From contig NPFB01000099.1 of assembly GCA_014084085.1 (NCBI GenBank), forward strand, positions 37,488-75,085: 37,598 bases of DNA, written 5' to 3'. Below are positions 1 to 37,598 of the stretch, one piece after another (the first letter of the stretch is position 1; each line of letters begins with the position of its first letter). The notes under the pieces were generated by a model. It saw nothing but the letters and a program-made list of their open reading frames with translations. It ran no database searches and was not told the origin of the DNA. Both the position numbers and the translations under genes were made by a program. Source of the DNA: Hondaea fermentalgiana. Taxonomy: Eukaryota; Sar; Bigyra; Thraustochytrida; Thraustochytriidae.

Positions 1-279
1 CTCCCTCCCTCCCTCGCGCGAGGCGCCGGACTCTCTCGCAGCCGTCCTCTGCGCGCCGCCGCAGAGCCCGAGCCCGCGGCCCCGCGGGAGAGGCGCGAGC
101 GAGCAGAGCAGCTGAGCAGGCGAGACAGAGAGCGGAGACGGCAGAGAGAGCGCGCAGGGCGGAGCGCCATCTTGGCTGGCGCGGCCTGGGCCCGGGCTCG
201 GCCTCAGGCTCGAGGCTGAGCCGCGCGCGGCGCGGGCGGCAGAGCCGCGGGCCGGGGCCGCGGGGCGGGCGGCGCGCGA
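1..279. promoter_or_regulatory. GC-rich 5' flank of the first gene
   Basis: This stretch is very rich in G+C, with CpG-dense tracts of CCCTC and GCGCGG type, and runs directly into the ATG at 280. I see no coding frame, TATA-like box or RNA gene. It is most simply the promoter and 5' untranslated region of the plus-strand gene that follows. The window may begin inside a longer intergenic region. Confidence 0.4.
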
Positions 280-564
280 ATGGTCGTCCACTTCAACCGC
301 AGCGTCAAGGTGCTGGGCTACTACCTGAGCGACGAGGAGAGGGAGCTCAAGCAGCACTGGAGCGCCGAGAACTATGAGCGCATGGTCGCGCTCAAGCGCG
401 CGCTCAAGCGGCAGAAGCTCGTGCAGATGAAGCAGCAGGCAAGGACAGACGCAGCGCAGCTCCAGCAAAAGGAGGCGGGCCCGCTCAAGTCGCTCGAGCT
501 CCTCATCGACATGCCCGCCGAAGCATCGCACAATCTCCACAACAGCACCTTCAGCAACGACAGC

Positions 565-602
<38 letters not shown>

Positions 603-1317
603 AGATATCAACCTCACCTGTCTCGCATGGGGGTCCAAACAACGCAACGCGAACCACGTCCCGCATCTCGCTGACGCAGAGGAAGGAGAAGAAGTAGTTG
701 AAGAAGAAGAGGAGGAAGAGGAAGAGCAAAAGGAGGCGTCTCCTTCGTCCTCACCCTCCTCCTCGCCCTCGCCCTCGCCCTCGCTCTCGTCCTCGCAAGC
801 CATCTCGAGGCCCAGGGCAAGGACGCTCTCTGCCGAACGCCGGGCGCACGCAGGACCTTCACATCAAACCTCGTTCTCCTGCTCGAGCCCCTTCTCCCAC
901 GCTCACGCCATCGCGGCAGAACCATCAGCAGGCGCAGCGGAGGCCGCCATCGCCCCCGCCCCCGTGCAGATCTTCCCAAGCAGGTCATCATGCGTAGGTC
1001 GACCCCGGACCATGGAAGTCCGGCTTCGACCCGTGCAGACCTCAACGGCAACCGCCACGCAAGACCGGGACTTGCCTTTCGATACCAACGTGTCCGACTG
1101 TGAACAATGGTCCGCTTACATCCTCGGCGTTCTCGTCGAGGGTTCCTGCCTCGCCGTTGAAACCGTGCGCGCCCTCGAGCGCAAAATCAATGCCGCCACG
1201 TACCAGCCCTTGGCACCTTCTTCCTCGGCCTCTTCTTCATCCTCCGCCGCCACATCCTCCTCGGACGACTGGATGGACATGAGCGTTCTGAGCTGCCTCA
1301 GCAACACCTTTCGTTGA
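280..1317 (+). CDS. Hypothetical low-complexity protein, 345 aa
   Basis: I do not recognise a family. The frame opens at an ATG right after a GC-rich leader and ends with TGA. Residues 1-60 are non-repetitive, charged and predicted helical (a LSDEERELKQHW segment followed by Lys/Arg-rich helices), which makes them the likeliest conserved part. The middle is low complexity: a run of about 12 Asn, then a Glu-rich stretch of about 20 residues, then Ser-Pro repeats. A second non-repetitive block near residues 270-310 (SDCEQWSAYILGVLVEGSCL) also looks structured. The C-terminus is Ser-rich and ends in WMDMSVLSCLSNTFR. There is no signal peptide or membrane helix. The overlapping frames on both strands are low-complexity shadows. 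It could be a regulatory or nuclear protein, but nothing here proves that. Confidence 0.6.
565..602 (+). repeat. (AAC)n trinucleotide repeat coding poly-Asn
   Basis: An almost pure run of AAC codons sits inside the first gene and encodes the Asn tract. As a microsatellite it may vary in length between strains without shifting the frame. Confidence 0.85.
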
Positions 1318-1788
1318 TGATGCGATTTTACCTTGACCTTGACCGATTATGCACGATATACCTTAATGTACACAGTGCCCGCCCACGCGTGCGCTAGGCT
1401 GCGGCGCACTCCACGCGCCGCCAGTTTGTTTACTCACAAGTCCTTTTCTCTGGGGAAGCGACTGATTTTGATTCATGATTTGAGATTTTCGAGATTCTTT
1501 TTGCTTTGCTTTGCTTTCTCTTTTCTCCTCTCTTGTCACAAAATTGATACAATCCAGTTCAATTTGATTTCTTTCGATACACTTCTCTTCTCCCTCCGCG
1601 AACATTAAGCACCAGGAATATCACAACAATATCAACTTCTTGCTTCTTTCCCCGACAAACTTAGCCAGCTGCCTTGCTAGCTCGCCAATGTAAACATACT
1701 CTTGTGCTACACGATCTCGCACGCGACCTGCTGACATCAAGCAATTTGAACTTCTTACATTTTCTCTTTCTTACGTCTGGCTCTTCCA
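1318..1788. other. Convergent intergenic region, no gene seen
   Basis: This A+T-richer stretch lies between the 3' ends of the first gene (+) and the dynein light chain gene (-). It holds T-rich tracts (TTTTTGCTTTGC type) and short open frames without protein character. I see no canonical AATAAA on either strand. It presumably contains both 3' untranslated regions. Confidence 0.4.
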
Positions 1789-2481
1789 TCAGTACGACAC
1801 GCCAAAGACTGTTACAATGCAGCCAACCGAACCGTTCTCCCACGACACAGTCACGCTGTCGTCGGCCTGTGCATTCCAAAACATCGAGGAAGCTACCTCC
1901 ATGCCCGCACCTCGCGAAGCCTCGTACACAACCGTGGACGCAATATATTTGAGATTGTTGCACGCTGCAGACAGGTCTTGCACACATTGTTGATTGATCG
2001 CCTCCACCCATCGCGGTACTGTCGCCGAACGAAAACTCCGGCCCTCCAAGTGCTCGGAGATGCTTCTCTCAGCGATGCTTTGCGCTACATTTACCACGTC
2101 TACAAATCGTGTGGCGCCCCTCACATCCCCAAAGGATTCGGCTTCTGGGCGCGAGCTGTGATGGCGTGACGTACGACCACGCAATGCACACTTGGCCTCC
2201 TCATCCTCATCTTCATCGTCATCCTCCTTCCTATCATCATTTGCATGACCATCGTCATCATCAACATCATGATTCATCTCCACATCCCTTGAGTTTCGTC
2301 GCATTCCTCGGGTCTCTGGAGTTTTGCCCTCCGCGTCATCGTTGATTGGATCGACGTCCACTTTGCCTTCGTCGCTTCCGCCATCGCCTTCGTCGGCTTG
2401 TAGGAGCCCCTCGCTCGCAAGGTCCTCGTCGCCCTCGTCCGCGAGAACCACAATCTCGTCTGCATCGTGTCGCCGAGGCAT
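1789..2481 (-). CDS. Tctex-type dynein light chain with acidic N-terminal extension, about 230 aa
   Basis: The last 110 residues match the Tctex1/DYNLT fold. The family hallmarks are in order: a central WVEAINQQCVQDL helix, the KYIASTVVYE strand, the GAGMEVASSMFWNA segment and the closing SWENGSVGCIVTVFGVSY. Members are light chains of cytoplasmic or axonemal dynein and of intraflagellar-transport dynein. In front lies an extension of roughly 115 residues rich in Asp and Glu (DDDDGHANDD, EDDDEDEDEE), probably disordered; the usual protein is only about 110-140 residues. I chose the ATG at 2481 (MPRRHDADEIV). The frame stays open upstream to 2637 but has no earlier ATG. It is divergent to the TMC gene. 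The long N-terminus recalls TCTEX1D/DYNLT2-like axonemal members, which is a guess. Confidence 0.85.
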   Translation of the reverse strand: MPRRHDADEIVVLADEGDEDLASEGLLQADEGDGGSDEGKVDVDPINDDAEGKTPETRGMRRNSRDVEMNHDVDDDDGHANDDRKEDDDEDEDEEAKCALRGRTSRHHSSRPEAESFGDVRGATRFVDVVNVAQSIAERSISEHLEGRSFRSATVPRWVEAINQQCVQDLSAACNNLKYIASTVVYEASRGAGMEVASSMFWNAQADDSVTVSWENGSVGCIVTVFGVSY

Positions 2482-2938
2482 TGCCCTTTCTTCTTCTCGC
2501 TCGCGTCTCCTCGCTGCGGAAGCCCAAATCACGCGAGAACGTCCTCGCACGATGCGTCGTCTCTCTCCGTTTGGCTTTGCTTTCTTGTGCTCTGCCGCAG
2601 CCCGGACTACTGGGCTTGCGCCGCTCTCGTCATACTATTCTAGTGCGTCGCTGTGTGTGTCCGTTGAGCCGCTTTTTTTTTTTTTTACACAGTCACTCCC
2701 AAGTCCCTGGACAAAGCGTATTCAACTTACTAGTAAACGTCACGGCCGTCGGTGACCACGATAGGCCTTTTGGGATAGACGAGACGTTCACGTTTCCTTT
2801 CCTCCTTCACCCAAAGAAGAAGGACGGGCTTCTGCATGGAGACGTGACCGTGAAGGTGGCAAAGCCCGTGCGTGCGATTGCCGCCAACGAACCGCCTTGC
2901 AGCGCATCGCTGCAGGACACGAAAGCAAACCCAAATAA
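2482..2938. promoter_or_regulatory. Divergent promoter region, dynein light chain / TMC
   Basis: These 457 bases separate two start codons that point away from each other, so promoter elements for both genes should lie here. A run of about 13 T occurs near 2672-2684. No TATA box or RNA gene is evident. The bases just before the TMC start are A-rich (CCCAAATAA). Confidence 0.4.
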
Positions 2939-5900
2939 ATGCCAGGCAAAAGGAGGGTTCATCCCGAGCCCGGCGCGCTCGAGAGCGAGCTCTCCCTCGA
3001 CGCCGACGAGGATAATGCAAATGCAAACACAACGGCGTGGACAACTTTAGCCGGTCTCGACGCGCCGGGAACAGGTGGCGGATACTATGGCACGGGCGGA
3101 ACACCAAGGCAAGATCGAGGTTCTGAAGAGGGCCAGACAGACCTTGCTATTGACGATCAAGCGTCCCAGGGCAGCGACGCCGGCATCGAGCTCTTTGCCA
3201 CGAACGCAGCAACCGAGCGTGCTCTCGAAGTCGACTTCCTCGATCTTGACGACGATGATTCTGACGCTCGTGGTGATCGTGGTGGAAGACGGCGTCCAGA
3301 CACGCAAGAAGTACCACAATTTGCGAGCGCGCTAAACGCAAGCATGAAACAGAAACAATTGCCCAGTACTCTCGCTGGCAATGCTAAAAACGCTGCAGCT
3401 TCGGATGAAGACGAGGGAGATGAGGAAGATGAGGAAGCTGACCTACTCGGTATCGACGATGGTGCTGAGGAACTTCTCGGCATCGCCCAACTCCCCGGCG
3501 CTGGACCTTCCGCATTCATGAATCCAGAAATCGAAAAAAAGGTCGAGCAGCTCGCTCAAGCCGTCAAAGTCTATAAAGAAAAGAATCGCAAGCTGCGCGA
3601 AAAGCACGACAAGGCCGCCAAAGACGCCAAAATGCTCCGCGAGGCACTCGAAAAGCTCGAAGAGGAAAAGGAAGAGGCCGAACTGCGCGCCGAGCGTGAT
3701 TTACGCCTCATACAGTTCAAAAACCTTGGCGCTGCCGCGGGGGGCGGCGGTGCCGCGGGTCGTCATCTAGCCACTGACCTTGAAGCCCAGCGCAAACGAG
3801 AAGAGGCTCGCCGCCAAATGTACGCCGCGACAAACGATCAGGGCGATGACTACGATGTCATTCTCGGCATGCAAGACACAAGGCGCGCCGGAGGTCTTTT
3901 TGCCAGTGTATACAAGCTCATGGCGCGCCTACAGCGGAAATACACGCCTCTACAGCGAGACGTGCGCCGCGCAGAGGCGCGATTTGGTAGTTCTGTTGCC
4001 TCGTACTTTTACTTTTTCAGATGGATGATTGCAAACTACATTGCTCTTGCGCTCATTTGCCTGATTTTTCTCATTCGGCATATCACTGCGCTTTTGTGGT
4101 ACCAGAACCTAAGCCAGGACGACCGCAATCGGTTTTACAACTCTGCGGGGGAGCCGAGGCTCGCCTTTGATTGGTCCTCGAGCGATTGGTCTGCACTCTC
4201 CTCTTTTTTGCCAAAGTTCCTCATGATTTCCAGCTTCAATCCAGGGGATTCGGCGACGCAGTTCTTCGCAGACAATCTACATGCCGGAACGCCCATCCGC
4301 GACGCAAGCGGTGCTGAAGTGAGTGCCACGTCCTACAACCCGGGTGCGGAACTTGGCGAACGCATGGACTACATCAGTCTTCTCATCTTTTGCAATCTTG
4401 TCCTTCTCGGATCTTCCATCAACAAGTGGATCCGCGAGGATCGCCGCGCCAAGGCCTTTGGCCTCTTTGAGGACCTCGACAGTCAGTCGCGCTTCGCGCA
4501 GAGCGCTCTCAATGCCTGGGACCATAGCATCAGCGACCCTCGCGAGGTCGAGGATCTCAAACACACGCTTCTTGACCAATACTTTCTCACCACGCACGAA
4601 CTCAATACTGCCAACAAGAAAAAGAGCCGCAGTTTTAAGGAGCGTCTCACGCTTCGTGCGCGCCGCATCACCGCCAATTTCATTTATATTTCCGTTCAAG
4701 GATCCAGTGCCGCGGCAATCATCTACCTGACCGCAACTTCAGCGCAAATGAGCCAAAATGTCCTGCAAATCATCAGCGATAACGCCTCCCTGCAGTGGCT
4801 GCTCCCCATCGTCACGCTCATATCCGGGTCCATTGTTCCCCTCGCCGTCAGCGTCATCAACGCCTTACTGCCAGCTGTTGTCACCTTCGTTACGGCATTT
4901 GAAAAGTGGGACGATGGCGGCTTTCACACAAAGTACATGCTCTCCCGCCTCTTTGTGGCCAAGATCCTCAACGCCTTCATTCAGGTCTTTTCCTTTCTGC
5001 AACTTCTCGATCCGTACATGCTACGAGGGGACCCTATCATTAGTCGCGACTTTTCTCTCACCGCACGGACCAACACGGAAAAACGTCTTGTTTCCGTCGG
5101 ATCCACCTATGGGGCCGCCGGCACTGTGCCACGTGGCCTCGACGAGTGCCGGGCCGACCTTTACGGTGCAGGCATTTTCCAGCTCGTAATTACCGAATTT
5201 GTCGTCTCCAAGACCGCCTTTGCGATCGTGCCTGCCGCCAAGTACCTCATTGCCAAGCTGCGCAAGCGCCCTTACGAGCGCAACGAGTTCCACGTCGCCA
5301 AGCACATGGTCGACCTCCTTTTCTTTCAGCAGCTCTGCTTCATGTCCTTTCCATTCTTCCCTTTTGGCACCATTTTTATCGCTGGCATGATGTTTCTCGG
5401 CTTCAAGCTGCAGCTGCGCGTTCTTAATGGCTTCATGCAGAAACCAAAGAAACCTTGGAGCGCACGCGACGCCGCCAACTTTTTCATCAAGTTCTTCTTC
5501 CTCACTTTCGTCCTCAGCTTTGCCGTACTTTGGTTCATGCTCGCTTCAGAAACGCTTCCCAAGGCCTGTTCGCTTCAGGAACACCTTGTACAGGCTTCTT
5601 TTGATAGCGATCCGCTTGAACAGTGCTTTGACGAAAATCCCACGGCTGCTGACAGTGAGCCGACTTGCTTCATGAGCGACCGTACGGCCTCTGAAATTGC
5701 GCTTGGTGAAGCACGGGCTCCGGGACTCGAAGAGCTGCGCTTCTGGGAAGAATACTTTGTTGCCAGCGTCCCGGACGGCACCTTTGCAGACGATGCGATC
5801 ATTGACACAGAGGCGCGACTGCGTGCCTTGCTCGGGTACCCAAATCAGACGACTGTCAGCTTTTCCTCTCTCGTTGTCTGCTCGCTCAGTTGTGGGCCTT

Positions 5901-6169
5901 TTGTCTACAACATGAACTATTACTCCTCGCTCGACACATACTTGAGCAACTACCTGAAGACGTTATACACCCTCGCAACGCAGAGCCCTTTGTTCGTTTG
6001 GGCCATTGCCATCATCTTCTTACTTCGGTACCTTTTCACCAAGAACACAATCGGTGTCCTCTTTGAGCTCCAGGAGGAGAAGGAGATTTCGCTTCGAAAC
6101 CTCGTGGCAAATCTCGAGTCAAAGATTAAAAAGCTCACAGCCAAAATCGAAAAGATGAAGGTTGAATAA
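2939..6169 (+). CDS. TMC-like (transmembrane channel-like) membrane protein, 1076 aa
   Basis: This is a polytopic membrane protein of the TMC family, within the wider TMEM16/OSCA/TMC superfamily; animal TMC1/2 are mechanotransduction channels. Residues 1-190 are acidic and probably disordered. Residues about 195-260 form a strongly charged coiled coil (EIEKKVEQLAQAVKVYKEKN onward). The membrane part begins near residue 355 with SSVASYFYFFRWMIANY, which matches the first TMC helix. Later come VPLAVSVINALLPAV, then CRADLYGAGIFQLVITEFVV (equivalent to the TMC-domain CWExxVGQExYxL region), then EFHVAKHMVDLLFFQQL and KPWSARDAANFFIKFFF (the PWRAS-type element). A second coiled coil ends the protein (about residues 1040-1076). 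The start ATG at 2939 is the first in frame. In a free-living protist a mechanosensory or ciliary role is plausible but inferred. Confidence 0.9.
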   Translation: MPGKRRVHPEPGALESELSLDADEDNANANTTAWTTLAGLDAPGTGGGYYGTGGTPRQDRGSEEGQTDLAIDDQASQGSDAGIELFATNAATERALEVDFLDLDDDDSDARGDRGGRRRPDTQEVPQFASALNASMKQKQLPSTLAGNAKNAAASDEDEGDEEDEEADLLGIDDGAEELLGIAQLPGAGPSAFMNPEIEKKVEQLAQAVKVYKEKNRKLREKHDKAAKDAKMLREALEKLEEEKEEAELRAERDLRLIQFKNLGAAAGGGGAAGRHLATDLEAQRKREEARRQMYAATNDQGDDYDVILGMQDTRRAGGLFASVYKLMARLQRKYTPLQRDVRRAEARFGSSVASYFYFFRWMIANYIALALICLIFLIRHITALLWYQNLSQDDRNRFYNSAGEPRLAFDWSSSDWSALSSFLPKFLMISSFNPGDSATQFFADNLHAGTPIRDASGAEVSATSYNPGAELGERMDYISLLIFCNLVLLGSSINKWIREDRRAKAFGLFEDLDSQSRFAQSALNAWDHSISDPREVEDLKHTLLDQYFLTTHELNTANKKKSRSFKERLTLRARRITANFIYISVQGSSAAAIIYLTATSAQMSQNVLQIISDNASLQWLLPIVTLISGSIVPLAVSVINALLPAVVTFVTAFEKWDDGGFHTKYMLSRLFVAKILNAFIQVFSFLQLLDPYMLRGDPIISRDFSLTARTNTEKRLVSVGSTYGAAGTVPRGLDECRADLYGAGIFQLVITEFVVSKTAFAIVPAAKYLIAKLRKRPYERNEFHVAKHMVDLLFFQQLCFMSFPFFPFGTIFIAGMMFLGFKLQLRVLNGFMQKPKKPWSARDAANFFIKFFFLTFVLSFAVLWFMLASETLPKACSLQEHLVQASFDSDPLEQCFDENPTAADSEPTCFMSDRTASEIALGEARAPGLEELRFWEEYFVASVPDGTFADDAIIDTEARLRALLGYPNQTTVSFSSLVVCSLSCGPFVYNMNYYSSLDTYLSNYLKTLYTLATQSPLFVWAIAIIFLLRYLFTKNTIGVLFELQEEKEISLRNLVANLESKIKKLTAKIEKMKVE

Positions 6170-6542
6170 GTAGTCACTTACGTATAAGCAATAGCAAACA
6201 CATCTACGATTTGCTTCATTTTCCTTGTGTAGAAATTACCATAATATTGATCCAAAGACCGATGCTAAGCCTCAGATGGCCCACTCAGCCCAACAGAGAG
6301 AGAAGGGTGAATGTATACCAACCAAAGGCCCCGCTCCATCAATCGCCACTTTGGTTTGGATACAGAGTACACACCCAAACTCAAGCGTTGCGCGGCGACT
6401 CGACGCAGACCAGAAAGTCATTCATTTATTGCCCAGCCTGAAACTGTTTTGCAACGCATCAAAGACAACCATATCCCTTCTCCTTGACTAGCTCCCTCTC
6501 CAACTCTCTCTCTCTCTCCCTCCCGCTCTTTGTGATCATCAA
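6170..6542. other. Convergent intergenic region
   Basis: These 373 bases lie between the stops of the TMC gene (+) and the THADA gene (-). They contain a CT-rich stretch (about 6497-6522) and a minus-strand polyadenylation-like hexamer. No gene is seen. Confidence 0.4.
6425..6430 (-). terminator. Possible AATAAA polyadenylation signal of the THADA gene
   Basis: TTTATT on the plus strand is AATAAA on the minus strand, about 115 bases downstream of the THADA stop. Position and sequence fit a poly(A) signal. A single hexamer is weak evidence, and many protists do not depend on it. Confidence 0.35.
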
Positions 6543-9500
6543 TTATTCAAGAGCACGCTTTCGCGCGACGGCGAGAAGCCTTCGGAGAGCCGGATGCAAG
6601 GGCGCGACGCCCTCTGGATCAAGCGTTCGAAGCAAACGCGCCTTGCACTCACGAGAGCCCGCCAGCGCCGCCCGACACAGGTGCGCAAAGGCATCGTGGT
6701 GGAAGGAAACGCCGCCTGGCCACGCCGTCTCGCGCACAAGACGCTCGAGAGCAGTAAAGTCGAGCACTTCCTGGACTCCGGCCTCTTGTACAACGGCATC
6801 ATGAGTGTGTTGCTGCGCCTCCATCACATCTCGCAAAAGATTCAGAGGCTCGGCGTAGATGTTGTCCGGCTCCACCATAAAGACGCGTTCCTTGAGGAGC
6901 CCGAGGTCGCGCGGACTTGCCGCCAGCGCGCGGGGGCCAGGGTGCAACTCGCCACATTGCGCCCACGCAGCGGCGCGTACTTCGACCCAAGCCGACCCGT
7001 CCAACGTCTCAAACATGTGCCGCAGCAAGGCCCGCACCACGAGAGGCTCGCACTGTGGGAGCGCACGCAGCGAAGGGACCTGGCGCCCCGCCATGGCGAG
7101 CGCCCCGCGCCGGAGATTGTCCACTTCGTCCTGCGCAAGTGCGAGCAGGGCCCGCCACGCGAACGCAAGCGACGGATTCGAGACCTCCAAAACGCCAGAC
7201 GTCCCGAGCGCCTCGAGAGCAGCGCTGCGCAGAAGCGTGCTTTGCACAGGCTTGGCGCAGTCGTGAATGATCGCCGCAAGGGCAACCTGAACCTCTCTTT
7301 GCGAGGCAGCGTACCGGCCCAAGGCGCGCACCACTGCGCCCTGGGCGCCCTCGCCAACGCATACTTGCGAGTGAAACATGGTCAAAAGCCGCTGGGCAAC
7401 TGCGGGCGATCGCTGGCCCTCGCTGGAGGCCAGCAAGTCCATTCGTGCAATTAGTTCTGGGTAGAAGAACACGCCCGCTTCAGTCAATGTCACATGCTCA
7501 GCTGCTTCGAGGACCTCTTGCGCCAAAGGTGAAGATCCCGTCGCTACGTCTTTGGCAGCCCGCAGCGCCGCGAGACGCCTGCGGCAGTCCTCGCTGCGCA
7601 GATTCTCCACTAAAAAGTTCGACGCCAACAGCCGGCATGAAAGTGCAACACTGTCCTCCGTCTGCCAGGGACTGTCTCCGGCCCGCTTGGCGAGATCCAA
7701 GATCGGCGCAGAGAGCGCCGCGCGCGGTCGTAGCAATGAAAAGTTCCAAAGTGCGTCCCAAGTGGCCGTGTACACCATCGAAGAGGGCCCGCACGATTCC
7801 AGGACGGCGCGCAGCGCATTGCTCAGAGGCGCCTCAAGGGCTCCGATCGCCTCGCTTGCGCGCGGACCCGTGTGCAGCTTGCGTTCACGAATTGTCACCA
7901 ACAACTGTGTAAGTTGTAATAAGAGGCCATGCGCGTGATTGTGGCCAAGACGTGGCGGCGACGAGGCACAGCTATCGCTCAGCATGGCAAGAATCTCTCG
8001 AATTGTGTCGAGAAGTCGGAATTCCGGACAAAGACTGGCCAGCGCTCGCGAGGCCATCGAGCGCGCCATCACGTGCGGTTGAGAGGCGCACGCAAGGAGG
8101 AGCGGTAAAAAGGGAAGCACGTCCTTATTTCCCGCCTCCCACGCCTCCTTGTGCTCGCCGACAAAGGCCTCTTCCTCCCCTTCAGGGGACACAAAGGCTG
8201 GTCGCAATCGGGACAGAATCAAGAGCATGGGGTACAGACTGGGGTCCATTGCGCCCATTTTGTTGTGCCCAAGACGCTGCTCGTTGACAATGCGTCGGAG
8301 ATTCTCGAGCACCGCCAAAAAGACATCCCCATAACGCTGCATGAAAAAAGCAGAGTTGACGAGCACGGCCCCCATCGTGCGGCTCACGCGCATGTTCTCC
8401 TGGCCAAAGGCTCGCTGGATCACACGGGCAAACACCATCATGGATGAGTTTCGCACTTGCCAATTGTCATTCCTAAAGCCACGCAACGACAGCAGCAAGA
8501 GCTGCGGTAAGTATTCTTGCAGCTCGTGCTGCAGCGAGCCGTCCTCGAAAAGCATCTTCAAGATATTCAGCCCATGCACGCGAATGCGCATGTCCTCAGC
8601 ATTGCTTGCCAGCAGCATGAGACGGGTCACCATGCGTTCCAGCAGCACGGTGCGTCCCGCGCGAGGCTCGGCGCACGCAAGAGCCAAAAACGCGCTTGCA
8701 AACCCGACGGACCGCCTCAAGTAAAAACCTTGAAGCCCGCCCTCGAGTCGATGCAGCAAATAGTTGGTCCACTGCATTGGAAGCTTGGACAACGCCGGGC
8801 TTTTGCGCAGGCGAAGCAAGCGCGCTGCAATGCCTTGAAAAGAATTGCCGACCACGCGAATTGCGCCCATGTGTCGCAAGCGAATCAGCAGCTGCAGCTG
8901 CACGACGCCAATTGCTGCAACCCGAGGGGCAGCGAGCACAAAGGCGTCCGTCTCCAACTCAAGTGGACAGGTGCGCACAATCGTCTCCATACACATTGTC
9001 ACCTCGCGAATGACCAGCCAGTCGCTGACAACCACGTTTTCGTTGTTGTGAATAGGTCGATCCATGAGAATGAGGTTGTCGTCACCTCTCCTGCTCGACG
9101 ACCCGCCTTCCTTGCTGGCTGCATTCATAGTAGTGGTGTTATCGCCGCTGTTGTCTGCATCGACGGCACCGTCGTCGTCGTCGGAGAGCTGTTCCATGTC
9201 CTCGTCCTCATCGTCCAAGTCGCTGCCATCATCTGCGTCTGTCTGCTTCTTGCACACGACAGCGGCAGCGAGTTCACACGCCTTGTTGAGTACGTTGAGT
9301 GAATCCTCAGCCACTTGCACCCAGGCATCCGGATCACGGCGAAGCGTGGACTCGCTCACCTCCCAGCAGTTGCGAAAGGCTTGAAGGAGGCCAAAGCACG
9401 ACTCGGCCCCAGGCTCGCGATACAGCTTGATGAGGTCGGCCAAGAAGGCGCGTGCCACAAGGTCCCGCGGGAGATTCTGGCCCACTGCTTCTGCTTCAAA

Positions 9501-12500
9501 GTTGTCGCTCGCTTGCTCTTGAAAGGGTTCCACAGGACCCTCGTCAGGGAACAAAAACATATTTGGTTCCATGCAGCGCTCCTTGAGCCGCTGGTCAGTG
9601 CCCGTGAGGTAGTCAACCTGGAGTCCGGCCTCGCGCAGCTCGCGCGTTCCTGTGCACTCAACAAATTTTGACGGCTCGCGCACGCCAACCACGACGCGCT
9701 TGACGCCAGCAGCGATGCAGCGCGAGGTGCAAGGGCGATTGCCGGACAGACGCTTGCTACAAGGCTCCATGGTCGTGTAGATTGTCGTACCTTTGGCTCC
9801 GCCCCGAGCAATATCATCCACGTCCTCGTCCTTTTCGTCAAAGCCGCCAATCTTCATGAATGCCGTTTCTTCTGCGTGCGTGTTGCCCGGAAGCTCGCGG
9901 CTAAAGCCGCGCGCCAAAATATCCACGTCCGCCTCGCGAACGATAATGGACCCAACGTTGTACGCCTTCTCGGCACGCTCACACTTGAACGCCTCGGCGC
10001 AGGACAAGTGCATCCGAGCAACGTCCATGCGCGCCTGGATGCCAGGATCCTCACGCGACGTTGGCTCGCCACGCAGACCCACGGCCCAGCCCTCGCCGAG
10101 GACATAACGCTCGTAAACAAGCTGCAAGAGGGTGCTCCCTCCTCGAGCATTGCGAACCTTGAGACTCTTGGCGAGCAAGAGCGCCCACTTGACGAGCTTG
10201 TGCACTGCAGTCCACGTGTCGAGTCCAGGAAGAGGTGCAGGGACGCGTCGAAGCACTTGCAGAGCAAGCGTCCGCGGCTGCTCGTGCACGTCGCGCACGA
10301 GACTGAGAAGGGAAAAGGTGTGATCCTGATGTTCGAGGCGACAGATATCGGGCGAGGTCGAAAAGACTTCAAACATGATGGACAAATGCGAAAGCACCAT
10401 GCTCGATCGCTCGCGCGGCATGTCGGGATAAATTTGCTCGATCATGGTGCGCTTGAACCATTTGAGAAAGTCAAGGACGGCGGCGCGATCCTTATCGGTC
10501 ACATGCTCGTCGTCGGCACGTCTGCTTTGAACAAGAGCGATGCTGATCCATTCGAAAAACAGTTGCGAGCTGCGGCGCAACCCCTGCGCGCAGCTCTCCG
10601 AGACCGACTTGTGCACAGTGCAGCTATAGACAACCCTTGCAAGGCGGAGGACCTCGGCGCTTGGCATGCGCTGTTTTTTTGTGGGACAAAGTACAAGCTT
10701 GACAGCTCGCAATTGGACCAGGTCATCGGCGTGCTCGAGTCCGTGCCGCACAGCTTCGGAAGGGATACGCACAACCTTTGTCGAAGCGAGAGCAGGTGAC
10801 CTTGACATGGGCGAGCGCGGTGACCGGGGCGATTTGCCACTCGAGCTGTTGTCGTCGAAGGCAGCAAATTCGACGCGAAGCCCCGCGCTTGAGAGTGCGC
10901 CCCAGAGCCGAAGCTGGTCCTCCAGCGCCGGCTTGCGCTTCTCCAGCGCCTCTTGGAGCGTAAGACAGGTAATGCCGCTGACGGAACTGAGCAGCTCGGG
11001 TACGATTCGAGTCGCGACCTGCTCCGCGGCGCTCGTATCGCCCTTTGTGATGGCATCCAGAAGCGGTTCGAGCCAGATGGGTCGTGCATCAAGACCCTCA
11101 CGCTCCTCGAGATTGCTTGCCATGTCTCGAAATAGCTTAGTGCTCACGGTGAAGACCTGCCCGTGCTCCTCGAAGCAGCGCAATAGCGCTGGCATAATGT
11201 TTGGATCCACATCCAATAAGCCGCGCGCACCGTCGTGCTCGAGAAAGCGCCCAACAGCCAAGAGCGCGGCCCGGAGGTTGGTGGTCTGTGATCCTGGCTC
11301 GTGCAAAGTGACTTCTTGCAAGAGACGACGGAGAAGCGTCCCTCGCGCTGCGAGCGCGTGGTCGCGCTCGGCTACAAAAGGTTGAGGAATAGACGCTGGA
11401 TCTGCGAAGGCGACTGCCTCGAGAACCTCGAGAGAGGCATTGAAGAGCGGCTCGAGGTAATAGCGCGCTTTGCGAGATCCTTGACTCCAATTGTCCAGGA
11501 CAAAGTCGAGAAGCGCAAGGCAGCACTTTTTGCCATGGCTCCGCCAGAGCAATAGGGCCGGCATTTCCAAGAGATGGAGTCCTTGCTTGAAAAGCTTGCA
11601 CCATGCTTCAAGGCCCGTGAGACAGTACCCCTGCACCGTAGCATTAAAAACGTGTGCTTCTGAGATGGCCATGAGCTTGGCAAATATGCGCTCGGATACC
11701 GTTTCGACATTGTCCTGAGCAGTCTCGTTTGTGTTTGTATCCGCTGCAAGCAAGAGAGATCGCGGTACGCATGCAAGAAGGTTGCGAAGCAGCAGAGCAG
11801 CGGCAGGTTCGGTGCACGATGCAGCAAGCAGGGCCACGAGCGCACGCGGATCGCTATTTTCACTGGCTTTGTCATCGAGAGAGTCGCTTGCGGCTGGAGC
11901 CGCGACAGACGAGGGCATGGATGAGCTGTGGGCACTGGCAGCGGATGACGCCGCGACATTCGGAGCGCTGCACGCGGTATCAGCACCAGCACCAGCACCA
12001 GCACCAGTCCCAGCGCCAGCGCTAGCGCCAGCACCAGTGACAGTGTCTGTAGGCTTGCCGCCGACCTGAGAGCCCGATTGGACCTCGCACAGCTTAACAA
12101 TGGCGCGACGGACCTCATCCGGGGCACAAAAGGTGAGATCGAGACGAACAATGGAAATGCCCGCAAACATTTCGATGCTCTTCGTTGCTGCTGCAACGTC
12201 AGAATCAGCAGCGGCATTGACCCAGGGAAAGAGAGACTCTTGTGCCATGCCACGGGCTTCCTCGCGGTCTGCAGGTCCCGTCGAGGCAATACGAGTACAG
12301 GCTCCTGGCGCCTGAAGGTACTCCATGAGCGCTTGTACTGGCACTTCGGCGTTTGCTAGAGCCACAGACGCGTCGAGTGCAGTGTCTGGGCCGGCAGCTA
12401 GTGCCGGTATGTTGAGGTCGCGCTGAAGCAGTCGAAGCGTGCGCAAAAGGAGACCTGGATCGACACGATCGACGAGGATGTCGCGGCAAGCGCTGGATAG

Positions 12501-13052
12501 CACAAAGTTGCGGATACCAAGTGCGACGTCAATCTTGTCCACAACACGCGAGGCTCGTGCGCAGAGCTCTGCGACACGAGCCTCGATGCGCGCAGCGAGC
12601 ACGGTTTCGAGGCTCGGGTGCTTGTCGAGACAAGCTTGGAGTACAGCAGACGCCGCCTGGCGCAGCTTGAGCGGAACCGGGGCACCAAGGATATGAGTGC
12701 ATATGCTGATTAGAGCGGCATGGTCTTCGCAATGCATGGCTTCGCCCTGGCGTTGGCAACTACATGGGGTCTCGGAATGCGCGGCAAGTGCGCACCATTT
12801 TCCGGTTTTCACGGCGCCCTTTGCGCTCGATAGTTTGGCCACGCGACCAAGCAAATGGTCGGCGTGCAAGAGAGCCTCCACGAGTCTGCGCGCGGCGGAC
12901 GCGTTGCTGCATTTTGCCACCTGCTGCCAGAGCGCCTCGCGGCTGGGCGTTCTGGAGCCTCCAGGGCCGTCTTTCGCCGCATAGATGTCGCGACCGTGCG
13001 CCGGCACTGGCTGTCTGCCGCGCAGCACGAGTTTGCGGTTCCGTCTCACCAT
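6543..13052 (-). CDS. THADA/Trm732-like protein with an embedded zinc deaminase domain, about 2169 aa
   Basis: This is a very long uninterrupted frame of helical-repeat protein. The DUF2428/THADA core lies at about residues 1440-1555, with RRSVGFASAFLALACAEP, RVHGLNILKMLFEDG and NDNWQVRNSSMMVFARVI. THADA and yeast Trm732 are ARM/HEAT scaffolds that work with the FTSJ1/Trm7 methyltransferase to 2'-O-methylate tRNA position 32. Unusually, residues about 1009-1160 form a cytidine-deaminase-fold domain with intact zinc ligands: HAE (H1059, E1061), then EPCSKRLSGNRPC (C1098, C1108), then AGVKRVVVGVREP. The long Cys-Cys spacing resembles RibD/Rib2-type deaminases rather than the PCxxC of tRNA adenosine deaminases. 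A Gly-Ala repeat (about residues 338-365) and an acidic loop (about 1270-1320) are low complexity. The ATG at 13052 is the first in frame (AAGATGG context); upstream the frame runs to a TGA without an ATG. Confidence 0.9.
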   Translation of the reverse strand: MVRRNRKLVLRGRQPVPAHGRDIYAAKDGPGGSRTPSREALWQQVAKCSNASAARRLVEALLHADHLLGRVAKLSSAKGAVKTGKWCALAAHSETPCSCQRQGEAMHCEDHAALISICTHILGAPVPLKLRQAASAVLQACLDKHPSLETVLAARIEARVAELCARASRVVDKIDVALGIRNFVLSSACRDILVDRVDPGLLLRTLRLLQRDLNIPALAAGPDTALDASVALANAEVPVQALMEYLQAPGACTRIASTGPADREEARGMAQESLFPWVNAAADSDVAAATKSIEMFAGISIVRLDLTFCAPDEVRRAIVKLCEVQSGSQVGGKPTDTVTGAGASAGAGTGAGAGAGADTACSAPNVAASSAASAHSSSMPSSVAAPAASDSLDDKASENSDPRALVALLAASCTEPAAALLLRNLLACVPRSLLLAADTNTNETAQDNVETVSERIFAKLMAISEAHVFNATVQGYCLTGLEAWCKLFKQGLHLLEMPALLLWRSHGKKCCLALLDFVLDNWSQGSRKARYYLEPLFNASLEVLEAVAFADPASIPQPFVAERDHALAARGTLLRRLLQEVTLHEPGSQTTNLRAALLAVGRFLEHDGARGLLDVDPNIMPALLRCFEEHGQVFTVSTKLFRDMASNLEEREGLDARPIWLEPLLDAITKGDTSAAEQVATRIVPELLSSVSGITCLTLQEALEKRKPALEDQLRLWGALSSAGLRVEFAAFDDNSSSGKSPRSPRSPMSRSPALASTKVVRIPSEAVRHGLEHADDLVQLRAVKLVLCPTKKQRMPSAEVLRLARVVYSCTVHKSVSESCAQGLRRSSQLFFEWISIALVQSRRADDEHVTDKDRAAVLDFLKWFKRTMIEQIYPDMPRERSSMVLSHLSIMFEVFSTSPDICRLEHQDHTFSLLSLVRDVHEQPRTLALQVLRRVPAPLPGLDTWTAVHKLVKWALLLAKSLKVRNARGGSTLLQLVYERYVLGEGWAVGLRGEPTSREDPGIQARMDVARMHLSCAEAFKCERAEKAYNVGSIIVREADVDILARGFSRELPGNTHAEETAFMKIGGFDEKDEDVDDIARGGAKGTTIYTTMEPCSKRLSGNRPCTSRCIAAGVKRVVVGVREPSKFVECTGTRELREAGLQVDYLTGTDQRLKERCMEPNMFLFPDEGPVEPFQEQASDNFEAEAVGQNLPRDLVARAFLADLIKLYREPGAESCFGLLQAFRNCWEVSESTLRRDPDAWVQVAEDSLNVLNKACELAAAVVCKKQTDADDGSDLDDEDEDMEQLSDDDDGAVDADNSGDNTTTMNAASKEGGSSSRRGDDNLILMDRPIHNNENVVVSDWLVIREVTMCMETIVRTCPLELETDAFVLAAPRVAAIGVVQLQLLIRLRHMGAIRVVGNSFQGIAARLLRLRKSPALSKLPMQWTNYLLHRLEGGLQGFYLRRSVGFASAFLALACAEPRAGRTVLLERMVTRLMLLASNAEDMRIRVHGLNILKMLFEDGSLQHELQEYLPQLLLLSLRGFRNDNWQVRNSSMMVFARVIQRAFGQENMRVSRTMGAVLVNSAFFMQRYGDVFLAVLENLRRIVNEQRLGHNKMGAMDPSLYPMLLILSRLRPAFVSPEGEEEAFVGEHKEAWEAGNKDVLPFLPLLLACASQPHVMARSMASRALASLCPEFRLLDTIREILAMLSDSCASSPPRLGHNHAHGLLLQLTQLLVTIRERKLHTGPRASEAIGALEAPLSNALRAVLESCGPSSMVYTATWDALWNFSLLRPRAALSAPILDLAKRAGDSPWQTEDSVALSCRLLASNFLVENLRSEDCRRRLAALRAAKDVATGSSPLAQEVLEAAEHVTLTEAGVFFYPELIARMDLLASSEGQRSPAVAQRLLTMFHSQVCVGEGAQGAVVRALGRYAASQREVQVALAAIIHDCAKPVQSTLLRSAALEALGTSGVLEVSNPSLAFAWRALLALAQDEVDNLRRGALAMAGRQVPSLRALPQCEPLVVRALLRHMFETLDGSAWVEVRAAAWAQCGELHPGPRALAASPRDLGLLKERVFMVEPDNIYAEPLNLLRDVMEAQQHTHDAVVQEAGVQEVLDFTALERLVRETAWPGGVSFHHDAFAHLCRAALAGSRECKARLLRTLDPEGVAPLHPALRRLLAVARKRALE
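9590..10028 (-). other. Deaminase domain inside the THADA-like protein
   Basis: This marks the part of the THADA frame that encodes the zinc deaminase. It runs from MDVARMHLSCAEAF, through the His-Ala-Glu active site (codons 9878-9870) and the Pro-Cys zinc motif (about 9764-9729), to the conserved AG-LQVDYLTG end. No stop, frameshift or splice boundary interrupts the join on either side, so the fusion is encoded as such. The key catalytic residues are all present, so an active enzyme is expected. Confidence 0.8.
11983..12040 (-). repeat. Degenerate CACCAG hexanucleotide repeat coding Gly-Ala
   Basis: Imperfect tandem copies of CACCAG/CGCCAG on the plus strand are read on the minus strand as alternating Gly and Ala within the THADA protein. 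This is a low-complexity linker that probably varies in length. Confidence 0.7.
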
Positions 13053-13724
13053 CTTCGGCCTTGTCCGAGGGCCCGAGGTGTCGCGCGCTTCGGCCTCGCG
13101 AGGCGTCGGGGTCCCGACCAGGACCAAGATGCGCTGCGCCAGCAGCTGCTGCCACCACCTCTCGTCCCCCGAGCTTTCTGCTGATCCTCTGGCTCACCGC
13201 TCGCTCGCAGGCGCGCCTGCGTGCCTACGCGTCTGCCTGTCTGCGTGCCTGCGCGTCTGCCTGCCCGCCTGCCTGCGCGCTCGATCGTCTCCGCGAGCGA
13301 GCGCTCTGCGGCCGGACGGCTTTGCTGCGTGCCGCACGCTGCTGCGCTGCGCCCGCCAATTCGAAGATCTCCTTGTTTCCTCCGAATCGCTCAACTTGAA
13401 TGGTCGATGCTCTTGGCTCTTTGCAAGAAGGCCAGGCTCTTTCGTGCCGACGATATGGGGAATCTGATGGTGGCACGCGCTGCCAGAATCGAGAGTTGGC
13501 TTGGATGAATGTCATGCATGGAGGAACCACGAGAGGCAGAAAAGCGGAGGCTGAGTGAGTTCTGGTTTGTATATTCATGGCAAAGCCCAGAACAGCCGAA
13601 CATCTATGACTCCGATGGGCCAGCCATCACTGTGACAAAAGACAATCTAACGTGTATAAACTACGTATAATAATCTACTTCTCTTCTCTCTCTTCCTTGT
13701 CTTGTTCAGATGCAGGCAAGACCA

Positions 13725-13758
<34 letters not shown>

Positions 13759-13795
13759 AGCTCGCTCGCTCCCGCATCTCGCAGAAATTCTCTTT
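13053..13795. other. 5' flank of THADA gene and 3' flank of DUF2252 gene
   Basis: These 743 bases lie between two minus-strand genes. Near the THADA start they carry imperfect CTGCCTGC/GCGTCTGC repeats (about 13200-13290). Toward the DUF2252 stop lies a (TC)n microsatellite. No convincing gene is seen on either strand; the frames present are repeat-driven. THADA promoter elements should be here. Confidence 0.4.
13728..13755. repeat. (TC)n dinucleotide repeat
   Basis: Fourteen perfect TC units lie about 40 bases beyond the DUF2252 stop, in its presumed 3' untranslated region. They are followed by GCTAGCTCGCTCGCTC. Confidence 0.9.
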
Positions 13796-15577
13796 TTACG
13801 AGCAGCTGTGCGGCCTTTCGCCTCCGTTGAGGAGCTTGTAGGACGTCTTCGTGTCACGACGCGGGTTGACGAAGCTGCGCAAAAGCTTCCACGCTTTGAT
13901 CTCGCGGTTGGTCTCCTCAATGGCAAATTGATGGACCTGGTTCGTGAAGTTTTGCACGCCAACGTTCTTGTGCAAATACGTCTGGATCTGAGAACAAATC
14001 TCCTTGTCAACGGCCGACTGAGCGTGCGGCTCGCACTCGTGGTTGTTACAGCGCGCACGAATGTGGTAGAGAGCGAGGGCGCGACCGCCGTGCGAAGAGT
14101 ATTGAATGTACTCGTCCTTGCTGAGCTTCTCGAGATTGACATCGACATTGTGCTTGGACTTTTCGCGAATAATGTACGACTTGTCGCGAAAGGTAGTCCA
14201 GCCATAAAACAAGTTCGTGTAGGGCCACGCGGAGCGCTCAGCGTCCACGGCGCGCTTTCCCTCTTGCGAGGCGGTATAAGAGTAGCGAAAGAACACTTGA
14301 AGGACGGAGTTGACCTCCTCCTTCATTTCGAGGATAATGTAGCCATGCTTTTGCGACTCGTAGCGGCCCTTGATGAGCAGATAGAATCGGTTGAGACCAA
14401 TCGAGCCCGTGCCGCTGCCTTCCTTGCGCGCGACGGCGACGACCTTGTAGAACTTACCGTCGTTGGGAAACTTGGCCAGCGCCGCGACACCGTGGTACAA
14501 ATAGGCGTCGACAGACTCCTGAAACTCGGGGATGAGGCTCTCGTTGACGGGATGGATTTTGTCGGTCTTGATGAAGCGGTCATTTTTGAGGTCGATGGAC
14601 ATTTTGTCTTCGAGGAAATGAAGTGTCTCCTTTTTCGATTCACGGTCGCGTGACTTTTTGAAGAGGTCTTTGATAAGGGAAGCGTGGCCCTCAACGTAGC
14701 GGCCATGCTCAATAAAGCGCTCCGTGTTTGCAAACTCGCAGTTCGGGTGGTCGACAAGAGTGGATACATAGGCCTCGACAAAGGCGCGCGCGGCGTTCGA
14801 GTGGTCCTCGTCTGCCCAGGCTCGAGCTACGGACCCAAGCGCAAATCCTGTCGCGCCGCGCTTGACGTCCCAACTAAAGGGCGTCGTGAAGGACTGGTCA
14901 AAGTCGTTGACGCCCCAGACGAGATCGCCGTTGGCCTGGACCATGACCCCAAAGTTCTCTGGGTGGCAGTCTCCGTTCGAGTACACGCGGGGCATGGTGA
15001 GTCGCTTCGCCGCGAATTGCGGGTCGGAGCACATCATGTTGTAATCGAAGAAAGCGGCGGCGCCGCGGAAAAAGACGAAGGCGGTGTTGTCCGCGATCTT
15101 TTCGATCTTGGAGTTGACCGCCTCGAGGTTTTTACCGCCTTGGAGCGCGGCGGCGCAGTTTTCGATCTGAAAGGCCGCACGCAGTCGCGGAAGGCCATGC
15201 TGGGTGCATTCCACGAGCGGCAGGTACTGGTTGGCGCACCACCCGGCGCAGAGGCTGTTGTTGCGGCTCGAGAGGGTGTGGTTGTGGTCTTCGTCCCCGG
15301 CCCCGTAGGCCTCGACGCCGTCGTAGAAATCAGTCGCGACGGCGTCCATGAGCGCGGCGTCGCTGGTATTGCTGGGCATTGCCATCTCCATGTCCAGGGT
15401 CGCGCCGATCCCGACGATGTCCGCTTCCGCGGGGCTGACGGTCACGGTCTCCTCATGGCCGCGTCCGTTCCTGGCGACTACGACGCACAGAAAGACCACC
15501 GCGGCGCCGGCGCCCGCTGCCCACGCGAGCGCGCGCGAGCGGCGCCGCGGGGGCGTCGGCCCCACGCGGGTGTACAT
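13796..15577 (-). CDS. DUF2252 family protein with N-terminal membrane anchor, 593 aa
   Basis: This is a DUF2252 protein, a family related to the protein-kinase/aminoglycoside-phosphotransferase fold whose reaction is not established to my knowledge. The signatures are clear and ordered: FFRGAAAFFDYN (169-180), GDCHPENFG (202-210, resembling the catalytic-loop HGD type), VNDFDQS (223-229, metal-binding Asp pair) and WDVKRGATGFALGSV (236-250). A GRALALYHIRA helix lies late in the protein. Residues about 16-36 form one hydrophobic helix after Arg-rich residues, typical of a type II signal anchor, which would put the domain in the secretory lumen or outside the cell. Cysteines near 110-141 would suit that. 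The ATG at 15577 starts at MYTRVG. The start is divergent to the Sec14 gene. Bacterial members usually lack the anchor. Confidence 0.88.
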   Translation of the reverse strand: MYTRVGPTPPRRRSRALAWAAGAGAAVVFLCVVVARNGRGHEETVTVSPAEADIVGIGATLDMEMAMPSNTSDAALMDAVATDFYDGVEAYGAGDEDHNHTLSSRNNSLCAGWCANQYLPLVECTQHGLPRLRAAFQIENCAAALQGGKNLEAVNSKIEKIADNTAFVFFRGAAAFFDYNMMCSDPQFAAKRLTMPRVYSNGDCHPENFGVMVQANGDLVWGVNDFDQSFTTPFSWDVKRGATGFALGSVARAWADEDHSNAARAFVEAYVSTLVDHPNCEFANTERFIEHGRYVEGHASLIKDLFKKSRDRESKKETLHFLEDKMSIDLKNDRFIKTDKIHPVNESLIPEFQESVDAYLYHGVAALAKFPNDGKFYKVVAVARKEGSGTGSIGLNRFYLLIKGRYESQKHGYIILEMKEEVNSVLQVFFRYSYTASQEGKRAVDAERSAWPYTNLFYGWTTFRDKSYIIREKSKHNVDVNLEKLSKDEYIQYSSHGGRALALYHIRARCNNHECEPHAQSAVDKEICSQIQTYLHKNVGVQNFTNQVHQFAIEETNREIKAWKLLRSFVNPRRDTKTSYKLLNGGERPHSCS

Positions 15578-17090
15578 CTCCCCGCCGCTGCTGCTCGCTG
15601 CCGCTGCCGCTGCGCTGCTGCCGCTGCTGCCTCCCGCGAGCTCCAGCTTTCGGGCTTTGCTCGCTCGGCTTTGCTGCGGCTGACTGCGACTCGCTTGCTC
15701 GCTCCCAAAGAAAGCGTCGCAAAGCGCAACCAGCTCTAGATAGCTTTGGATGGATAGCTACAGCTAGCTAGCTCGGTCTGCCTCGGCGGCACGGCCTCCA
15801 CACAATCCGCTCTGGCGGCGGAGAAGCTCCGGCGAGAAGCTCCGTCAAGAAGGCGCGCGGCGGTCCGCGTTCGTGTGCAGTAGTAGGTTTGTCGCGCCCC
15901 AGACTGAGCGGTGCAGGGGCATGGAGCGTGCAGGTGCCCCGAGGGTGCGCGTTGGTACAAGTTACAAGCAAAATTGCCGTGACATGAGCGGGCTCCGCTG
16001 CCGTCCGAGTCACTGTCACAGTCAAGCCGACTCGGCACCACGCGAGGCGAAGATCGGCAGGCAGGCGTCGCTGGGCTGGCTGTCAGCGTCTGCGTGCCGC
16101 GCCGCGGCCATTGGTGTCCTCTCCTCGCGGGAAGTCGACAGCCCGTGGCAGATGGCACGGCCTGACGCACGCGGGAGAGGGATGCGGACGAAGCTGCCTG
16201 GTGTCACTGCTGCTGGTGTGGCTGGTGCGGCAGCGGCCGCTCTTTCGTAAGTCGGGGCCTAGGGCCTGCACGACAAAAGTATCCTTCGCCTCAATCTTGG
16301 CCTCAACCTGCGGCTCACCGCGGCCACTGGCGTCGTGCTGTGAGGCGGATCATCACGACGCATGTGAAGCTGCTGCAGCTGCATTGATGCAGAATGCAGC
16401 ACTGAAGGTGTCGAAGGCAGTGCATTGCAAGAGAGAGGGAGTCGTGAGGGACACGGAGGCAGGGCGCCGTGCCGCCGCCGCCGGGGCAGGGCTCACGTCG
16501 TTCGTTCACTTCACCTCACTTCACTTTCGAGGCTCATCCTCCCCACCCCAAAAGCACCCCAAAAGTGACCAGGTCCACGCGCAAGCTTAGCCTGCCCTGC
16601 CCTGCCTCGCCTCGCCTCGCCTCGCCTGTCCGTCTGCATCTGCAGGCAGCTGGCCGCGGAGGCTCCAGCCGCGCTCGAGTGAAGCACGCCGCCGCTGCCT
16701 GCGCTCGCTCTTTACGCGTCTCGTGCGTGTGTGCGTTTGTTTGTCTTCCCAGCCAGGGCCCGGTCCGGTGAGGGCAGGGCACCTCGGCGGCGGCCTCTCC
16801 GCCCTGGCCTCCCGCCTGAAGAGGCCGCTGCGCTCCTCGTTCTCCGGCGATGGCGTCCGGCGCCGCTCGGCGCGGCGAGCAGCGGCAGCAGCGCCGCGCG
16901 CGGAGGGCGCACGAGCGCCGCCGCCTGCCAGCCTTCATGACGGCCAGCAGCGGCGCCCGGCTCTCTCTCTCTCTGTGTCTTCGTGGGTCCGCACCCGTGC
17001 CTCGGCGGCGCAGACAGACAGACAGCAGAGCCCGAACCGAGGCGAGCCCGAGCCGAAAAAAGCGAGAGCGGAGCGGAGCAGCGGCGCAGC
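15578..17090. promoter_or_regulatory. Long divergent intergenic region, DUF2252 / Sec14
   Basis: About 1.5 kb lies between two start codons that point away from each other. It is G+C- and CpG-rich, with several short open frames on both strands, all of Arg/Ser/Pro-rich composition typical of shadow frames. It includes a CTGCC/CTCGC repeat (16591-16628). I see no RNA gene or conserved protein. It should hold both promoters and possibly an untranslated first exon of either gene. Confidence 0.45.
16591..16628. repeat. CCTGC/CTCGC pentanucleotide repeat
   Basis: Tandem copies of CCTGC grade into CTCGC. It lies upstream of the Sec14 gene and is not coding. Confidence 0.75.
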
Positions 17091-18674
17091 ATGGCGGAGG
17101 AGGACGCCGCGCGGGAGGGCGCGCAGCTGTACGTGCGGAGCGGAGGCGAGGCGCGGCGAGGCGCGGGCGCGGAGGCCGGGCGGCCGCGCGAGCGAGCGGC
17201 GCGATCCGACCGACCGGCCGGCGCCCAGAGAGAGGCCTGACGCGGAAACGAGGTTCTGGATGGCGAGGGAGCGCCACGGCGACACGCTGGCGACGGCGGG
17301 GCCGCGCGGAGGCAGGCGGGGAGGACACCGTGTGGAGGGAAGGAACGATCGACGGGGTGACTGACTGACTGACGGGCTGGCTGACTGGCTGCCGTACGTG
17401 CGGACGACGCTGACGCTGGCGAGGTGCACAGCAAGAAGCAGATCGAGGAACGCGCCGCGGAAAAAGGACTTGACCTGAACGTCATCTGCTTCAAGAAGGA
17501 GCCCCTCGACGAGGCTTTGCAGAGGTTCCTGCAGGCCCGCAAGTTCGACCTCGAGAACACGCTTAAATGCATCGAGGACGCCATTCGATGGCGGTCCGAA
17601 AACGCGTCCAAGTGGGTCGCCGAGGGCAAGTCCGCGTGCCTTCAGGCAGACGAGCTCGAGGTCAAGCAGTTCTACAGAGGGGGTTATGCCGGTCATTGCA
17701 AGGAAGGTAGGCCGTAAGTTTTCACTGCCGCCACCACCACCACCACCACCACCACCACCCGCAACAGTATCAAGCTATCTGCACAGCCAGCTCTGTGCAG
17801 AGCCATTCCGGAAACAGAAAAGACTGACCAGCCGATTCCCCCTTTCCTCTCTTCCTTCGCGCGCAGTATCTGGTACGAGCAGACGGGCAGCGTCGACCTC
17901 ACCGCTCTGCACTGCTTGACGACGAACGAAAAATTCACAAAGTACCACGTATGTCTGATGGAAGAGCTCCAAGACAAGTACGCCGAGAGCACGGAGCTCT
18001 TTCAGCGCACCATTAACAAGACGCTTTCGATTCTTGACCTGCGCGGACTCACCATGGCCAAGCTTAACTCGGACACGCTCAACTTTGTCAAGTGCGTTGC
18101 TGAAGTCGATAGCAACAATTATCCGGAAACCATGGGAAAGATGCTCATCATTAATGCCCCGGCCATTTTCCAGGTCACATGGAAGATGATCAAGGGATTC
18201 CTCGACCCCCGTACGGTCAGCAAAATCGAGATTTTTGGCGACGAAAAATCCTGGAAAGCCAGACTCGCTGAACTCGTTGAGCAGGACCAGCTCCCAGCAG
18301 AGCTTGGCGGCACAGGGCCTCCGTGCCTTTCTCTGGAAAACCCCTTTACGGAAAAGGAGATGGCGAGTGGAACCAGCGTCGAGGAAGTCTTGTCTGTTAA
18401 ATCGGGCGACTTCATCACGTATCGCTTCTTCACGAGGCCCGCGGGCAATATCACGTTCAAGCTCGTGTTCAAACCAACGGCAAATGCTCAGGAACCCGTC
18501 GAACTCGTCCCTTCGCGTGCCTTTACCGAGGCAGAATGTAGTAATGGCTCGGTTGTCAGCGGTACGGTCGACTGTCCCGCGGATGGCGAAATTCAGGCCG
18601 TGTGGGAGCATCCCAACTGGTGGTCTCGCACCTTGCTTTACCGCGTCTTCAAGGAGGAAGCCAAGAAGGCTTGA
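17091..18674 (+). CDS. Sec14-like lipid-transfer protein (CRAL-TRIO plus GOLD-like domain), three exons, about 379 aa
   Basis: Proposed exons are 17091-17132, 17424-17713 and 17867-18674. The second boundary is strong: GGCC|GTAAGT to CGCGCAG|TATC joins EGRP to IWYEQTGSVDL, the expected CRAL-TRIO start. Exon 2 holds the CRAL-TRIO N-terminal helices (DEALQRFLQARKFDLENTL). Exon 3 carries the lipid pocket (SILDLRGLTMAKL, MGKMLIINAPAIFQVTWKMI, KIEIFGDEK), then a GOLD-like beta domain ending in VWEHPNWWSRTLLYRVF, as in SEC14L proteins. Such proteins bind phosphoinositides or hydrophobic ligands and couple lipid supply to membrane traffic. The first exon (MAEEDAAREGAQLY) is a prediction: it has an ATG, a phase-0 GT donor at 17133 and an AG acceptor at 17422-17423. 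Another upstream exon is possible. Confidence 0.85.
17133..17423 (+). other. Predicted intron 1 of the Sec14-like gene
   Basis: Between GTGCGG and GCGAG, phase 0. It keeps the frame between a plausible ATG exon and the certain coding exon 2, which has no ATG of its own in frame after the upstream TGA at 17382. The alternative acceptor CACAG at 17431 would need another donor phase. Confidence 0.5.
17714..17866 (+). other. Intron 2 of the Sec14-like gene, with (CCA)n repeat
   Basis: GTAAGT donor and pyrimidine-rich CTTCGCGCGCAG acceptor, 153 bases, phase 2. Removing it joins conserved CRAL-TRIO sequence. It contains a (CCA)n microsatellite at 17731-17759 and a pyrimidine tract before the acceptor. 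Confidence 0.88.
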
Positions 18675-19784
18675 ACTGAAAGAAATTGCGTTCGCGCCAT
18701 GACCCTGCCTGTCGTATCCCTGCCTGTCGTATCCTTTTCTTCACCTACCGGTGCGCAAACAAGGTAAGGGTATTTGCCGCGCACAGGGAGATACTCCGTC
18801 CCGTGTGCGTGTAAACCTCGTAGATTCCTGACTCGGCGAACAGATCTGTAAACAATGAACAGAGATGCCCTAATTGCACTCTCTATTTTGGAACATTTAC
18901 TAATATCGAGTGGTCCATGGCCGCGCGGCAATGTTTGCTGTTCGTCCTCGTTTGCCGAAGACTTCACGAGCGAACTCTGATAGAGAGGGATGCTTTCGTT
19001 CATTCGTTCGTTTGTTTGAAGCATACATTCAATGCGTGAGCTTGGTTCTCCCATAATGGTCAATATTATGGTCTTCCTAGTGTACCAATCGCCAATTCGA
19101 CATGGCTACCACGACGCAAGCGCGAGCCTTCTTCCGCACCACTTTAATAATTTCACGTCGAGTATGTAGTAACTGTATGAGATGGAGTAAAATGCATGCA
19201 GATACACATGCAGATGCAGATACTCATGCTGGTGACCATCTTTTTCAATAATGGGGATTTCTCCAACCTTGTGAACACTTGGCAGTCTGCAGCCGATATG
19301 GCCGTCCTCCACCGCCACAAAGTTTACGCCTCGCTCTGCGAACGTCTCAGAGCTCGACAGAAAGCAGGGCCTTGGGCCCTTATCGAGCAAAACTCCAATC
19401 GCGTGTGCGAGCGAGCGCGCCGGCAGGTGGACGCGCGCGTGCGCGACGAGGCCGTGCGCTGTCGCGCTGTCGCGCAGTCGTGCGCACAGGCGCGTTCTGC
19501 CGCGAAGGCTGAGGCCGGGGCCGGCCGGCCGGCCGGCAACGGAAGAGCGCATTTGTGTTGTCGGAGGCGCAACCTCTTCGCCAGCGCGCTAACCACCGGA
19601 GGAGGCGCGAAGGCTTGCTGGTTGAGGACTTAGTCATAGTCAAACAAACGTCTCGCGCGCGCACACGAGCGAAAGCACGCGGAGTATAGAGTGTAAAGGT
19701 GTGGCGCGCATCACGACGTACTAGAGCGGCGCGGCAGCGGCGGAGGCGGCGACGGCATCAAGTAACGAGGGTTCAATAGAAAAC
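18675..19784. other. Intergenic region between Sec14 and DOT1 genes
   Basis: These 1.1 kb are without a recognisable gene. They begin with a perfect tandem duplication of a 15-base unit (18705-18734). The middle (18740-19270) is of mixed composition; the last 400 bases are G+C-rich with GGCCGGCC repeats near 19515-19532. Short open frames on both strands have no family character. The DOT1 promoter and 5' leader should lie in the last few hundred bases. Confidence 0.4.
18705..18734. repeat. Perfect 15-bp tandem duplication
   Basis: The unit CTGCCTGTCGTATCC occurs twice head to tail, about 30 bases after the Sec14 stop. Confidence 0.9.
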
Positions 19785-21782
19785 ATGGCCAAATTTGAAA
19801 AGCTGTTTCCGTTTCTTGAGAATCAAGGATGGGCCATGATCGAGGATGGAGACGGCGGCGGCTTCCTGTACGTGCGCCCAACGTCCAAGGTCAAGAGGTT
19901 TGGTCTCCTGATTGAACATCTTGAAGAAGGTATCGACTATTTCAAGAAGAAAAAAGACGTCGAAACTTGGGTGAACGAGCGTGAAAACGTAGTCCTTGCT
20001 TTTGCCGTCTACCAATCGAGCAATGAAATGTCGCAAGAGGAGAAGAAGAAGAAAGAGAAAAAGACCGATGGATTCACCGACAAGGAAAGTCGCGCTTTAG
20101 AAGCCCTGGTTGGTGCAGACATGCTAGACCAAACAAACAACGAATCAAGTTCGGACGCGTGCCGGGCAGCGACGCCTGTTAAAAGAGCAAGCAGCGCTAG
20201 CAAAAGGATGCGCGTGGATGATGGCGTATACGAAAGCTCGAGTCCCTCACGGAGCTCCTTCACGCCACCTCATCACCAAACGAACCAAGACGGACTCCCG
20301 ACGCCCACACGCAAAAGGCCAGCTCATCAAATACTCGCTGCTACTTCTACAAGCATCACCACCACAACTTCAGCCACCACTACTAGCAAGGTCGACCCAT
20401 GTGCACTAGGTGAGGCAGAATCAATATCGAAAGCGAGTCATGCATCTGAGGTGAGCTCGAGCTCAGAAACTGTCCGCATTGGCTCTGATCAGGAGGCGCA
20501 GCGTTCGCGGTCAAGGACGTCAAGATCCGCATCCGTTCGTAAAAAATTGGTCAGCCCCGAGCCGCTGACGTGGACTGATTCTGAAATTGCAAGTATGCTC
20601 GACGAATCATCGCAGCATCTGAGCTATTTTGGTTGGAACCTATGGTTAGAGCGGACAGTGATGAGCTTTGGAGGCTGGCGCGCGCTCGAGTGCTCTTCGA
20701 TCCGAGAGGGCTCGAATGACTTCCATCGAGCCCCACTTGCAGAGTCTGTCTCAGGACACCAATTTCGAGCCCAGTATGGACGCGCGAATTCACACTTGGT
20801 ACAAACCTGCATTCAAGAGGCCCAAATTACTCGAAAGGATCGGTTCATCGACATCGGTTCTGGCATTGGTCAAGTCGTCCTTCAGATCGCTTCATGTGTT
20901 GGCTGTCCATCAATTGGCATTGAGCTCCTCGGCGGTCGCCACGATACGGCAAAGGAGCTCGAGCGCCTTCATCGGCACTTTGCACAAGCGTCCAAGATTG
21001 CTCCTGGATGCACCTTATTCATTCACGGAGACTTTACAGCGCCAAAGCATCAGGAGCTGGTCTCGAAGGCGACCGTCTTCTTTGTGAATAACGCGCAGGG
21101 AACCTTTGGAGTGCGCTGCGTGAAGGCAGGGACGATGACCCTCGATATGCAACTGGCGGCTCTCGCCCGATCTGTGGGGCTTGGATCTCGTTTCATCTGC
21201 TTCGATCCCATCTACGAACTGGAAAGCGCCGAGCTTTCGCGAGTATTTCGTCGACGAACTTTTCGCACGTTGCCTTCTGCGACAGATTGGTCTACGGATT
21301 CGCTCGAACTCACCCTGTACGTGAAGATTGCCAACAAGTGGACCTGTTCGCGCTGCACATTTGCCAATAATCTCCTCAATGCGGCTGGCGAGCCTGTTAC
21401 CTCTTGCGAAGTGTGTGATGAGGATCCGAATGGAATGCAGAGGGAGAGTTATGTTACGCGACGCCGGACCGCGCCGACCCCAATGCAGGATTTGACCGGC
21501 CCCAGCGTCAAGCAGCAGTCTTTGACAAAGAAGAATCTTGTCAAGGTCAAGCAAGATAGACAATCGGCGTCGAAATCTAAGCCTAAAGCACGTCCTCCGA
21601 TGCCCTCAAAAATTGCTGCTATAGGTGCAAGTATGGCTCACTGTTTGCGCACTGCAAGTCCGAGTTCGGAGCGGTCTTCTTCTCCCCTCTCGTCACCTTC
21701 ATTGGCAAAGGTCGGCAAAACCATCATCTCCAAGAAGGCCTCGTCTACTTCTGAGCCAGAGGTCATTGAAATTAACGATTAG
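19785..21782 (+). CDS. DOT1: DOT1-type histone H3 lysine-79 methyltransferase with RanBP2/NZF zinc finger, 665 aa
   Basis: The catalytic domain spans about residues 260-515. The SAM-binding motif I is intact (DRFIDIGSGIGQVVLQIA, D356), followed by GIELLGGRHDTAKEL, IHGDFTAP and the acceptor-site VFFVNNAQGTF, all typical of DOT1 and unlike SET enzymes. DOT1 methylates H3K79 on nucleosomes. A zinc finger follows directly: W519, C521, C524, C541, C544, with the CTF-N signature of NZF fingers. Residues 1-80 hold a small domain (FPFLENQGWAMIEDGDG, YVRP) of a kind I associate with stramenopile proteins, though I cannot confirm it. Residues 100-250 are Ser/Thr-rich and disordered; the tail is basic. 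The ATG at 19785 is well placed (AAAACATGG). Fungal and animal DOT1 normally lack such a finger. Confidence 0.9.
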   Translation: MAKFEKLFPFLENQGWAMIEDGDGGGFLYVRPTSKVKRFGLLIEHLEEGIDYFKKKKDVETWVNERENVVLAFAVYQSSNEMSQEEKKKKEKKTDGFTDKESRALEALVGADMLDQTNNESSSDACRAATPVKRASSASKRMRVDDGVYESSSPSRSSFTPPHHQTNQDGLPTPTRKRPAHQILAATSTSITTTTSATTTSKVDPCALGEAESISKASHASEVSSSSETVRIGSDQEAQRSRSRTSRSASVRKKLVSPEPLTWTDSEIASMLDESSQHLSYFGWNLWLERTVMSFGGWRALECSSIREGSNDFHRAPLAESVSGHQFRAQYGRANSHLVQTCIQEAQITRKDRFIDIGSGIGQVVLQIASCVGCPSIGIELLGGRHDTAKELERLHRHFAQASKIAPGCTLFIHGDFTAPKHQELVSKATVFFVNNAQGTFGVRCVKAGTMTLDMQLAALARSVGLGSRFICFDPIYELESAELSRVFRRRTFRTLPSATDWSTDSLELTLYVKIANKWTCSRCTFANNLLNAAGEPVTSCEVCDEDPNGMQRESYVTRRRTAPTPMQDLTGPSVKQQSLTKKNLVKVKQDRQSASKSKPKARPPMPSKIAAIGASMAHCLRTASPSSERSSSPLSSPSLAKVGKTIISKKASSTSEPEVIEIND

Positions 21783-22409
21783 AAGGCACGACCTCCTTGG
21801 AGATCGTTCACTTCTGGTGGTCGGTGCTTGTTTGCTGTGGTTGATAGTGATGAGGATGATCTTCTTCTTCTTCTTCTTTTATGTCGGTGCCGTTGCCTGA
21901 TAATCTGATCCCTATTTTACGTAAGAAATAATTGAATAAAAGCGTCGTCTCCGGAAATGCCCTACTTTTGATAAGCCTGTTGCTGTCACCATCACCCGCC
22001 ATCATCGCCAGTCGATTCTCATTTCAAGTTGTTGCAGGTTATAAAGACGCCCCTTCCTTGTGTGTGCGTTTTCACCAGACACGGTGCACACTTTGAATTG
22101 CAAATTCTCGACGGTTATCATCGTGTAGTAACATGAGTGCTTGTGCGAATGAATGAATAAATGAGTGCGTGCGGGCGTGCGGGCGGGCCCAGCGATTCTT
22201 GCCGCCCTCCCGATCTCCATTCCCGGAGACTCCCATTGCAGACGCGAGGTCTTTGCCGTCACGGAGGCGGCAAACAGATAGCCGACAGGCTCGAGGAGTA
22301 CGCGTGAACCGAGACTTCGCTCTTGTCAGCAGCCAGACATAGACTCGGACAGACAACTTTGAAACAGACAAACAACAAAACGCAAAACCTGAAAGGCGTC
22401 ACGGCCAGC
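21783..22409. promoter_or_regulatory. DOT1 3' flank and Mad3-like 5' flank
   Basis: These 627 bases contain a CTTCTTCTT run (about 21860-21880), the AATAAA noted separately, ATGAATGAATAAATGAGTG repeats near 22147-22165 and the leader of the Mad3-like gene. No gene is seen. The frame of the next gene is open from 22323 but has no ATG before 22410. Confidence 0.4.
21935..21940 (+). terminator. Possible AATAAA polyadenylation signal of DOT1
   Basis: AATAAA lies about 153 bases after the DOT1 stop in A+T-rich sequence. Its position fits, but it is one hexamer only. Confidence 0.4.
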
Positions 22410-24941
22410 ATGCCCGACGTGGAGAATAGCAACGCCGCCGCCGCGCAGGGCGGCGGCGTGGACGCAGAAGCCTGGGAGCAATGCAAGGAAAACGCAATGC
22501 CAATCAAGCGCGGGCGCGACCCGAAAAAGCTCAAGCCCTTCGGGGCGCAAAGCGAAATCGCAAACCGCAAGGCAAAGCTGGCCCAAGAACAAGAGGCCTT
22601 TGAAGAGGCGCTCGCACAAGCCACAAGCGATGGCCCCATGGAAGACCCTCTAAGCACGTGGATTCGCTACATCAAATGGACGCAAGACAACTTTCCCTCG
22701 GGAAGCAATGACCTCCTCTCGTTGCTCGAAAGGTGCACGCGCGAGTTCAAGGGTGACGAGCGATACAAAAATAATGAAAAGTACCTCAAGGTCTGGATCG
22801 GGTATGCTGATTTGCTCACGAATCCATCGTCAGTCTTCAAGTACCTGCGAGAAAACAAAATTGGCGAGAAGCTCGCGCTCTACTATGTGGCCACAGCCTG
22901 GACCGCCGAACGACGAGGCGACTTTCCCCTCGCGGACAAGGCGTACTCTGTGGGCCTCGAGAAACAAGCCACTCCGGTCGAGTTGCTCAAAAAGCGACAT
23001 CGTGAATTTCAGCGCCGGATGAGCCGTCGCTGGCTCGAGCAGGCAGAGCGCGAACGGAACGGTGAGACTGACCCTGAGACCGAAGAGGCCGAGGCCTCCC
23101 GTGCAAGGTCCCTGCAGACCATTTCTCGTAGCGAGGCTGCCTCCATGCATCGTCCTGCTGCTAACTCTCGACGTGCTGCAGCGGCCAATCCGAATATTTC
23201 GGGCCGACCAGGCCTTGGTGTTTCCACTTCTGGAAATGAGGCCAATGCGCAGGCAGACCGCGCGGGCTCCCGCTTTGCTGTTTTCGAGCAAACGTCCTCT
23301 GCTGATCCCTGGCGGAAGGACGACTGGGGTGACGAAAATCGTTCTTCCGACAGCGCCGCGCGAGATGACGGCCCGGGCTGGAAGCATCTGGCGAGCGTGA
23401 GCGACTTGCAAAAGGAAAACGCACTCGACCCTGCGCCTTGGACACATCAAGGGTTTGGACCAGGACGTACTGCTCCAGCGCGACGGCCTACGCGGGACGA
23501 ACGAGGTGCTACTGATGGGCAGGACGCTGACGCAGAACCCAAGTTTGACATTTACGTGGAAGATGGTCCGGGTGGAGTTCGCTCGCCGCGATCCAGCATT
23601 GAGGAAGGCGCAGGACTCAAGGTGAGGGCAAAGGCTGAGAAATCGGAGGCTGAAATGCTCATGAAGAAGCCTCTACAGAATTTTGACGCCAAGAAACCGC
23701 CTCAGACCACACGAACTGTGGAAACGCCCTCTCACGCGGTGCCCCCCAAGCAAGAGTTCAGACACAAGCCCGAGAAGTCCAGAGTCTCCGAGCCTGAAAG
23801 TCCTGCCGATGTGAAGGAGGCTCTCGACGTCGCTGATCAGGAAGACATGACCATCAACACGAGACTTGCGCTGGACGATATGTTTGAGATGTTCGGGTCC
23901 CCGAGCATGAAGCGCGCGTCTGCCGAGGGCAAGTCTACGAAGAAGAGCAACAACGACAGTGAGGATGGAGACCACAACACAGAAAAGGCACGCGATGCAA
24001 TGGCAGAGAGCTTTCACGAGCTGCATGATGAGGACGACCAAAGACAAGAAGCCAAGGCCCGCGGTACTGGAGAGGAGACATTGAGTTGCAGAACTGGTGC
24101 CGCTCCGTTTTCTATTTTTGGCGCGGAAGATTCGCCAGCACATAAGGGTTCTTCAAAGCAACACAAAGAGGTAGCTGCCGAACCTTTGCGCAAAGCGTTC
24201 TCTATCTTTGATAATGAAGCCCATGTAAAGGGTGATACCGAGAGCACAGCCGGAGTTAATGATGCGCCCTCTCCAAAGGCACGCCGTCCGTTTTCGATTT
24301 TCGGTGACGCAGGTGGAGAGAGCGCTGCTAGTGGTGACGAGGAAGAGGGCAAGTCTCACACTTCGGAACGCAAACCATTCTCGATTTTTGGAGACAGCAC
24401 ATCATCGCACGAGGATGCTCAAGACCCCGAAATGCATGACGGTGCGGACGCATCGCGGCCAAGTAAGCCATTCTCAATCTTTGGAAGCGATGAGGATGAT
24501 TCGAGGCACGAGGAAACAGTCCAGCGACCAAGCAAACCGTTTTCAATTTTTGGGGACAGCACGTCAGCGGATTCAGTCGCAGATGCTGATTTCCAGCCTA
24601 CAAGCAAAAGCACGTCCAGAGCAAACAAACCTTTCTCGATCTTTGGCGGCGAAGAAGCTGGTCTGGAGGAGCAGGGGGGGGAGGAGCAGGAAGCGCCGGC
24701 GTCTCGGCCTACGAAGCCATTCTCCATTTTTGGCGACAGCGACATGGCCAGCGAAAAGCTGGAGCAGGATCCGCCAAGGTCTCGGAAACCCTTTGCCATC
24801 TTTAGCGAGGCTGAAGACGAGGACGCTGACGAGGGTAACGGCGATGTGTCCACTCTCTCATTTGCGCCGTTGGAAGCCATCTTGGAGTCAACTGGCGAGG
24901 CTGACGAATCTGTGAATTCATCGATGTCCAGGCATCACTAA
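22410..24941 (+). CDS. MAD3: Mad3/BubR1-like spindle checkpoint protein with nine-copy ABBA-like motif array, 843 aa
   Basis: The N-terminus has the MadBub hallmarks: a KEN box in CKENAMPIKRGRD (K26-N28), then the Bub1/Mad3 TPR region at about 55-195 (DPLSTWIRYIKWTQDNFPSG, KYLKVWIGYADLLTNP, EKLALYYVATAWTAERRGDF). A second KEN box sits at 335-337 (LQKENALDPAPW). A TINTRLALDDMFEMF segment (481-495) resembles one conserved in MadBub proteins. The C-terminal third repeats a PFSIFGDS-type motif nine times (first Phe at 567, 597, 628, 657, 688, 711, 742, 771, 795), matching or nearly matching the ABBA consensus Fx[ILVP][FY]x[DE] that binds Cdc20. There is no kinase domain, so this is a Mad3-type inhibitor of APC/C-Cdc20 rather than Bub1. 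The ATG at 22410 (CAGCATGC) is the first in frame. Confidence 0.88.
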   Translation: MPDVENSNAAAAQGGGVDAEAWEQCKENAMPIKRGRDPKKLKPFGAQSEIANRKAKLAQEQEAFEEALAQATSDGPMEDPLSTWIRYIKWTQDNFPSGSNDLLSLLERCTREFKGDERYKNNEKYLKVWIGYADLLTNPSSVFKYLRENKIGEKLALYYVATAWTAERRGDFPLADKAYSVGLEKQATPVELLKKRHREFQRRMSRRWLEQAERERNGETDPETEEAEASRARSLQTISRSEAASMHRPAANSRRAAAANPNISGRPGLGVSTSGNEANAQADRAGSRFAVFEQTSSADPWRKDDWGDENRSSDSAARDDGPGWKHLASVSDLQKENALDPAPWTHQGFGPGRTAPARRPTRDERGATDGQDADAEPKFDIYVEDGPGGVRSPRSSIEEGAGLKVRAKAEKSEAEMLMKKPLQNFDAKKPPQTTRTVETPSHAVPPKQEFRHKPEKSRVSEPESPADVKEALDVADQEDMTINTRLALDDMFEMFGSPSMKRASAEGKSTKKSNNDSEDGDHNTEKARDAMAESFHELHDEDDQRQEAKARGTGEETLSCRTGAAPFSIFGAEDSPAHKGSSKQHKEVAAEPLRKAFSIFDNEAHVKGDTESTAGVNDAPSPKARRPFSIFGDAGGESAASGDEEEGKSHTSERKPFSIFGDSTSSHEDAQDPEMHDGADASRPSKPFSIFGSDEDDSRHEETVQRPSKPFSIFGDSTSADSVADADFQPTSKSTSRANKPFSIFGGEEAGLEEQGGEEQEAPASRPTKPFSIFGDSDMASEKLEQDPPRSRKPFAIFSEAEDEDADEGNGDVSTLSFAPLEAILESTGEADESVNSSMSRHH
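24105..24810 (+). repeat. Nine-copy protein repeat, consensus KPFSIFGDS
   Basis: Nine copies of an 8-9 residue motif are spaced 23-31 residues apart, mostly 29-31, in acidic Ser-rich linkers. Codons vary among copies (CCG/CCA/CCT, TTT/TTC, TCT/TCG/TCA/TCC, ATT/ATC), so the DNA has diverged while the peptide has not. Copies 3, 4, 6, 8 and 9 fit Fx[ILVP][FY]x[DE] exactly; copies 1, 2, 5 and 7 have the acidic residue displaced by one position. Confidence 0.92.
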
Positions 24942-25438
24942 GAAAGGAAACGAAGAGAGAGAGAGAGAGAGTAAAGAATGAAAGAGTCTCTTCTCTTTTG
25001 GGAGAAATCGCGTCCGAGGTCGTAAGTGCCTGAATGCATTGCTTTTGTAGCTCTAGCTCATTTTCAAAAAACAAAACAAAAACCTCACGAACTTCATACT
25101 ATTATGTGAGGCAAGCCTGATTGCGAAAGAGTTGAGAAAAGGGTCTCTGCTTGGCCAAATCTAAATTTTGGGTGTACCACACAACACTTGTCGAATATTA
25201 CGATCTTGGCTGCAGCACTTAGTTTAGCCTCACTGTCACCCCAGCATGTGCTTTTCTCATCTTCTTTCTAAACCCTAGTGACAGATCGTCAGTCACGTGT
25301 GTTGCGAAGTCTTCATTCTCCTAACGTTAGATTTTGCTTTCCTGTCCATGAATAGACGGACAAGACAGCCTTTCGTGCACGACACAGGGAGCAAAGGGCC
25401 GATGAAGGAGGTGAGATGGGCACCGAAAAGTATGCACT
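24942..25438. other. Convergent intergenic region, no gene seen
   Basis: These 497 A+T-richer bases lie between the stops of the Mad3-like gene (+) and sideroflexin gene (-). They include a (GA)n run at 24953-24971. No AATAAA is seen on either strand and no protein-like frame. Confidence 0.4.
24953..24971. repeat. (GA)n dinucleotide repeat
   Basis: About nine GA units begin 12 bases past the Mad3-like stop. Confidence 0.8.
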
Positions 25439-26353
25439 TTACAGACCCTTGTTGAAAAAAACTCTTTCCGCTCGCGTGTGAAGCGTAGGTTCGAGGAGCG
25501 ACGTGGACACGGTCATTTGCTGGTGAAAGAGCCCAAAGGTCACCGGGACGGCAAGCTGAATCATGAGGCCGACGGTACAAAGCATTACAGGAACGCGCAA
25601 AAAAGGTGCATGACGAGCAATTGGGCCTTCCAGGGCATCCATGATGAGTGGCGAGCCAACAAGAATAGGAAAGGCTGCAGCGACGCGAGCAACGATACAG
25701 GATCCTGTGGCCATCAGACCTGCGCGACGGCTGGTGCCCACATGGTCCCCGGAAGCTGCGTCAAAGACGTCGATGCCACGCAAGAACTCTGACTTGCGCA
25801 TGATGGAAAGATTAAAGGTGTCCGCTGCGGCCACAGCGCAAAAGGGCGCAAATTTGCGCAGCTGTGGAAATCTTCCGCTTGTAAGAAAAAGGGCTACGCC
25901 GACCGAAGAGGCCGTGGCTGCGAGGTACGCCATGACGCGTTGCGAAAAGGATTCCTCGTTCGTCGTATTGCGGTTTGCGTGGTAGTGGAGAGCATTGTAC
26001 GATTGGTTAAGCCATTGCGCGAAGATAGTTTGCATGGGCGTCCAGGCGCTGAGCATGACGGCGTCGAGAATCATATTCATGGGCACGACTGTGCTGAGCC
26101 GTAGAGGCGCAAAGATCGCCTCGTGGGTCTGTGGGTGAATGACGGCATCGCGCATGCGCTCGAGCTCGGCGTGCCGCAAGCGTTCGCTCTCTTTGAGCTC
26201 GCGCGTCTCTGCAAGATCGTCAAGGACTTGAAGCTCGTGCATGGCACACGTTGCCTCATTGGCGGTCACAAAGGCAAGCCTCACGTCGAGCATGAAGAAA
26301 ATCCTTGCCACGCGCTGCCAGTCTGTGCCGCGGCTCGTCCGGGCTCGTCTCAT
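25439..26353 (-). CDS. Sideroflexin, mitochondrial serine/amino-acid transporter family, 304 aa
   Basis: Sideroflexins are inner-mitochondrial-membrane carriers; SFXN1 imports serine for one-carbon metabolism. The family motifs appear in order: HPQTHEAI (73-80, usual HPDTGE), STVVPMNMILDA (87-98), FAQWLNQSYNALHYHANRN (111-129, nearly invariant NQSxNA..NRN), PFCAVAAADTFNLSIMRKSE, GIDVFD, then ARHAPFLRVPVML, the AVPVTFGLFHQQ helix and a terminal EPTLHTRAERVFFNKGL. Helices in the second half are clear. The length is slightly below the usual 320-330. The N-terminal DWQRVARIFFMLDVR matches the family's start, so little is missing. The ATG at 26353 is the first in frame after an upstream TGA; a short upstream exon is possible. 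Which substrate it carries cannot be read from the sequence. Confidence 0.92.
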   Translation of the reverse strand: MRRARTSRGTDWQRVARIFFMLDVRLAFVTANEATCAMHELQVLDDLAETRELKESERLRHAELERMRDAVIHPQTHEAIFAPLRLSTVVPMNMILDAVMLSAWTPMQTIFAQWLNQSYNALHYHANRNTTNEESFSQRVMAYLAATASSVGVALFLTSGRFPQLRKFAPFCAVAAADTFNLSIMRKSEFLRGIDVFDAASGDHVGTSRRAGLMATGSCIVARVAAAFPILVGSPLIMDALEGPIARHAPFLRVPVMLCTVGLMIQLAVPVTFGLFHQQMTVSTSLLEPTLHTRAERVFFNKGL

Positions 26354-26816
26354 CAGTGGGGCTGGACTGTTTCTTGAGGCGGGGCCATTAAACTCTCACG
26401 TACAGGTATCATGTTCCCGCCGTCGCGGCTGCGATCCTGCGCGCTCCGCCGGGGGCACCGGCGCGGGGGACCCCTCCATGGCTGCGTGCGTTTGTGCGTT
26501 TGTGCGTTTGATTTGGGGCTGACCTGAGCTGTGCGTGAGACAGGTGTTGCTCGCAACGTCACCTCATCAAGCTTGACCTGAAGAGAGGTGGTCGGTCGAA
26601 ATCAGCTCCCGGCCAGCTCAGCTCTTGCCAGAGTCCGTCTTGCACGACGTTGCGCGGAGCTTGTCGTGGCGATCGACCGAGGCTTCGAGTTGTTTGCTCG
26701 AGCAGCCAGCCAGCGCGGGTCCCAGGAACTCTCGAGCAGCCGGGCCCTGGTCGTGATGTTTGTGCGCCGTTTCATTCGCTGGTCACATGTCGTTCTCAGG
26801 CCAAAGCATGAAGCAA

Positions 26817-26852
<36 letters not shown>
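26817..26852. repeat. (AAGC)n tetranucleotide repeat
   Basis: Nine tandem AAGC units in non-coding sequence upstream of the MORN gene. Confidence 0.9.
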
Positions 26853-26924
26853 CCTGTATAACAAGCAAGCCCTGTATACGTAACAAGCAAGCGAGCCAGC
26901 ACCTTGAGGCCAAAGTCGTCGAGC

Positions 26925-26950
26925 AGCGCAGCGCAGCGCAGCGCAGCGCA
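26925..26950. repeat. (GCGCA)n pentanucleotide repeat
   Basis: About five tandem units of the same pentamer that fills the last 53 bases of the window. Confidence 0.85.
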
Positions 26951-26989
26951 GAGCAGAACGGCAGCAGCCGAGCAGACGGAGCTTGCGCG

Positions 26990-27016
26990 CGGCGGCGGCG
27001 GCGGCGGCGGCGGCGG
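26990..27016. repeat. (CGG)n trinucleotide repeat
   Basis: About nine CGG units end four bases before the ATG at 27020. Confidence 0.85.
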
Positions 27017-27019
27017 GGC

Positions 27020-29820
27020 CATGCGGCGCACGCGCGCGGGCGCGGAGGTCTCGGCGCGGCGCGATGGGCTCGGCGGCGCGCATGCGGGCGAGGTGGGGCG
27101 CGAGGGCAGATGGGATGGCGTGGGCGCGGCGCGGCTGGGGCGCNNNNNNNNNNNNNNNNNNNNNNNNNNNNNNNNNNNNNNNNNNNNNNNNNNNNNNNNN
27201 NNNNNNNNNNNNNNNNNNNNNNNNNNNNNNNNNNNNNNNNNNNTGGCTGGGGCGCGAGCGCGCGCTGTACCGCGGGGAGTGGCGGCGCGGGGCGCGCGAG
27301 GGCGTGGGCGCGCTGGAGCAGGAGACCACGGGCGTGCGCTTCGAAGGCGTCTTCAAGGGAGACGCCGCGTGCGGCCCCGGCCGCAAACTGTGGCCCTCGG
27401 GGGCCTCCTTTGTGGGCGACTTTGACGTGCGCGGCGCGCCGAGCGGACGCGGCATGTACCAGAACCTTGCTGGAGACACCACGTGCGGGGAGTTCTCTGA
27501 GGGCAGGTGCAATGGCCTGGGGAAAACCTTTTTTGTCAATGGCGACTGCTACGTCGGCGCCTTCAAAGACGGCAAACCGCACGGGCTCGGGGAGAAAACG
27601 ATCGAGGGCGTGAGCACGAGCGCTGGCCCCAAGCGAGGCGAATGGGTCTCTGGAGCGCTCTCTGCGCTGCGGGACGACCAGGACGCCGAGCTCTGTGGTG
27701 TGATTGAGGCCGCAGAAGCCGCGGCAGAAGGTGCAATGGCTTTTTGCGAAGAGGTTCAGCAGGGGCTCCTCATGCGCGTCCGCGATGTAACGCTTCAAGC
27801 CAACGCGTTGTGTGTCGCTGCAAGGGAAGAGCTCGGCCTCGACGTGGATGACTATCTGTACGAGGCTTGCAAGCGTGCCCCCAAGGCCGGGGCCGCGCAA
27901 ACGCAAACGCAAGTGCAGACCCAGCGTGACTCGATCGAAGATCCCGCCGCCTTATCGCCGGCCGCCACGAGGACGACCCGTGAGAACACGAGCGAGAATG
28001 GGACCGGTAGCAATCGAAGAAAGAATGCCTCGCCTTTGCACGGCAGCCCGACGCGTGTGCCTCGACGCCCTGCGCCGCGGCCACCGCCCGACGATGATGG
28101 CGCTGCGAGCGAAACCATGTCGTTTGCCACGGCAACCTGGCAAGAAAGCATTGCGGATGGTGGCGATGCAGGTGAGATTGATGATGATGGCGATCACGCA
28201 AGCGAAAGGAAGACGAACTCATTGCCATCGCACCAGCACCAGCGCCAGCGCCACCACCGGCATGGCAAGCGAGACCACGAGTGGGACTCCGTCTCGATGA
28301 GCCAGAGATCGTCGCTCTCATCGCAGGGAGGAGGGCAAGAAGGGGAAGATGATGAGGATGATGATGATTACAATGATCATGACGACGACAACGACAATCG
28401 AGGCGACCCTACTAGGAATGGTGGAGGCGCCTACGCTGTCAGCGAAGCTGATCTCGAGAGTCTGCCAGCGGCGCCGGCAGTGCCGCGCGCGCCTTCGAAC
28501 CCAGAGGCGCATGCCGCCATGCAGGCATCGCTATCTCGCCTTCGTAAAAAGGGAGGTTCGTATCTCCCAAGCCCCTTTGCTGCTGCAACGAAACGCAAAA
28601 ATCATCACGGGACTGGATCCTCGGGAAAGGGCAATTTCGAGGATCTTGAGGGTACAGACAGCGACGAGGATGACGAAGATGGCGAATACGAGGAATTTAG
28701 TGTCGGGGGCCCTCGTCGGCCCGGTTCAGCGCCTGCTTTGGCCGGGAGCAAGCTGTTGTCGATTCGGGATTTCATCTCGAGCAAGTTTGCGGGCCAAATG
28801 CGTTTAAAGACAACAGGCGCCAACCAACAAGGTGAAGACGAAAATGAGGCAGCCACAGCAGCAGCAACAGCAGCCTGGACGCAAGCTTTGAAAGACGCTG
28901 GTGTCCAGGACCGCAGTAATGACGGCGAAGACGACGGGGATATGGTGCTGAGCGCACGGCAATATGCCTTGCTGTGGAAGAGCTTGAATCCTGCGCGCGG
29001 GAGCTCAGGCCCAGGTCCAGCCGCCATGTCGATGCGCGAACTTGCTGCCGGATTCGAGGCCGGAGGCTGGGACATGGATGATGCAGACGCGCATGCTGCA
29101 GTGCCGCCTCGATATGACAAAAACAGAGCTCATTCGTATGGGCCAGAGGATAAGGCAAAGGAGAAAGAGGAAGATGAGGAGGAGGATGGTGATGATTTTA
29201 TTGCGAACAACGACAATGCTAGGGACGAGCACAGACAGCTAGTGGGGGGTGACTTGCACCGAGAAACGTCGTCCATGTATGAAAGCTCGCGTCAAGGTCG
29301 TGGGGACCGTGCGTCGATCGGAGGTGCCTCGTCGCTGGACCCGCGAGAGTTGCGTCCTCCAATGCACCCGCCGCCGCCGCCGACAGTGTCCACGTTAGCA
29401 TCTGAGCGTGGCGACACGCAGAGCGATTCTGGGACGACCATGTCGTATCTGGCCCCACCATCGCATCCACCACCAAGTGTGGCAGGTTCCGAGATGACTT
29501 GGGACTCTGACGCCCTGGGTGCAGGCTTACGAAATGGACATGGGCAAGGTCAAGAACACGGACGTGGGCATAGACTTTTCGATGTTGGAGAAGAGCGATT
29601 GCCGAGAACGCCGTCTCCGCGGGCGCGGAACCGCATGGCGCACCGGGCGAAATCCAGCAGTACTTTGCGAGCCAAAGTTCCGCCGCAACGACCCAAGACT
29701 GCGCCGCCGCTCGCGCCGTTGCGGCCTCCATATCCGCCTCGGCGCCCGCCTCTACCACCAGCAGACCCGCACGCGCCACGCCCGCCTGCGCGTCCGCCGC
29801 TACCGCCCGTCGGTCTTTAA
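27020..29820 (+). CDS. MORN-repeat protein with long disordered tail; 5' part interrupted by assembly gap
   Basis: The certain part is 27244-29820 (858 residues to the stop). It opens with about five MORN motifs: YRGEWRRGAREGVG, RFEGVFKGDAACGPG, FVGDFDVRGAPSGRG, CGEFSEGRCNGLG and YVGAFKDGKPHGLGEKT. MORN repeats fold into beta hairpins that bind lipids or act as scaffolds, often in basal bodies or membrane-linked complexes. A helical segment follows (about 27690-27870). The remainder is low complexity with Asp/Glu-rich, Ser-rich and finally Pro-rich stretches (PPRRPPLPPADPHAP). In front of the gap an ATG at 27020, after a CGG repeat, begins an open frame with a further MORN-like REGRWDG segment. 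The start is therefore probable, but the join across the gap is unproven. The exact role is unknown. Confidence 0.75.
27144..27243. other. Assembly gap, 100 N
   Basis: Exactly 100 N, the conventional size for a gap of unknown length. The left flank ends in GGCTGGGGCGC and the right flank begins T-GGCTGGGGCGC, so the two flanks may simply overlap. Confidence 0.98.
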
Positions 29821-30218
29821 TCTTTTAAAGTGAAGCATGTCACGAGGGCAGATGGGGCAATCACTTGAAGTAGATTGTCACCACTCCCTTTTGACCAACC
29901 AGCCACGCACGTCTATGTATCGTGTGAAAGTACTACGTGTATAATTTTACATCAACAAACTGTCATCTTCTGAAAGCAGCATGTGCCTGGTCGTACAAGT
30001 TTGCATCAATAATAACAGAGGAGAGGAGCGCGTTTCAGTGTTGTTTGGTCTGGTCATTTTTCCCTTCTTGACGGAGCAGCGCAATGCTGGTGTCGTCCAG
30101 AGAGAAGAAATCGATCGAGCTTGCAAGGTCAACCCTGTGCAAGAAAGCTTGACAAGGACCTTTTGATATGACGACGCGTTCATGACGGTGACATCGAGAA
30201 CTACTTTGGGCGCAAGCT
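29821..30218. other. Convergent intergenic region
   Basis: These 398 bases lie between the MORN stop (+) and the stop of the small membrane protein gene (-). They are A+T-richer than the flanks, with no gene, RNA or clear poly(A) hexamer. Confidence 0.35.
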
Positions 30219-30425
30219 CTAACCCGGTACTGTGTACACGTAGGCGATAAAGGTAATGAGTAGAAAGGTAAGAAGGGCAACGTTGCCGTAGCGGTCGACC
30301 GTCGTCCAGTGATCGTTTTGCAGGACAATGTACAGGCACCCCGCGTAGACGAGCAGCGCCCCAAAGGACTTGAAGACGCGCGTTGTCTCCGCCACGTCCG
30401 TACCGTTTCTGCTCTTTGTCGACAT
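30219..30425 (-). CDS. Small two-helix membrane protein, 68 aa
   Basis: I do not recognise a family. The protein starts at the ATG at 30425 (MSTKSRNGTDVAETTRVF; AAGATGT context). It has two hydrophobic segments, SFGALLVYAGCLYIVLQ (about 19-35) and NVALLTFLLITFIAYVYTV (about 48-66), joined by a polar loop NDHWTTVDRYG. There is no cleavable signal sequence. Size and shape resemble small ER or mitochondrial membrane subunits. The composition, with two clean helices separated by a charged loop, differs from the Arg/Ser-rich shadow frames around it, which is the main argument that it is real. It is divergent to the YccF gene. An upstream exon cannot be excluded. Confidence 0.5.
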   Translation of the reverse strand: MSTKSRNGTDVAETTRVFKSFGALLVYAGCLYIVLQNDHWTTVDRYGNVALLTFLLITFIAYVYTVPG

Positions 30426-30949
30426 CTTGTCTTGCTTGCCTCCGCTGACCTGCAGCGGCGGCACGGGTCGTGCGCACGCGCGCGCTCGCGCGTACTACCC
30501 GTTGTACAGTCTAGCTTTCTATGTTTTGCTCAAAGAGCGTGTGCACGCCTGAGCTGTTTGTTTGTCTGCTTGCTCCCATGCTTGCAGGCCGTGCCTATGT
30601 ATCGCTCGAAAGAGGGCATTTGTTCGTTATAAACACCGTTCATTTTTGGCGGTTTGTAGACGTTTCAGGACCTACCGTTTCTGCGGTTGACGCGGTTACC
30701 GTTACCCATGGGCGGAAGATTGCCTGCCAGGACAGCAGGCCCGGGGACGGAGACTTTGAAGTTACAGAACTCCATCGATTCGTGGAGCGAAGCGCACGCG
30801 GTGGCAGGCCTTCAACAGCACAACCCCCCGCCTCCGTCCCCGCCCCTGTCCCTGCCCCCGCCGCCGCCGCCGCCGCCGTCGCCGCACCTTCTTCGCGCCG
30901 AGCAGACAGGGCCCCCCTTTTCGTCTCGCACCAGAGTTGGTGAAGCAAG
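30426..30949. promoter_or_regulatory. Divergent promoter region, small membrane protein / YccF
   Basis: These 524 bases are without a convincing gene. The right third is C-rich with CCGCCGCC repeats (about 30825-30885) and forms the YccF leader. The left part is mixed. Promoter elements for both genes are expected, but none is recognisable. Confidence 0.35.
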
Positions 30950-31648
30950 ATGAGTCTGGAGGAGGCTATACCCGTGGCAGCGGCAGCGCCCATGCGCGTT
31001 CAACACGAAACGCGGACGGTCACGTACGAGACGCGAGAGGACCAGCGCACGCCGGTGACCTGGGTCGGTAACTTTTTGTGGATCTGGCTCGCCGGAGGCG
31101 CCGTGGTGGCAGCCATTTACGCAGTTCTCGGGCTCTTGCTCATGGCCACCATTGTGCTGTCCCCATTCGGATGGCAGCTGCTCAAGATTTCAAAGGTGGC
31201 CCTCTTTCCCTTTGGCATGTCCGTGGAAGCGGAATGGAATGAGTACAGGTGCGCGGGCTTGGGCAACGTGGTGGGCAACATTCTCTTTTTGCCAATTGGA
31301 CTGATTATGCTGGCCTTTCACATTCTTGCGGGCATTCTCTGCGCCTGCACATGTTACGGCATTGTTTTCTCGTACCAGCACTTTAAGCTTGCGCAGCTAG
31401 CCTTGTGTCCATTTGGTTCGCATGGTGTCTTTGAGCGGGTGTCGCGCCACGAGGAGACGACGCATCTTCGTACTGACATGTACGACAATGACAACATGTA
31501 TGGGGACCGTCAGTATGATCACTATGGCAACGATCATGGCGCGAAGAAGAAAGCTCCGGGTGCGGCGGCATATGCAACGGCTGTGCGCAGCGGAGATGCC
31601 AATGGCTACTCTGGGCAGTACGCCAAGTCGACTAACGCCTACCCATAG
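30950..31648 (+). CDS. YccF-domain membrane protein, 232 aa
   Basis: The protein has the two-part YccF (DUF307) inner-membrane domain known mainly from bacteria. The first unit covers about residues 38-92 (VGNFLWIWLAGG then SPFGWQLLKISKVALFPFG). The second covers about 103-157 (GLGNVVGNILFLPIGLIML then GIVFSYQHFKLAQLALCPFG). The paired xxK-A-L-xPFG ends are the family hallmark, giving four hydrophobic segments. A polar N-terminus of about 36 residues and a Tyr/Asp/Gly-rich tail of about 70 residues (MYGDRQYDHYGNDHG) are additions over the bacterial form, which is about 130-150 residues. The ATG at 30950 is the first in frame. The molecular function is not established to my knowledge. It may come from an old bacterial transfer, but codon use looks like that of its neighbours. 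Confidence 0.85.
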   Translation: MSLEEAIPVAAAAPMRVQHETRTVTYETREDQRTPVTWVGNFLWIWLAGGAVVAAIYAVLGLLLMATIVLSPFGWQLLKISKVALFPFGMSVEAEWNEYRCAGLGNVVGNILFLPIGLIMLAFHILAGILCACTCYGIVFSYQHFKLAQLALCPFGSHGVFERVSRHEETTHLRTDMYDNDNMYGDRQYDHYGNDHGAKKKAPGAAAYATAVRSGDANGYSGQYAKSTNAYP

Positions 31649-31694
31649 GATTTTGCAAACATTGATTGGTTTTAAAATTGAGCTTGGGTCCAAG

Positions 31695-31724
31695 CCTGAA
31701 CCTGAGCCTGAGCCTGAGCCTGAG
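31695..31724. repeat. (CCTGAG)n hexanucleotide repeat between convergent stops
   Basis: Five units (the first is CCTGAA) in the 79-base gap between the YccF stop and the UbiA stop. Confidence 0.85.
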
Positions 31725-31727
31725 TCG

Positions 31728-32639
31728 TTATGTAAATGGCGCGCTTTCACCCGCAGGTGTGAAGAGCACATGAAGAAGAAGTACGGCCGCCGCTGGAGTC
31801 ATGAGCGCACCTGTGAGCGCTGCCTCATGAAGCGAAGGGGCTCGATTCGGATACACGAAGAATTCGAGAAGAGCGGTAGCCATACTGAGTGCCGAAAAAG
31901 CCTCAACGTAGGTATTTTGCACGCCGTAGATTGCAACGAAGAGCTCACAAAGCTGCAAGAGGACAAGGAGTCCCCGGGCGCCTCGAATACCTAGCGCCAC
32001 GGCTGTCGTTTGTCGTTGCGCACGGGCGTCTGGGCCAAGGTCGATGATCTGGCCCCAAAGTTGTGAGCGTAGGACCATGAAAATGTGGAACAAAAGGGTG
32101 GACAATGATGGAAACTCCAGGCCATTGACGATGGCGGCAAATGGGATGAGCAAGATGTAGCCGAGAGGACCAACAAAATCGAGCGGAGGAGGGCCTTCTC
32201 GCCAGCGCGGGTAGTTGTTGTACGTGTAGTTGGTGGCGCAGGCGGCAGCCCACCAGATGCCGATAAGCACCGGTCCACAGACTACTGCAAAGAAGAGAAG
32301 AATTCCAAGGTTCAGGCCGAGCGCCGCGAGAAAGACTTGGCGCACCTGCTCTTCGTTTGCATACACTGCGCCCAAGAGGTACGGGCCTTTGCGCGGATTT
32401 GTTCGATCGAGGGCGCCATCGCCGAGATCATTCCAGGCGTACAGCAGAGCGTTGACGGGAAAGCTCGCATAGATGAGGCCCATATAGAAGAAGGGGTCGC
32501 CTGCACTTGCGAGTCGCATGGCCTGCCCTTGCATTCCAACTGTGTAGCACCAAAGCGTAATAATCCAAAATCCTGGTCTGGAAGCCTCGAAAAGCGTGCG
32601 GGCCCCGAAAGTTGTCTTTGGTGAAGACGACGTGTTCAT
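31728..32639 (-). CDS. UbiA superfamily prenyltransferase, 303 aa
   Basis: This is an integral-membrane aromatic or lipid prenyltransferase. Both Asp-rich Mg/diphosphate motifs are present: the first is NDLGDGALDRTNPRKG (N70, D71, D74, D78), the second QIIDLGPDARAQRQTTAVALG (D200, D204). About eight or nine hydrophobic helices surround them, e.g. GILLFFAVVCGPVLIGIWWAA and a C-terminal AALTGALMTPAAAVLLLHVLF. The length matches the family (about 290-320). Members make ubiquinone, menaquinone, heme O, tocopherol, chlorophyll or archaeal-type lipids. The second motif is DxxxD, which excludes none of these. I cannot assign the substrate; it is not an obvious COQ2 or COX10. The ATG at 32639 is preceded by a divergent intergenic region to NOC4. 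Confidence 0.9.
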   Translation of the reverse strand: MNTSSSPKTTFGARTLFEASRPGFWIITLWCYTVGMQGQAMRLASAGDPFFYMGLIYASFPVNALLYAWNDLGDGALDRTNPRKGPYLLGAVYANEEQVRQVFLAALGLNLGILLFFAVVCGPVLIGIWWAAACATNYTYNNYPRWREGPPPLDFVGPLGYILLIPFAAIVNGLEFPSLSTLLFHIFMVLRSQLWGQIIDLGPDARAQRQTTAVALGIRGARGLLVLLQLCELFVAIYGVQNTYVEAFSALSMATALLEFFVYPNRAPSLHEAALTGALMTPAAAVLLLHVLFTPAGESAPFT

Positions 32640-33010
32640 CTTCTCCTTTTTTTAGTTTCCCCAACGAAATGATTTGGGAATTAGAGTCGCCCGCAAAGCC
32701 CTGATATGAGTCGACAAAGTCGATGAGACTTGTTGGATGTCGGCCTGCAAGTCTCTGTTATTCTTCGAAAATGCTGACGAGACTTGTTGTCGCACAAGAA
32801 AGGAAGGGAGGGAGGAAGGAGGGAAGGAAGGAAAGCTTTCCAAGTCGCGAGCTGATTTGCCGCAGCTCCAGGGACGGAGGTGTTGTCACTCACCACTTGA
32901 GCAAAGTTGACGCGGGTGTTGAACGAGCGAGAAAGGCTTAGAAAAGGGAGGCGTAGACAGACACGCAGGCAGGCAAGCGTCTCGCCCGCCGCCTACACGT
33001 ACATGCTAAA

Positions 33011-33048
33011 GGTGAGATGAGGTGAGGTGAGGTGAGGTGAGGTGAGGT
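33011..33048. repeat. (GGTGA)n pentanucleotide repeat
   Basis: About seven units, the second imperfect (GATGA). Non-coding. Confidence 0.85.
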
Positions 33049-33075
33049 AGGCCTAGTAGCCCGAAATCGTTGTCT

Positions 33076-33100
33076 GCTTTGCTTTGCTTTGCTTTGCTTT
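33076..33100. repeat. (GCTTT)n pentanucleotide repeat
   Basis: Five units followed by an ACTTT variant, in the NOC4 leader or promoter. Confidence 0.85.
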
Positions 33101-33400
33101 ACTTTGCATTCTTTTGTTCCTTGCAATCGATTGCAATTTTTATTATTTTTCACCGCGATTTTTCATTTTTATTTTTGTTTTGTTTTTGCAAAAGTTATCG
33201 TGCACGAAAACCAAAAGGAAAGAGGTGGCGGGCGTGGCCACCAACCAGCGCCGTGGGGACTCGCTCACAGAACTCAGCAAAGCAAGCGCGACAGCGAGTC
33301 GCGCGCGGGCAGGGGAAGGGCAGCAGCGCAGAGACGGCGTGAACGTCGAAGTCACTGGCGCACGGAGAGGAACGGAAGAGACGCAAGCCAGGCGAAATAA

Positions 33401-33422
33401 GGCAAGGCAAGGCAAGGCAAGC
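33401..33422. repeat. (GGCAA)n pentanucleotide repeat ending at the NOC4 start
   Basis: Four units run directly into the ATG at 33423, so the immediate translation leader of NOC4 is repetitive. Confidence 0.85.
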
Positions 33423-35462
33423 ATGGCGCAGTCCCGCGTGCGGGCGCTCGAGGAGGACGTCCGCGAGGGCGGCGTGAGTAGCGTGAACAATGTCGTGAAA
33501 CTCTTGCGGACAATGCGTGAAGATGACGATGACGATGACGAGGGAAACAGCTCCGAGGCGCTCACAGCCATGCATGCGCTGCGACGCACATTTTCACAAT
33601 TTCTGGAACAGGGTGATCTGTGCCAGACCCAGACAGGCAAGCGCGGACGCGGCATTGAAGAGGGAGACAAGGATGACGACCAAGAGACTGCGGAAGAGGC
33701 CGCCAAAAAGGACAAAGTTCTCAAATTTACACGATGGCTTCGCGAAAAGTACGTGACGTACTGCAAGCTCTTGGCTGCGTGGCTTCGGCACGAAAAGGAC
33801 ACGTACCAGGTGGCGGCCTTGCGAACCCTTATGCACCTGGTGCAGCGAGATGCGGCTGCTAGCGGGGCAACGACGGCAACCTTTGGCGTCGAGCTGTATA
33901 CCTTTGTCGTGCGCTCACTTGTGGAGGCCCCCATTGCAGGCGGTTTGGAGAGCCAGCTCTTGCGCACCCTTCGCGACGAGTACATTGTTTCCTACACGGA
34001 CGTTCGTTACTACACGTTGGTGGCAGTGCAGCGCATTTGCGCTGCGCAGAGCCAGCAGCGACCAAAGGCTCTCAACGAGGAGGACAACGAAGAGGAAGAC
34101 AGCAACGCAGGCACGGATCAAGACGAGATGGAGCCGAAACCTGTTGGTGGATTTGCCGCTCTTGCAGAGATCCCTCGCAGTATTGATCGCGATGTTTTGG
34201 GCGAGAACGTCTTTGATCTCTTGTACGCAACGCCCTCCGAGGTTGACGCAGATGATTTCAAGGACTCGACCAAGGCGTGGGTGCCTCGTGTTAAGGGTGC
34301 AAACAAGCGCGCCGCCAAGTTGCACCGACGCGCGTTCCAGGGCGCGTGGCTCGCGTTTTTGCAGCTCGGCGACTTTTCCCCGCGCGTCTACAGGCGTGTT
34401 CTCGTGTGTCTGCCGAAGCGTGTGGTCCCGTACCTGCAAGATCCGCTTTTGCTGAGCGACTTTCTCACGGACGCGTACGAGCAGCGCGGCCCCACGGCAA
34501 TGCTGGCGCTTAACTCGCTTTTTCAGCTCATGATGGAGCACCACTTGGACTATCCTGACTTTTACCCCAAGCTCTACCGGTTGCTGGACCACGATACTTT
34601 TCACGTCAAGCACCGCGCGCAGTTTTTCGAGCTGCTCAGTCGCGTGATGGCGTCGACCCACTTGGCTTCGTACCTGGTGGCTGCCTTTGCCAAGCGTATT
34701 GCGCGTTTGGCATTGTATGCGCCACCGAGCGGTGCCATGTTTGCAGTGGTCCTCATTGGCAATTTGCTCAAGCGTCATCCAACGTGTTTGACGCTTTTGC
34801 ACCGCCCGACGGCAACGGAGCTCAAGCGTGAACGTGGCGAGCGTGTTGAGGAGGACGCGGACTTTGACAAGCGCGCCAAGATTGATGCCATCAAGGAAGC
34901 CTCTTTGCGTCTTGCCCTTGGACCGGTGGGCGGCGACAGCGAGGATCAGAGCGCGAGCGAGAGCGAGAGCGAAAACGAGGAAGATGGTGGCAACGAAGAG
35001 TCCAAGGATTCAGTCAAGACGGCTAGCAAGGGCACACAGCAGAGAAAGAAGACAACGACGGCGACGACAGCAAAGATGAAGAAGCGCAAGCTGGGCGAAA
35101 CGCTGGGCGCGCTTTCGACCTCGGAACTCACGGAAGATCCCTTTGATATCGAAGAGCAAGACCCTTCCAAGTGCGGCGCGGTGGACTCGTGCTTGTGGGA
35201 AATTCAGGCGCTGTCGAAGCACTACTGCCCCAAGGTGGCAAGTCTGGTGCACTCAATTTTCGAGACGGAGATCAAGGCTAGTATGGAGAGCAAGAAGATC
35301 CAGCCTCCGGTCCCGCTCGACGATTTTGTTGCTATCACGTACAAGTCTCTTTTTGATCAGGAGTTGCGTCGGGGTCAAAAGCGGCGCGCGGTGGCGCTTA
35401 ACTTTGTCGCTCCAGACAAGGCCGAGGTCGATGACGTCCCTGCTGTCTTTTCCCTCGTATAA
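33423..35462 (+). CDS. NOC4: NOC4 nucleolar complex protein (CBF/Noc domain), 679 aa
   Basis: Noc4 with Nop14 is needed for maturation and export of the small ribosomal subunit from the nucleolus. The CBF domain (about residues 340-470) is very well conserved: YPDFYPKLYRLLDHDTFHVK, RAQFFELLSRVMASTHLASY, VAAFAKRIARLALYAPPSGA and NLLKRHPTCLTLLHRP. Downstream DPFDIEEQDPSKCGAVDSCL (from about 572), HYCPKVASLVHSIF and DDFVAITYKSLFDQEL are the Noc4-specific C-terminal block. This separates it from Noc1/CEBPZ and Noc3. Acidic inserts lie near residues 32-40, 75-95 and 500-520, and a Lys/Thr-rich stretch near 535-560, making it longer than the usual 510-550. The start at 33423 (MAQSRVRALEEDV) is the first in-frame ATG. 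Confidence 0.95.
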   Translation: MAQSRVRALEEDVREGGVSSVNNVVKLLRTMREDDDDDDEGNSSEALTAMHALRRTFSQFLEQGDLCQTQTGKRGRGIEEGDKDDDQETAEEAAKKDKVLKFTRWLREKYVTYCKLLAAWLRHEKDTYQVAALRTLMHLVQRDAAASGATTATFGVELYTFVVRSLVEAPIAGGLESQLLRTLRDEYIVSYTDVRYYTLVAVQRICAAQSQQRPKALNEEDNEEEDSNAGTDQDEMEPKPVGGFAALAEIPRSIDRDVLGENVFDLLYATPSEVDADDFKDSTKAWVPRVKGANKRAAKLHRRAFQGAWLAFLQLGDFSPRVYRRVLVCLPKRVVPYLQDPLLLSDFLTDAYEQRGPTAMLALNSLFQLMMEHHLDYPDFYPKLYRLLDHDTFHVKHRAQFFELLSRVMASTHLASYLVAAFAKRIARLALYAPPSGAMFAVVLIGNLLKRHPTCLTLLHRPTATELKRERGERVEEDADFDKRAKIDAIKEASLRLALGPVGGDSEDQSASESESENEEDGGNEESKDSVKTASKGTQQRKKTTTATTAKMKKRKLGETLGALSTSELTEDPFDIEEQDPSKCGAVDSCLWEIQALSKHYCPKVASLVHSIFETEIKASMESKKIQPPVPLDDFVAITYKSLFDQELRRGQKRRAVALNFVAPDKAEVDDVPAVFSLV

Positions 35463-35990
35463 AAATAGGCAAAGGCATGCAGACAAACTGGATCAAATTT
35501 TATAAGTGTCTAGTAAATGCAAAGCTGTGCTTGGATCAAACGCAAAGATGCGGCCACTACTAGTAATGTAAAGGAAAGGCACGAGCCTCTCTCTCTCTCT
35601 CTCGCTTCTACTTCCTTGCTTGTCTGCGGCTTGGCAGATGCGAATCGTTCTCACTCGACCGTCATCCTCGGGTCCATTCTTCTGGCAGACGAGTCCACTC
35701 GGTCTCCGCCGGCAGCGGGCAGCAGCCGCCAGCTTGGCTGTGAGCGAATGGACTCGCAACAGGAGCCGATTGGGCTCCGACAATGGCCCCCGTGGAAGAG
35801 GGTAATTAGGGGAAACAGTAGCTGGCTGCTACTCTACGGTAGTAGCACTACTACCACCCAGGATTCATTCGCAAGAGCGGGCACGCGATGTTGTTGTGTG
35901 CACGGCAGCCAAGCCAGCCTGCCAGACAGAGGTGGACGCAGGGCCAAACCAGCATCGAGAAGCGCCACGCGACACGCAGCAGCGAGCAGC

Positions 35991-36030
<40 letters not shown>

Positions 36031-36086
36031 GAGCAGCAGCAGCGGCAGCAACACGCAAGTGGCAAGAGAAGAGAAGAGCAAGCACG
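35463..36086. promoter_or_regulatory. Intergenic region and phosphomannomutase leader with CAG repeat
   Basis: These 624 bases lie between NOC4 and the phosphomannomutase ATG. They hold a (CT)n tract (about 35588-35604), mixed sequence without a gene and a CAG repeat in the presumed 5' untranslated region. The frame through the repeat gives poly-Gln, but it is not in a supported gene. Confidence 0.4.
35993..36028. repeat. (CAG)n trinucleotide repeat in the phosphomannomutase leader
   Basis: About twelve CAG/GCA units, extended by imperfect AGCAGC copies to about 36052, ending some 35 bases before the start codon. Confidence 0.88.
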
Positions 36087-37102
36087 ATGACGACCAAGAA
36101 CACCAAGATCTTGGCGCTCTTTGACGTCGACGGCACCCTCACCGTCGCGCGCAAGGTAAGTGGAAACGAGATGCGCGAGGGTTACTGCGCGAAGGGGAAG
36201 ACCGACAGGCAGACAGACGGACGAGCTCGTGCTCGTGCTCGTGCTCGTGCTCGCTTTTATGGGTGAGTTGTCGACGGGCAGAAGAACGATTGACTGACGA
36301 AGCAAGCCATATGGTGGAAATTACATGCGATCCCGCTCGAACTTTACTTGGGTTTGGGAAATGAATGTATCGCAAATGAAACGCTGTTGAACGTGTTGAC
36401 GAAACACAGGAAATCACGCCGGAGATGGACGCATTCATGAAGAAGCTGCGCGAGCACATTGTTGTGGGCGTCGTGGGCGGATCGGATCTCGTCAAGCAGC
36501 AAGAGCAGCTCGGCGCCAACGTTACGGACGAGTACGACTACAGCTTTTCGGAGAACGGCCTCATGGGCTACAAGGCTGGCAAGCTGTTTCACACGCAGTC
36601 TTTCGTGGAGTACCTTGGCGAAGACAAGATGAAGGAGTTCCTCAACTTTGTCCTCAAGTACCTTGCGGACGTGGACTGCCCGGTGAAGCGCGGCACTTTT
36701 GTGGAGTACCGCCAGGGCATGCTCAACATTTCGCCCATTGGCCGTCAGTGCTCCCGCGAAGAGCGCAACGCCTTTGAGGCCTACGACAAGGAGGCCAAGG
36801 TCCGCGAGAAGATGGTTGCGGCCTTGGACAAGGAGTTTGGCGACAAGTTCAACCTCAAGTTTTCGATTGGCGGCCAGATTTCCTTTGACGTTTTCCCCAA
36901 GGGCTGGGACAAGACATACTGCCTGCAGTTTGTAGAGAACGAGGGCTACGAGGAGATTCACTTTTTCGGCGACAAGACCTATGAGGGCGGCAACGATTAC
37001 GAGATCTTCAACGACCCGCGCACCATTGGCCATTCGGTCACCACCTACGAGGACACCATGCGCATCTGCACGGAGCTCTTTCTGTCTGAGAAGAAGGAGT
37101 GA
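36087..37102 (+). CDS. PMM: Phosphomannomutase, two exons, 253 aa
   Basis: The enzyme converts mannose-6-phosphate to mannose-1-phosphate, the precursor of GDP-mannose for glycosylation. Exons are 36087-36155 and 36410-37102, joined in phase 0 across a GTAAGT...CACAG intron. Exon 1 ([23 protein letters not shown]) holds the HAD nucleophile motif DVDGTLT (D13, D15). Exon 2 continues with [50 protein letters not shown], the substrate-binding [19 protein letters not shown] and [14 protein letters not shown], then [29 protein letters not shown] (metal-binding Asp) and [12 protein letters not shown]. The length equals that of eukaryotic PMM2/Sec53 (about 245-260). All catalytic positions appear intact. 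Confidence 0.96.
36156..36409 (+). other. Intron of the phosphomannomutase gene
   Basis: 254 bases from GTAAGT to CACAG, phase 0, placed between the HAD nucleophile exon and the rest of the enzyme. It contains a GCTCGT hexanucleotide repeat at 36225-36253. Without its removal the frame stops shortly after the repeat. Confidence 0.93.
36225..36253. repeat. (GCTCGT)n hexanucleotide repeat in intron
   Basis: About five units inside the phosphomannomutase intron. Confidence 0.85.
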
Positions 37103-37284
37103 GTGAGTATGTGTGTGTGTCTGCGTAATTGCTCTCTGCCTCCGTGCCAAAAGTAAAAAAAAAATGACTCCATTGATAGGCCAAACGATTTTAGCAAAAT
37201 ATTCAACGTGAGTTGTTTTTGCCTCTCCCTTGATCCTCTTCAATCTCTCTGGATGGCTCTGACCCAACGTGGTCGCTGGGTGGG

Positions 37285-37311
37285 CAGCCAGCCAGCCAGC
37301 CAGCCAGCCAG
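37285..37311. repeat. (CAGC)n tetranucleotide repeat
   Basis: Six units of CAGC in the phosphomannomutase 3' flank. Confidence 0.85.
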
Positions 37312-37545
37312 GCAAGAAAGCCGAGGTCGGAGAAGCGACAGAGCTGCAATGAAAGAGTGAGTGTGTGCGCGCACTGGTCTCTCTGGCCGGCTTGCTTTTG
37401 CTTGTTGTTTCTGGCACTTCCCGCTCCCGCTCCGTGTCCCTTCGAGCGGGCTGGACTCGGACTTCTTGGGGCTGGCGGGGTGGAGGGGGAGAGGAGGGCG
37501 AGAGAGCACGCCGTGCTGGCTGGGCGAAGAGAAGAAGGGCGCCCG

Positions 37546-37598
37546 GCGCAGCGCAGCGCAGCGCAGCGCAGCGCAGCGCAGCGCAGCGCAGCGCAGCG
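37546..37598. repeat. (GCGCA)n pentanucleotide repeat at the window end
   Basis: At least ten perfect units run to the last base. Its full length is unknown. The same unit occurs at 26925-26950. Confidence 0.92.

Follow-up and report, generated by a model that had tools for sequence, protein, structure and literature searches.

The window analysed here, a 37,598-nucleotide stretch of DNA from the marine thraustochytrid protist Hondaea fermentalgiana, contains on its forward strand, to which all coordinates below refer, an intronless open reading frame (22410..24941) whose translation is an 843-aa MadBub protein of the Mad3/BubR1 type. Pfam Mad3_BUB1_I (PF08311) matches residues 59-183 (22584..22958; E 7.3e-37), the Mad3/BUB1 homology region 1 (TPR) of the MadBub family, and phmmer comparison with the PDB returned human BUBR1 (1.4e-34) and S. 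pombe Mad3 (4.5e-32), with Bub1 also matched. The KEN1 box (residues 26-28; 22485..22493) aligns with KEN1 of human BUBR1. KEN2 (QKENA, KEN at 335; 23409..23423) is flanked by two ABBA-type motifs, FAVFEQ at the ABBA1 position (residue 289; 23274..23291), in which position 6 is not acidic, and FDIYVED at ABBA2 (residue 379; 23544..23564), an exact match to the consensus. The protein therefore carries KEN1 and the ABBA1-KEN2-ABBA2 cassette of MAD-type proteins (PMC5204127; PMC5179498), in the form FAVFEQ - KEN2 - FDIYVE. Tryptophans are reported to flank KEN2 (PMC5204127), and W324 and W344, a pair chosen by eye, lie on either side of it here. Both the Mad3/BubR1 homology and the two KEN boxes (residues 26 and 335) that an earlier note had read from the DNA are thus borne out.

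Downstream of the cassette, alignment with relatives revealed a conserved LxxR...ExEML..KPLxNF block (23616..23684), which is perhaps the MadaM motif named in PMC5204127, the name being assigned by inference. It is followed by a CMI (CDI)-like motif, DQEDMTINTRLALDDMFEMFGSPSMK (23835..23912), a putative Mad1-binding site assigned by resemblance: DMTINTRLALDDMFEMF lines up with the corresponding block of the homologues P0010 and P0014, and CD1 binds Mad1 (PMC5472792). At the C-terminus, a block of the form xLSFAPLEAILExxxExDES (24849..24914) is conserved in four of six other array-bearing proteins (P0003-P0006; absent from P0007 and P0008). No Rfam match at gathering level was obtained within the window.

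Between the CMI-like motif and the C-terminal block, and starting 66 residues after the former, lie nine copies of an F-[SA]-I-F core: FSIFGA (24108..24125), FSIFDN (24198..24215), FSIFGD (24291..24308), FSIFGD (24378..24395), FSIFGS (24471..24488), FSIFGD (24540..24557), FSIFGG (24633..24650), FSIFGD (24720..24737), and FAIFSE (24792..24809). The cores start at residues 567, 597, 628, 657, 688, 711, 742, 771, and 795 and together span residues 567-800 (24108-24809), with core-to-core spacings of 30, 31, 29, 31, 23, 31, 29, and 24 residues. The near-regular spacing of 23-31 residues claimed previously is therefore confirmed, as is the exact ABBA consensus Fx[ILVP][FY]x[DE] in five of the nine copies (3, 4, 6, 8, and 9); each of the other four (FSIFGA, FSIFDN, FSIFGS, FSIFGG) has an acid at the next position. 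In 20,000 shuffles of residues 500-843, exact motifs averaged 0.034 with a maximum of 2, and FSIF occurred at most once versus eight observed; a chance origin of the array is rejected, since shuffled tails never held more than two exact motifs versus five observed. Genome-wide, the codon pattern for PFSIFG has 11 matches, seven of them in the MadBub gene and the remaining four single. Linkers between the cores contain no W or Y and are about 20% acidic, and the array tail is probably disordered, as judged from composition alone. Searched by itself, the tail gave no sequence match in the PDB up to E 10 and no match to Pfam Cyclin_N2, which covers the ABBA region. A basic residue at -2 and a proline at -1 each precede eight of nine copies.

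The copies are constrained at the peptide level. All nine 12-nt core DNA strings differ, and among the cores pS is 0.93 and pN is 0.023, versus pS 0.78 and pN 0.58 over six upstream codons and pS 0.78 and pN 0.63 downstream, which upholds the proposal that selection holds the peptide while synonymous codons diverge. As DNA, the copies group into a single 18-nt family with 67-89% identity to the reference copy, and Tandem Repeats Finder reported only an AG run, and no array, over 22300-25100. Given that identity range and the absence of a reported tandem array, the copies are not fresh duplications, and with nine different core strings a recent DNA duplication is rejected. The nine-copy array is real and old.

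Arrays were counted in the window's protein (P0001) and in six of 14 homologues (P0003-P0008). The eight left out comprise P0002 (the public Hondaea fermentalgiana version of the window's protein, with skips), P0009 and P0011 (which end before the array region), and P0010 and P0012-P0015 (oomycetes, P0014 being placed by grouping with them); these last five all have two ABBA-type motifs after CMI. The search of relatives that the earlier note had suggested showed the motifs kept in all six proteins at two to ten copies each, and cores are kept in relatives with an overall identity of 35-58%. Two relatives have only two and three copies, and a large array is therefore not essential. In total, a permissive pattern (F.[ILVMA][FHYL] after CMI) gathered 46 copies from the seven proteins, doubtful ones such as FSAF, FAAF, and FEAF included; F1 and F or H at position 4 (F in 39, H in seven) occur in 46/46, a conservation partly imposed by the pattern. 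Position 6 is acidic in 26/46 copies (binomial P 7e-8 vs 0.203), proline occurs at -1 in 33/46, and glycine at position 5 in 15/46. The form Fx[ILV][FHY]x[DE] is found in 5/9 copies of the window's protein and 21/46 overall, the others missing the acid at 6 or a hydrophobic residue at 3. Among the relatives scanned, Pfam Cyclin_N2 was listed for P0005 only (E 0.037, under the cut-off).

The protein is the only MadBub found in its own genome, with no detectable GLEBS or kinase. At E 0.01 the 843-aa protein matched no Pfam family other than Mad3_BUB1_I, with no C-terminal BUB-type kinase domain among the matches, and a search of the genome with one oomycete protein query and one DxG[RQ]xID DNA pattern found no Bub1-type kinase, a search with no positive control, by which absence is not established. 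A profile of the Bub3-binding GLEBS, built from P0010, P0012-P0015, and P0009, scored above inclusion in none of the seven proteins P0001 and P0003-P0008 (P0003 was listed at -2.1 bits), although a strongly diverged GLEBS could escape it; a DNA pattern resembling GLEBS had 14 matches versus 13 in a reversed control, none convincing in context by eye. In the same genome, two matches exceeded the Pfam cut-off and were taken, from C-box and IR tail, to be a single Cdc20 and a single Cdh1, of which Cdc20 was the one compared with the PDB. This Cdc20 has a C-box and an IR tail, the genome's Mad1 has an RLK motif, and a full-length HORMA match is presumably Mad2. PF16500 (cyclin A N-terminal region) and PF08317 (Spc7/KNL1) had no match in this or the control genomes, so that absence of either is not established. 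The ABBA groove of Cdc20 is largely kept: human I235, Y240, R262, Y279, I280, V295, and R296 correspond to V, Y, R, H, V, V, and R (4/7 unchanged; Ile replaced by Val at two and Tyr by His at one), whereas Cdh1 has T, H, R, N, Q, V, and R, keeping 3/7 and losing the hydrophobic residues.

We consider it moderately likely that the array consists of Cdc20-docking ABBA motifs that capture Cdc20, the activator of anaphase, beside Mad1-Mad2, as the single ABBA of human Bub1 does; in animals, peptides of this kind dock onto Cdc20. The array is likened to the Bub1 motif because it starts so shortly after the CMI-like motif, and human Bub1 has the same order, CMI/CD1 and then ABBA (PMC5472792, PMC9605988). 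By analogy, we infer that the protein binds both Cdc20 and Mad1. The CMI-like motif should dock MadBub on Mad1-Mad2, and on the Cdc20 WD40 propeller each array motif would be expected to occupy the groove formed by blades 2 and 3. In this way Cdc20 would be held next to Mad1-Mad2, so that Cdc20-Mad2 can form and be handed to the segment of this polypeptide that bears KEN1 and ABBA-KEN2-ABBA. A large number of sites of moderate strength would favour capture and repeated binding (allovalency) and might let two or more Cdc20 molecules bind at once, multiple occupancy and a dose effect being speculative. Several observations count against Cdc20 docking. Position 6 of ABBA forms a salt bridge (PMC5717348), and a combined change of positions 3, 4, and 6 abolished binding (Di Fiore et al., PMC5179498), but position 6 is not acidic in four of nine copies here and in 20/46 overall. 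Groove Tyr279 is His in the genome's own Cdc20, a change also reported for Arabidopsis CDC20 (PMC9357983), and the array protein has no GLEBS that we could find. The lack of a PDB or Cyclin_N2 match for the tail, the relatives with two and three copies, and the dispensability of human ABBA3 in one assay count on the same side. As to the earlier interpretation, homology, motif identity, constraint, multicopy relatives, and a largely kept Cdc20 groove are supported, and a phosphorylation switch in a shared R-P-[ST]-K-P context is not, this context occurring in only three of nine copies.

Motifs of this class are known singly and in series. The peptide is nearly that of human BUBR1 ABBA3 (ABBA528, Phe box), PFSIFDE in 5khu_Q, which phmmer aligned to copy 8, the stretch alone being not significant (i-Evalue 39). 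Human BUBR1 and Bub1 have one C-terminal ABBA each, unlike the nine here, and the ABBA1-KEN2-ABBA2 cassette is separate from and upstream of the array. What the additional ABBA motifs of BubR1 and Bub1 contribute is unsettled: the C-terminal copy of human BUBR1 has a higher affinity for Cdc20 than either cassette copy (PMC5179498) yet plays a minor checkpoint part. In one assay the checkpoint proceeded without ABBA3, for which a part in silencing is possible (PMC5204127).

An alternative that we regard as possible but unlikely, and which the earlier note put forward, is that the array is a stoichiometric sponge, in which several Cdc20 molecules are bound at once and copy number sets checkpoint strength. 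On geometry alone there is room for one propeller per motif, the shortest linkers having a contour length of about 50-65 Å and others up to 90 Å. Minimum spacing is 20-24 residues in six tested arrays of at least five copies (including P0016, a different protein described below), and the minimum gap exceeds random placement in P0001 (P 5e-5), P0003 (0/20,000), P0005 (0.002), and P0016 (0/20,000), but for P0007 (0.03) the result is weak and for P0008 (0.11) it lacks significance, and duplication of a unit would also give regular spacing. With two to ten copies among relatives, checkpoint strength would vary widely, and the dispensability of human ABBA3 in an assay speaks against the simplest equation of copy number with strength.

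Doubtful, and put forward tentatively, is a broader proposal that the sole thraustochytrid MadBub lost GLEBS and kinase, kept CMI, and multiplied ABBA, with valency replacing kinetochore tethering in a rewired checkpoint. If so, the checkpoint complex would be assembled on a Mad1-docked, many-site Cdc20 loading arm, without Bub3-KNL1 placement of MadBub.

A further alternative is that the motifs have a different partner, such as the nuclear transport factors by which FG-type repeats are recognised. A likeness between FSIFG and the units of FG nucleoporins speaks for it, as does the sole Pfam match of the tail, Nucleoporin_FG (E 2.6; 9.4 bits vs a cut-off of 32.2); however, the FG dipeptide made by G5 is present in only 15/46 copies while F1 and F/H4 are in all (partly by the search pattern), and the neighbours of the array are CMI and the KEN2 cassette. 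We judge this FG-repeat reading clearly unlikely. That the array is a low-complexity expansion, neutral and without function, would fit the disordered-looking linkers and variable copy number but is very improbable, as core pN is 0.023 against pS 0.93 while flanks have diverged at both kinds of site, and cores persist in relatives of 35-58% overall identity.

Relatives with two to ten copies constitute a natural dose series for valency, with one MadBub and one Cdc20 gene found in the present genome. If copy number tunes Cdc20 capture, repeat number alone could adjust the checkpoint. A parallel is offered by the MELT arrays of KNL1, where a short docking motif is multiplied in a checkpoint scaffold and copy number varies between lineages. 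Recurrent evolution of KNL1 repeats is mentioned in PMC5579357; MELT repeats bind Bub3 once phosphorylated by Mps1 (PMC5472792), whereas the ABBA class binds Cdc20. A second parallel is P0016, a JGI protein of 747 aa with 16 KPFSVFMDN-type units, 11 of them exact Fx[ILV][FHY]x[DE] and 14/15 gaps measuring 24-32 residues. It matches Pfam Cyclin_N2 (cyclin A APC/C-binding region; 36.6 bits) and has no Mad3/BUB1 domain, and is thus a different protein carrying an ABBA-type array.

An invention of the array in this lineage, as suggested earlier, loses weight in view of the arrays of ABBA repeats already published for MAD proteins of the moss P. patens, basidiomycetes, and stramenopiles (Tromer et al. 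2016, PMC5204127). The nine cores, five of them exact, belong to that class, in which a MAD/MadBub protein carries serial ABBA motifs, and share motif class and protein family with arrays for which stramenopiles, the same supergroup, are named; none of four thraustochytrid/labyrinthulid names occurs in the main text of that paper. The present case differs in being the sole MadBub found in its genome, without detectable GLEBS or kinase. The array is a striking new example, not a new principle; what is specific is its copy number, its near-regular spacing, this solitary MadBub, and a gene model that hides five of the nine copies.

The public Hondaea fermentalgiana protein is identical to the window's open reading frame outside two annotation skips, both in-frame GT...AG stretches left out of the model: one of 216 nt (24097..24312), with which copies 1-3 are lost, and one of 198 nt (24519..24716), with which copies 6-7 are lost. 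Both are probably false introns, and surveys of predicted proteins can therefore undercount such arrays.

The ORF at 22410–24941 on the forward strand encodes a MadBub protein of 843 aa. Pfam places its Mad3/BUB1 homology region at residues 59–183, and it matches PDB sequences of human BUBR1, S. pombe Mad3 and Bub1, which confirms the identification as a Mad3/BubR1 homologue made in the earlier note. This is the single Mad3_BUB1_I match in the Hondaea fermentalgiana genome (36.0 Mb, 238 contigs). By alignment, using definitions from Tromer et al. 2016 (PMC5204127), the protein contains KEN1, an ABBA1-KEN2-ABBA2 cassette, a MadaM-like block and a CMI-like (putative Mad1-binding) motif. Pfam identified no kinase domain further along the 843 aa, and weak searches elsewhere in the genome returned no match to a Bub1 kinase. 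A profile of the Bub3-binding GLEBS motif, built from the homologues P0009, P0010 and P0012–P0015, matched none of the seven array proteins (the Hondaea protein and its relatives P0003–P0008). After the array lies a conserved C-terminal block, xLSFAPLEAILExxxExDES (24849–24914), present in five of these seven proteins (four of the six relatives).

Nine ABBA-like cores were located at residues 567–800, with spacings of 30, 31, 29, 31, 23, 31, 29 and 24 residues. Five match Fx[ILVP][FY]x[DE] exactly, and the remaining four carry the acid one position later; in 20,000 shuffles of residues 500–843, the exact motif never occurred more than twice. Translation, motif scan and shuffles thus bear out the nine-motif array proposed previously, with five exact copies and spacings of 23–31. 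Selection on the peptide, also proposed there, is upheld: the array copies are of old date and their peptide has been maintained, because the nine core DNA strings all differ, pN is low in the core (0.023, against a pS of 0.93) and the flanks of the cores have diverged at both synonymous and nonsynonymous sites. The PFSIFG codon pattern has 11 matches genome-wide, seven of them within the MadBub gene, and two of the nine copies fall outside it. Each of the four other matches stands by itself: one falls within a transmembrane-like ORF, and three are in frames of 41, 102 and 285 codons.

The nearest public protein, P0002, annotated as Hondaea fermentalgiana, is letter-identical to residues 1–562, 635–702 and 772–843, and the remaining residues lie in or beside two stretches that it skips. 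The omitted stretches (24097–24312 and 24519–24716; 216 and 198 nt) are both GT...AG, multiples of three and open in frame; they contain copies 1–3 and 6–7, so that the public model retains four of nine copies. Because the copies that they contain show the same degree of conservation as the remaining ones, these stretches are likelier to be false introns than real ones, and splice forms altering copy number are possible. The public Hondaea record also merges MadBub with the upstream DOT1 gene (19725–21779) and is named a histone methyltransferase. The two are separate ORFs in the window, MadBub starting at 22410. In P0003 and P0005 the MadBub protein carries its array and is not joined to another gene product, which argues against a fusion.

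The earlier note had asked for copy numbers in relatives, and these range from two to 10 (10, 2, 9, 3, 7 and 6 in P0003–P0008, respectively). By its source label P0005 comes from a transcriptome collection, and the array is therefore present in the mRNA of a relative. Two ABBA-type motifs follow the CMI in all five of P0010 and P0012–P0015 (four oomycetes and one further record), all of which have GLEBS and three of which have a kinase domain. In a tree of the N-terminal part the seven array proteins form one group whose support is moderate (81/92, not starred). The tree does not settle their internal order, so the order of copy gains and losses cannot be inferred from it. The best-scoring neighbours of the Hondaea copies are in other species for six and in the same protein for three (copies 4, 6 and 8), which, as other species supply most candidates, shows only a lack of recent homogenisation. 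Copies 3–5 of P0003 resemble a recent local duplication. The array itself is probably older than these species, with copy turnover.

Two genes exceed the Cdc20/Fizzy family cut-off in the Hondaea genome, one Cdc20 and one Cdh1. In human Cdc20, ABBA binding has been attributed to I235, Y279 and V295, which were mutated (PMC6712056), to R262 and I280 (PMC5179498), and to Y240 and Y279 (PMC9357983); we added R296 as the neighbour of V295. PMC5179498 prints a groove mutant as Y179E/I280Q, for which the human Cdc20 alignment numbering and PMC6712056 indicate Y279. Aligned to human Cdc20, the Hondaea Cdc20 has V235, Y240, R262, H279, V280, V295 and R296, retaining four of seven residues with two Ile to Val changes; Arabidopsis CDC20 is also reported with His at 279 (PMC9357983). 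The Hondaea Cdh1 has T235, H240, R262, N279, Q280, V295 and R296 (three of seven), and the hydrophobic positions are gone. According to PMC5717348, human Cdh1 does not bind ABBA because it has not kept these residues, and the groove pattern therefore predicts a Cdc20-specific array.

The genome also encodes a Mad1 that has an RLK motif, as well as a presumed Mad2, a full-length HORMA match. A Bub3-like gene is 45% identical (266 bits) to human BUB3, the comparison on which its presumed label rests, and the next gene, Rae1-like, scores 127 bits against the same sequence. The best PDB matches of the Bub3-like gene are chains of Rae1 (mRNA export factor), with no Bub3 chain at threshold. The Bub3-like gene is kept although the search for GLEBS in the MadBub protein gave no match.

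The CD1 of human Bub1 attaches to Mad1 through the RLK motif, and a nearby ABBA keeps Cdc20 beside Mad1-Mad2 (PMC5472792, PMC9605988). This CMI-then-ABBA order recurs in the Hondaea protein, with nine cores. By analogy, the array is most likely a Cdc20 capture arm that would hold Cdc20, feed Mad2-Cdc20 formation and pass Cdc20 on to the chain's own KEN1/KEN2 region. An arrangement in which several similar sites serve a single receptor site is known as allovalency (PMC9289945). The linkers between cores (17–25 residues in Hondaea, at the shortest 14 in relatives) span approximately 50–90 Å when stretched, and separate Cdc20 propellers could sit side by side on them, which is geometry rather than evidence. 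Several observations speak against Cdc20 docking: the acid at position 6 is absent from four of nine copies here and from 20 of 46 across the seven proteins; the tail alone matched no PDB sequence and no ABBA region in Pfam; one assay found human ABBA3 to be dispensable (PMC5204127); and two relatives, P0004 and P0006, manage with small arrays of two and three copies.

ABBA motifs in repeat arrays are already reported by Tromer et al. 2016 (PMC5204127), for example in MAD proteins of the moss P. patens, basidiomycetes and stramenopiles, in a paper whose main text does not contain Thraustochytr-, Aurantiochytrium, Schizochytrium or Aplanochytrium. Titles and opening lines of abstracts on ABBA/MadBub and thraustochytrid checkpoint proteins gave no other account of such an array, and the Hondaea array is thus a new and unusually regular case of a kind already reported. 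A 747-aa JGI protein without the Mad3/BUB1 domain, P0016, has 16 units of the KPFSVFMDN type, with 11 exact ABBA motifs among them, and Pfam scores it as the cyclin A APC/C-binding region; this is perhaps an unrelated APC/C regulator with many ABBA motifs.

On the reverse strand, 6546–13193 encodes a 2216-aa ORF with THADA/TRM732 domains (DUF2428, TPR_Trm732_C) and an embedded domain of the deaminase fold (PF18785, E 3.5e-29, residues 1081–1204) that keeps HAE and a EPCSKRLSGNRPC stretch. The latter also resembles riboflavin-pathway (DRAP) deaminases. Because THADA/TRM732 takes part in 2′-O-methylation of tRNA position 32, the embedded domain is possibly a tRNA position-32 deaminase.
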